From Mercurialis annua (Eukaryota; Streptophyta; Magnoliopsida; Malpighiales; Euphorbiaceae), in assembly GCF_937616625.2 (NCBI RefSeq), contig NC_065577.1, positions 25,557,501-25,621,500 on the forward strand: DNA of 64,000 bases, in the 5' to 3' direction. Within the stretch, counting starts at the first letter, position 1, and every line of letters starts with the position of its first letter. The notes beneath the pieces are model-generated. The model had not been told where the DNA came from. It worked only from the letters and a program-made list of their open reading frames with translations, and did not search any database. The translations under genes were made by a program, and so were the position numbers. Below are positions 1 through 64,000 of this stretch, one piece after another.

Positions 1-1888
1 AATGTTGTTCTTCCTGCAGAGGACATTCCAGTGAAACCAAGTAAAAATGGTACTTCTATAGTAACGGAACGAGAAGAAAGGGATGGTAGGGAGTCTGCTG
101 TTCCTGTTTCTGCTGATACTAAAGCTACTTCCAGCAAAAAAAGGGATGGTAGGGAGTGTGCTGATGAAGAAGAAGGTGCTGAAAAAGTCGAATTGGAAGA
201 TTTGGTTTGCGAGAAGGCTGTACTTGAAGGCAAGGATGACCGTGGTGAACCTTGTGTTATTGTTTCTTCCGAACACGTTGATGTTATCTCTCCGAATTTT
301 GAGGTATATTTAATAATTTGAAATTAAGCTGTTTTGATTAACTATATTAATTTGTTTATTGTCAATTTACTAGGTTTCGCAACAAAGCGAGTTGAATTTA
401 AAATCTCCACCAGATGACACCATCAATCAGACTAAAAAAAATGCAAGTGAATCGATTGCTGAATTCAAATCAAAGGAGGTATTGTTTGCTTTAAATTATA
501 TTTATAGTTTAATTTTATAGTTTACTTACTGCATCCTCTCTTATGTTTTTGGTAGTCTGGTCCTTCTTCAAGCCGCTTCATACCGACGCAAACTGGTTGT
601 AAAGTCCGTATTTGTCCATTTGATGCTAATCACATTTTATTCAGTGATGCCACCAAACAAGACATCATTCAGAATTGGCTGGAAGAAGGACGTCCTAAAG
701 GGGCCAAGTTCGTATCTCGACTAACTTTTTTCAGTTCTGTTTTAATGCTCACTTATTTAATTTTTTTTTCTTTGTTTGTTTAGAAGGCAAAGCTGGATAT
801 ACGATCCAAAGATTGATAAATTCCTTCCTCGTCTTTCTCTTGGCGTGGTTGATATTGAAACGAAATCCTGGTTTTACCATCTCTACCACGTTTGAAAGGC
901 TCTTGAGTGTTCTGTAAGTATATCCATATTTCTTTTATTTGTTATTTTTTTTTATTTTATGTGTTTATTATTTGAATTACTCACGAAAGTTTTGTTAATA
1001 ACATTGTTGTGACTGTATGGCTACTTAACCTTGATTTTTGTTTATTTGGCAGCATGTAGATGTTCTCTTTTATTATCTGAGAAAGAAAATAAAATATGGA
1101 TGTGCTGCAAACAGTAGATGTACGTCAACTGATAATTTTTTTGATCGGCGTATTCAAACTCTCTACACAGCATACAAGAAAAAGCAAGATGTGTCACTTG
1201 TTTCTTTGAAACATACAGTGGCTATCTACATTAAAGGTGGTGCTATGCGTTGCAATACGAATTGGGCTAATGTTGACGATGTTATTTTTCCGATCAATTG
1301 TGTTAACGATTGGCATTGGATTTTGGCTCGCCTAAATTTCAAGGAACGATGCATCTATATCTACAATTCGTTGAGGTCGGCACAATATGACAGATAAACA
1401 ACTGAATATGTTACTTGCTATAGTGTGTTGCTTCCACTATTCCTTCAAGCTACCAATTTTTATGATTCTCGAGATGACATCGATACTACTGCCGGTGCTT
1501 ACGAGGGAAAAAGAATAACTGATCCGTTCAGAATAGAGATTGTGGAAAACATGCCTATCCAAAATGATGTGTAAGTCTATAATTTGTTTTTAACTTTAGT
1601 TAGTTGGGTTATATTAAAGAGTTATGGTGACAGAATAGGAACCTAATGTCAACCTTGTTTCTTATGTTTTTTTATTTTTTTCTCACTTTTCGTAGTGATT
1701 GTGGAGTTCATATGTTTTCCGCTGCTGAGTTCTTTGTTGATGGGAAAGTTATGGGGCATGATTATGATGTCAAAGAACACCGTGCTCGTTACGCTTCGTC
1801 ATTATATTTGTATGCTCGTTGGAAGGAAAGCTCTTCTTGTGTTAGTGAAGATGAGGGTCCTCTAAAACTCAAGAGAACATCTGCCTAG
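1..1888 (+). pseudogene. Ulp1-like (C48) cysteine protease gene, 5'-incomplete and broken
   Basis: Spliced fragments in order: about 1-304 (acidic, low complexity), 374-477, 555-705, 784-913, 1053-1571 and 1695-1888, with GT/AG-like borders. The 1053-1571 exon reads HVDVLFYYLRKK and then a DDVIFPIN stretch and WHW, the catalytic His region of plant Ulp1-type peptidases. The last exon begins DCGVHMF, containing the catalytic Cys. Two in-frame stops break it: a TGA near 893 and a TAA at 1395-1397, after which the same frame continues with typical sequence. The family cleaves SUMO or related modifiers in hosts; in transposons its role is unknown. Ulp1-like genes are known passengers of plant DNA transposons. 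The start lies left of the window. Confidence 0.8.
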
Positions 1889-2506
1889 GGAGTGAAGAGG
1901 AAGCTAATTTATGGAGGTTCAAGATGAAGAGTGTTATTGATTTTTGTTTGTAAAGAAAGTCTCCTTTTTGTCACACTTTTATTTTGCTTGGAGGACATAA
2001 ATGTCCATTTATTTCTTATTTGAAGTCTATTTTAGAGTATGTGTAAAAACAGGTAATTACAATATGTGTAGTGTTTTAGCAAATTTCTGCAAAATTGTGA
2101 ATTGTCAATAGTTATATTAAAAGGCAGGAGTTCAATTCTATTTTTCTGTTCGGTTCTATAGTAGAAGTACAAAATTGAGAAAAAATAATTGGTATTACAC
2201 CAAACCTTAAAATCAAACTAAACCAAAGGAATCAATTGAATGTTTGGCTGATATCTCATATATAATTCCATACATTCAAACTCGATGTGTGGCTAATATC
2301 TCGACGAGTTTTCATCAACACATCGAGTTTCTGCTATCCAGTTTTCCACAAATTTCATGTTGGGCTGCATAACTACTGCCATAAAACACCAAAATTCTAC
2401 AATCTACATTCAAGGCAATATAAAAAAGCATCTCTCAGTAAAATTCATACTTTTAAACAAGCTACAAGAATCCAAAAAGAGTTCAATAAGCGGTAAATTT
2501 CAGTCA
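1889..2506. other. Gap between the convergent Ulp1-like and transposase genes
   Basis: AT-rich spacer between two tail-to-tail genes, presumably holding both 3' ends. No open frame of note. It contains one copy of a TCGA-rich motif at about 2278-2310 that recurs upstream of the transposase. Confidence 0.6.
2278..2335. repeat. TCGACGAGTT motif copy, 3' side of transposase gene
   Basis: Contains AAACTCGATGT, then GCTAATA, then TCGACGAGTT, followed by an inverted ACATCGAGTTT. The same pattern appears at 6463-6496 on the other side of the transposase gene. In the CACTA family, short subterminal motifs bind the element's own protein; that role here is inference. Confidence 0.55.
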
Positions 2507-5500
2507 CTAATCATCGTCTTCGTCTTCATTGTCACTGTCATTTGAGTCTTCTAGTACATCAGTGTCGGCATCATCATAATTGATCGTAGTATCATCCTCC
2601 TCATCGCTAGAATAAATCGGGTTTGAGTTTTGACCTTGAAACATTTGACCAACATCAACTTTATCCGGTAATACATCTATAGGATGCAAGAGTTCCAAAT
2701 TTTCACCACCATTTTGATCGACTTCATGACTATTATCTGCCTCGTATTGCTGATAGGGCTCATCATTCAATATTGAATCTTCATTGCACACTTTTTCCTT
2801 TTCTGGCACATCAAATATATTCCTGTGAAATGATTTTTGCACAATTTTCCAATGACCTCCATTTTTCATATCGCTGACATAAAAAACCTGCTGTACTTGA
2901 GAACTCAACACGAAAGAATCACCTGTATACCATTTATGGCTCACATTAACAGAAACTAAGTTGTCATCTGTTTTAATTCCATTTTTATCGCCAACATCCC
3001 ACCAATCACATTTAAACAAGAAAACATGATTCCCATTAACATATTGGAGGTCAATGATATCTGTTAGCACACCATAAAACTCGATTTCTTTCGACTTATG
3101 CTCTCCCGTAACTAAAACTCCATTATTTTGAGTCCGACAAAAATTATCACGCTCAACTGTGTGAAACCTAACTCCATTGACAATTATCCCACTGTACCTA
3201 GCAATTCGTATATCAGGACATAATCCCAACGCATATATATGATCTGTTGCTGCAACCAAACCAGTAGCACGTAAGCGTCCAACCTGAAAAATAAGTTTAA
3301 TGGTGAAATTAGAGGCATAATTCAATATTTTGTACTTTTATAGCATCATACTTACACACTCCTTGAACCAACTGGCAAATCCTGCCTGGTGTCTTTTTTG
3401 CACATCTATAACACTTTCCTTTTGTAATTCCTCAATGTGAATCATGCACAATGTTTATAAAATTAGATAAAAAGTGTAAAATAAAGCTATTTTGAAACTC
3501 TAAAGTCTTTGTTTTTTCAAAATAAAATAACTTACTTAAGATATTCATCAACATCCTCACAATTGTTAAGCACATACCACTGCAATTTTTCAAAATCAGA
3601 ATGGGATAACGTTTTATATTCTGTAGCTCCTAAAGGTCTTGCATTGTTTGAAAATATGGAAAATCCATTTTCCACTCCTATTTGCACAGGAAAATTATTT
3701 CTCTCAACGCGATTATATATTGTCTCAACCCCATGAAAATACAGTGAACAAAAGTTCAAACATTCTTTAGTGATATACGCTTCAGCAATTGAACCCTCCG
3801 GTCGAGCTAAGTTACGTACATAATTTTTCAAAGTACGTAAGAACCTGCACAACAAATTTGTTGTAAATATGAATAAACCATATAGATATATAAAAATTAG
3901 TTAAAACTGCAGCAAGAAAACTAAAAATAAAATTTCCTTATCAACTAACCTCTCAATAAAGTACATCCACCTATAGTGAACAGGGCCTCCTAATTCTACT
4001 TCACGAGGCAGATGAATTGGCAAATGCATCATTACCACGAAAAAAGATGGAGGATATATCATCTCAAGTTTACATATTATCAAAATGATATCGCTCTGCA
4101 ACTTTTTAACTGTAGATCTTTTTAAAGTCTTCGAACAAAGCTCCTTAAAGAAAGAGCTCAACTCTGATAATGCAGTGTAAACCTCACTACGCAAAGACCC
4201 ACAAATTGATGCTGGAAGTAACCGTTGCAAGAATATATGATAATCATGGCTTTTCATCCCCATAACTTTGCAGTCCTGAACACTTACACATCGAGAAAGA
4301 TTGGAAGCATATCCGTCTGGCAACCGGATTGACTGCAACCATTCGCAAAACTTTCTCCTTTCAGGCTTCGGTAATGTATAACAAGCAAGTGGCATAAAAA
4401 ATTTATTTCCCTTTTGCTGTAAATGTAACTCTTTTCTTATACCCATTGCTTCTAAATCCATTCGAGCCTTAATGTTATCCTTAGATTTTCCATCAATATT
4501 CATTAACGTACCCAATATATTTTCACATATATTCTTCTCAATATGCATTACATCTAAATTATGACGTAATTTTAATGTTTTCCAGTAAGGCAATTCAAAG
4601 AATATACTTCTCTTTGTCCAATTGAGCTCTTCAGGACCACGTGCACGCTTTTTTTGGTTAGGTGTATTCCCAAAAACAAGGCTTTTTGGAAGCAAATCTA
4701 ATTGCCTTAGAACTTCATCTCCTGACAACTCTTCAGGCTTTGACCCGTGCTCTGGTTTGCCATCAAATTTTCTGCTTTTTCTCCAAGAATGTTGGGCATG
4801 TAAATATCTCCGATGACCCATGTAACATTTCTTCACTCCATTTTTTAATGTTAGCGAACATGTCCACTTATTACACACAGGACATGCCAATTTTCCTTTT
4901 GTGCTCCATCCAGATAACATTCCATATGCTGGAAAGTCATTTATTGTCCATAATAATGCAGCATGTAATTGAAAATTCTTACCGCTATATGCATCATATG
5001 TTGTCACACCGGTCTCCCATAACTCTTTTAACTCATCAATTAATGGCCTTTAATATACATCGATATTATTTCCGGGAGATTCCTTACCAGGAATAAGCAA
5101 AGATAACATCAAAAAATTCTCCTTCATGCATTTCCATGGTGGTAAGTTATATGGCGTCACAATCACCGGCCACATGCTATAACTCGTGCTCATATTTTCA
5201 AAAGGGTTAAATCCATCACTAGCAAGCCCAAGTCGCACGTTACGAGCATCTTTGCCAAACCAAGCATATTTCTGGTCAAAATCTTTCCATTCCGTAGCAT
5301 CAGCTGGATGTCTAATCGTATCATCATCTACACGTTTCTCCTTATGCCACCTCATATTTTCACCAATATCTTTAGACATAAATAACCTCTGAAGTCTAGG
5401 TACTAAAGGGAAATGTCTAAGAATTTTTTGAGCAACCTTCTTGCGTTTTCCGAAACCTAATTTCCATCTAGGGGCCTTACAAGTTGGACACGTGTCAAGA

Positions 5501-6177
5501 TTTTCATTTTCCTTCCAAAATAGCACACAATCATTTACACAAGCATCAATAGTTACGTAACCGAGTCCTAAATCACGCATCAATTTTTTAACCTCATAAC
5601 TTGAGCTTGGAAGGGTTTCTCCTCTCGGGAGTGCATCCTTGAACAACTCCAAATTCGAAAAAAATGACTTATTACTAGAATTTGTGAGTGCTTTGATATT
5701 AATCATCTTAAGAAGAAAAGAGAGCTTTGAATATTTTTGACTTCCAGGATATGGTTCACAATGAGAATCATTCCACAATTTAGCAAATTTTGCTACTTCT
5801 CCTTTTAGAATGTTATTATCTTGATTGGGAAGTCTGTCTTCCATGTCGGTGTCCATAAAAGTTGCATTACACATATCATCTAACATTTCTGAAACATCAT
5901 TTCCACTATCCTCCAATTCATTGTCCGAATTAATAAAGACATCTAAACTATCACGAGGTTGAGAAGTCTCACCATGGTGCACCCAGTTTGTGTAGTTTTC
6001 ACTAATTCCATATTGATATAGATCCATTTTGACTTCTTGCAATGGCTTCAAATAAATAATGATGCAGTTCTTGCATGGACATCGAACTCTGCCATTTGAA
6101 TCAGTAAAGTCTTTTGCAACATTCAGAAAATTTTTGACCTCTTGAATATAACATGAACTAAATCGGTACGACGTCAT
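2507..6177 (-). pseudogene. CACTA TNP2-type transposase
   Basis: Read on the minus strand. The first exon (6177 down to 5050) starts MTSYRFSSCYIQEVKNFL with a transposase-associated domain rich in Cys (RCPCKNC), then the TNP2-like transposase_21 core (CPTCKAPRWKLG, GLASDGFNPF, PPWKCMKENFLMLSLLIPG). An in-frame TAA near 5050 splits it from the continuation (5007 to 3901: LDVMHIEKNICENILGTL, SHDYHIFLQRLLP, LPIHLPREVELGGPV, a DUF4218-like stretch). Further exons follow at about 3850-3532, 3430-3357 and 3283-2507; the last has a DUF4216-like YGVLTDIIDLQY...LFKCDWWD segment and a very acidic tail. The gene would encode the cut-and-paste enzyme that binds subterminal repeats. The premature stop makes this copy probably inactive. 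Exon borders are by eye. Confidence 0.88.
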
Positions 6178-6389
6178 CCAACTTTTGTCTGATGGCGTCC
6201 CTTTAATTCCAAAATAATATATTAGGCAACATCAATATTTGGTACAAATCTATCAATTGAAAATATAATTAAAACTTACCCATTACAAATCAGATACCGT
6301 TAGCTATTTTAAAAATATATCCAATTTCTTTCCCTGAACTACTTGCGGTTCTAAAACAAGGCTAACATTTGTTTAGTGTTACTGTTAAA

Positions 6390-6665
6390 ACATACTCGAG
6401 GTAAGGCTATATAGTCGACGACTTTTTAAACTTAACTCGAGTTTATACGTCGTTTGCAATGTTAAACTCGATGTCATGCTTAATAGTCGACGAGTTACAT
6501 CCTTAACTCGACTTTTTTATCTCTGTCAAAGCACAAACTTGATGTAAGTCTTAATACTCGACGAAATGGAAGCAAACTCTCGAGTTCTTGTTTTTACTGA
6601 GCTAATAAACTCGAGAATAGGTGATAAGTCGTCGAGTTTGAAGCCCGACCTCGAGTTTGTACGAA
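6390..6665. repeat. Cluster of CTCGAG / GTCGACGAGTT motifs upstream of transposase
   Basis: At least six short TCGA-containing repeats in both orientations occur in about 275 bp (for example AACTCGAGTTTATACGTCG, AAACTCGATGT with GTCGACGAGTT, CTCGAGAATAGG, CGTCGAGTTTG, CCTCGAGTTTG) in otherwise AT-rich sequence. They sit in the presumed leader or promoter of the transposase gene. The repeated hexamers suggest a protein-binding region. Confidence 0.6.
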
Positions 6666-6899
6666 TCAGTTGAAAATTTAAATTATCAATTGAACAAATA
6701 AGCAATTTGAATGTGAAATTCATCCTACATTAATCAATTTAGTCTCTTTTCATAAGTTAAAAAATACCTGGACAAATAAGCATCAACAAACACAAAATCA
6801 ATGAAAGTGCGGCGGCGTGAGAAGTGTACAAACGTATGGAATTGATGCGGTAGTGTGGTGTCAATATTCAGCAAAAAAAGTTTTTCCCTAATGAAGAGT

Positions 6900-8281
6900 G
6901 CTTCGATTAACCTAATTTGGATATTTGAATCTTAATTGTCATATACCTTTTTTTATCAAAATAAAATATAATTTCATAACCCATTTAAACCTGTTATCAT
7001 TAATTGTTTTTTCAATTCCATGGTGACAAAATATTTATTAATCACAATATCATTTAATTTCGCTTAATTGCTGAAAAATAAAATTATTCACAATATTTTT
7101 ACATATTATGATAAAATTTATTTTATCATAATAACTGTATTTTTAATATACAGTGACAAAACAGTTTTTGTCAAAACCCATTGTCACAACAAACACAATT
7201 AATTGCTATAGTGACAAAAATATTTGACACAATATTTAATTATCACAACATTATATAAGTTTAATTAATTGCTGGAAAAAAAAATTCGTTACAAAAGTCT
7301 TTAAATATTATGCTAAAATTTATTTTATCATTATAACTGTATATATTTTCTATTTTACCATTTATTTTCTGCAATTAGTTTTTATAAGGTTGACATATGG
7401 TCAATAAACGGTTTATTTAAGGTTATTATAACTATAGTTTAAAATACAGGCACAAAACATTTGTTTTGGCAAATTACTTTGTCACAACAATATATTTACT
7501 TTTTTATATAGTGACAAATAAATATGACACAATAAATATTATAACTGTCTTTTTAAAATATCGGAACCAAACATTTGTTTTGGCAAAATATTTTGTCAGA
7601 AAAATAAATTTACTTTTTTTATTGACAAATAAATTTGACGCAATAAACAGTAGTGGAAAGAGTTTTTTTCGAGTTATTCCTTAACATATATATTTTTTGC
7701 ACTTCCTTGTTCATACTCTATTTTGTGTTTATTTTGTGTTTTATAAGGTTGACATAAGGTTGACATCAGGTTCATATGCAGTCGTTATAACTGTAGGTTT
7801 AAAATACGAAAACAAAACATTTGTTTTGGCAAAATACGTTGTCACAAAGACATATTTACTTTTTTATAAGTGACGACAAAATTTGACACAATATTAATTT
7901 ATTACAATATCTTTTATTGGCAAAATACTTTGTCACAACAAACGTAATTAATTTTTATAGTGACAAAATATATCTAATTGCTGCAAAATAAAATTTGTCA
8001 CAACTTTTTTAAATATTATGATAAGAATAATTTTGTCATAATAACAATATTTTAAATTACGGCGACAAAACATGTTTTTGTCAAAATAGTTAGTCACAAC
8101 AAACATAATTATTTTTTATAGTGACAAAAATGGTTGACACAATATGTATTTGTCGCAATATCATTTTATTGAACTCTCATTGTGACAAAATATTTTTTTT
8201 GTCACAACTAACCTATTTATTATGACAAAATATAGTTTGTCACATATTTTTTTGTCACAAGAAGTCAAATTTTTTGTAGTG
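6900..8281. repeat. CACTA subterminal repeat zone and TIR
   Basis: About 1.4 kb of AT-rich sequence built from many diverged copies of a GTGACAAAATAT-like motif (clear examples near 7165, 7210, 7520, 7960, 8060, 8180 and 8220), in both orientations. It ends in the terminal motif at 8264-8281 (minus strand CACTACAAAAAATTTGAC). A short open frame at 7466-7684 is repeat sequence, not a gene. Confidence 0.8.
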
Positions 8282-8284
8282 ACC

Positions 8285-10799
8285 TTACTAAGAACGCGGG
8301 AATTAATATCACCTCTCCAGAGAAATCTCATCATATACGACTCCAACTGATTCCGAACTAAACCAGGCATACTGAACAAAGACATAAAATAAACCGGTAT
8401 ACTAAACAAAACCGATTTAATGAGAACTAACCTTCCTGCAGGAGAAAGAAGGGAACCTTTCCAAATTGCCAGGCGCGACTTAAAACGTTCCACTACATGA
8501 TCCCAAGAACCCATAGACAATCTCTTATTAGATAGAGGAAGACCCAGATATCTAATTGGAAACAAGTCTATCTTACATCCTATCAAATGCGCCGCATCAA
8601 ATAATTCAGAGTCACACACATTAATTCCCATAATGGAGCTTTTATGGTAATTAATGGTCAAGCCAGAGATCAACTCAAAACAGCAAAGAATACAGGTCAA
8701 ATTGCTAAGCTGCTCGATAATATAAGGAAGATACAAGATGGTGTCATCAGCAAATTGCAACAACGAAATAGGCTCATGATATTGAGAAAATCGAAAACCC
8801 TCAATAAGACTCAAGTCCATAGATCTGTCTAGAATGCGCTTCAAGCCCTCCACTGCAATGACAAACAAATAAGGAGATATAGGATCCCCTTGACGAACAC
8901 CCCTCTGTAACACAATAGGATCAACCGGACTACCATTGACAAGAACCGTCGTAGTAGCTGATGAAAGGCAACCAGACATCCATTTAATCCAAATATCAGG
9001 AAAATTCATGTTGCGCATGACTGAAAATAAATACTCCCACTCAATGCTGTCAAAAGCTTTGTGAAAATCAAGCTTCAGCACCAGTAATTTTTCCTTCCTC
9101 CTTGTAGCAACATGAACAAGCTCGTTGGCAATCATAGAACACTCCAAAATGCTTCTACCCTTCAAGAACGCATGTTGATTATCTGAAATCACATCAGAAA
9201 GAATCGGAGCTAACCTTCTACTAAGAGCTTTAGAAAGCATCTTATAAAACCCATTCACCAAGCTAATAGGACGATAGTCCTTAATGTTAGAAGATCCAAC
9301 CACCTTAGGAATCAAAACCATGAAGGCTGAATTGATGCCCTTCGGTAATATGCCCGAATCATAGAACTGCTGAAAGAAAGCAACGATCTCCACTTTCATA
9401 ATCTGCCAAGCCTTCTGATAAAAGTAAAAATTAAATCCATCTGGTCCTGGAGCCTTGCTAACACCACACGACTTAATAGCATTAAGAATTTCTATCTCAT
9501 TAAAAGGCCTAACCAGAGAAGCAGCATGAACATCCGAAATTTTCTCAAAGAAAAGGCTAGAGATATCAAACATAACACTTCTGTTCCGACTATAAAGAGT
9601 GCTATGAAAATTCCTAATATGCAACCTGATATCATTAGGCTCCGTATAAATAGTACCATCCACCAGAACTGAAGAAATATGATTGTTCCTGTAGTGAGAA
9701 GAACCCATAATGTGAAAAAACTTTGTATTCCTATCACCCTCCAACGACCATTTAAGTCTTGATTTCTGTTTCCAAAGAGATTCAACATTTTTTCAGCTTT
9801 CCACAGCTCACCATGCAATCTGTCATATTCGGCCTTTTCCTCGTCCGTTTGCTGCCCCAAATCTGCAGCTATCTCACTAGAAAGAACGCTGTCAGACATC
9901 TCTCTAATGATATTGTTTTGATCTCCAAAGACTTCTCTATTCCAGACTCTAATTTTTTGTCTAAACTCCTTTAATCTTTGAATAAGATTAGGAGTACTAG
10001 CACAAATAGAACGCCAACTTTCATATATAAGGATATCAAAACCATCGTGATCCCACCAAGAGTCTATAGAACGAAAAGGCTTTGGTCCCCAGTTAATAAC
10101 AGTGGCAGATCGAAAGCAAATAGGAACATGGTCTGATAAGCCCCCCGGTAAAGCTGATAAAAACATACTAGGCCAGAGAGTACCTGCAGCAGCCAAAACT
10201 AAGAATCTATCAATACGGGACCTTGATGCTGAGTTGTGCCAAGTGAAAAGTCTACCCTGAAGAGGCAAATCTAACAACTCGGAGCTGTTAATAAAATCTC
10301 TAAGAGCGACCATAGAAATTGTGTAACCACTCCCATTTAATCTTTCCTCCGGAGTCAATGTTTCATTGAAATCACCACAAATAAAAATTGTACCCGTGAA
10401 CACCAGTAAATCGTTCAGTTCCTGCCAAAACAAAGATCTTTCCGACGCTACATTGCTTACATAAATAAGAATATTACGACAACACATAAAATCATAGGTA
10501 AAATCCATAGAGATTCATCTTTGACCTTTCGAGACAGACACATTTTTCAACAAAGCAGAATTCCATTTAAGTAGCAAACCACCTGAAGCATCAATAGAAG
10601 GAACCCATTCATACCCAAAATCGAAATTCGGCCATAAATTTCTAACTAGAAAATCATCAATCAATTCTTTTTTAGATTCCAATAAGCCAATAAAAGAAAG
10701 ATTGTGAGAAGAGACCAATTTCCGAATAAAAATTTGCTTTCTATTATTCAACAAACCCCCTCGACAATTCCACGACACAAAAGTAAGAGGCAAAGACAT
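8285..10799 (-). pseudogene. LINE ORF2: endonuclease and reverse transcriptase
   Basis: The endonuclease begins at 10799 (MSLPLTFVSWNCRGG). It shows GLLESKKE, then after an in-frame stop near 10513 continues with FICGDFNETL, SRIDRFLV and GLSDHVPICF, the apurinic-endonuclease motif series of L1 LINEs. A frameshift near 9750 leads into the RT frame starting EGDRNTKFFH. This carries the fingers and palm motifs: KAPGPDGF, YRPISLVN, LKLDFHKAFDS, QRGVRQGDPISPYLF and LLQFADDTILY (the FADD catalytic pair), then LPIRYLGLPLS. The protein nicks target DNA and copies LINE RNA at the nick. The zinc-finger C terminus is cut off by the CACTA insertion. Confidence 0.92.
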
Positions 10800-10968
10800 A
10801 AAAGAGATAAAAACCTTGAAAATGCAGAAGATTCAGAGTGAATCTTTGTTCATCCTCCTTGAAAGCTTACATAGAGTTGCCTCTTTGTTCTCCAACTTGA
10901 AAAGACCCAAGTCATTACCAATTTTCAAGTCTTATGAAGAATATCCACTGTGTTATTACTATCAGAGT

Positions 10969-12516
10969 TCACCGAGGTGGCAGTGTCCAAGATAGAGAGA
11001 AAATTTTGTTCATGTTTGCTAAATTACTCTCAGAAAGATTCTGATCCTCATAGGTTAGAGCTGTAGTTTCCACATTTGCAAAATTCCTCTCAACTGAATT
11101 GGATTTCTCCCGGCTTTGATCTACATGATCTGTCTGCATTGCAGGTTGGTGGATCGTAGCAACTGCAGCCTGTGGATAACCCGACATTGGTGATTGAAGC
11201 TGAAAGCTTTCATCATTCACTCGAGTTTTAGGTAACCTCCCTGCTATATTAACGTCCAAAGAAGTCAAATCCACAACATCACATCTGACTCCAGAGGAAT
11301 GAACAAGCCCTTCCGTAGCTTGATCTACGCTAACATCAAAAAGCATTGCACCTGAATTATCTAATGATGATAATTTTAAATTATCAACATTAAAACCTGT
11401 AGAGGATTCTTCATGTGGCTCCTCCACAAAGTCAACCTATAAATGGGATTCTACCGCATAAATCATAACAGATTTATTCTCATAATTAACTGCCACAGAT
11501 TGATTAATACATGAGCAAGTAGTAGAAATAAGGACCATGCCTGCATCCATACATCTTCTGTTCAAATATGATTCATGCACCATAATTGATTCACCTAAGA
11601 CGTTACCAATCTCCATAAACACACCTTCAGACCGTAGGGAAATTGGAAGTTCCGAGACTGAAACCCAAACCAGCCGTGAGTAAGCTTGGTTAAAATCCTC
11701 CACCCAAGAGAATGATTGAAAAAAGTTCAAGTGTTTATGTCCAGAGAACAGCATAAACGTTTCTGCCAGAGCCAAAGTCTGGAATGTAATGAGAACAGTA
11801 TTACTTCCTAGAAAAGCAATATTATCCGCTGAAAATTGCAGTTTTGCCATGTGACTCTTCACCTTCAGAATGTCTTTAATATCTGAAACCCTAGCCACTA
11901 TTGATCTATGTAACTATTCCTTCTCCTCAATGATTAGATCATTAGGGATTGATAAGCGTACATCGCTGGAAATAGGACTCTTATCGTTAATAGATATCCC
12001 AAACGACGCCTCTTTGTACGATCTCTTGTCTCGAAACGATGGAGAAGAGATAACCCTCGCTGTAACATCCTGTTTATTGACTGTCTTCATCCTAGTGACA
12101 AGGCTTTTCCTCTCTGGGTATTTTGAAACAAACGCTCGTAGACGAAACTTGCCAATGGAAATCATATTCAGCCTTCCAATGATCCATGAGGTTGCGTTAT
12201 TCGATTCTGGTCGTAAAAATCCGAAACTAACATTGCGTTTTGTTAGTTTTGTTGCCAGAGAAACCCTCCCAATTACACCATACCTAGCAAAAACTTTTTC
12301 TAGGTCATGGTATCTCCAAGTTTTGGGGAAGTTCTCAAAATAGATAACTCCCGAGCTGTTGTTCTTTTCCACCACACCAGAATTTTCATGTCCCTTACGC
12401 GATACGTCATAATGAACAGAGTTTGAAGCCGCAGGCAGATTGCCTGAAAACCTATGGTTTGCGTCTTCCCTGAGCTGTGGGAGAGACATCGCCTTTTGAC
12501 TGACTACGGAGAGCAT
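10969..12516 (-). pseudogene. LINE ORF1: RRM-containing RNA-binding protein
   Basis: The first frame (12516 to 11914) has an RRM at about residues 55-125 (GVIYFENFPKTW..., then VSFGFLRPES with aromatic RNP-like positions). A stop at 11914 is followed in another segment (11898 to 11437) by a DUF4283-like stretch (SFSWVEDFNQAYSRLVWV), then a stop and a Ser/Thr-rich tail (11427 to 10969). ORF1 proteins of plant L1 elements bind element RNA. The stops make this copy nonfunctional. Confidence 0.75.
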
Positions 12517-12520
12517 TGAT

Positions 12521-13069
12521 GTTGAACTTATTTTATAACTTTATAATTATTTGGTAAACTTTAATTTATTACTTTAGTATGATTTAAATTTCCTAATTTG
12601 ACAATATATATCAACAAATTAGAGTTAAATAGAAAAAGCTAATAACTATATAGTTGTTTCTAATTTTGGCAATTTATATTACAAAAGGTAGATACAATAT
12701 AATATACATTGAATATACCAATAATTATAATATTATTATAATTTTAAAATATACTATTACAAGTCAACACTTTTAACCTACCAAATACGTTGTAAATTGA
12801 TGTTTTTCTATTTTGGTAGTTAAATTGGATATAAATGCTATTTGATACTCAATTGCCTTATTTAGATATAACATTTTACATGCTAATGCGTTACTAATGA
12901 CTAATTAAGTTTAATAAAAAAATAGGGTAGTTATGTTATTTTGATAACCATTAAATTTCAGAAGGATTATTTTCCAAATACTTGTTTATGGTAAATTATT
13001 TACATCATTTTGATTCATTTTTTCTCTTATCCTATGTTGTCTAATAAGCTAACTTATTTACCAAAAATA
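12521..13069. other. AT-rich spacer
   Basis: No gene, TIR pair or repeat that I can support between the LINE and the Pack-MULE. Confidence 0.6.
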
Positions 13070-13398
13070 CTCACTATAGGCTAAACCCATATAGGAATCC
13101 CTGTACTACGTAATTTTTAATTATCTGATCCCTGCACTTATTTTTTGTTAATCAAAGTCCTTGAACTTACTATTTTTTCTTCAACGAGCCCTTTTTTAAC
13201 GGATCTAACTATGCGTGAGGTCAGTCTCCGTCAAAACTAATAACTTTCAATTTAGTAAATCCACGTCAAAAAAATGCTGACATGTCCCCATTTGTCCACA
13301 CATGTGTCATCTTCTCATCTTCTCCCCACATCTTCTCTTCTTCTCCCTGAGTAGAGCACCGGTCAACATCGAACACCAACACCCACAATTCAAATTTC

Positions 13399-13502
13399 CA
13401 AAAAACCATTTGATGAGCCTGAAGAAATACACCAGCGGGCTTTGATGGAAATGAATAATCTACCAATTAATTGCAATCCCGAAATTATCTCTAAAATCAT
13501 CT
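13399..13502 (+). pseudogene. Unidentified coding-like fragment inside Pack-MULE
   Basis: An open stretch reads FDEPEEIHQRALMEMNN and then LPINCNPEIISKII before a TGA near 13503. It has no start of its own and lies just upstream of the UNC93-like fragment in the same element. The composition looks coding-like, but I do not recognise the family; a separate captured exon is possible. Confidence 0.35.
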
Positions 13503-13509
13503 GAGTTAC

Positions 13510-13780
13510 ATGGGTTTTGATGAAAATGGAGAATCAGCCACAAAATTGCCGAACAAATCACTTTTCCGATATCGATCACTCGGATTAGTATGTTTTTGCG
13601 GCCCTGGGATGTTCAAGGCCCTCCCCGATATGGGTGGCGGTGGCCAGATTGACCCAAGCCGCAAGCAACGCCAACACCGCACTTTACACAACCTTCGTCG
13701 TCTTAGGCATACTGGGTGGCAGAATATACAACATTTTAGGTCCCCGCCTAATGCTCGCCGTCGGTTGCAGCACGTCGCTC
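13510..13780 (+). pseudogene. Captured fragment of UNC93-like membrane protein gene
   Basis: From an ATG at 13510 the frame reads MGFDENGESATKLPNKSLF then RYRSLGLVCFCGPGMF and MGGGGQIDP. After a small deletion near 13650 the next frame continues ASNANTALYTTFVVLGILGG then IYNILGPRL and GCST. This is the N terminus and first membrane helices of plant UNC93-like proteins (major-facilitator-like), whose family motif is GLVCFCCPGMFNAL...GGGGQ. Relative to that pattern, roughly eight residues are missing after RYRS. The frameshift, the internal deletion and the loss of everything downstream make it a fragment. It lies between MULE TIRs, so it was presumably captured from a host gene. Confidence 0.82.
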
Positions 13781-14166
13781 TTCTGATTCTGCCATTTCCG
13801 CTTTTTAATGGTGTGTAGGGTTTTGAAAAAAGAAAACAGGGAGTTTTATTTCTCTTTCTTTCTTGTTATCTTCTTATCTTTCGGTCTCAGACCATGTTAA
13901 AACATGAGGAAGAAATTAATGCGGGAAATGAAAGTGAGGAAGACGAAAAGAAGGAATTTATGCTGGGATATGGAGTCTAGCAGAGAAGAGTTTTTGTAAA
14001 TAGCTTATGGTGTTTGCTTTGAAGTTATGTGGGTTTTTTTGTTAAGCTTTAATGGTGTTTGGTTTGTTTTCTTAGTTGACATGAGGAAGAAGATGAAATG
14101 ATAAATGGAAAAAAGTAAGAAAAAGTCCTTAAATTTATTTAAAATATTATCTTAAGTGATGTTAAG

Positions 14167-14732
14167 TAGGGGTGAGCATGGTTCGGTTCGGTTCGGTTTG
14201 GTTTAGTAAACTCCAAAACCAAACCATATTTTTTAAGGGAAAATATAAAAATCAAACCACGTCAAATATTTACGTGAAATTTCGGTTCGGTTAACCAAAC
14301 TTTAGCATTGGTTTCGGTTCAATTTGGTTCGGTTTGATTAATATAGATTTAGATAAATATTATATATAATTATACGTAAAAATTAAAATTATACGTAATA
14401 ATTTTTACTTATATGTGTGTATTAGTTTATATATTTTATTTTCATATATGTATCTATACACACATATTAGATTTATATATAAATATTTCAATAAATAAAT
14501 TTTATATTTATTTATACATATATAAATATTAATAAAAATAATATTATTGTAAACTTTGGTTTTTCGGTCGGTTCGGTTAACCACTAGTTGAAACCAAACC
14601 AAAACCAAAAACCATACTTTTTTATAATTTCAAACCAAACCAATCCATTTTAACCATTTTAACCAAACCAAAATTAATTTCGGGTTGGTTTGGATCGGAT
14701 TAATGGTTTGGTTTGATTTTTGCTCACCCCTA
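14167..14732. mobile_element. hAT-type MITE
   Basis: A 566-bp element with TIR TAGGGGTGAGCA at both ends and a perfect 8-bp target duplication ATGTTAAG (14159-14166 and 14733-14740). The subterminal regions are GGTTCGGTTCGGTTTGG-like and inverted relative to each other. The interior is AT-rich and non-coding. The 8-bp TSD and TAGGG terminus are typical of non-autonomous hAT elements. It is nested in the Pack-MULE. Confidence 0.92.
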
Positions 14733-14974
14733 ATGTTAAGGTGGCAATTGGCGTGCATTTTAAAATTCATGTGGCTGATGTGGCAGCTCATGTAGCTGTA
14801 TCATGTTTCTATCACAGCAGAATGGAGTTTGCTCACACGCGCAGACGAATCCGTTAAAAAAGGACCCATTTTAGAGAAAATGGTAAGTTCAGGGACTCCA
14901 AGTAGTAAAAATGAATTACAGGGATCAAATGATTAAAAAATGCGTAGTATAGGAACCTCTATATGGATTTATCC

Positions 14975-15478
14975 TATAAAGAAGTCTTATCTCATTTTAG
15001 GTTAAACTTTTACATATCCATCTTTTTTTCTCTCTTTTCTCTTTTTTCTTCTCTCTTCTTTTCTTCATCTTTTCTTCTTATTTTTCATTTGATTTTCAGT
15101 TTATCTCCTCCGATTATATTTTCGTTCGTCTTTCCGGTCGCGCTTCCGTTCGTCTACTTCCGATGGATTTCTCGTCGTTTCCGGTCGTTTTTTCGTTCGT
15201 CTTTTCCGTTCGCGCTAGTTCGTTCGTCTCTTCCGTTCGCGCTATGAATTTCTCGACTCGTTTTTAGTTTTGTGTAATTTTTTAGGTTTTTTGTAATGAT
15301 TTAAATATTTTGTAAATAAATTATTGTAGATCTATAATTTTTTGTTTATAAAATTGTTCTATTATTCATATAATTATTTATTTTGTCTTTTCTTATTCAT
15401 AAATTTGTTTATTGCTACTGATTTTATAAATAAAAAATTGATTTATTGTGCATTTGTAGTAATTTTATAATATATTTA
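14975..15478. other. Pyrimidine-rich then AT-rich spacer
   Basis: A TC-rich tract at about 15015-15245 with repeated CGTTCG-type words, then AT-rich sequence. A 94-codon open frame here is low-complexity Phe/Ser/Leu and unconvincing. Confidence 0.5.
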
Positions 15479-15830
15479 CGTTTTAGTGTATTTTGGGTGT
15501 ATTTATAGTGTATTTCTACCATTTTTTAGTATATTTATGGTGCATTTACAGTGTTTATGATGTATTTGCAGTCTTTATGGTGTATTTGCAATGTTGATGG
15601 TGTATTTACAGTGTTTATGGTGTATTTGCAGTATTTCATGGTGTAAACCATAAAAAACACTACAAAATGCATAAATACACTACTTATACACTATATATAT
15701 ACTACTTATATACTATTTATACACTAATCTTACACTATATAAACACCATAAAAACACTATGTATACACTACTATTACACTATAAAAAATAAATAAAAAAT
15801 TCCAGAAAAAAAATCTATAAAAAATAAAAA
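15479..15830. repeat. Short tandem repeats followed by their inverted copies
   Basis: About seven diverged copies of an 18-27-bp unit like TTTATGGTGTATTTGCAGTG run from 15479 to 15640. The inverted sense (ACACTATATAAACACCATAAA and similar) then runs to about 15830. The junction is at GGTGTAAACCATAAAAAACAC. Confidence 0.7.
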
Positions 15831-16087
15831 TTAACACTATATATACAGTAATCCTACACTATATAAAAAAATTGTCAGTCGGTTGTCACGACCGAAATCT
15901 CAAGCCGCGACCAACGCTAGGGAATGGGAGTGGTAGCTCCGAAACCCGTAGCTAGCCTAGAGATCACTATAAATTTTTCGCGAAACATTAACAAAATGTT
16001 TTTATAAAACTTCTTTAAACGATACAAAACGATCTTTAGAAATCAGGGTCTTACAAAGCGATATCCCATATCAAGCAATGCCCTGTT

Positions 16088-16139
<52 letters not shown>

Positions 16140-16532
16140 GGTTAAAAGTGCAGTCTAAAACCTTTATACATATCAGAGTATAAACAAGATATTTAAAACC
16201 GTTTGATAAAACATAATTACACTCTAGGACTCGACTACTGCAGCACTACTGATTGGTTCCTTCTTTCTGTACTCGCGGACTTCTGGAACAAGGATAGAAG
16301 TCCGTTACATTCGATACCATACACCTGAAACATAACACTATTGGGGGGTCAGACAACGCTGAGTGAGTTCACATTTACTTAAAATATTATAAATATAAAT
16401 TTCATTAACACATATTAAAACAAACAATAATGTTTGATCCGATGAAACCCTAATCTTAAATTAATACTATTTCCTATTCGTATCCTACTCATATTGTATC
16501 CATTAATAATATATCAAATCATTTTAATCCAA

Positions 16533-16716
16533 GTGGTACGGTCCCGAGATAGTTCAACCGAGTTACTCGTTACCACGTGATATAGTCCCGAGATAGTTCA
16601 ACCGAGTTACATCATGTCACTGCTTAATCCCAAAGTGTGAGTCCCGAGATAATTCAACCGAGTTACTCACTAGATACGGGTCCCGAGATAGTTCAACCGA
16701 GTTACTCACGTATCTA
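16533..16716 (-). repeat. Hairpin array with conserved 26-nt loop core, left LTR
   Basis: Four copies of a 26-nt core starting GTCCCGAGATAGTTCAACCG (16541, 16585, 16641, 16680), each bracketed by its own inverted pair: GTGGTACG/CGTTACCAC, GTGATA/TGTCAC, GTGA/TCAC, and TAGATACG/CGTATCTA (16671-16678 with 16709-16716). The cores are nearly identical while the stems differ. Confidence 0.85.
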
Positions 16717-18674
16717 CCAAAAACATAATCCTCCTTACTCCCATACATAATCATCATTTACCGAGATCATATCAAACATTTTTAAATACAAGCATCTATC
16801 TATACTAATTCTATGACTGACCCGGACACTGGTGATCACACAGCCTATTGACGCCCAATAGGTAGCTCGTTTCCTCGGATCATAAAGCAAACATCACAAC
16901 TTACAAATAACAACAATATGTCAAATAATGCATCCAAGCGATATTATGAACAAAGCATTCACATGAATTGCCCAAGTATGAAGTAATAATGTATATGCAA
17001 TGCAATTAATGGATTACCACACAATTAACAACTTATAGTAATAATATGCGAAAGTAAATTGCAAAACTCACAAATTGCTATCCAAAGACTTCGGCCATAG
17101 CAAAGCCCTGTTGCGTTCTTTACGTTTTGCGCCCCCTTAATAGTCGTCTCGTCGAGTCTATGAAGATACGATAATAAATCGTAATTAAAATGGATCCTAA
17201 TCCAAAGGTGTTCAAGCTATAGACTACTTAGCGAATAAATCAATTTATTTTGCCTTGGAATAAATTGATAACCTTTTAAAATATAACTTCTTTTAATAAA
17301 TAACGTTAGTCCAAATGTTATTTATTAACTATTCAATTTAGCTAAATGAAATTAATTATCGAGCTAAATCGATAATTAATTTAATAAGTCACTTTTCCAT
17401 AATTTATAATTAATCTTAGCTCAAAACGTCAATTTATGACTCAATTAATTAATGACTTTACATTTCGTTAATTAAAACTAGTTTTCCCAAAACTAGCTAA
17501 CTAGCCGACTTTGAACCATTAAAACGTTTATTTAAAACGGCCTGACTCTCAAACAAATTTGACATTCTTATAGTTTGTAACCTCGTCTACAACTTTCGTT
17601 CAGATTCTAATCTGAAATTATCGTCCTAAGGTGTCTGAAATGTGTCTTGAAGTTGGTACCTCAAATCTGAAATTTTATTGCTGTATAAACAGCCTTAATG
17701 CTGCTGTATCGGACTTAAAAACAGAGCATGTACGGTAGTCAAAACCTTAAACAAATTTGATATTCTTATAGTCCACAACGTCCTCTACAACTTTCGTTTA
17801 GACCTCGGACTCAAAATAAAACCCGAAAAGGTCGGATATTAGCCTGGAAGTTGGTTCCCTGATTTAAACATTCCTAGGCTGCAAAACAGTCCACTAAGCT
17901 GCTGTTTTCAGACAGCAGAACAGGGTACCTACAGCAGTAATAACCCAAAACAAATCCAACATTCATAAACTCCATACTCCCATCTACAATATCCATGAAG
18001 ACTTCAACTAATTCCGACTTACCGTTTGTTCACAATTTAATTCCAAAGTTTCCCTTTTATTATGTTTTAACACTTAGTTTATTTTTCTAACTTATTTTTC
18101 CAGTTTTTGACTTAACTTCAAACACGGATAATTTTTAATCCGACTTAACAACACCATGTTTATTTCACTTAAATCTCATCTATGCAACACCGTCTATATA
18201 CTTCATTCATTTTCGTGTTAAAATTACTACAGTTCGAGGTCCATTTTTAACCTCAAAACAGCCCTCATGGCTTGATAAATAAAATTTCCAGATTTTTATT
18301 AACTTTTCTACTACTTTCATCAATTAAAATCGATCCTTTCCGACTACACAAATTCTAAACAAACTTGATTTTCTTATATTCTATAATACCGTCTACATTT
18401 TTCATTAAGACTCGAACTAAAACCGACATATCCTTTATACTCAAAATTGCCCTCAAAGATAGCCCCTTAACATGCCAAATTCTGGAATTAAATTACAGAT
18501 TTTTCACTCACTTTTCAATCATTCAAAACAGCCATTGAACACAGCCAAAATTCAAACTTAATCGGTCATATTTCATCTATGTAAAACCCTCTATCCATTA
18601 CAGCTCATATCAAGCACACACCATCACAATTTAGGGTCTATTTTTAGGTGCAAATCACCCTTCGTGGCTGTCCT

Positions 18675-18773
18675 GTTGTGAAGCACAACTGCTGCATATT
18701 GCAGCAGTGTGCAGCGACTTGCTGCTGCAAAAATTGCAGCAGCTCGCTGCTTGTTATAGCAGCGATTTGCTGC
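18675..18773 (-). repeat. CAGCAGC palindrome cassette, left LTR
   Basis: Consecutive hairpins: GTTGTG/CACAAC, ACTGCTGCA/TGCAGCAGT, GCTGCTGCAA/TTGCAGCAGC and TCGCTGCT/AGCAGCGA, with 3-6-nt loops. The GC content is clearly above that of the LTR around it. Confidence 0.85.
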
Positions 18774-19760
18774 TGTTCCGACACCCTTATACTCACCCCG
18801 ACATGCTAGCTCTAATCCCCTTTCATAACCGAACCTTAAGCTCCAAAGAATCACCCAAAAACACTTCAAATTATCACTTAAACTCAACTTAAGCTTGGCA
18901 AATACAGAGCAGAATATTCGATCACTTTGAACTCAACAAACACTATCAAAATCATAATTAATTTCAGCAAATAAGAAGTTACCTTGTTCCTTAGCGTGTT
19001 GGCTTTCCAACCGGACCTTAATCGCTGAAATCGATGATCAATTCGTGAAGATATTAACGCCGCCGTGTGAGTTGTTCATGAGGAACAAGAAGGAAGGGAG
19101 GAAGATGATGGTGATGGCGGTGACCTTCCAACATGAGGGTTTTGTTTTAAGTTTTCATTTTCTAGTTTTAGATAGCAATAGAAATTGAAGGGGTGGGGTA
19201 TGAGGTGTCCTTTTCTTATTAAGTTTGTGGAAAAATCATATTCAAGTGCCTAAATTAGGCACCTCTTCCAACTTAACTCTTAGGCTTTCAATTTCTCCAA
19301 TTTAACCAAATTGATTTCATAATTACACGGAACCTTGACGATTATTCTTTATCGATAAATAATGGGTTTCATCACATTATTTATTTATCTGGGTCCAAAT
19401 AATTTATTTATATCCTTTTCCTTTTCCGATAATCAAATTCCGTTTAATTAAAATCCTTTCGTCCAATTTTTACAAAATTTTATCTTTGATCCATAAATTT
19501 ATTTTACGAACTTTATCGTAAAATTAACTCGGGACTTACCATTTATTTTATTTTAATTTATCTACTTTTCTTAGTCCCGCTAAATTCCAATTTATCAAAT
19601 AATAAATTCCACTTAATTTATTATTTCACGATCATTTTAATAGACCCGCTTCGATCTAAATTCTTATTTCTCGAACTTAATTCCGATGTCCTTGATTAAG
19701 TTCTCGTATTTATGCTTCTTGGCACATTACTTGGTACTTTAAAAGTACGGGGTATCACAT

Positions 19761-19772
19761 TCTTCCCCCCTT
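19761..19772 (-). other. Polypurine tract of LARD
   Basis: The minus strand reads AAGGGGGGAAGA, directly next to the TG end of the 3' LTR: the plus-strand primer for reverse transcription. Just upstream in element sense is AAATTCGAGGACGAATTT, reminiscent of the pol end in Tekay/Del elements. Confidence 0.9.
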
Positions 19773-22700
19773 ATAAAAATTCGTCCTCGAATTTCATAAT
19801 TATAGTAATACTCTTATCCATCAAGTATTACACTTCTTAGCAATTCTTATTGCTTCTTATAAAGACTTAAAGTCTTACTTTTTATACTATCGTTACCCAG
19901 ATCATAAAGTTATAATAACTTCGCCTTTGTAATCCATTGTGTTCCTTAAAGTTTCTTACATCGTCATTTCTTGACGGTTTTCTAGTTACCCGTCTTTATT
20001 ATCAAGTGTTTGATTTATTTTACGATAATTGCTAACATCCTTAAAGATAGTTGGTCTTGTCCTTACGTCCTTCTGTATCATACTTAATCGTATGGTGATG
20101 CTTAATGTCTGTTATAAAAGAGATGACTAATCTCTTCACGAACGTCCTTCGTTCGCACGTAGCTGCTCCTTATACAATTCTCATTGAGATGTTAATCTCA
20201 TCGTCTATCAACTTCTTGCCTTGATAGGTTCACATCTTTTCACTTCTTAACGTTGGTATTCGTCAATCTTTATTCGTCGTTTGCTCCTTAATACCATAAG
20301 GGTAGTATCGTTCTTAATGCCAATTTTGGACTTTTCTTGTTGATATCAACTTTGACTTTCAATTTTGAACTTTTCTTCAACTATTCTTAGTATTAACTAA
20401 AGCACTATTTGATTAATTAACCAATCCAATTGAGTGATTTACTATTTCAAGTTATCTTAAACTTGTCCAAAATCTTGCTTATCTAGCTTAATTTGTCTGT
20501 CCAAATTGCTTATTCAGAAGCGTTTGTTCACTGAACGAAACCGGTATTCGTATAGTTCACAACATCCTTTACCTCATCTCGAAGCTCATTCTTCCATATA
20601 TTTCTTATTTTATGATGTATTGTTACTTAACGTCTATTCCTTATCCCGAACTAAAGTCTTTTCTTGTCTCATATCCTTTAGTGCTTTGCTTCTCTCAATA
20701 TTCGTCAAAAACTATCATTCCATAATAGTACTATCGATTCTCTTTCGCTTGTTTCTCAAGACCTTAATTTTAGTCCTAACTCTTATTCATTAAGTTGTAT
20801 TATTTTTTAATGAGCTTCTGTTCCATTCCCGCTTCTTATTAACTTTTGAGCTTATCGACATACGACGTCGTCTTTCTTGGCATTTCTTTCCTCCTTGTAT
20901 TTAATCACGTACATGTTTACCTTCTCCTCTTTCTCTTCTGTTGCAATACCCCTTAATATTCATTTACTAACTATTGTCTTTATAGTTAGATTTATACGGC
21001 CTTTCGTCCAACACTCTTATTCATGTCTTATGGTGGTTAGGAATTTCTTTTTCTTCACTAATAATCATGCACTTCATAGTTTCATGAATCTCATGAAGTG
21101 GAATGCCCGCCTGGCATTACTCGATATGAATCGAGTCCTTATCCACGATATATCGTAGCTCTAGATCCTTCAATCTTAGTGAATTCAGGACTTGTAATCT
21201 TTTACCATCGTCCGGTGAAGTTCTTATCTTTGTCTTATAATACCTCGCGATCGTCTAATACGTTTTGCGATCATCGTGTACTTCTTTCTTTAATATCTCC
21301 CACCTCTACTATCTGTAAGAGTTGGAGGTTACTCTTTTGTGTTCATCGACAGGTTGTACCCTTGGTCTTGAGCATATCTAATTCTCATCTTCCTACCGAC
21401 ATCTCATCTACTAGTAAGGTTGATCTTATACTTAGATCAACTCTATCCTTCTTGACACCGTGTGTCTATGACTACATAGAAGTCGATTCCTTTTATCTTC
21501 TTGTTATTTTCTATATAACGTCTTTAATTCCATCCCTCGATTACCTTTATCGCGTGTCACACAATATACGTAGGCTGTTTAAGTCTTATCTATGTCGATT
21601 AACTTAATCGATCTCTTCATATTCTTAGTCCATTATTTTTTAATTCTTATACACCCTTACACTTGAATGGCTCTTTGTAGGTATCTTAGTTCAAGCTTTT
21701 ATGGGTGTCCTTCTTTATTGCCTTTTGTTTCGAGCTGTCCGATAACATCTTCGTGTTATAGCTCAACCCCTTTGTTGAGTCCTTCCTTCCTATTTCCTTA
21801 CATCCCTTGATGCCTATATAGCTTACTAGCCTTAAAGATTTCTTACTTTATTTGCTTCCTCTAAGATTTATCGGTATATATCCTTGTTTTCCCTTAGAGC
21901 TTATATACTCGCGTACCATGAGTTCGCACCATCGTGTTTATTATCCATATCGATCATATATCCCGATGTCGTTATTTTTGATCATCACTGCACCTCTTAC
22001 TCTTGAGGTGGCTTACTTGCCTTATACGATTCTTACTTTCATAGGTTCTACCTATGAGGTGTGAACTATGTTCACCATTAAACTATCTTTGTACAATCTT
22101 TTATATTTGTTATTGCTCTTTATTAAAGTTTATATATTGGTGTCACAGGAAATTCCATCTGGTTTCTTACGTTTCAAATCAATTTGACTTTGCCGCGGGA
22201 CTTTCAAAACAATTTCTTTTCAAATCAAATACAATTTCAATCATATAGTTTCAAAACCTTTAGTATAATTGCGCATCAGAGTGATGACACCTCTCATCAC
22301 TAAAGAGTTGCTATTTAAAATTCTTTGAATTGCTCGTATCAGCGAATGCATGATGCAGAGTAAAATTATGGTTTTATATCAAAATTTTTATACATATATG
22401 CTGATACTGCAATGTGTTTTCAATCATGTCTTTCATGCTTCCTATGGCATACTACATGCTGGGTCTGTGCACAATTATACTTTCAAAAGAAATCTCAAAG
22501 CTTTATTTCTTTTGTAGACACCATAAGTCAACTCAGACCGGAACTTCTGTGACATTTTAACTTTTCTTTATATGGCTTTTTATCAGTCTTATTGGTGTAT
22601 TTTATTCTCGTTCTCTATCTTTCTATCACATACTATCAAGCTATGTTCAGGGCATAGCTCAGGTTATTTGTGCATATTTGACATTTTGTAGAGTATGTCG

Positions 22701-23318
22701 AACTCTTTCAATGTATGTTCTCTACGTTTTGTTCCCTTCCTAAAGGAATATCTTAGGTTATGCACCTAGGTTCTCATTCTTCCTAGTGCATCGTCTATTT
22801 GATAACGATCTATATCTGATACGATACATCTATGCCATAATGGCTTGTCTTATTGGCCAAACCATAGCTACTATAAGAAATGTGATAGCACAAAGTATAT
22901 GCATCGTACTTGGGGGTGCTTGACTAGATTCGCCCCGTTCTCATATCACTATTCCTGATCGGCGATCTTTGATTCGCTATTTCTGATCGGCGATCTTGCC
23001 CAGACATGCTTGTGAAAGTCCATTTCTCACAAGTCCTTCTCCGTATGCACATTGCGTATGCATACTCTATCATAAATGAAACATGCATTCTTATCACATA
23101 TACATAATCCATATAGAACAAACAGTGTTTCGCAAAGCAATCGATCATATGGACTCGTATCCTATCGAGGAGAGTGAGAAGTTTTGAAAATAAACAAGGA
23201 CTTATCAATGATATGACTCGAGTCCTATAGCTGCAGTAGTTCCTAGCTTAACCTAGTGACAATGTCAAACCTAGGTACAGACGATCACATATAAGCAATG
23301 GCCTATGAATCTAACCAT

Positions 23319-23331
23319 TGCTCTGATACCA
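23319..23331 (-). other. Primer-binding site for initiator tRNA-Met
   Basis: The minus strand reads TGGTATCAGAGCA, the standard plant LTR-element primer-binding site complementary to the 3' end of initiator methionine tRNA, five or fewer nucleotides inside the 5' LTR. It fixes the element's orientation. Confidence 0.95.
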
Positions 23332-23335
23332 CCTT

Positions 23336-26300
23336 TGTCACGACCCGAAATCTCAAGCCGCGACCGACGCTAGGGAATAGGAGTGGTAGCTCCGAAACCC
23401 GTAGCAAGCCTAGAGATCACTATAAATTTTTCGCGAAACATTAACAAAATGTTTTTATAAAACTTCTTTAAACGATACAAAACGATCTTTAGAAATCAGG
23501 GTCTTACAAAGCGATATCCCATATCAAGCAATGCCCTGTTTCTCATATATATATATATATATATATAAACGGTTAAAAGTGCAGTCTAAAACCTTTATAC
23601 ATATCAGAGTATAAACAAGATATTTAAAACCGTTTGATAAAACATAATTACACTCTAGGACTCGACTACTGCAGCACTACTGATTGGTTCCTTCTTTCTG
23701 TACTCGCGGACTTCTGGAACAAGGATAGAAGTCCGTTACATTCGATACTATACACCTGAAACATAACACTATTGGGGGGTCAGACAACGCTGAGTGAGTT
23801 CACATTTACTTAAAATATTATAAATATAAATTTCATTAACACATATTAAAACAAACAATAATGTTTGATCCGATGAAACCCTAATCTTAAATTAATACTA
23901 TTTCCTATTCGTATCCTACTCATATTGTATCCATTAATAATATATCAAATCATTTTAATCCAAGTGGTACGGTCCCGAGATAGTTCAACCGAGTTACTCG
24001 TTACCACGTGACATAGTCCCGAGATAGTTCAACCGAGTTACATCATGTCACTGCTTAATCCCAAAGTGTGAGTCCCGAGATAATTCAACCGAGTTACTCA
24101 CTAGATACGGGTCCCGAGATAGTTCAACCGAGTTACTCACGTATCTACCAAAAACATAATCCTCCTTACTCCCATACATAATCATCATTTAACGAGATCA
24201 TATCAAACATTTTTAAATACAAGCATCTATCTATACTAATTCTATGACTGACCCGGACACTGGTGATCACACAGCCTATTGACGCCCAATAGGTAGCTCG
24301 TTTCCTCGGATCATAAAGCAAACATCACAACTTACAAATAACAACAATATGTCAAATAATGCATCCAAGCGATATTATGAACAAAGCATTCACATGAATT
24401 GCCCAAGTATGAAGTAATAATGTATATGCAATGCAATTAATGGATTACCACACAATTAACAACTTATAGTAATAATATGCGAAAGTAAATTGCAAAACTC
24501 ACAAATTGCTATCCAAAGACTTCGGCCATAGCAAAGCCCTGTTGCGTTCTTTACGTTTTGCGCCCCCTTAATAGTCGTCTCGTCGAGTCTATGAAGATAC
24601 GATAATAAATCGTAATTAAAATGGATCCTAATCCAAAGGTGTTCAAGCTATAGACTACTTAGCGAATAAATCAATTTATTTTGCCTTGGAATAAATTGAT
24701 AACCTTTTAAAATATAACTTCTTTTAATAAATAACGTTAGTCCAAATGTTATTTATTAACTATTCAATTTAGCTAAATGAAATTAATTATCGAGCTAAAT
24801 CGATAATTAATTTAATAAGTCACTTTTCCATAATTTATAATTAATCTTAGCTCAAAACGTCAATTTATGACTCAATTAATTAATGACTTTACATTTCGTT
24901 AATTAAAACTAGTTTTCCCAAAACTAGCTAACTAGCCGACTTTGAACCATTAAAACGTTTATTTAAAACGGCCTGACTCTCAAACAAATTTGACATTCTT
25001 ATAGTTTGTAACCTCGTCTACAACTTTCGTTCAGATTCTAATCTGAAATTATCGTCCTAAGGTGTCTGAAATGTGTCTTGAAGTTGGTACCTCAAATCTG
25101 AAATTTTATTGCTGTATAAACAGCCTTAATGCTGCTGTATCGGACTTAAAAACAGAGCATGTACGGTAGTCAAAACCTTAAACAAATTTGATATTCTTAT
25201 AGTCCACAACGTCCTCTACAACTTTCGTTTAGACCTCGGACTCAAAATAAAACCCGAAAAGGTCGGATATTAGCCTGGAAGTTGGTTCCCTGATTTAAAC
25301 ATTCCTAGGCTGCAAAACAGTCCACTAAGCTGCTGTTTTCAGACAGCAGAACAGGGTACCTACAGCAGTAATAACCCAAAACAAATCCAACATTCATAAA
25401 CTCCATACTCCCATCTACAATATCCATGAAGACTTCAACTAATTCCGACTTACCGTTTGTTCACAATTTAATTCCAAAGTTTCCCTTTTATTATGTTTTA
25501 ACACTTAGTTTATTTTTCTAACTTATTTTTCCAGTTTTTGACTTAACTTCAAACACGGATAATTTTTAATCCGACTTAACAACACCATGTTTATTTCACT
25601 TAAATCTCATCTATGCAACACCGTCTATATACTTCATTCATTTTCGTGTTAAAATTACTACAGTTCGAGGTCCATTTTTAACCTCAAAACAGCCCTCATG
25701 GCTTGATAAATAAAATTTCCAGATTTTTATTAACTTTTCTACTACTTTCATCAATTAAAATCGATCCTTTCCGACTACACAAATTCTAAACAAACTTGAT
25801 TTTCTTATATTCTATAATACCGTCTACATTTTTCATTAAGACTCGAACTAAAACCGACATATCCTTTATACTCAAAATTGCCCTCAAAGATAGCCCCTTA
25901 ACATGCCAAATTCTGGAATTAAATTACAGATTTTTCACTCACTTTTCAATCATTCAAAACAGCCATTGAACACAGCCAAAATTCAAACTTAATCGGTCAT
26001 ATTTCATCTATGTAAAACCCTCTATCCATTACAGCTCATATCAAGCACACACCATCACAATTTAGGGTCTATTTTTAGGTGCAAATCACCCTTCGTGGCT
26101 GTCCTGTTGTGAAGCACAACTGCTGCATATTGCAGCAGTGTGCAGCGACTTGCTGCTGCAAAAATTGCAGCAGCTCGCTGCTTGTTATAGCAGCGATTTG
26201 CTGCTGTTCCGACACCCTTATACTCACCCCGACATGCTAGCTCTAATCCCCTTTCATAACCGAACCTTAAGCTCCAAAGAATCACCCAAAAACACTTCAA

Positions 26301-27190
26301 ATTATCACTTAAACTCAACTTAAGCTTGGCAAATACAGAGCAGAATATTCGATCACTTTGAACTCAACAAACACTATCAAAATCATAATTAATTTCAGCA
26401 AATAAGAAGTTACCTTGTTCCTTAGCGTGTTGGCTTTCCAACCGGACCTTAATCGCTGAAATCGATGATCAATTCGTGAAGATATTAACGCCGCCGTGTG
26501 AGTTGTTCATGAGGAACAAGAAGGAAGGGAGGAAGATGATGGTGATGGCGGTGACCTTCCAACATGAGGGTTTTGTTTTAAGTTTTCATTTTCTAGTTTT
26601 AGATAGCAATAGAAATTGAAGGGGTGGGGTATGAGGTGTCCTTTTCTTATTAAGTTTGTGGAAAAATCATATTCAAGTGCCTAAATTAGGCACCTCTTCC
26701 AACTTAACTCTTAGGCTTTCAATTTCTCCAATTTAACCAAATTGATTTCATAATTACACGGAACCTTGACGATTATTCTTTATCGATAAATAATGGGTTT
26801 CATCACATTATTTATTTATCTGGGTCCAAATAATTTATTTATATCCTTTTCCTTTTCCGATAATCAAATTCCGTTTAATTAAAATCCTTTCGTCCAATTT
26901 TTACAAAATTTTATCTTTGATCCATAAATTTATTTTACGAACTTTATCGTAAAATTAACTCGGGACTTACCATTTATTTTATTTTAATTTATCTACTTTT
27001 CTTAGTCCCGCTAAATTCCAATTTATCAAATAATAAATTCCACTTAATTTATTATTTCACGATCATTTTAATAGACCCGCTTCGATCTAAATTCTTATTT
27101 CTCGAACTTAATTCCGATGTCCTTGATTAAGTTCTCGTATTTATGCTTCGTGGCACATTACTTGGTACTTTAAAAGTACGGGGTATCACA
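23336..27190 (-). repeat. LARD 5' LTR (right copy)
   Basis: 3855 bp, nearly identical to the left copy, with a shorter (TA)n (about 23545-23567). It contains the matching hairpin array (23964-24147; here the second stem reads GTGACA/TGTCAC, a full match) and the CAGCAGC cassette (about 26106-26204). Confidence 0.95.
23964..24147 (-). repeat. Hairpin array with conserved loop core, right LTR
   Basis: Same four hairpins as in the left LTR. The second stem here is the perfect GTGACA/TGTCAC pair, while the left copy has one mismatch. Confidence 0.85.
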
Positions 27191-27306
27191 TCGGTTCGAT
27201 CTATCGAACCGAAAAAACCGAAAACCAAAATTAGAAACCGAAAAAGGTATTTTTGAAATTAAAAAAACAAAAAGGTTTTTTCGTAAATAAAAAAAGATAA
27301 AAAAAA

Positions 27307-27665
27307 GGCCAAATGTTATAAAAAGGCCAAACCTTTTATAAAAGTTTCACAAAAGTCACTGACCTTGTAATTTTGTCGATTTTGGCCAAAAATTGATTAT
27401 TTGGTTTCACAAAAGTTCTGACCTTTCAATTTTGTCGATTTTGGCCAAAAATGGATTATTTGGTTTCACAAAAGTCATGACCTTTCAATATTTGGCATGC
27501 CACATAGGCGTCACATAGGCTCCAAATAGGCAAATTGAAATCAAACTGAGAGTTGGCCACAATTGAAACCAAATAATTTATTTTTGGCCAAAATCGACAA
27601 AATTAAAAGGTCAGGACTTTTGTAAAATTTTTATAAAAGGTTTGGCCTTTTTAAGACATTTGGCA
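27307..27665. mobile_element. Mutator-like MITE
   Basis: A 359-bp inverted-repeat element. The left end GGCCAAATGT and the right end (inverted TGCCAAATGT) extend into more than 100 bp of TIR containing GGCCAAACCTTTTATAAAA and GTCGATTTTGGCCAAAAA. A 9-bp flank TAAAAAAAA is repeated at 27298-27306 and 27666-27674, though it is low complexity. Non-coding. Confidence 0.75.
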
Positions 27666-27959
27666 TAAAAAAAATATCAAAACTTGACTGGTAAAAAAGT
27701 AAATAAATTATCAAAACATATATTTTAAAAAATTACCACAATTTTAAAACGATAATTGGAAATTCTAAAACAGTCAAAATTCCATTAATAATGGAAAACT
27801 TTTGATCTACTACAATTCACTACCATATATATTTATATTTTTATCTTTTCTACTAACCTTTTAGATAAGTTTTCTATGTATTCTCTTATTCACTTTTCAA
27901 TTTTATTGTATTGTTTTTTTAGTTGTTTCAATTTCTTCATTTTATATTCTATTATTTAA

Positions 27960-28336
27960 GGCACCGTTTGGATTGATGGATTCTAAACGATGGATTTTAA
28001 ACAATCCATGAATTTGGACAAAATCCATCGTTTGCCTAAAAAAAAATTAATAGAATCCATGGATTCATGAATTCCATCATTTTCTACAATCCATCATTTT
28101 TGAGGGTTTTGATTTCCCACCTATTAGGTGGGAAAGTCCAAATCCACCATTTTTTATAGATGATGGATTGTTATACTATTTATTATTTTCCATAAATAAT
28201 ATTAAAAATCCATTGATTTTATATTCAATCCAAACGATGGAATTTTAAAATCTATGGATTTAAATTCCATTGATTTAAAATCCATCGATTTTGCTAAAAT
28301 CCATGGATTTTAAAAACCCTCAATCCAAACGGTGCC
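27960..28336. mobile_element. Tourist-like (PIF/Harbinger) MITE, copy 1
   Basis: A 377-bp palindromic element with TIR GGCACCGTTTGGATTG and TAA target duplications (27957-27959, 28337-28339). The interior is made of ATCCATGGATT-type inverted words. Confidence 0.88.
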
Positions 28337-28449
28337 TAAATGTTTTATCATGACTAATTATATTTTTATGCAGTTTTTCTAGAAGACTTAATCAGGAGGA
28401 AGATGCACACATCAAGAAAATAGAGTTAAAGAACGAAGGTTGATACTAA

Positions 28450-28827
28450 GGCACCGTTTGGATTGATGGATTCTAAACGATGGATTCTAAACAATCCATA
28501 GATTTGGACAAAATTTATTATTTGTCTAGAAAAAAAATTAATAGAATCCATGGATTTATAAATTCCCTCATTTTCTACAATCCATAATTTTTGAGAGTTT
28601 TGATTTTCCACCTGCTAGGTAGGAAAGTTCAAATCCACTATTTTTTATACATAATGGATTGTTATACTATTTATTATTTTTCATAAATAATATTAAAAAT
28701 CCATTGATTTTATATTCAATCCAAACAATGGAATTTTAAAATCTATGGATTTAAATTCCATTAATTTAAATTCCATCAATTTTACTAAAATCTATGGATT
28801 TTAAAAACCCTCAATCCAAACGGTGCC
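28450..28827. mobile_element. Tourist-like (PIF/Harbinger) MITE, copy 2
   Basis: 378 bp, same TIR and orientation-neutral palindrome as the copy 114 bp to its left, with its own TAA duplications (28447-28449, 28828-28830). The copies differ at many sites, so they are not a very recent local duplication. Confidence 0.88.
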
Positions 28828-28839
28828 TAAATCTTTCCA

Positions 28840-29600
28840 AAATCACTATTTTTATCATTACCTTTCTATTGTATTTTCTAAAATTAAAATTTCTATATTT
28901 TTATTCTCATTTTGTACCTATTGGTTAACACTACTCTCACGGTCATTTTTATTTGTTTTAAATCTTTTAAGACTTTTTTTAGTTTATTTGATAAGATTTA
29001 ATTGGTTTATTAATTTAATTTAATTTTTTTTATGATACTTAACACTCTCACAACCATTTTCATTTTTATTTTTTAAAAATTCCTGTAAGTTTAATTTAAT
29101 TAGTATGGTGATATTTAATTGACTTTCTAATCTAATTTGTTAATATTTTATCCTTTAAAATTGCTACAAAATTAACATTTTTTTATTTAAAATTGCAATA
29201 ACATTTCCTTTTAATTGGTATGGTAGAATTGGTGAATTTGATATATTAATTGGTTTCCTAATCTAATTTCGTAGAATTTTATTTCTTTTTAATTATTAAT
29301 TTTTTATTTGGTATGCTAAGATTGGTCAAATTAATTTAATATATTTATTGGTTTGTTAATCTAATTTTTGTAAAATAATATTATTTTATTTGATTTTGCT
29401 AACATATCTATATTATGCTAATCGACTGATAATTGGAAATAAAAATTTAATAATGCATTTTAAATATATGTTTAATAATTAAAATTAATATCATAATTAC
29501 TTGATACTTCCTAATCTAATTTGATGATATATATTTTTAGTTGGTAAATCATTGTTTTCATTTGGTATGACAAGATTTTTCAAATATAATGTATAAATTA
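28840..29600. repeat. AT-rich degenerate tandem repeats
   Basis: Recurrent words such as TTGGTATGGTA, ATTGGT and TTAATCTAATTT at irregular spacing of about 90-110 bp (near 29100, 29217, 29308, 29560). Related text reappears at 30440-31030 and 35530-35780, suggesting one old repeat block split by later insertions. No gene. Confidence 0.45.
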
Positions 29601-29608
29601 GTTTGGAT

Positions 29609-30428
29609 TGGGATTTCCTCAAGTTCATTTGAACTTGAGGGGGTCATGTTCACGATCTACACCGTTCATTGTAAAATAAACGGTTTAGATTAATTTATTA
29701 AAATTGTGCCATTTTAATATTTTGAAAATCAACAACCAAAAAAACTCATTTTTCTCTCTCATCTCTCTCATCTCTCTTTTTCTTTTCAGAAATCCTAGCC
29801 GCAACAAGAGGGAGGTGATTTTGGCCATTTTTTGGTTCAAAATCACCTCCCTACCTTCTCGTTTTCTGTTCAAATCTCGTATTTAGTTTATTTTGCGTTA
29901 ATAATCACAGATCTGAGATCTGTTGGTATTTTTATTTCTTCCTTTATGGATGTTTTGTCTTCCTTTGTGGAGTTCTGCCTCTTACCATTTATGGGTTCTG
30001 CTATTTCCTTGATGGAATTATCTACGGAGCGTAGATCTGAAGTGCTATCAGTAGAAATCTTATTTCTAATATTTTCTCAATCGGACTCATTCAAAGACCA
30101 AAGAGTCGATTTCTGGTTTAAAATAACCTTCGAGTGGAGTGGGCGGATCGCCGAGTTGCATATTCAAAGAGCTCCGTCAATGCGATTGAAGAAATTAGAT
30201 ATAATTTTCTGTTATTTTACTGATGTTCTATTATTGTACTTCTTGAATGTATTGATTTGTTCAATATTTGATCAAGTTGTATTTTTATTTCCTTATTAAT
30301 GAAATTTTCATTATTCTCAAAAAAAAAAAAATTGTGCCATTTTGATCTATACCGTTCATTTTATAATGAACGGTGTAGATCGTGAACATGACCCCCTCAA
30401 GTTCAAAATAAACTTGAGGGAATCCCAA
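29609..30428. mobile_element. Foldback/MITE element split by a retroinsertion
   Basis: The left end (GGGATTTCCTCAAGTTC..., 29609) and right end (inverted GGGATTCCCTCAAGTTT..., to 30428) are matching inverted repeats of about 90 bp with the shared block TCATGTTCACGATCTACACC. Each contains its own small hairpin (CCTCAAGTTC/GAACTTGAGG). Without the insert at 29716-30330 the element is about 200 bp. Target duplication not clear. Confidence 0.75.
29716..30330 (+). mobile_element. Poly(A)-tailed retroinsertion inside foldback element
   Basis: About 615 bp ending in 12 A residues (30319-30330) and bracketed by a direct repeat ATTGTGCCATTTT (29703-29715 and 30331-30343). This is the signature of LINE-machinery insertion. 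The 5' part has AATCCTAGCCGCAAC text, as in plant LINE leaders, and the 3' end is TTAATGAAATTTTCATTATTCTC before the tail. A 155-codon frame (29832-30299) has no motif I know. It may be an internally deleted LINE, a SINE-like element or a processed transcript. Confidence 0.75.
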
Positions 30429-30429
30429 T

Positions 30430-31036
30430 TCAATTAGTTTACTTATTTAATTTGGTAAAATTGCTAATATAATTTTATTGGATTTTGCTAACATGATTAC
30501 ATTATATTAATTGGGTGAAAAAAAATCGGAAATTAGAAATAAAATTAATATGTTAAATTTTGGTAGCAAATAATAACTTAATGCTATCTTCTCTAACAAA
30601 TTTTTAGCTTTATTATAGGCACAGTAATTATAAAAAGATATCTCGTCTTTTATTTTTATGCAGGGGATTAAAGGTAATAAATAGAGAACCATAATCAATT
30701 ACCAATAAATGAAACAAAAGGCAATTACCATGAATAACTTTAATTATTTCAAATAATTATCTTTTTCAAGATAAATTAAATAAATCTCATAATTATTTAA
30801 CACTTAAGAGTCTCACAATCGTTTTTATAGTATCTTTAAAATTTCTATGATATTTTATTTAAAATTTCTATATGAGATTCTATTTTAATTAGTATGGTAA
30901 GAAAAATAACTGTTCTTTTTTAAATAATTTGATAATATTTTTTAGGAAAAAAGACTATAGCATTGTTTTATATTAATATGGTAAAATTGACTAATTTAAT
31001 TCATTAGTTGATTTGCTAATTTGATAACACCTTTTT
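30430..31036. other. AT-rich spacer
   Basis: AT-rich sequence with words related to the repeat block at 28840-29600. No supported gene. Confidence 0.5.
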
Positions 31037-31044
31037 TTTTAAAA

Positions 31045-31990
31045 GGCTAATCACCTGTAAAACTACCGACCTTTCATTTTTTTTTCAATAATACCCTCAC
31101 CTTGTAAAAACTTCAATAGCACTCTATTTCGCATTTTTACGTTTCAATAGCACCCTAAAGTATTAAATTGAACTATTTTCAGTTGGATAAAATTCAAAAT
31201 AAGTCCTTTATATTTACCACATATTCTAAATAATATTGAATGTTATAAATACTACAAAAAAACTATCTTCTCCATATTTAAAGATGAATAATAATAAAAA
31301 AATTATTTAATTAAAATAATTAAAATCCGAGCAATCGCCACTTCCTCAAATCCGTTACCGACTTTTTCGCACCGCAATTCGCTATTTTTTTTTTTGAAAA
31401 ACACCGTAGAGGAAGAACAAAATTCTTCCTTGTTCTTGAGGAAGAACAAAATTCTTCCTCAAGAACTCATCCTCCATGGGAGGATGGAGGGCAAGGTTTG
31501 TTCTCGTCCTCCCATGGAGGACGAATCTCGTCCTCCCATGGGAGGACGAACAGAGCTGAAAACAGCTCGTCCTCTCATGGAGGACGAGCTCTGTCCGTCC
31601 TCCATGGGAGGACAAGCTCGTCCTCCCATGGAGGATGATGGTGGAGAAGCGGCGGGTGGCGGGGTGAGGAGGAGACCGGAAAAATATAGGGTAGAAATTA
31701 ATATTTTTTAATTTTTTATTTAAATTAGTGGGGAAGAGGGCTTATTTGGATGTTTTTTAAGTTAAGGGATGTGTTTGTATTTGTTTAATTAAAAAAAGGT
31801 ATAAAATGATCCTTTCATTTAGTTATTTTATTAAATTTAATCCTTATAATAATAAAATCATCTATTTTTTTAAATTTAGGGTGCTATTTAAACGTAAAAA
31901 TGCGAAATAGAGTGCTATTGAAGTTTTTACAAGGTGAGGGTGTTATTGAAAAAAAAAATGAAAGGTCGGTAGTTTTACAGGTGATTAACC
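31045..31990. mobile_element. Non-autonomous Mutator-like element with palindrome core
   Basis: A 946-bp element with TIRs of about 120 bp (left GGCTAATCACCTGTAAAACT, right inverted GGTTAATCACCTGTAAAACT). The 9-bp flanks TTTTTAAAA and TTTTAAAAA differ at one base. The interior is AT-rich apart from the GC-rich palindrome array at 31435-31640. A 105-codon frame across the array is a repeat artefact. Confidence 0.82.
31435..31640. repeat. CGTCCTCCCATGG palindrome array
   Basis: About seven units of CGTCCTCC-CATGG-GGAGGACG type, including a perfect 22-bp palindrome at 31528-31549 centred on CCCATGGG. Upstream units use a different word (AAGAACAAAATTCTT). Confidence 0.85.
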
Positions 31991-32043
31991 TTTTAAAAAT
32001 CACTTACATTTTTTCATTTTTCCTTTAGAATTTGTATTTTCTT

Positions 32044-35000
32044 TGTCACGACCTGAAATCTCAAGTCGCGACCGGCGCTAGGGAATGGGAAATTTCGTTT
32101 CCAAAATCCGTAGCAAGCCGAAAACGAGTATAAATTTTTCGCGAATAAATTGATAAAACAAAAATCATTTTCATAAAAGTCTTTCCATTCTTGACGTATA
32201 CAAACGTCTAGTTCAAAACCTGAAAACATTACATAGGAACCTGGGTCTTATATTGCGATGTCTTACATCCAGCACAGCCCGTTCCACCTTTAACAAACGG
32301 TTTAAAAGCACAGTTTTAAAACTTTTTACAAATATCAGAGTATATGTTTTACAATCAAAACCGTTTGACACACCGTTACAACTTACTAGAACTCAACTAC
32401 TGCAGCACTATTGATTCCGTATAAACTCCGAACTTCTGGAACAAGGATAGAAGTTCGTCATATCCTTTACTATGACCCTGAAATGAAACACTGTGAGGGG
32501 GTCAGTATTTTGGGAAATACTGAGTGAGTTTACGTTTACTAATGGTGTTATGTAAAATAGCATCGCATTTAAAACATAACATATATATATGAACATAGTA
32601 TATATCAAGTATTAGATCCGATTGAAACCTTAATCTTAAACTCTTACTATTTCCTATTCGTATCCTACTCATATTGTATCCATTAATATTATATCATATC
32701 ATTTCAATCCAAGTGGTACGGTCCCGCGATAGTTCAACCGAGTTACTCGTTACCACGTGACATAGTCCCGAGATAGTTCAACCGAGTTACATCATGTCAC
32801 TGCTTAATCCCAAGGTGTGAGTCCTGAGATAGTTCAACCGAGTTACTCACTAGATACGGGTCCCGAGATAGTTCAACCGAGTTACTCACGTATCTACCAA
32901 AAACATAATCCTCCTTACTCCCAAACATAGTCATCATTTAACGAGATCATATTAAATATTTTTAAATACAAGCATCTATCTATACTAATTCTATGACTGA
33001 CCCGAACACTGGTGATCACACAGCCTATTGACGCCCAATAGGTAGCTCGTTTCCTCAGATCACTATACTAGTTTTATTTCATAAAGAATAAACATTTAAT
33101 AAAAATAATAATCATTATAAATAATAACATTTTATGCGATGCATTCATAATAATAATAAACAAAATAAATAACTTTTATTAATAACACGCAAAAGTAGAC
33201 TGTAAACTCACCACTTGCTATCCAAAATCTTCTAGAACAAACAAAGTAATATCGTTCGTCACGTTCCGTGTCCTGTTAGTAGTCGCCTCGGCGAGTCTAC
33301 AAAAATTCGATAATAACCTAAATTATTAACATTCTAACTATATGCTAAATATCCAAAACATAATTTCTAGCCAACTTCGGCTATCAAAATCGCTCATTTA
33401 AAACAGTCCGACCTTTAAACAAACTTAACATTCTTAGAGTTTAGAATGTCTCCTAAAACATTTGTTTAGGTCTCGGACTGAGATTAGCACCCGAAGGTGT
33501 CGGAAATTAGCTCCGAAGTTATTTCCTTAAAGCTGATTACAAGTGCATGGCAGACTGCACAATAAAATGTTCAGTCCAAAATGAACATCTTAGGTTCCGA
33601 TTCATCAAAAACCTATACTTATAAATATTTAAATAACATCCTTAAGTTTCCGTACCAACAAACGAAACTTAATTTGGAGTTATATAGCTTGAGATACGGC
33701 CTTCGCAACAGGGCTGTTTTGCAGAATAGTTTTCTGCAAAACGTCCTACTAGTTTGCGTAACTTATCTCGTAACTTATAACTTATCGGAACTTAATACCT
33801 TAGCATTTATATCATAATTCATTGTACTAGACTAGGGCCAAATGCCTTGAATATTAACCATACCAAACTTCAATCAATACTTATTTCGAAAACGTCGAAC
33901 TACATTCTTACCTCGATCCGTTACTTGTCGAGTTTAACCAACGACGAATGCTTTCGTTCTCGACAAGTGAGGACTTCCCACGAAGCTCCTAAGGTCTATA
34001 TTCCTCTGCCTTCTAGGGGCAGGACATGTGTGGTCGAGTGCCTTTCCGAACCTAGGAAGCAAAACGCTCAACGTTTCATTATCGCCAAACAAGCATTCAA
34101 ACACGCAAACCCGACATATTGCCGAAATCACTTAGTTCTCGTCCAATTTTAATCATTCAAAATTTCCAAAATTTTCAGACATAATACGTCTTACATAACA
34201 GCCCTAACTTATCAATATTCAACCATCAAAGCTCATAATTAATGACTTAAATTTATCAAGAATCATTAACATAATCAACACACCAAATTCATCCATGATT
34301 GCCAAAACTTGCCTTCAATTTCTCATCCAAATCTATCACTTATATTCAATAAATTTCGGCCATGACCTATCTTAAATATATCAACCTTAATTACTCATAA
34401 TTTCATCATCAAAATATCAAGTTCAAAGCTTCTAAACATCAAGAATCATCAATTATATATTCAACCATGAATTCATGAAATTGCCGAAAATGAACAGCCC
34501 TTTACTCATCAATTTTGTCCAAATTCAGCAAATAAAAACTGGAATTGATGCTTACCTTGAGTAAAGGATTGATTCCTGAATCCATAGCCACCAAAATCGT
34601 TCAATTTGGTCGAGAAACGAGCTCCGTAGCTCGATTTTGCCAAAACCGCTCCAAACCCCCTCTCTTCTTCTCTTCTCCATCTTTTCCTTTCTTTTTCTTT
34701 CTTTTTCTTTCAATGGACAATGGATAATGAAGGAATATGAGATAGGGGAGATCAGCAAGTCAACATCTTCTTCAGTAAGTTCTGGACTAAAGTCCATTTT
34801 AATCCTTGAAGTTGCCACCTCCTTACTTATAAATCCATAATTTTTCTTTCGTTCAATTTAGTCTGTCGAATACTAAATCTTTTAGGTCCGATTAATTCTA
34901 TATTTTTTATTACCAAATAAATAATATTATTCTCATATCTTATAACTTCATTTTCTAATAATTTTATTTTGGTAATTTTGGCCGAAAACGCTCAAAATTC

Positions 35001-35529
35001 CATTTTGAGCTAACTTGCACTTTTTCGTCCAATATTTCATTTTAATGTTTATCGATAACCAGTTTATCGATATTATTTTCTTATCTTAAGAAAATAGATT
35101 AAAACACAACTTCCTTTGGAAGTTTGGTTAAAAGTCCACTTTAGTCCTTAAAGTGGCTAATTTGCACTTTAACTCAACTTCTCAATTAACCGACGTGCTT
35201 AACTAAACAATATCCAAAAATTATGAAACTTTTTCCATAATTTCTTAAAAATATTTCACGGACCTTAACGTGAAAGTCATTAGCTCGGGACTTATATTTT
35301 ATTTTATTTTAATTACTCTGTCTTCCCTTTAGTCCTGCTAATAATCACTCCGAATAATAAATTTTCGCTTAAAAATTATTATTCCTTCGATTCAATTAAT
35401 ATACTTATTTTGAAAATACTTGTCTTTTTTATTCTCATTCCCGATCACCTTATCCCAACTTTCTTAATTTCGGACAAGTGGCACGTCCTAGAATCTGAAA
35501 AGTATCTTAACAGTTTACGGGGTATTATA
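32044..35529 (-). mobile_element. Solo LTR C
   Basis: About 3.49 kb, from TGTCACGACC (32044) to GGGGTATTATA (35529), with flanks TTCTT and TTTTT (one mismatch). Its left third closely matches the LARD LTRs (including the hairpin array), while most of the rest has diverged. No internal domain or partner LTR is present, so a solo LTR from LTR-LTR recombination is inferred. A GC-richer block at about 33915-34090 and an 11-bp stem at 33716-33726/33732-33742 (GTTTTGCAGAA) are notable. Confidence 0.8.
32713..32896 (-). repeat. Hairpin array with conserved loop core, solo LTR C
   Basis: The same four hairpins as in the LARD LTRs: GTGGTACG/CGTTACCAC, GTGACA/TGTCAC, GTGA/TCAC and TAGATACG/CGTATCTA. 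The loops carry scattered substitutions (for example GTCCCGCG, GTCCTGAG) while the stems are kept. Confidence 0.85.
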
Positions 35530-35800
35530 TTTTTTTTATTTGGTTTGGTAGATTTGATAATTTAAATTATTTGTTGTTTTGTAATCTCACATATTAATAT
35601 TATTTTCTTCTAGATTTCTGCATCATTTATTTTGATTTTGATTTAATAAGATTGTTCAAATTTAATATATTAATCTAATTTGGAAAAAGAAAATTGTTCT
35701 ATCATAATTATATATTAATTAAGTGGTATGATTGAAAAAGAAAAAATTAATAATAAATATATTTTAGAAGATATGTTAAATGAAGTAATCGTACTTCCTA
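35530..35800. other. AT-rich spacer
   Basis: AT-rich sequence resembling the degenerate repeats at 28840-29600. No gene. Confidence 0.5.
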
Positions 35801-36137
35801 TGTAATAATCCGAAAATTTAAGGGTTAAAATACAGCCACGTGTCTAATATTTTATTAGACGGGAGTAGGTAAATTAAATTTAAATTATAAATTTAATTTA
35901 CAAGTGTCCCTAAATTTATAATATGGCTATAGGATTACAAATTTAAATTTTTAGAATTTAAATTTCATTAACTATATAGTTAACAGGAACAATATGGATT
36001 TATGAATTGGGTGCAGAATAATTCATAAGGTTATCGTGGAAATTTGATAAAATTTGGAAGCAGAAATTTTATCAAGCGCAGTCAATGCAGACTTAATAAA
36101 CCGAAAATAATTTATATAAGAATAAAATATAAGTCGG

Positions 36138-36623
36138 ATGGGAATAAAAAATATATTTTTATTTTTATTGTATTTTATTGGAATTTTGGTAAATTTTTCA
36201 CGAAATTTGAAAGTTCTTTCCGTTTGCGTCCCTTCCCTTCGCATCCCTCTCCTTCGACCACCTCGGTCGCGGATCCGTCGCAGATGTTTTTTTTCAGTAT
36301 CAGAGGCTTGGTTGAACAGTCCAGCTCTCGGGGAGGGGGGCTCTTTCGAGGAGTTACAGTCCAACAGTATTCAGTTTACGGGTCCATCCTTCAGCCTCCT
36401 TCCGTACTCACAGGAGGCACCCACTACTGCACCGGCTGCAGATGATCAGGCGCTATCCCTAGACGACGATCACGAGAGCGAGGGCCCGCCAGCTGACAGA
36501 CCGCGTGACAGACAGTATCACGATCTTACCAAGAGCAGTCTGCGCCGCAGACAAGATATGGGGTACGATATGAGGACTCAACTGGAGAAGAACACTAGAT
36601 ATCGAGTTTTGTTATTTTCTTGA
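36138..36623 (+). CDS. Unidentified open frame within solo LTR F
   Basis: 161 codons. The second half (from about 36296) is Ser/Pro/Asp-rich with coding-like composition (SEAWLNSPALGEGG, DDHESEGPPADRPRDRQY, SLRRRQDMGYD) and higher GC than the LTR. No domain recognised and no intron evidence. It may be a captured fragment or chance; a real protein is doubtful. Confidence 0.25.
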   Translation: MGIKNIFLFLLYFIGILVNFSRNLKVLSVCVPSLRIPLLRPPRSRIRRRCFFSVSEAWLNSPALGEGGSFEELQSNSIQFTGPSFSLLPYSQEAPTTAPAADDQALSLDDDHESEGPPADRPRDRQYHDLTKSSLRRRQDMGYDMRTQLEKNTRYRVLLFS

Positions 36624-36892
36624 GACACTTTAAACTTTGTAATCCTACTTTATTTTATCGACTATTCCGTATTATTATATCGTTCATCATTTCATATTGT
36701 TTATGCAATTTGTAATTTTTGTATAAAGTAGTACAAAATAGAAAAAATAATATACAATGCTAATTAAAAAACGGTTTTTATATTTTATTAGAATTTAAAA
36801 AAAAAAATTAAAGAACGGAATTTATTAAAAAATGCTAACTAAAACAAATTTTTTGATATAATAATAATTTTTAAAAAAAATTGAAAATAACC

Positions 36893-37100
36893 TGATTGGG
36901 TATAATACCCAATCATTGTCTCTCCCAATCATTGAGGAGACAGATTACTGTTCCCTAATAATTGGGGAGAGATGCAATCCGCGACTTAATATCGCGGATT
37001 GCATTAAAGATGGTTAATTACTCCTGATGGAGTAATTAACCCAATCCGCGATTTAATATCGCGGATTCCCACCCAATCCGCGATTTTAAATCGCGGATTG
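36893..37100. repeat. Chain of perfect hairpins in solo LTR F
   Basis: Six back-to-back inverted repeats: TGATTGGGTA/TACCCAATCA, TGTCTC/GAGACA, CAATCCGCGA/TCGCGGATTG, GGTTAATTACTCC/GGAGTAATTAACC (13 bp), AATCCGCGA/TCGCGGATT, and CAATCCGCGATTT/AAATCGCGGATTG (13 bp). Loops are mostly 1-7 nt. Confidence 0.92.
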
Positions 37101-37224
37101 GATGGTCCCAGGCACTAAATTGGAATTAATTTCCAAACAGGCACGAAATTGTAATTTTAGAAAGCCCGTAGGCACAGATCCGTCAAAAACCCTTAGAAGT
37201 TAGTTTAAAGTGCATGATTAAGCT

Positions 37225-37405
37225 AGTATTTTTCGTGCCTGCCATCGTGCCCTAGGCTTTTTCCACGTTGCTGAGAAAGGCACGATGGTTCCATCGCGCC
37301 TCGCATCGTGCCCTAGGCATTTTTTTCATTTTGTTGAAGAAGGCACGACGGAAGGCACGATGGGTCCATCGCGCCTCCTATCGTGCCTCCCATCGTGCCC
37401 CTCTG
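37225..37405. repeat. GGCACGATGG palindrome cassette in solo LTR F
   Basis: Repeated GGCACGATGG and CCATCGTGCC in both orientations, with hairpins at 37279-37300 and 37354-37375 (GGCACGATGG...CCATCGCGCC). It sits just before a TATA box. Confidence 0.85.
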
Positions 37406-37425
37406 TCAGATTTGATATTTTGACC

Positions 37426-37433
37426 TATAAATA
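37426..37433 (+). promoter_or_regulatory. TATA box of LTR F
   Basis: TATAAATA in the context GACCTATAAATAGACC, about 20 bp after the palindrome cassette. A likely start of LTR transcription. Confidence 0.7.
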
Positions 37434-38921
37434 GACCCTTAACCCGACCTAACATAATTTTTCACTTTTCTAAAATCCTAGAGCCGCCCTATCATTTGAG
37501 ATACTCTATTTTCCTTTATTCCCTTTGGTTTAATCATTCAGTAAGTGATTCTAATATTCCTTTCTTCGATTAATCAACTCCTTATCGCGTATATCGGCTC
37601 TTAACTTATTCAAACCTTTTTCCAGTGTATTGTGAATATTGATTTACTGTTTCTTTTCGATTCTTACGCCGATCTCGATTCATTACGGTATGTGTTGCAA
37701 TCCTTTAAGTTTTTGCGTAGAGATTCGCGTGCTAATTTGATAGATTGTGTTCTATTGTGTTGTACCTATGTTGTGGCTGATTTGATCTCTGAAACGCTTA
37801 GCCTAATCTGTAATGGGATGTTTACAATTGAATTATCATGCTATAACATTTAGATTTAAACGTTGATTATTGGGTTAAGGTGCTAGGTTGTTCGTATGAT
37901 TATGGCTTGATTAATTCGTTGTTTTAGCAATGTAAACTGGAAATTCTTATTAAAGGCTGATCTTATGTGTGAATCAATATTACATCTTTTGGCATGCTTA
38001 GTAAATCATAGGATGATTGGTTGGTTTGTAAATGCATGATTTCACCTTGTTTATGTGCTGAGTACATTTCAACGATATAGTTGCTATCCATAATTGTATT
38101 GGGGCTTTTTTGTATCGTTCTTGACATGATGGCATTGTGTTGTTTGCGTTAAACTCATTCATGTTGATTATGCCTTAGTAGACAAGTTATGCCATGATTT
38201 GATTATCGTTTCAAATATGAGTTTAACGTTTAAATGGATGATATAGTCCTTTTTGGTTCATATAAAAGAAGTTTAACATACTTGTGTTAGTATGGAGTGA
38301 TTTGCCAATTGTTGGCTAAACGATGGATTGTGTACTTGCTTTTAAAAGACTACTTTTCATTCAAGTAATTCAGGATTTAAACTTGGTTTTAACTTGGTTT
38401 AACTTTTGGGTTGGGTTAGACTTTGGTCGCCCAACAAGTGGGAAGAAGTTTGGTAGTTTGTGATAACTCGGCTGACTCACTGATATGGATTTTAACTTGG
38501 TTTATTTTAAGCTGTTTTTCTGATTTATTCGCATTGTGTTTATATGGAAACTTATATGGTTTGTATTCTATTACTTGAGTTATTATTTATTAGATATTTA
38601 AATAATATTTTCTCAAATGGATTTTAAAGCGGGAACTCAATAGGCTTGTCTTGTGCTAACTTTTTTAATTGTTTGAGTATTGTGTTTACTCTGATTGGCT
38701 TCACCTTGACTTGTTCTTTTGTGCTAGTACTATGTGGTGTTTAGTACTCTATAGAGTTAGGATCCGTTTTTAATAATTATTTGTATTTGTTTAGACTCGT
38801 CGTCTGTTCGTGCTTTTGAGGGGAACCGAGTTTAGGCTGCTTGCCAGGAGTTTTCACGTGGATTAGCAAGCAGTGAGTTTATATCGCTATTTACCGTCTT
38901 ATTAAGTAAATTGTATTTTTG

Positions 38922-38924
<3 letters not shown>

Positions 38925-38997
<73 letters not shown>
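38925..38997. repeat. (TA)n microsatellite
   Basis: An uninterrupted AT dinucleotide run of about 73 bp in solo LTR F. An open frame coding Tyr-Ile repeats across it is spurious. Confidence 0.97.
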
Positions 38998-39001
<4 letters not shown>

Positions 39002-39046
39002 TTTTGAACTGTTTTCGACATTATGCATCTGAATTGGAACGGGCTA

Positions 39047-39223
39047 CTCGATGGGCATCATCGAGACTGCATGCGCACCGGTATATGATCATATGGTATT
39101 TGAGGTAGGTTAGAGATACGTCTCGCCTTAGTGAGGGCACCGGTGATAGATACGTCTCCTGGGACTCACGTGTTTATTTGAGTGACTGTCGGGGATCAGT
39201 TATGGAGATACGTCTCACCGACA
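39047..39223 (+). repeat. Hairpin array in solo LTR F
   Basis: CTCGAT/ATCGAG (39047-39052/39060-39065), GTGAG/CTCAC (39131-39135/39165-39169) and TGTCGG/CCGACA (39187-39192/39218-39223). The last two have loops of 29 and 25 nt sharing GATACGTCTC, which also occurs a third time at about 39115. Confidence 0.7.
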
Positions 39224-39818
39224 CGACAACTAGATTTAGTTTATTTGTGGTTTAGGGTTTCAATGCTTATCCATAATGATAAATTGCTTTACAAATGTTT
39301 TGAATTTTTTAAAGGTTTTCACGTAATAAATGTAAATAGTTGTATGAACTCATCTCAGTATATTTGACCCCGTTGTTTTCCCAATTTTTCTTGGGTTATG
39401 ATTTGAGCGAGTCAACTGGTCTCCGATTCTTCAGAGGTCTTATTTTATTTTATTAAAGTTATTGAAGTGATTTTACTCTTAGACCGCAGTAGTAATTAGA
39501 AGTCTTACTTGTTGTAGTACTTGTTGTCAGAGTAACTCATTTGGATTATTTGTTGATTGGTATTATTATATTAACTTTGGTTATTAATATTTATGCAGTG
39601 TTAGAGACTCGGAGTTGACCGAACATTTATTATCTATATGTTGTACATATAAACTGCTATATTAGGTCGAAGTCTCGGTTGCCCCCAAGCATGTGGTTTT
39701 ATGTAGGTACAATGTTTTAAATGATTAATGTATGTTATCCGCAAGGCTTGCTATAGATTTTGGTACAATCATACCCATACCCTAGCGCCGGTCGCAATTC
39801 ATGAAATGGGTCGTGACA

Positions 39819-41343
39819 GTAGGATATATTAAAATCATAACAACTGATTTCCTTATTCATGCAAACCGTATTTCTTAAATTAAAATTGATATTTGTGCAA
39901 TCTGAAATTTGGTAACTGTATTATTCAACTTTGATTTTTGCTCTAGTAAAATTTATAATATTTTCACACATCTAGGGTATTTGTCAATTTTTTTCTTATA
40001 TATACTTATATTTTTATTTTATTTTTCTCAATGTTGAATGCTTTTGAGGTAAGCTTTTTTTATGTGTTCTCTTATTCACTATAAAAAAATTTCAAGATTT
40101 TATAACTACTCTAATTTTAATTTTGAATTTGTTGGGCATATTTTTTATTATAATTAAATTTAAAGGGTATTGATGGATTCAATTTTCGATGAAGCAAGTG
40201 AGATATTATTTTAATGGTCATCATTTTCATTTCAATAAATTTCTATATATTTTTATAATTTTAATTTTTTAGTGTTGTATGTTGTGTTTAATTATAGGTG
40301 TTGAGAAATTTGATAGTACTTGATTGGGAAAAATATATAAGTAAAATTATTGTTTCATTCACCATAAAAAAATTGAAAGAAATTTTATCTTAAAATTATG
40401 TTCGAGCAAGAGAAAACAAATATTTTATAAGAAAAATCTAATGAATTATTTTTAAAAAAAATCTTATACTTGTGTTGTTTTATGTGATAAAACTTCTTTT
40501 ATTTAAGTTATATATCACCAAAATAGAAAATTGAAAATAGTAAAACAACAACCACCATTATAGTTATAGAATTCTACTATTAGAAATTTTTGTTGTTTTT
40601 AAAGATTCATAAAAAATTTCATGAAAAATTGTATTATTTATATTTATGCTCCACAATTATTAATTGCCACATTCTAACATAAAATAAGGTATTTAAAGTA
40701 TATGTTTGTCTAGATATCAATGTAACCAAATTAATGATGCAATTTTTAATATAATTATTACTTGACATAATTAATTACTTTAAATAGTAAATATATTTAA
40801 TTTGATTGATGGTGTGAAATATTTTACATTTTATGCATGAAATTACAATTTTTTATTATTAAACTATTTAGTATATATTTCTTGACAAAAAAATTTGTTG
40901 TATATATTAATTATTAATTAAATAAAGTTAAATATATTTTATAAATTTATTTATATGGATGAACTTCATATTATCGAGTTAATGACATTGATTTTTCATA
41001 TTTTAAAAAACGAGACTAACTCTTATTACTATACAATTAAAATATTAAAAAATACAAATTGTTTTATAAATAAAAAACCACCTAATTAAAAAGATAAAAT
41101 ATAAAATCTTGCTATTCATAATTTAGTTAAAACACTAATTAAAAAAATTTAAGTAAATACCATGCAACATATGGGTCTAACGCTAATATCTCATATAGCC
41201 TAACTAATAAATCATAATTGCATTCATTAAAACATAATTTAGTAACTGAAAGTAAAAGAAGATGAGCATGAATTTTTTGAAAACCCGAGTTAAACTTCTC
41301 TCAATGAATGTACTTTCTAATTTATTACTGTAATAGTCCCTCT
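39819..41343. other. AT-rich spacer
   Basis: Strongly AT-rich. No open frame, TIR pair or array that I can support. Confidence 0.55.
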
Positions 41344-42157
41344 TCTCACGACCCGATGCTCGGATCACGACAGACGCTGGGGAATGGAAGTGTTTGCTTT
41401 AAAACCCGTAACAAGCCTTAAAATAAAATCCATTTTTCTCATTTAAAGACGGTTGAACTTTACTTCAAAAATTTTCTTATTTTAAAACATTTCAAAATTC
41501 ACTACAAATTTTTTGCGGAAATAAAATATTTCATTTTCAATTCTAAAACATTTCCATTCGATCAAACTGTTTCATGAAACCGTCTTTTCATTTTTTTAAA
41601 ACATGTCTTTATCACCACCCTTTCTAAAACATAATAGGGTAAGACATGCAATCCACACATATGCCACGTTGAGCCCACATTAGACTTTTCGTCTCGATGC
41701 CAACAGTTTCGTTACTGTTTTCCACATTTATCTCGGTATCTCAAATACTCGAGAGGCATCGCAAAATAAACAATGATAAACATGCATTCAAATACATAAT
41801 AACAAAGCGATGAAAATAAACAGATTTATAACGTGGCAATTCATCGCAAACTAAAAGCATGTTAAACTTTCAACTAATTAGACATTTCTACTGCAGCGCT
41901 ACGATAGGAAAATATGCACAATATCACGACACCAAAATAGAGACTTCACAGATCAAGGAAAATGAAGTCTCGCCAAAAAGACAGCCTACGTACCTGAAAA
42001 ATGGTACAACAATGAGGTCATATTAACTGGTGAGTTTATAACTTACAAACACACATTAAATAATTTAACACGTTATAAAATAGACATATTAAAATATTTA
42101 CTACTGGTTCAATCACAGAAACGTAATGCTTTAAACGAATGCTATTTTCCACTTTTT

Positions 42158-42231
42158 CCTAAGTATCCGTACAGACTTAGGGTAATAAACTAGTCGGCAG
42201 AATCCGTACATTCTCTCATTACTAGTTTATT
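42158..42231 (-). repeat. Solo LTR D hairpins, part 1
   Basis: CCTAAGT/ACTTAGG (42158-42164/42175-42181), then an 11-bp perfect stem AATAAACTAGT/ACTAGTTTATT (42184-42194/42221-42231) with a 26-nt loop. The two loops share ATCCGTACA. Confidence 0.8.
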
Positions 42232-42800
42232 TTCCACTATCCTTTACTGTAATACCCCGAACTTTCAAGGTACCAAGTAAGGTGCCACGAGTCGCAAGCA
42301 CGCGAATATAAATCAAGAACGTCAGAATTAAGTTCTGAAAATAAGAATTTAGACCGAAGCGGGTCTACCAAACGTTATCGTAAAACAACAATTTAAGTGG
42401 AGATTATTATTTTATAAATTGGATTTTTAACGGGACTAAAGAAAAATCAATTAATTAAAATAAAATAAATGGTAAGTTCCTAGCTAATAAATTTTAGGAT
42501 AAAGTTCGTAAAATAAAATAAAGGAGTTAAGATTAAATTCTGTAAATTTGGACAAAAACATTTTATGAAGCGGAATTTGATTATCGGAAAAGGAAAAAGG
42601 ATATACATAAATTATTGGACCCGGATAAATAAATAATGCGACAAAGTCCATTATCTATTATTAATGAATTACCGTCAAGTTTCGTTTAATTACGAAATCG
42701 TATTAGAATTAAATTGGAAAGATAAGTAAAGGTTGGAATCATTGTGAATATAAAAATTAAGTCTAGGGACTTGCATATCATTTTGACCAGTTAGTTGGCC

Positions 42801-42808
42801 TATAAATA
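42801..42808 (+). promoter_or_regulatory. TATA box of LTR B
   Basis: TATAAATA in GGCCTATAAATAAGCC, the same context type as in LTR F, about 550 bp into the LTR. Confidence 0.65.
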
Positions 42809-43209
42809 AGCCATCATTTGAGTCATTTTTTTCATGATCATCAATTAATATTTGAAAACAAAACCCTAACCCTTGAGAAAGCCCTTCCCCGTCAACCCCA
42901 TCACCATCTTCAACCTCCATCATGCTCTTTTGAGCACTTCTCACGGCAGCGAGCATATCTTGGAATTCTGACAATTGTTTTCAAGGATTCAAGCTCGGTT
43001 GGAGAGTCAACTCATATACGGACAAGGTATAATTTATGGTTTTAGATTTGGATGTGTTTTGAATTAGTTTTGTGGAGATTAAATATTGGATTTTCTGTTT
43101 TGGATTAAGTGTGTGTTGTTGGTGAGTTTGAGAGTTGGAATTAGTATGGTTTTGAGTTTATAAATGGGTAAATCAGCGATTGACCTCGAGAGCACGTCGG
43201 AGTGGGACT

Positions 43210-43345
43210 CCGATGGCCGGAAACTGCTCCAGTGAGCAGCAGTTGCTGCTCACCAAGACCAGCAAAAATTCTGCTCACAAGCAGAATTCTGCCAAGAGCA
43301 GAATTCAGCTCTGCTCCTCTTTGAGGGCTGCAATCGCAGCCCTCG
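43210..43345. repeat. Palindrome cassette 1 of solo LTR B
   Basis: GAGCAGCA/TGCTGCTC, AATTCTGCT/AGCAGAATT and GAGGGCTGC/GCAGCCCTC hairpins with 2-4-nt loops, in GC-richer sequence than the flanks. A second, weaker cluster of CAGC words lies at about 43740-43830. Confidence 0.85.
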
Positions 43346-44091
43346 GCCGTCGTAGGAAGCATAATTTTGACACTAAGACAGTCCCTATTCGAGTGGTAAT
43401 TGGTTCAGATTAATAAGAGTTTGTTCAAAGGTTTCGCGACGAATAGTTACGACGATTTAAGTTGGTGTTGAGATGTTTCAAGAGATAATTTTAAAAGCAA
43501 GAAAAATATACAAAACATATATATTTAAAGTTAAAATGAAGTTGGTTATTTGATAATAAGAATGGTGTTTAAGTCTAGTGTTAGAATTTTAATATAAGTG
43601 AAAAATTATAAGTTTAAACAAGGATTAGTATATAGCTAGGAGCTAGTTTTGAGAGAGGATTGCTAGCTAACGAAATGTTGGAATGAGTTGGTTTTTGTGT
43701 CATTGTGTTCGTTACAGAACAGAGAACGGAATTTTAGGATAGCCGCTGCCAAAACAGTGGCCAGGCAGCTGCAGAATTGACTGCAAACAGCAGCCCTTAG
43801 AGCTGTTCTGCTGTCAATAAAACAGCTCGGGGAAGCAACTTCCGAGCTAGTTTCCGACACCTTCGAGTTTGATTTTGAGTCCGAGGTCTAAATGAAATTT
43901 GTAGAGGACGTCATGGACTATAGGGATGTCAAATCGTTTTTGGATTATAACCAGTTTACGTGCTCTGTTTCTAAGTCCGAAACAGCAGCCATGGTGGACT
44001 GTTTTGCTACCAAATATAACAGTTTTAAGGAACCAACTTCAAGTCCTATTTCCAACACCTTAGGACTATCATTTCAGTCTAGATGGGATTA

Positions 44092-44525
44092 CGAACTATA
44101 AGAGTGTTAAGTTTGTTTGGTACTTGGGCTACTTTACGGGAACGTTTTAATAGTCCAAAGTCGACTAGTTAAGCTAGTTTTGGAAAAACTAGTTTTGAGT
44201 TAACAAAATGTCAACTCGTTAATTATTTGATTATTAATTTGACATTTTGAGTTAAGGTTGATTATAAAATATGAAAAAGGGAATTATTAAATTAATTATC
44301 GATTATCTCGAACTATAAGAGTGTTAAGTTTGTTTGGTACTTGGGCTACTTTACGGGAACGTTTTATTAGTCCAAAGTCGACTAGTTAAGCTAGTTTTGG
44401 AAAAACTAGTTTTGAGTTAACAAAATGTCAACTCGTTAATTATTTGATTATTAATTTGACATTTTGAGTTAAGGTTGATTATAAAATATGAAAAAGGGAA
44501 TTATTAAATTAATTATCGATTATCT
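44092..44525 (+). repeat. 217-bp tandem duplication in solo LTR B
   Basis: 44092-44308 is repeated at 44309-44525 with one substitution noticed (TTTTAATAG versus TTTTATTAG). The junction shares a short CGA overlap, so a local duplication at microhomology is likely. The LARD LTR has a single copy of this region. Confidence 0.93.
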
Positions 44526-45056
44526 CGATAATTAGTTTAATTTAGCGAAATTGGATAGCTAATAAATAACATTTGGACTAATGTTATTTATTACACGGAG
44601 TTATATTTTTAAAAGATTTCCGATTTATTCCGAGACAATATAAATGAATTTATTCGCTAAGTATTATATAGCTAAAACGCCTTCAGATTAGAATCCATTT
44701 TAATCGAGTCTAGTTATTGTATTTGTGTAGACCCGGCGAGACAACTACTGACTGGATCTGGAACTCGAGGAGCATGACATAGCGTTATCCAGTTTGGAAA
44801 ATAGGAATAGCAAATGGTGAGTTTATATTAATACTGTCGATTTTTAATACTTGCATTATTTTATAAAGATGTTTTATTTAAATTGTTTTATTACATTTAA
44901 ATGTTTTAAAACCCTTATATAGATCCGATGAAACAAGCTATCTATTGGTCAACAATAGAACTGTGTGTACACCAGTCATAATAAACTGAATATACATAAA
45001 ATACAAACAATATTCAGTAAGATATGAAGCCATAAAGAATATCCTTTAATATCGGG

Positions 45057-45232
45057 TGATGCTAGTTTAACTCGGTTGAACTATCTCGGGACTGCATCAG
45101 AAAATGATTAATGCTAGTTAACTCGATTGAATTATCTCGGGACTGCATTAATCGAGATACAAGGTTAACTCGGTTGAACTATCTCGGGACCTGTATCTCT
45201 CTCATTTAACTCGGTTGAACTATCCCGGGACT
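45057..45232 (+). repeat. Hairpin array with conserved loop core, solo LTR B
   Basis: Four cores equivalent (in element sense) to those of the LARD: 45067-45092, 45118-45143, 45165-45190 and a fourth near 45205-45231. Stems: TGATGC/GCATCA (45057-45062/45094-45099), GATTAATGC/GCATTAATC (45106-45114/45145-45153), GAGATACA/TGTATCTC (45154-45161/45192-45199). No stem seen at the fourth. The stem sequences are unrelated to those in the LARD. Confidence 0.85.
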
Positions 45233-45559
45233 TGGGCCAATAACTAAACTTTGAATTGTATCGGTATGATCGTAATTGAAAGAACATAATGAATAAGAAA
45301 TGTAATATCGTTTCACATCGGTTTTCAGAAAGTAATTTACATATTTTGAAATCTATATAATTGTATTGTATAAAGAAATTTTCTGAAAACATTTTAAATA
45401 TTGATATATGTTAGAATTGCGAAAAATTTCTACTCGTTTTTAGGCTTGCTACGGGTTTCGGAGCTACCACTCCCATTTTCTAGCGCCGGTCTCGACCCTC
45501 GATTTTGGGTCGTGACATTTACAGCTCTAAACCGTACTTTAAATTGTTTCCAACTTTTC

Positions 45560-45705
45560 TCATGGACTCAACGACCGATAACATTTAATGTTCCATGACG
45601 CCGTTAGTCCTTAAATCAATCGCCCGAACTCTATCGTTCCATCGCTGTCAACTTGTTCGGGGTTCCAGACCGTCGTCTTAGAAGCTCTCCCGATATGTCT
45701 GGACC
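45560..45705 (-). repeat. Solo LTR D hairpins, part 2
   Basis: TCATGGA/TCCATGA (45560-45566/45592-45598, 25-nt loop), CCCGAAC/GTTCGGG (45623-45629/45655-45661, 25-nt loop) and GGTTCCAGAC/GTCTGGACC (45661-45670/45697-45705, 26-nt loop, one bulge). The loops differ in sequence but not in length. Confidence 0.8.
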
Positions 45706-46766
45706 GTCACCTCAGACTTACCACTTTTCCACTTACGCATCAAAATGAATATGCATGATTTAACTAATGATCACATAGTCCTATTATAGCCCAAATAGGA
45801 TGGCACGTTTCATAGACTCATTCCATAATAATTTTATTTACTCAAAATAAAATATACGATATATTTAAAAGGCTTTATGACAATAATTTTCACATTAAAG
45901 TAATAATAGTAATTTTATTACTTTAATATGCATGTAAAAATGGAAACTCACAAACTGTCGTTCCACAAATAATTTTTACGTCACGCTATTCCACTTTTAG
46001 ATCCTCGGCATTATTCACTCAACGCCCCGTGGATGCATCCAAGATTGACATTTCGTCAAATCTTTTAACGTTTGACTAATTCAACGTTTCTCACGTTCTA
46101 CCTCCAAACTCTTACGATATTCATTGTAGCCCGGACACACGAAAAAATCTTTCTATATATATATATATCGGGTTCAATCCTAGGAATCCAATTTAAAATC
46201 AGAATTTAGTCCATTCTACATTCTTAGGTAAATTTACCATTTTACCCTTTTAGAAAAAGTTTTTATTTTAAAAATATAATCGGACTCCTCAATTTCCGTT
46301 TTATAATTCTCCATTATTTCCAATCCCTCTTTTATAAAAAAAATATTCTTTAATTAAAATTCTTTAAATTTTAATTAAATAGATAATTAATTAGTTTATG
46401 TCCATCTAATTAATACCAATCCATTTTTAACAAAAATAATCTTTTGGGTCTAAGCCCAAATTAAAAGTTTAAAACTTAAAAACTTTCAATTAAAACAATT
46501 TAAGGCCTAACATGTCTCCCAAGTCCATTAAAGTTCCATTGAAGACATAATAGTCCTTATACTTTTTAATTTTCCATTTTAGTCCTTTAACCAAATCTTA
46601 ATTTACTAACTTACCTTTTAAATTTGCTTTGGGTCCAAACTTTATTTATTTCAAGTCTAGGTCATAAAGTTCAAAGTTCTAATTCCGAGATCTATTTTAT
46701 TCGATTTTGGCCCACTTGGCCCTAGGTCATTATTGGTTTGGATTTTATCCTAACTGAGTCACTGCT

Positions 46767-46826
46767 CGGTAAAACAGAGCCACCGTGCTGTTTTTACCGG
46801 CCGGTAGTGGTTCGCCGACCACTACC
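46767..46826. repeat. Palindrome cassette of solo LTR D
   Basis: CGGTAAAACAG/CTGTTTTTACCG (46767-46777/46788-46799) followed by GGTAGTGGT/ACCACTACC (46803-46811/46818-46826), GC-rich within very AT-rich sequence. Confidence 0.8.
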
Positions 46827-47936
46827 CCCCTCTTTACCATCCATACACCAAAAATATAACAAATTAACTTCAAATACAATGAAATTAATACCACTAAAAT
46901 ATTTAATCCCTCATTTGATTAAATATCAAACACCAAATATACACTTTAATTCACTTTAAACAATCATGGATATATCAAATAATTTTTACTAAAATGATCA
47001 AAACTAATTTTAATTTATTCGGCCAATCACTAAAATCCTACCTCAACCTATTTTTTAACAAATAACATCACCAAAGCATGCTTATAATAAATGAATCAAA
47101 TTAATTCTAATTCCATGCTTATAATTCAATATTTAACAAATCAATTAAAAAGTATATCTTTCATTTTAATCTTTAAACTAATTCAATCAATAGTTCAAAA
47201 TTAACATTTAAACATTTAATTCATTCAACATATAATCATGCTCTCAATTAACATTTAATCACCAAATAAATCATGCTATTTACAATAATTTGCCCACTTT
47301 ATTTCTCATTTATTCGGCTAGATAAAATCAAACCTTTAACAAACTTTCAAACATTTTTTTGTAAGCATACATTTTAACAAATTCATACAATTTACTAACA
47401 ATCTTAATTTAACTTCAATTAGAACTTCAATTAGCTCACACATTTCATACAACACAAAGTTCCAAGTTCAAGTATGAAAATCCTAAATACATAATTCCAC
47501 CGCATACCCATTAATTATTTTTCATAAGATTTATACACATAACCTTAAAAACATATTCGGCCAACTAAAAATAAAAGCCTTTATTTTCTCTACCTCTTAA
47601 CAATTATTTTCATGGATTATAAAAAATTTAAACTTTTTCATGATAAAAATACCCAAATTATTTCAAACAATATTCGGTTTTTAAAACAATTCAATCCTCC
47701 ATTATTCATTGAAAATTCACTCTTATATTTTTATACTCACAAAACACAAGATCTTAAGTCAAAATTTGTATCCCGTAAAAAAATATTTTTGATGAATTCC
47801 GGAAATAATTTCGAGAGTCGATTTTATTAATTTGGGTAGTTTTTGGTTTGGTTAGGGTTGGTTTGGTCCCTTACATCCTTTAAATTTCGGTTGGAACTTG
47901 GCAAGCCCAACCTCATTCTTGCCTTGCCTCACAAGT

Positions 47937-48110
47937 CTCGAACGAGACCTGTGTAATTGATATTGGTCTCGTTCGAGACCAACACAGGTCTCGTACAAGA
48001 CCTGTGCAAGTTTATACTGGTCTCGTTCGTGTACTGGTCTCGTTTGAGACCAGCACAGGTCTCGAACGAGACCTGTGAAGCTTGGCTGGTCTCGAACGAG
48101 ACCAGCCTTA
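47937..48110. repeat. GGTCTCGTTCGAGACC palindrome cassette of solo LTR E
   Basis: Hairpins GGTCTCG/CGAGACC (47965-47980), CACAGGTCT/AGACCTGTG (47983-48006), CACAGGTCTCG/CGAGACCTGTG (48054-48077) and GCTGGTCTCG/CGAGACCAGC (48085-48106) with 2-6-nt loops. They are copies of one word, GGTCTCG, with changed outer bases. Confidence 0.92.
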
Positions 48111-48891
48111 GCTTTTCGAGGAGCAATATTTCCCCACGTTTCTAACCTAATTCCTCTCTATATTTACGATATTTTCTAACCCTAATTCATTCTCCACACT
48201 CCAAATAAACCCTAGCCGTCTTTAACGTTTGTTTTTCCTGAGAAATAACGCTAGAATACTCTCTCAAAATTGCTGTCTCGATAGGCTTTCTTGTTCCTCT
48301 TAATTTCAGTTTTGGCGTATGAACGACATTCCGTAATTTGGATCGTTCTTGTTCGTTTTTAGATCGAAATCAATTCCGTTTCAACCCAGTAGACTCACGC
48401 ATCTACAAGTTCCGATCTTAATTTCGTTAAACAGTATGCAATTGATCTCGTTTCAATCGCCGTCGTTTTACCGTATTGGTTGTACATGTAAACTATTCTT
48501 GATTAAATAGTAACTGCCGACTCCTTTAATTCTCTTTGGCTATATTTTAAACGGTTTTAATGGTTTGCCACTTGATAAATATAAATAGTGGTATAAACTC
48601 ATCTCAGTATCATTTGACCCCGTTGTTTTCCTAATTTTTCAGGCTTATGATTTGAGCAAGTTAGCTGATCTCCGTTTCTTTGTTTTTTTCGGAGGTTCCA
48701 TTTATTTTAGTAAAACATTCAACTATTTTATTCTTAGACCGCAATAGTAAACTAGACGTCTTTATATTTTAATGTTGTCAGATTGGTCCGACTGGATTAT
48801 TGATTGCTTTGGCATGTTATATGATTATTCGGGATTATTTATGTTCTGCCTATTTAGGAACCAGTATTGGAAAAGCATGTTATATTGGATA

Positions 48892-50621
48892 GGCTTAATA
48901 CATAGACGTGTCCCTGCACTTTAAACTTTTTGCACATAAGATCCCTGCACTTCATTATCTATATTATAAAGCCCTACACTTTGAATATCTATTTAACCGA
49001 TATCCTTCTGTTAACTTCTGTTAACGCGTGTAATTCACATCATATTAGTGAGAGTAATAAATATAAGCTTCAGTCTATGTCATTGTTGTTTTGCCAAATT
49101 AGAGTGCCACCTCATCTTTTTCTTCTCCACTATTTATCATTTTTGTATGAATTACTGTTACTTTTACTCGATTGTTAATGAAACAAACCCCATACTTAAA
49201 CTGAACAAATTAAAAATTTCAAACACCATTTCTGCATTTCCTTATGCAGTACACCACATTTCTCAGTTAGCAGCCTTCTATTTCTCTTTTCTTTTTTCTG
49301 TTAATCACATGATCTCCAAAAATTCCTTAATTTCTTTTTTGTTATTCCCTTTGTGAAAGCGTACAAAAATCCAATTAATTAGCAAAACCTAGATTTTGAT
49401 ATTGATTTGGATTAAACTCCAATGGCGGAGAGTGGTAGCGGTAGCATAGGAGGTGGATCAACATCGGAAACAACTAACGGAAGATTAGCCTCAATAGACT
49501 CCATAGAATCCCGCTAGGTTTTCCAAGACGACGACGATTCTATTTTAGATGACGATGACGAAGATAACGACGATGATAATCATTCGGTAGCGGCTGATCA
49601 TCGTCACCATACATGTCTCATTGTTTCTGAAGATGAGGATGTTAATGATAATGTTGAGCAGCGTCTGATCCGAAATGGACCGCGCATTGATTTCTTTGAT
49701 GTTGAAGCTCTTGAAATCCTTGGCGCTCAATGTAACGATTACGAGATCTATTTTTTTATTACATTTAGTTTGATTAATTTATAAGCAAGATTTTGAACTT
49801 TTATCATGTTGCTATAATTTATTTTTCCATATATCATAGTAATTAATGCATCCAGTCCATTTTGAGTTGTTTATCTTAGAATTTAAGTTGCATTTCTGTG
49901 TACATCAGTTTATATAAACAAGTGTATGTTCTTGTTTGCAGTTCTTAACTTTTAATTAATTTTGTAATATACTGTCTCTATATTTGAAGCACGATCTGAA
50001 CTTTAAAAACTTAAAACTTATGGTTTAAAGGTGATAGCTATTCCCATTTATTTATGGAAAATTCTTGCGTTGATTGCGTTGGACTACACTGAAATAATTG
50101 CTTTCATTTTTATTTTGGGACACGTTATGTTCACGTAAACAGATAATCTTTTATTTATTTTATTTTACATGAGGCTTCAAATTCTTGATTGATGTGAAAA
50201 AATTGGAAGCAACTAAGTTTTGAATTGTGTTAATTTAAATCTGCAGGATTTCATTTTGGAGAAGAAAATTATACTTGCTTGTCAACTCTGGGTAGTGGGT
50301 GCTGTATTGGTTGATGTTGGAACTTAATGACAGAATATGATGATAAGATTGCTGGTGAAGAATGAAAGAACATGATGATAAGAAGAAGAAGAAGGTTAAG
50401 TTAAATTCAAAATTCAAATTTACCTGATAATGCCACATTGGAGATGTATTTGACCAGTAAATGGATTGGATGAAATCTTTAACGGCGTCAACACTCGCTT
50501 GGACTAAGGGACTACGGACTTTTGATTTAAAAAGTGTAGGGCTTTATAATAGGAGTAATGAAGTGTAGGGACCTTATGTGCAAAAAGTCAAAAGTGCAGG
50601 GACACGTTTATGTATTAAGCC
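48892..50621. mobile_element. Mutator-like Pack-MULE carrying a KUP7-like gene fragment
   Basis: 1730 bp with a perfect 9-bp target duplication TATTGGATA (48883-48891, 50622-50630), the length typical of Mutator. The TIRs are about 95 bp and nearly identical: left GGCTTAATACATAGACGTG, right inverted GGCTTAATACATAAACGTG, both continuing TCCCTGCACTTT. Between them lie leader-like sequence, exon 1, intron 1 and the start of exon 2 of a potassium transporter gene. No transposase. It is inserted in solo LTR E. Confidence 0.95.
49422..50324 (+). pseudogene. Captured 5' end of a KUP7-like (HAK/KUP/KT) potassium transporter gene
   Basis: Exon 1 (49422-49745) is 108 codons in one frame: MAESGSGSIGGG, then SIDSIESR, a stop, VFQDDDDS, an acidic run, EQRLIRNGPRIDFFDVEALE and a final NDYE. 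This is the cytosolic N terminus of KUP7-type transporters (family pattern SIESRWVFQ and RLIRTGPRIDSFDVEALEVPGA). Codon 32 is TAG (49515-49517) where the family has Trp. An intron-like stretch (49746-50246) begins AT instead of GT and ends CTGCAG. The exon 2 remnant (50247-50324) reads DFIL...KIILA and after a frameshift DVGT, then stops; the family has DFxxGRKxxLAFQTLGVVFGDVGTSPLY. All membrane helices are missing. Keeping the intron shows capture at the DNA level. Confidence 0.88.
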
Positions 50622-52084
50622 TATTGGATATTATAAACTGCTAGAACTAGGCTGAAGTCTCGGTTGCCCCCGAGCATTGGTTTTCTGCAGGTTTATTAAA
50701 ATTGTATGTTATAGAATAAGGCTAGCTACGGGTGTTGGTACTATATTATCCATGCCCTAGCGCCGGTCACGATTCATGAAAATGGGTCGTGACAAAATTT
50801 GAATATTTTGATTTTTAAACAACTCGGTTAAAATCCAATTAATAGAACTAAATGTGAACTTTTCTCAAGAGACTCAAGATTTCCGAATTTTTAAAAAATA
50901 TTTAAACATGAGACTTTAAGAGCTAATTCTTCAAAATCAATCTTTGAAATATTCAGTTACTACTTAAGAAAATTTTAACCCTTTGATATATCTTTTTCAA
51001 GCAAGAATCAAGCTTTAAATTTTCCCCAATACACCAAAAACTCCTCATCTCTTCGGATTCAACAAAATTTAAAATACACATATGATTAAAATTATAACCT
51101 TTAGAGAAGTTTCAAAATTTCCGAAAATATTCAATACCCATTATTTATTTTAGCCTCTTTTATAATAAAACCCTTTTACATGTAAATTTTAAACTTTAAA
51201 AATTATAATTTTAGTTAAAGAAGCAAAATTTCTTACAACTAAACCATACCCAACACTTTGATCATCTTAAATTATCTTACTTTGTAAAAAATAAATTCAA
51301 GCTTTAAAAAATGTAGAGCATGATCCAACAAATATCCAAAACAAAGAAATGCAACACAAGTACAATCACCAAAGTAAGTCTAATATTTACCTTAATGAGT
51401 TGTGGCAAAAGAAAAAAAGATGGTATTGGTTGCTTGGTGGGGTTAAGCAATGTTAAGTAAAAGTGGAAGGTTTGGAGTTGTCTTTTTCTTGGAAAAGGAG
51501 AAAGATGGGTAAAAAGAAAATTCTATTTTTGGATAAATTATTTTAGTGAAGTGTAAATTATTTTTGCCTTGAAGAGCAATTAATCTCCAAGTTAAATGAC
51601 ACCTTTGCATCATGCATTTAGACATGTGTCCTCCCCCATGTGCTCTTTACTCACCCAAAATATCTACTTTTGTCTCTACACATCTTTTGTGTAGAGAATT
51701 TAAACTCTTATTCCTAAAAATAATACTATTAATAATTATTTTGACGATTTTCAAAATACTACGAAATCTTTCTCGAAAAACGTTTCCGTACTATTTTAAA
51801 TTCTTAAAAAGTCAATCCCCATATATTTTTAAAGCTTTAATATTTTAAAACGATGCTACCCTTGTGGCTGAAAATTATAAAAATATCACTCATGCAAAAT
51901 AAATAAACGATAAAGGCATGCACACATAAAAACAAATTAATAATTAAACTCTAGCACCATAAATAAAGCAATCATATGAAATTAACAATCAAATATTAAT
52001 TCCTAAGTTGATATCCTATCGCTACTAATTTCCGACTCATCGCATTTCCAAAAATTCTACGTTTGAAAAATTAGCAATATTACA

Positions 52085-52877
52085 CCTTTGTACCATATAT
52101 TTCACACAAATTCACTTAGTTGAGATTTCAAAATCAAACAGAAAATTAAACAATCAATATACCTATCAAATTGTCAGGTTTAAAAGGTTTAATAAATATA
52201 CAAAGCATTAGGTGAAGTAAGTAAATTATTTTTTATATGGACAATTAGAATAAGCATGTGCTTTATGATCTTGAGTGAGCATTAGATCAGTTCAATAAAA
52301 ATAAAATTAGATTATCCTATGGAATTATTTAAGTTTTTTACAGAACCGACGGAAGTAACTAAATTAACTAAAATCTAGCCTAATTATCGAAAAATTTAAA
52401 AATTGAAAAATAAATCGATGAAAAGGGTGTTTTTTGAGGCACTAAAAGCTGCTAAGCTGGATGCTATGAAATTTTTAAAATTCTGCAAAGCAAATGTAAT
52501 AACTCAACTTGACTGATCCAAACATGAAAAATAAACCAAACATGATTAGAATTAATATTAACCGGCATATAAAAAGCGATAAATCTGAAAACCTTTTATA
52601 TATTACAACAAACTGATAAACAAAAGAATAATCCCAAAATTCAAAAGATGCATCCATAGAAAAGACCAACAGTAAAATAAATAGAAAATTAAGTTATTAA
52701 ATAACTAACTATTTTAATTGACAATAAAAATAATCTTTTAGAAAGAGATACATTATTGAAGAATGATGCAACATCACTTGTATGGCCTTAGCTTTTGATT
52801 TCTCTGTTTTTGTTTTGGATAAATGGTAAGTAGATTAGCACACCCACAAAGCCATGGGCGGCAAAGAACTGACAAAA
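52085..52877. other. AT-rich spacer
   Basis: AT-rich sequence between solo LTR D and the LINE fragment. The right part may be LINE 3' untranslated sequence. No poly(A) tract visible. Confidence 0.5.
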
Positions 52878-53791
52878 TCAGCTAAGCATAATTACAGGAA
52901 AAATCAATAGAGCGAAAACATCGTTGCCCGTATAGGAAAAATTATGATTTCTAGCCCTGTAAAATTCTACTGACATACAAATATTTAAAAAGACCAAATT
53001 ATGAATGTTAGCTGATTCATCCTTGAAGACCCGATTATTCCGAGCTTTACATAAATGCCAAACTCCAAAATACCAAATAATCTTCCAAATAACGCGATGT
53101 CTGCCTGAAGTTAAAGAAACCCAATGCAAATATAAGTTATCAAGCGAAACAGGAACCACCCAACTAACATTGCATTTAGCCAAAATCGGAGTCCAAAAGC
53201 TCCACGCAAATTTGCAGTGAAGGACAATGTGGATAGCTGATTTCTCACCGTCACAAAGAGAACAAAAAGATTGTCTGAAAGAAGAATTCCGCGGTTAACC
53301 AAATTCACATTAGCAGAAATACGGTCACGAGCAAGCAACCAAACGAAGAATTTAATACGAGGTGGAAGTATATCCTTCCAAATAATCTTGATCATATGAC
53401 TAATTCTTGTAATGGCAGGACCATTAGCAATAGGCAACAAAAGGGCCAAAGAAGCCACTGAATAAGTATTATTATTTTGTCAAAGAATGTCATCAGATGT
53501 TGACTTTAAATGCACAGCCCCATGAAACAAATTTTGCACTTGCTCCAACTCAACCTGTTCACCAATTTGAAGCCTCCTTTGCCACGTGAGATTGCAATTT
53601 TGGAACTGTTCATCATAAACATCTGCAATAAAATCATATTTATTCATGCTGAGGCGATAAAGAGTAGGAAATAAAATGTTCAAAGGTTCATTATTCAGCC
53701 ATCGATCCGACCAGAACCTAATCCGAGTACCATCCCCTAAATTCATAGAAACTGAATTTAGAAAGCAATCCCAGGCAGCTTTATTTTTCAC
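52878..53791 (-). pseudogene. 3' fragment of a LINE ORF2 (zf-RVT region)
   Basis: Minus-strand reading starts NKAAWDCFLNSVSMNLGDG, then RIRFWSDRWLNNEPL, followed after a frameshift by WKDILPPRIKFFVWLLARDR and WHLCKARNNRVF. This is the zinc-binding C-terminal segment that follows RT in plant L1 LINEs. The 5' side ends at about 53791, where the Tat-element LTR begins, so that element was probably inserted into an existing LINE. Two frames are needed, so it is dead. Confidence 0.85.
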
Positions 53792-53808
53792 TCAAACATT
53801 ATAATAAA

Positions 53809-54384
53809 TGCGATAAATGGAGAATATTAGCAGACTCGATATCAAACCAGGAATCTAGGGAAGAGCTGGAGGAGACAACGGTAAACCATATGGACTTTCT
53901 ATGAGAAACTGTTCGCCTGGAAATATTCCGGACTCGAATCTTTGAATTTATAATCGGGATCGGTTTGAGGTTTGATACTTTAACGAACCTATGTAGATAT
54001 TCGCAGGGCTTGTTTGGTTAAAACACTTAACCACGTGATCTAAAAGTAATAATCTGGGAGTTATGAACTCAGGCGAGATTAATACCGAAAACTACTCCTA
54101 AATTAAAACAATCCGGAGATTGCGAGATAAAAAGCACTGGGCTTGATTTTTGATTGATTGATTTGTTGATACAAAAATAATGAATCTCTGAGCTATTTAT
54201 AGCTCCTCATAATCAAGACTCCTAATCCAACTAAGACTAAAACTCTAATAGAAAATCACTCCTAATGAGCTACAAATTCCTACAAAATAGAAAAAGCAAT
54301 AATAAGAAGGCTTTTCGTTGGGCCTGAATCCCTAATAAGCCCACATGAAGTCTTACCCAATAATTTCCTGGGCCGGTGTAAACA
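53809..54384 (-). repeat. 3' LTR of the Tat element
   Basis: On the minus strand the LTR begins TGTTTACACCGGCCCAGG at 54384, right after a polypurine-like stretch. It contains GAGCTATAAATAGCTC, a TATA box, near 54195, and ends about 575 bp further at the LINE fragment. The other LTR is off the window, so the end is inferred from the LINE junction. Confidence 0.7.
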
Positions 54385-54397
54385 ATGCCCCCAACAA
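54385..54397 (-). other. Polypurine tract of the Tat element
   Basis: The minus strand reads CTTGTTGGGGGCA, then AT leads into the TG of the LTR: the expected plus-strand primer position. Confidence 0.7.
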
Positions 54398-54519
54398 GCC
54401 TGAAACTATTACTTTTGGGCTTGTTCTTTTCCTTCTCCTTACCTGGCCCAGCAACGAGGTCCAAAATTCTGAGAAAATCATCAAAGGGGTGCGCATCTAT
54501 TGACTCTTCGGTACCCCCC

Positions 54520-54570
54520 TTCGTGCCACGTCATCACCAGCTGTCCCCACGATGTCACGTCCTGGTACCA
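54520..54570 (+). promoter_or_regulatory. ACGT-core motifs upstream of the antisense gene
   Basis: TGCCACGTCATC and GATGTCACGTCC lie about 230-270 bp before the antisense gene start. ACGTCA/TGACGT elements bind plant bZIP factors. With the following pyrimidine-rich leader (CTCTCTCTGC, TTTCTCTCTCCTC) they make a plausible promoter. Inference only. Confidence 0.4.
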
Positions 54571-54790
54571 CGACCTCTCGACTTCTTCTGATTTTGTCTT
54601 TTAAGAAAAATATCATCTCACTTCATCACTTACCTACTCTCTCTGCATTTATCAAGCTTTCTCTCTCCTCAGCAACCTCAAGCAACTTACCAAGTCTTTT
54701 CTGGTAAGCTTTCGTCCTCGCCTTTCTTAATTCTGATTCGCCCTTTTAGTCAATCGCCTAACTGAGGTATCTCCATTCTTTGCAGTTATC

Positions 54791-56746
54791 ATGGCCGCCC
54801 CAAATGTGAACCTAGCTGAACAAGCATCGGCCAAGATTGATGAAGTCCGAACCAATGCCCCGAACACTGATTTCAAGGTAATTATTGATGCCGGCGATAA
54901 CCAACTCTGTATCGGTCCTATCATAACTTCCCCCAGCCACCTATGTGACCTCGCTTCTCCTTTCGCCGAAAACGCACCCCCAGATTCTCCTTACCACACC
55001 AATCATCAGTATGGGTCGGCACTACTTTCAGGAACTGGCCGATCGAACATACGGGTTTCTCCAACTGGGTAGTCAGACTCTCTCCTCATTATCGCCAGTT
55101 ATGGATGGACGTAGGAATCTTCGACCTTATCGAATTGTGCAAGGCAAGCAGACCCATCGCCAAACACTACATTATGGGAGCATCGCTTTACTGGTCAAGC
55201 GCCATCAATTGCTTCTGCTTTAAATCCGGGCCGATGACTATCACTCTCCTCGATTTGGCCTTGATGCTCAACATCCCAATTAACGGCGAGCGGATCACTC
55301 CTAACCTTTACTCCGAATGCCCAAAGTTCAACCTGACCAAGGCACAAAAAAGCTATGGCTCCTTCGTAAAGTTGTTCATGGGCGAGGAACCATACAAACC
55401 CGATCATAAAGAGCACATCGCCTTCTTGGCCTTTTTCCTCGCCAAATATGTCTTGTGCACTTCATCATTCCGGGTGACTGAAGATTGCTTCATACTTGCT
55501 GCTGCACTCGCCGAAGGACGCCGATGCAACCTGGGTGAATTTATCTTAGCCCATTTGTACCGCTCATTGGGCGACATTGTACCACTTAAGGATCCCAGAA
55601 CCTTCAAGTGCCCAGGAGGCCCACTTTGGATCGCCCAGCTTTGGTTAGCCATGTACTTCCCTGAGCTGTTTGAGCTCGGTCCACCTATCAAGGCCGAACT
55701 ATGCGGCTTCCAACTAATTTCGGCCGGTACACGCCTCCCACATATTTTGGACGTTTTGCAAGTCTTCAACAGCCATGCAATAAGATCTTCAGAGTTAATG
55801 TGCCCGGCTCTTCAACTCGCCTATCCCCCGTCTTGGCTCCTCGCCGGATGGGATACTGAAAACATGGAAGAGGCGATCGAAGTCGATCCAAGATTAAAGC
55901 TCGGCGGCCCTTACTGGGGAAGTGCCCTTAAAACACGGAATTTAATAGCGGGACTGGAATACGATCGTAGCGGGGTCGAACCTTACTGTCCTAACTATGT
56001 CTCTCGCCAGTTTGGCTTCGCCCAAGGAATTCCCTGTCCTTTATTGATCGCCTTCAATAATCGCGGGACCCATAGAACTTCCGTTGAAAACTTCGCCGAA
56101 CTCCAATACATAACCCGCCTAAACAAAGCCTATCTCCCTCCTTTGTCCGACTTGTCTCGCCCTTGTGTCTCCCCCATTTGCTCTCCTGGATTCACCGACT
56201 GGTGGAATTCCATCGTCCAGTCATATTATGATTTATCGCCCAAAGAGATTCTTTCACTTTATAATTTCGATTTACCCCCTTTAAACAGAAAACCTACTCA
56301 TGCCGATTTATTTCTTTTGCAGGCCCCAAAACGTCAATCTTTCACAGGTATTATCGGTTATCATTTTGAAATTTCTCGCTTTGAACGCTTTTATAAATTC
56401 AAATTCGACCCCTTAGATCGCCCATGAATGAACCTTAAAATGCAAGAACATAGGAGGATAGCTCGGTCTAGTTTTTATAAAAAAATGGGATAAAATTTGG
56501 GAGGAAAAGTATAAACACCTACCCTATCAACTCTTTTTAGAAAAGGTTCGCCCCAAATTTAAGTACAAATCCCCTCATGTACCAAAATGTAATTATGCTA
56601 CGATCGCCCCTATTAAAAAACCAAAATCTAGAAAAAAGAAAGCTAAAGTTGACTTAACCGATTTGGGAGTCACGTATACTGGCATCCGATGCCCACCTTA
56701 CGAAGAATCTGTAGCCGAACTGGTGCGCATCGGTTACCAGAAAATC
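54791..56746 (+). pseudogene. Antisense gene, exon A: plant mobile domain (aminotransferase-like)
   Basis: Starts MAAPNVNLAEQASAKIDEV in one frame; a frameshift near 55015 leads into a 440-codon frame (to 56427) with VWVGTTFRNWP, MDVGIFDLIELCK, WSSAINCFCFKSGPMTITLLDL, GEFILAHLYRSL, GGPLWIAQLWLAMYFPE. This is the plant mobile domain (PF10536-like) found in transposons and a few host proteins. A stop at 56427 is followed by more typical sequence (WDKIWEEKYKHLPYQ) up to a splice-like border at about 56746. It lies opposite to gag-pol. Extra ORFs in antisense are known for Tat elements; their function is not established. Confidence 0.8.
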
Positions 56747-56818
56747 CCAGGTACTTTGAAAGTATTTTTTGGTTAACTCGCTTGGCCCCCTTTTACTAAC
56801 ACTCGGTGTTCTATTTCA

Positions 56819-57273
56819 GTTGGTATTCCCCATTTCGAGAAAGAGGATAACTGGGAAAATGATCACGAGGAAGAGAATCCTATGGCGAAAAAATCCAAGA
56901 AGAAAAGAGCTGCCAAGACTTCCAGCAAGGAGCCGAAGGAGAAGAAAGGGCGTGCTGAGTCCAAAGGCAAGTCGGTCAAGGAAGTGACCGAACGTAAAGG
57001 ATCTCATATGTTTGATCCATCTCCTGCTGCCACTCCTTCCCAAAGCTGCCATTCGTCCTCCAAGGGCGATACACAAACTGGAGGCGACGTCCAATCTCGG
57101 GGCGAATCTCAACCTCTCGAGGTGAAGATAACAACCAGACTTCATTGGCGACTAGCTCCCAGACTCCTAACGCTTCGGAGATTCTGAGACGAATGGAGAC
57201 CCCGCAACTCTTATCTCCCTTGGCTTCAGAGTATCTGAACTTCACTGCTAAGCCAACTGCTAAAAATTCTAAG
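56819..57273 (+). pseudogene. Antisense gene, exon B: Lys/Ser-rich linker
   Basis: After an intron-like segment ending TTTCAG, the frame reads VGIPHFEKEDNWENDHEEEN, then a basic run (KKSKKKRAAKTSSKEPKEKK, which resembles a nuclear localisation signal). Near 57125 the frame must shift to continue ATSSQTPNASEILRRMETPQ up to a GTATGTT donor. Confidence 0.6.
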
Positions 57274-57341
57274 GTATGTTAAGAATCTCTTGTTTAAACT
57301 AATCGCCTAGCAGCTTATCTTTTATTGTGGTCAAACATGGC

Positions 57342-58039
57342 AGATCCCCCTAAGTCCATCCAATCGGGATGATGTGGCGGCGAAGGCGTTGGCTTTCTTG
57401 GATTCTGACAGTGACGATGACCAACTGCTCGTCGTGGAGGGTGAGCTTAACGCCGAGGTGAGCAGTGGTCCTTCTGAAAACGGGGGTGATTACTTGGACA
57501 TCATTGCAAAGATGAAGCCTGAGGGTACTTCTATCTTCAAATCGCCCCTGGAAGTCGAAAAACTTCGGAAAGCTGCAACAGCATTGGCTGATGCTCCGCC
57601 AGAAGTACTTAGTGAGAAAGCTCGTGGGGCTATGGAAAAACTGTCGGCCTCTCTGCCGGCTTTTCAGAAGATTCATGATGAGATGGCGTCGGTCCAGAAA
57701 GAAGCCGAAACGCTGGCGAACCAGGAGGCTGACGCCAAAGAGAAGTTAGAAACACTCAAAGCTCATGTGAAGTCGCCAACCCTCACAACTCGCCGTGACC
57801 GCGCTAAAACACTCCAGGACCAGCTTGCTGCCATCAGGCAAGAGCTGGATATTGAAGAAAAAGAGATCGGCGAACTGGAGGTCTCTATGGACAAGAGTTT
57901 GCTTCAAGGGATCGATGTTAAAAAGAGCCGAAGTGCTCTAAAACAAAGTATTGCGAAAGTGAAGCCGCAGGTGGAGGATGCTCGTGTGGCTTTCAGCACT
58001 GTCCGGAGTGAGATTGGCGATATCTTTAGCCATTTTTGA
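57342..58039 (+). pseudogene. Antisense gene, exon C: coiled-coil C terminus
   Basis: After a splice-like CAG near 57341 an open frame of about 230 codons runs to TGA at 58037-58039. The first part is acidic (FLDSDSDDDQLLVVEGE). From about codon 90 a long Glu/Lys/Ala-rich heptad region follows (EKARGAMEKLSASLPAFQ through LEVSMDKSLLQGIDVKKSR), predicted coiled coil, ending FSTVRSEIGDIFSHF. It is the intact last part of the antisense gene. No enzymatic motif. Confidence 0.7.
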
Positions 58040-58473
58040 TTCTTTAAGTTCTGAACAATTTCAACTTTGTAATAGCCTTGAATGTTGTTAATTGTTGATC
58101 GGCTTGGTGCCGCATCTTTTTTCTGAATTTTAGTACTGATCGGCCTGGGGGCCGTATCAAGCTAAACATTTTGCAATTTCAATGTTTACTCGGTCAAAGA
58201 GCCGAACGTTTTACCATTATTCACCTGTAACATTTTATTGTCTGATTATTTTCATATTATCGGTCCGTAGTTGGTCCGATACGGAATGATGTTTATTAAA
58301 AAATGATTACAAAATGTTGAGAAAAACGGAGGACCCGTTGAAAAAACTCAACTAGTGTGAACCACCGAAACGTAAATGGTACTACCAAATGATCGGCGTT
58401 TACATATATTCTCCGAGCTTTCCATGAATTTTAACAAATTATGATATTGCTCGGCGATAGTTTACAACCAACA
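58040..58473. terminator. Convergent 3' region with hairpins
   Basis: It lies between the 3' end of the antisense gene (+) and of pol (-). It has four GC-rich hairpins: CGGC/GCCG (about 58100-58113), TGATCGGCC/GGCCGTATCA (58137-58159), TCGG/CCGA (58190-58205) and ATCGG/CCGAT (58259-58280). It may serve as 3'-end formation for both transcripts; that is inference. Confidence 0.45.
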
Positions 58474-61191
58474 TTATTCCTCGTTGGCTCCAAATAACCG
58501 ACGATCCACGCCCTCCCAACAGCTAGGGACGTATTTTTTTAGGAACTGACCGTTGATCGCCCTGTCGTGTTCTTCTCCATCAATGTCCGCCAACAAGTAA
58601 GCACCGCCTGTTAACTTGTTGACCACAATAAAGGGGCCTTCCCAGTTCGGGCTCCATTTGCCAAGCCGAGTATCTCTGTGGCCGATAGGCAAGACTGCCT
58701 TCCATACTATGTCGCCCACAGTAAACGTCTTTTGTTTTACCCGTTTGTTGTAAGCTCTCTCAACCCTTCTTTTCTGAGCTTCAATGTGGTCTAGCGCCGT
58801 CAACCGTTCTTCGTCAAGGTCAAGAGAATCTATCACCATTTTGTCGAAGTAATCGTTTTTGGACAATTTGCTCTGGTATCTGCGGCGAGTAGACGCGACT
58901 GTCAGCTCCATTGGCAACATTGCATCATAACCATACACCAGTCTGAAAGGCGAAGTCCCGGTGGCTGATTTCTGGCTAGTTCTATTCGCCCAAACTGCTT
59001 CTGATAAGAGCACATGCCATTGTCTCGGGTTTTCTTCAATCATCTTCTGAACTATAAGCTTGATAGCTTTGTTTATAGCTTCGGCCTGTCCGTTGGCTTG
59101 GGCGTAGTATGGCGTTGAATGTAACATTTTAATCTTCATCTGAGAAGCCCACCAAACAATATCGCCTCCTGTGAACATCGTCCCTTGGTCAGTGGTTATT
59201 GATTCGGGTAATCCATGTCTGTGGACGATATATTCTTTGAAGAATTTGATGACAACTTCTTGCGTTGGTGATTTCAAGGGTTCGGCCTCGACCCACTTAG
59301 TGAAGTAGCAAGTGGCGATGATAACGAAAGTATGGCCATCTGACGAGCCAGGATATATTTTTCCTATCAGGTCGACCGCCCATCCTCTGAATGGCCATGG
59401 CTTGATGATGGAGTGCAGGTCTTCGGCCGGGACGTGCTGTATAGGGCCGAATTTCTGACAAGCTTCGCAACCTTTGGCATATCTTATGCAGTCCTGTTCC
59501 ATTTTCGGCCAATAAAAGCCGTATTTATGGATAAGCCACCTCATTCTGGGGCCCGCCTGGTGAGCGCCTGTTATCCCTTCGTGCACCTCGGCCATTGCAA
59601 GCATCGCTTCTTTTGGGCCGATGCATCTGAAGAGTAGCCCTTCAAAGCCCTTCTTATATAATTCGCCAGCTAACACCACGTAATTTAAGGCCAAAGTTCT
59701 CAACCTTCTATTCGTGGGGTCTGGCTTTGCAAACCATTTCAAGAGCTCGGCCCTCCAATCTTGGGTAACATCAAGCTGGTAGATGGAGAATTGTTTTTCG
59801 TCAATGGTGATTCCTCCAGTGTGGAGATTCGGTGTCTCCCTCTCTATCGCATGGAACTGGAGGTTTACCTTGTACCTGCTACCGTGCTGAGCGAGGTCAT
59901 TCGCGACGTTATTATCGGCCCTCCCTGTGTATTCTATCCTCGCATCCTGAAAGCCTTCGAACAGGTGCTTCGCCTTGTTGCAATATCTTACCAGTAGTTC
60001 AGACTCGCATTTGAATTCTCCTGTCACTTGTTTAATGACTAGCAAAGAATCCCCTTTTACACTGATCGTCTTTGCCCCCAGCTCGGCTAAAATCTCGAAA
60101 CTGAATATGAGGGCCTCATATTCTGCCTGATTGTTGGTACATTCGAACTGGAGTCTGAATGACAACTGGTAGGATGCCCCCAAGGGTGTGACGATGTGTA
60201 CTCCCGCGCCTGCCCCCTGGCTTGTCCTGGACCCGTCGAACCACATCTCCCATACGGCAATGTCGAAGAACGTGACTGTTTCTTCCTTGAGGGTAATACC
60301 AGGGTGATCGGCCAAAAAGTCTGCCAATACTTGTCCTTTTACTTCTCTTTGGGGAACATACACCAATGTGAATTCGGACATTGCAATCGCCCATTTTCCA
60401 ATCCGATTCCTTAGGTATGGTTTTGATAAGATATACTTAATGATATCGGTCTGGGACAAAACGTACACTACGACCGGCAACATATAGTATCGCAGCTTGC
60501 AGCACGTGAAGTATAGGCATAGACACATTTGTTCTATGTCGGTATAGCGAATTTCTGTGTCCGTCAGCCCTCGGCTCAAATAGTAGACTGCTCTCTCGAC
60601 CCCATCGTCCTCTTGGGCGAGCATACATCCTAGGGATTCGTGTGCAGCCGATAGGTATAGTAATAATGGCTTATTCGGCTTTGGAGGGGTCATAACCGGA
60701 GGTTTTGCCAGGTACCCTTTTAAATCATCGAACACCCTCTGTTGCTCGTCCGTCCATGTCCACTCATCGGTCTCTCTTCCTCTTAGCAAAATACTCCAGC
60801 TGCGAAGTCGGCCCGCTGTGTTTGCTATGAATCTCCTAAGGAAATTGATCTGTCCGATAAGCCTCTGGAGCTGCTTCTTGGTTTTTGGTGGTTCAGCATT
60901 AATAATCGTCTTGGCTTTGTTCTTATCTATTTCTACCCCCCGCTGGTGAACCAAGAAACTTAAGAAGTTTCCAGCCGAAATGCTGAATGCGCATTTAAGA
61001 GGATTCATCTTCAACCCATTACGTCGTATACGTTCGAAACCTTTCCGGAGGTCGGCCAGATGGATTTCGCCGGTATTTGATTTGATTACGACATCGTCGA
61101 TGTAAACTTCAAGGCAATCAAGGCCCCTGAACATTTTGTTCATCGCCCTCTGATATGTTGCCCCCGCGTTTTTCAAGCCGAAAGGCATCAC
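58474..61191 (-). pseudogene. Tat pol: RT palm, RNase H, archaeal-type RNase H, integrase
   Basis: A 905-codon frame. RT: MMPFGLKNAGATYQRAM and the catalytic YIDD at residues 30-33. The RNase H region at about 177-290 lacks the usual first Asp (LLLYLSAAHES), as is common for the degenerate first RNase H of Tat elements. The second RNase H at about 316-440 keeps WFDGS (D319), NNQAEYEA (E357) and KGDS (D381). Integrase: zinc residues H537, H544, C575, C578; catalytic D607, D668 (ITTDQG) and E704. The C terminus has a GPFIVVNKLTGGAYLL segment. The frame opens only after a nonsense codon (TGA near 61227) that separates it from the RT fingers, so the polyprotein is broken. Confidence 0.93.
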
Positions 61192-61224
61192 TACCCATTC
61201 GTACGCTCCGATCGGCCTGGGGCA

Positions 61225-61794
61225 TCAGAAAGCTGTTTTGGAGATGTCCTCTTTGCTGATTGGAACTTGGTTGTATCCAGAGTGCGCATCGAGGAAACTG
61301 AGTATCGTGTGTCCTGCTGCCCTGTCTATTAGCATATCGGCTACCGGCATCGGGTATTCTTCTTTGGGTGTGTCCAAGTTGAGGTTTCGAAAATCCACAC
61401 ATACCCTTAGCTTCCTGTTTTTCTTCATCACCGGTACGATATTAGAGAGCCATTCGGTGTATTGGGCTTCCCGAATGAACTTGGCATCTTCCAGCCGCTT
61501 AATTTCATCTTGGATGAGAGTATCCACTTCCCTGGACATCCGTCGGGGAGGTTGCCGAAATGGCCGAAACCCACTTTTCAATGGAAGTTTATGCTCGGCG
61601 ATATCAGGGTCAAGGCCCGGCATTTCATCATACGACCAGGCAAAATAGTCGCGGAACTCCATAAGTAGAGCGATCAGTTGTTCTCTGAATCCCTCGTCCA
61701 GTCCTGCGTTGATATATATCGGCTTCGGCGAATCATCTGTCCCAAGATTCACCTCGAGGAGGTCGTCTTGTACTTGGGCGGGATCATCTTCCAA
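61225..61794 (-). pseudogene. Tat pol: RT N-terminal part
   Basis: Linker, then RT fingers: MPGLDPDIAEHKLPL, then ETDTL-like region, EWLSNIVPVMKKNRKLRVCV, DFRNLN and FLDAHSGYNQ with the first catalytic Asp. Ends at a TGA near 61225 in the same frame as the following RT segment. Upstream (about 61800-61940) the linker holds another in-frame stop and a frame change from the protease. Confidence 0.9.
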
Positions 61795-61940
61795 CTTCCC
61801 GGTTGCTAATCATATATCCCCAACTTGTAGCGATCCTGTTGGGTCTTGATCTTGATCCTCGTAGATGCATTCGGCCGATGCAATATCATACAGCGAGGCT
61901 AACTGCCTAATCTTCTCCCTCAATTCTTTATGTCGTACTA

Positions 61941-62681
61941 TCATTGAAATTTTTTGAGGATGGTGGATCGGCCTTTGCCCCCTAGGGTCACTGATACCGG
62001 CCGATCCGAGTTAACAAGCAAGCGAGGAACGCTCGTCTCTCCTCTCGAACTAAGGGATTGTATGTTGCGCACCTCCTCATCGTATAAACGTGCTTCAAGC
62101 ACGTTATGGTCTTCGCCGAAGGGGTTGGGGTCGCCCTGCACAACTTCGGCCTCGCCGTCATCTCGCCATATGAAGAGCATTTGATGCATGGTTGATGGTA
62201 TACACATGTTGGAGTGTATCCAATCTCGGCCGAGTAAAATGTTGTAGTTGCTCTGGGCATTGACCACGAAAAACCCTTCTTCGGTTTCTACTCGCCCTAC
62301 CTTGATTCGGAGGGTGATGTACCCCTCGGCCGGCGTTTCGCCCCCTGCGAAGTCAGTCATGTAAACATCGGTCGGGTCAAGCTGATCCCGCGTTATGCCC
62401 AGCTTTTTGAGCATTTTCGCCGGTAGTATGTTAACGCCGGCCCCGTTATCGATAAGGACCCTGTTAATCGATACCCCGTTCAAATCGGCCTTGATGTACA
62501 GTGGCCGAATATGCCGTGTCATCCTCACTGGAGGTTTGCTAAGAGATACCGCCGCCGTACTGTCGGCGCTGTCTCCTTCCGGAACGATTACATCGCCTTC
62601 CAATGTCGCCTTTTGTCCAGGCTTGCTCCTGTATGAATTGGGGAGTGTGACCACCTTTACTCCGTATTCGTCCCTTACCAC
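61941..62681 (-). pseudogene. Tat aspartic protease region
   Basis: Residues 54-130 hold VSINRVLIDNGAGVNILP with the catalytic D78 in DNGAG (the family has D-S/T/G-G-A), YNILLGRDWIHS near residue 140 and a WRDDGEAEVVQGDP tail. It is in frame with the upstream gag C-terminal segment but separated from it by a TAA near 62697. Confidence 0.9.
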
Positions 62682-62696
62682 CGGGACCCAAGCTTT

Positions 62697-63988
62697 TTAC
62701 ACTCCCTTCTTGTGTGAAACAATGACTTCGCGGTCTTTGGGCAATCTCGCTTTCAGCTGGCCATCCTGGTGCGATACGAGTACATCCTTGTAGGACGGTT
62801 GGCCGCTGGAATCTTTGTCATACTTGTCAGCCGATGCAGTGTCGGCCAAATCGCCCACTTGTTTCTCAACCTTAGGCACCCATATCTTCCTGACCTTGGT
62901 ATTTCGCCGTTCAGGCGATTTGGTACCCTCATCGGCCTGGTTCCTTGCCCCCAATCTCTCGACTATTGGTCTATATCCTTGCTTCTCTCTGGGAGTCGTT
63001 TCTGCCCCGTGATTCGCTCGCGACTCTTGTCGCAGCCTTTGCATTCGCCTCTTCTGGGTTTTCGTCATACGAGGGGTCTCCTCCGTTGGCCGAAATATCC
63101 TTTTGAACACGTTAGTGGTAGACCTCTGCTGTGGCTCATGCTTCTGCCACTGCTCTGTGGGCGATTTTGGTTTAAAGGTCTTGGGGTGTTCCCTTGTATT
63201 CTCGCATCTCTTGACCTTAATACACGTACTGCATGATGGACAGGTCATATCTGCAAAGGCGAACTATGGCGCTTCCTCTTCTGTTGCTGAGGCCGTCCTT
63301 TTTCTCCTCGCCACTTTGAACCATCGGTCTCTACTCTCGACTTGGGCCTTCTAGGGTTCCACTTGCTTTGTATGTGCCCTTGCTCTGGGAAGCTATCAAA
63401 GTGGGGCCGAACGGTGTTAATAGACACGTACTTAACATCGGCCTCTTTCTTTGTTGGAAACAGAAGTTTTTCCTTGTTAATCGCCTTCTGGATCACGTTT
63501 CTGAAATTTACACAATTGTTCGTGTTGTGCCTCCAGGAATTGTGGTACTTGCAATAATCTTTACCGACCAGCTCCTCCGACGGCGGAATTACATGACCTT
63601 CGCTTAAGGCGATCTGTCCATCCTTCAACAAGGCATCAAATATGTCGTCGGCTTTGGTTAGGTCGAACGAATATTCCTTTTGTACCACCGCAGTCTTATT
63701 TTTCTTAACAAAGCCAGGCTTTCGCAAGGCCGAACATTCCAGGGGCTTCGTTCCCAAAAATTCGGCCATGTTGACTTCATCTTCGGAACCGCTATCCTCA
63801 CTGTCGGACACCACGGCCACGTCAAGCTGGTCTTTGTAATAGGTCCCCTTAGATGCGCCTCTCCTCTGTTCTTTCTCCTGGAGGAGTCTTTCGTAGCTCG
63901 TCACCCTGTTCGTTAGCTCGAACAAGTCACGAAACCTATGGCCCTCGAAGTGCTCCCTCATGGCGAAACTCATCCCTCTTACCACCAT
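62697..63988 (-). pseudogene. Tat gag, C-terminal parts
   Basis: Upper segment (63988 to 63245): capsid end (FRDLFELTNRVTSYERLL) then YCKYHNSWRHNTNNCVNFRN, a CX2H...C zinc-like motif typical of Tat gag. A frameshift near 63245 leads into MTCPSCSTCIKVKR and the basic MTKTQKRRMQRLRQ run (63248 to 62697), which ends at a nonsense TAA before the protease. The N terminus of gag is beyond the right edge. Confidence 0.87.
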
Positions 63989-64000
63989 CGGTACGCAATC

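What the first reader, a model, noticed from the sequence alone, without database searches (positions are those of the whole stretch)
45057..45232. Same loop core with entirely different stems in solo LTR B
In a related LTR in opposite orientation, the same core in the same element sense is flanked by TGATGC/GCATCA, GATTAATGC/GCATTAATC and GAGATACA/TGTATCTC. These do not resemble the LARD stems but are perfect pairs. Comparing two families gives covariation-like evidence that pairing, not stem sequence, is conserved. I know of no description of such a motif.
Basis: partly seen in the sequence, partly recalled or inferred. Interest (0 to 1): 0.9.

Follow-up and report, generated by a model that had tools for sequence, protein, structure and literature searches.

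The report
Covarying RNA hairpin array in LTRs
In the genome of a plant that is very likely annual mercury, mobile elements that appear to lack a full set of replication genes carry a row of hairpins whose loop letters stay nearly the same while the stem letters change in matching pairs, and these hairpins are predicted to act in the RNA and likely help the elements borrow another element's proteins to copy themselves.

Summary
The three perfect stems are real and lie in a solo LTR (42248-45517, 5-bp target duplication TTTAC). Each unit is predicted to fold in element-sense RNA as: variable outer stem, 5' bulge, short xGU/ACx helix, AA bulge, inner helix with two wobble pairs, 10-nt loop. The core (up to 2 mismatches) occurs 5,770 times in this genome, 0 for the reversed control. 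The A-versus-B comparison alone is weak: one of the three B stems resembles a LARD stem, and 26 B-type arrays show no excess of paired changes. But 27 homologous A-type arrays do: 73 both-sided cells in outer stems against 16.6 (maximum 44) in 1000 tree-based simulations. The core evolves 2.5-3.6 times slower than its flanks. Four array-bearing elements whose interior was read show no gag-pol frame. Eight elements with long gag-pol-type frames and the same LTR end and primer site lack the array in the stretch read (two LTRs complete). Two array elements encode a short zinc-knuckle protein. I read it as a multi-copy protein-binding RNA platform of non-autonomous LTR elements, most likely for capturing Gag or nucleocapsid protein. 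The structure is supported by sequence; the function is inferred. No match in Rfam or in the papers searched.

The parts
42248..45517 (+). Solo LTR B (TGTAATACCCCG...GGGTCGTGACA), 5-bp target duplication TTTAC on both sides (42243-42247 and 45518-45522)
   Evidence: ends and flanks read; homology to LTR A
42801..42809 (+). TATA-like TATAAATAA; if used, the array lies about 2.2 kb downstream in the transcribed R/U5 part
   Evidence: sequence; one of several TATA-like matches in this LTR; use as promoter not tested
45057..45099 (+). Hairpin unit B1: TGATGC / GCATCA around the core 45069-45092
45106..45153 (+). Hairpin unit B2: GATTAATGC / GCATTAATC around the core 45120-45143
   Evidence: not among the 12 model hits
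45154..45199 (+). Hairpin unit B3: GAGATACA / TGTATCTC around the core 45167-45190
45201..45236 (+). Hairpin unit B4: weak 4-bp stem CTCA/TGGG (CCCA/TGGG in most relatives) around the core 45208-45231
15884..27190 (-). LARD A: non-coding LTR element, LTRs 15884-19759 and 23336-27190 (7 mismatches and 2 gaps between them), duplication TCGGT on both sides; longest frame of the interior 107 aa in sense, 175 aa antisense
23320..23331 (-). Primer binding site TGGTATCAGAGC (initiator tRNA-Met type by recall) of LARD A, next to the LTR end
23950..24156 (-). Four-unit hairpin array in the 5' LTR of LARD A: AGATACG/CGTATCT, GTGAGT/ACTCAC, GTGACAT/ATGTCAC, GTGGTA/TACCAC
16519..16725 (-). The same array in the 3' LTR of LARD A (unit 3 with one mismatch, GTGACAT/ATATCAC)
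32041..33062 (-). Truncated third LTR of the A type with its array (cores 32721-32883)

Best explanation
The array is a row of hairpins in the LTR whose loops are conserved by sequence and whose stems are conserved by pairing, and it likely works in the element's RNA as a multi-copy landing platform for a Gag or nucleocapsid-type protein that would package the RNA of elements unable to make their own replication proteins. Shown from sequence: in A-type families stems change in pairs at homologous positions; the core is strongly constrained; the predicted fold is more stable in the element-sense strand; the array sits in the last 290-930 bases of the LTR, upstream of the primer site; in the elements sampled it occurs in ones without a gag-pol frame and is not seen in ones with a long gag-pol-type frame. 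Inferred: the LTR part holding the array is transcribed into the 5' leader; a protein binds the bulged hairpin and the UUGAACUAUC loop; that protein is a partner's Gag or the small zinc-knuckle protein that some array elements encode; binding in several copies lets a non-coding RNA compete for packaging and reverse transcription.
For: Paired changes: in 27 A-type arrays, 13 of 27 outer-stem pairs have changes on both sides, 73 cells against a tree-based null of 16.6 (max 44 in 1000), and 95.9% of cells pair against 80.5% (max 88.8). Examples: AGATACG/CGTATCT, AGACACG/CGTGTCT, AGACACA/TGTGTCT; GTGACAT/ATGTCAC, GTGGCAT/ATGCCAC, ATGGTAC/GTACCAT. Constraint: 0.93 parsimony changes per column in the core, 1.93 in outer stems, 3.36 in linkers, 3.30 in flanks; the loci were mostly found through an exact core, and with one or all exact cores masked per array the contrast is still 0.92 against 2.67 or 0.91 against 2.24. 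Sense: in 40 units, selected for stems of 6 or more and at most 3 core changes, element-sense RNA folds lower than antisense in 39 (mean -14.5 against -11.7 kcal/mol; they share the core, so these are not 40 independent cases); swapping right arms gives -9.8, lowest of 200 -10.9. Abundance: 5,770 core places, reversed control 0. Non-autonomous link: LARD A and L009 (whole interior) and L103 and L104 (3.5 kb of interior read) have no gag-pol frame; L009 and L117 have zinc-knuckle frames of 360 and 346 aa (Pfam zf-CCHC E 2.4e-06 for L009; CCHC visible in L117) and carry the array. Eight elements with frames of 1578-1646 aa, reverse transcriptase confirmed in three of these frames (L106, L108, L110), share the LTR end and primer site but lack the array in the stretch read.
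Against: No transcript, binding or packaging datum exists here. The array is missing from the sampled gag-pol-type relatives, so it is not a signal shared by donor and parasite, as a plain packaging signal would be; the true partner may be another family. G-U and A-C cells are about equal in A-type outer stems (17 against 15; pair types seen in 2 or more arrays 3 against 2, B-type 13 against 9), so wobble tolerance does not prove sense RNA. The inner helix shows no covariation. B-type arrays show no covariation. In the shuffle control of A1 the number of further pair types is not raised (36 against 39.8, 497 of 500 shuffles as high). The whole A array does not fold better than shuffles (z +1.13, 180 of 200 as good), although B does (z -3.17). 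dN/dS of the zinc-knuckle frame is 0.62 (NG86) or 0.86 (YN00), weak as a sign of constraint. Pfam found no capsid domain in it. No array-positive element was shown to be mobile today.
Confidence: 0.45

Rival explanations
1. The hairpins work in RNA but bind a host factor, for example for nuclear export, stability or translation control of a long non-coding element RNA (as the repeated stem-loops of the Mason-Pfizer virus transport element do, by recall), and not Gag.
For: Same structural evidence. Absence from the sampled gag-pol-type relatives fits a need peculiar to RNAs that are not translated. The core is nearly the same in the families read, as expected if the partner is one conserved protein.
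Against: Two array elements encode an RNA-binding type of protein themselves. No host target is known, and no curated RNA family matches.
Confidence: 0.28
2. Quasi-palindrome correction: during reverse transcription or repair one arm is copied from the other, so stems stay perfect and change in pairs without any selection on structure.
For: It would give paired changes in one step: 18 branch events have both sides changed with pairing kept. LTR elements replicate through RNA and switch templates often (recalled).
Against: Correction would also remove the 5' bulges and turn the two wobble pairs of the inner helix into Watson-Crick pairs, yet 221 of 253 distinct units keep the first, T-G, and 194 of 253 the second, G-T (units were found by likeness to the core, which favours this). 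One-sided steps also occur: 17 from one standard pair to another, 21 that break a pair and 10 that restore one. It does not explain why the core is 2.5-3.6 times slower than flanks.
Confidence: 0.12
3. A DNA-level array: the core is a binding site for a DNA-binding protein (enhancer or insulator, like the Su(Hw) sites of Drosophila gypsy by recall), with stems acting as cruciforms.
For: Repeated LTR sites can be transcriptional: Sirevirus repeat motifs are palindromic and lie upstream of the TATA box (passages of PMC2829016). Single-strand DNA folding of the B array is also strong (z -3.79).
Against: A duplex site needs no variable paired stems. The predicted RNA fold is better in one strand in 39 of 40 units. 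The array lies about 2.2 kb past a TATA-like site, not upstream of it.
Confidence: 0.1
4. Coincidence of relatedness: similar families share stems by descent, and non-homologous units were compared.
For: Within B-type arrays the stems are mostly shared by descent and covariation is absent. B3-like units occur at other places in A-type LTRs.
Against: The observed values for homologous A-type arrays exceed all 1000 tree-based simulations for pairing, both-sided cells and covariation score, and 999 of 1000 for the number of both-sided pairs; 0 of 10,000 arm permutations over 64 arm clusters reach the natural total.
Confidence: 0.05

Closest known systems
LARD (large retrotransposon derivatives) and gag-only LTR elements (TR-GAG)
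   Same: Non-autonomous LTR elements with long LTRs, primer site and polypurine tract. LARD A has 3.9-kb LTRs and a 3.6-kb interior without long reading frames; L009 has a single zinc-knuckle frame. Class definitions recalled; papers on them seen only as a search listing.
   Different: A repeated hairpin with covarying stems in the LTR appeared in no listing that I saw.
Retroviral and Ty1 packaging or dimerization hairpins in the 5' leader (MMTV Psi, Ty1 TIPIRT; PMC8096270, PMC5454406, seen in the search listing only)
   Same: Structured RNA at the 5' end of the element RNA, tied to packaging, with the primer site involved in MMTV (starts of abstracts).
   Different: Here 3-5 (once 6) similar cores stand in a row with different stems, inside the LTR, and the sampled gag-pol-type relatives lack them.
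Sirevirus repeated motifs (PMC2829016, passages read)
   Same: Many copies of a symmetrical motif in plant LTRs.
   Different: Palindromes with a CGG-CCG core upstream of the TATA box, likened to transcriptional activators; the passages read mention no variable stems around a common loop.
Retrozymes (PMC4918200, abstract and outline read)
   Same: A functional RNA motif inside plant LTRs of non-autonomous elements with Ty3-type conserved domains.
   Different: LTRs of about 350 bp with a hammerhead ribozyme; none of the 4227 Rfam families matched the window at gathering score.

Membership tests
Ty3-type LTR retrotransposon, non-autonomous (LARD) | Two LTRs ending TG...CA, 5-bp target duplication, tRNA primer site, polypurine tract | tested here: met
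   LARD A ends and TCGGT duplication, primer site, purine tract next to the 3' LTR
Ty3-type LTR retrotransposon, non-autonomous (LARD) | No gag-pol frame in the interior | tested here: met
   longest frame 175 aa, on the antisense strand, and 107 aa in sense; decayed pol pieces were not searched for
Solo LTR | One LTR with intact ends between identical target duplications | tested here: met
   42248-45517 between TTTAC and TTTAC
Gag-only element (TR-GAG) | Interior encodes Gag only | tested here: inconclusive
   L009: 360-aa frame with zf-CCHC but no capsid (Retrotrans_gag) match in Pfam at E up to 1
Known Rfam RNA family | Covariance-model score above the curated cut-off | tested here: not met
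   0 families at gathering score over the window; permissive scans of both arrays gave one chance match of 15.4 bits against a cut-off of 62
Retroviral-type packaging signal | Bound by Gag or nucleocapsid and needed for packaging | not testable with these tools
   needs binding and packaging assays
Retroviral-type packaging signal | Shared by the element that supplies Gag | tested here: inconclusive
   0 of 8 elements with long gag-pol-type frames and located LTR end have the array in the part read (0.55-1.22 kb; two LTRs complete); which family supplies Gag is unknown and other partner families were not sampled
Sirevirus repeat motif | CGG-CCG palindrome upstream of the TATA box in Copia-type Sireviruses | tested here: not met
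   the core has no CGG-CCG palindrome and the array lies downstream of a TATA-like site (sequence; motif)
Retrozyme | Hammerhead ribozyme in LTRs of about 350 bp | tested here: not met
   LTR of 3270 bp, no Rfam ribozyme match

The most novel reading that the evidence does not exclude
A previously undescribed RNA recognition module of parasitic retrotransposons: non-autonomous LTR elements gained (and their gag-pol relatives lack) a row of bulged hairpins with one conserved loop, which recruits a small element-encoded nucleocapsid-like protein in trans and so gives a family of non-coding elements its own packaging system.
Probability: 0.22. Interest if true: 0.88.

Novelty: new variant of a known kind. 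Interest (0 to 1): 0.72.

Why it matters
How non-autonomous LTR elements win access to another element's proteins is largely open, and few cis-acting RNA structures in plant LTR elements rest on covariation (my own knowledge). This motif is abundant, compact, repeated and defined by paired changes, so it can be tested directly by probing, binding and stem-swap experiments. It also gives a covariance model (51 positions) with which other plant genomes can be searched.

Tried and rejected
Whole-array folding as the main argument was dropped: B folds better than shuffles (z -3.17) but A does not (z +1.13). A first arm-swap test with too small an offset showed no effect for Watson-Crick pairs (25,150 of 40,320 permutations as high; 1,696 with G-U); it missed stems that start 5-6 nt from the core, and repeats it with the wider offset. 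Strand discrimination by G-U against A-C was inconclusive. A loop-to-interior pairing idea found only one 8-mer in LARD A. The pooled covariance-model alignment of 150 of 212 matches mixes two bulge registers (63.6% of outer cells paired), so I rely on the position-wise alignment A1. The model itself finds 12 of the window's 16 units, missing B2 among others. dN/dS of the zinc-knuckle frame was inconclusive. L105 covers mostly LTR and not the interior, so it is left out of the count of elements without gag-pol; L114 showed no LTR end and is left out of the count of eight. For L108 only 549 bases of LTR were read, which would miss an array placed as in LARD A or L009. The core gave 0 exact matches in viral contigs and 0 in genome contigs; these collections are viral and prokaryotic, so this says nothing about other plants. 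In one search, 29 of 64 arm clusters have an own stem of 6 or more (4.7% for foreign arms); the rest are decayed, short-stemmed or misplaced units. In one search, 253 distinct units (411 in all) were cut out; 100 of the 253 have a perfect stem of only 2-4. A1 uses 27 arrays; ten 3-unit arrays were aligned apart and not put into the covariation counts.

Full report
WHAT IS THERE. They lie in a complete solo LTR, 42248-45517, between two copies of TTTAC. The same core stands four times in each LTR of a non-coding element on the other strand (LARD A, 15884-27190, duplication TCGGT) and four times in a truncated third LTR. The window has 16 core places at up to 3 mismatches, 0 expected. A fourth unit of LTR B, at 45201-45236, has only a 4-bp stem that includes one G-T wobble pair.

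GENOME. The window lies on C55 of a 451-Mb genome. The zinc-knuckle frame of locus L009 is identical to a protein named as Mercurialis annua, so the plant is very likely annual mercury (Euphorbiaceae). The core with up to two mismatches occurs 2714 + 3056 = 5,770 times; the reversed control 0 times. Only the first 100 places, all on C1 and all exact, were listed, so the further families that I read come from C1 apart from those found through.

ANATOMY OF A UNIT. In element sense: outer stem of up to 10 bp with family- and position-specific letters; a bulge on the 5' side in most units; a short helix xGU/ACx; an AA bulge, often longer; an inner helix CUCGG/UCGGG with a U-G and a G-U wobble; a loop UUGAACUAUC. 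Among 253 distinct units cut from the loci, the base pair x next to the core is A-T in 109, G-C in 82, A-C in 16, G-T in 6 and something else in 13; 27 units without a GT there were left out. Element-sense RNA folds lower than antisense in 39 of 40 selected units, and the inner helix is in the minimum-energy fold of 31 of 40. The 40 were chosen among units with a stem of 6 or more and at most 3 core changes, so the mean energy is not that of all units, and because they share the core the 40 are not independent. The whole B array folds better than shuffles (z -3.17) and the whole A array does not (z +1.13).

ARE THE STEMS CONSERVED BY PAIRING? Test 1, arms within the window: the natural pairing of arms is the only one of 40,320 that reaches the observed Watson-Crick total; allowing G-U, 12 of 40,320 reach it. 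Test 2, 64 arm clusters from the loci fetched: own mean 5.03 against 2.72 for foreign arms, 0 of 10,000 permutations. Test 3, 27 A-type arrays aligned position by position: 14 of 53 pairs change on both sides, 74 cells; slid structures give at most 7 pairs and 15 cells; against shuffles the number of further pair types is not raised (36 against 39.8), the other four measures are. Test 4, the same with a tree from 822 flank columns and 1000 simulations of independent columns: outer stems 95.9% paired (null 80.5, max 88.8), 13 pairs with both-sided changes (null 6.0, 1 of 1000 as high), 73 cells (null 16.6, max 44), covariation score 0.318 (null 0.140, max 0.246); the inner helix pairs more than the null (93.4%, null max 90.4) but has no covariation. 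Test 5, 26 B-type arrays: 92.1% paired but no excess of paired changes. So covariation is demonstrated for A-type families and not for the B family of the finding, whose copies mostly share their stems by descent.

CONSTRAINT. Parsimony changes per column on the flank tree: core 0.93, outer stems 1.93, linkers and bulges 3.36, flanks 3.30 (core against flank, Mann-Whitney p about 1e-29). Because 26 of the 27 arrays hold at least one exact core and most were found through one, I masked one exact core per array (0.92 against 2.67 for flanks masked alike) and then all exact cores (0.91 against 2.24): the contrast falls from 3.6-fold to 2.9- and 2.5-fold and stays. In the core, the two leading A, the first T, and the loop positions AA and UAUC change least (0-1 changes each over four units); the second U of the loop changes most (18).

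WHICH ELEMENTS CARRY IT. The array sits 286-460 bases before the LTR end in B, 636-798 in LARD A, 767-927 in L009 and 768-880 in L117, and the LTR end is followed within a few bases by the primer site TGGTATCAGAGC in LARD A, L009, L103 and L104. Array-bearing elements whose interior was read: window LARD A (3576 bases, longest sense frame 107 aa), L103 (3548 bases read, 84 aa), L104 (3512 bases read, 70 aa) and L009 (4173 bases, one 360-aa zinc-knuckle frame). A second zinc-knuckle element, L117, with 57% identity over 345 codons, also has the array (three cores seen, two found by the model); its region downstream of the frame was not read. The zinc-knuckle part (residues 198-298) matches many long frames, 12 rows of them 1636 aa. 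Eight of the nine have an LTR end and primer site like those of the array elements, and none of the eight has a core in the 0.55-1.22 kb read, nor a model hit. For two the complete LTR was read (2502 and 3206 bp) with no core at up to 8 mismatches. In the 1608-aa relative, blocks on both sides of the array position are homologous (to LTR B 2658-2729 and 3172-3270) and the array is missing between them. So in this sample the array goes with non-autonomous elements; whether it was gained there or lost in the others is open.

MECHANISM. A repeated unit with fixed loop and bulges and free but paired stems is what a protein-binding RNA hairpin looks like, and its place between a TATA-like site 2.2 kb upstream and the primer site downstream puts it, if transcribed, in the leader of the element RNA. 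Non-coding elements need capsid and reverse transcriptase from elsewhere. My first choice is therefore a platform for Gag or nucleocapsid-type protein (0.45), then a host RNA-binding factor (0.28). The absence from sampled gag-pol-type relatives argues against a plain shared packaging signal and leaves two options: another partner family not sampled, or the small zinc-knuckle protein that some array elements encode. Quasi-palindrome correction could make paired changes without selection, but would not keep bulges and wobble pairs.

KNOWN OR NEW. No Rfam family; no paper with a 20-base part of the core; no similar motif in what I saw of the listings. The papers I opened were PMC2829016 (passages), PMC4918200 (abstract and outline) and PMC11300327 (passages; none of them tells of such a motif). 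Subscription papers and Dfam were not searched, so absence in print is provisional. One genome only: no other plant genome could be searched.

Noticed in passing
L009 and L010 (C1:13481000-13494500): A relative of LTR B forms LTR-interior-LTR-interior in tandem, each interior with the same 360-aa frame. Evenly spaced array triplets on C1 (about 1.98-2.00 and 12.56-12.57 Mb) suggest further tandem elements.
   Followed up: partly
window 44092-44528: A 217-bp tandem duplication, 99% identical, inside solo LTR B upstream of the array.
   Followed up: no
L060:1259-1310, L064, L074, L080, L084, L086, L097: Some A-type LTRs carry a further single hairpin about 230 bases upstream of the four-unit array (core to core in L060 and L086), mostly with the B3-like stem GAGATACA/TGTATCTC: units have moved or been copied within LTRs.
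   Followed up: partly
L042, L038, L087: Unit number varies: one B-type array with six cores, one with five, and an A-type array with an extra unit more than 150 bases downstream.
   Followed up: no
C54:31913577, C54:15154820, C52:34510019 and others: The zinc-knuckle frame exists as a family of about 346-361 aa at 56-61% identity within this genome, most copies with 1-3 stops inside, and with only one database match in 5.8 billion proteins, the query's own identical protein.
   Followed up: partly
window 16092-16136: (AT)n microsatellite of 45 bases in the 3' LTR of LARD A, longer than in the 5' LTR: apparently the main length difference between the two LTRs.
   Followed up: no
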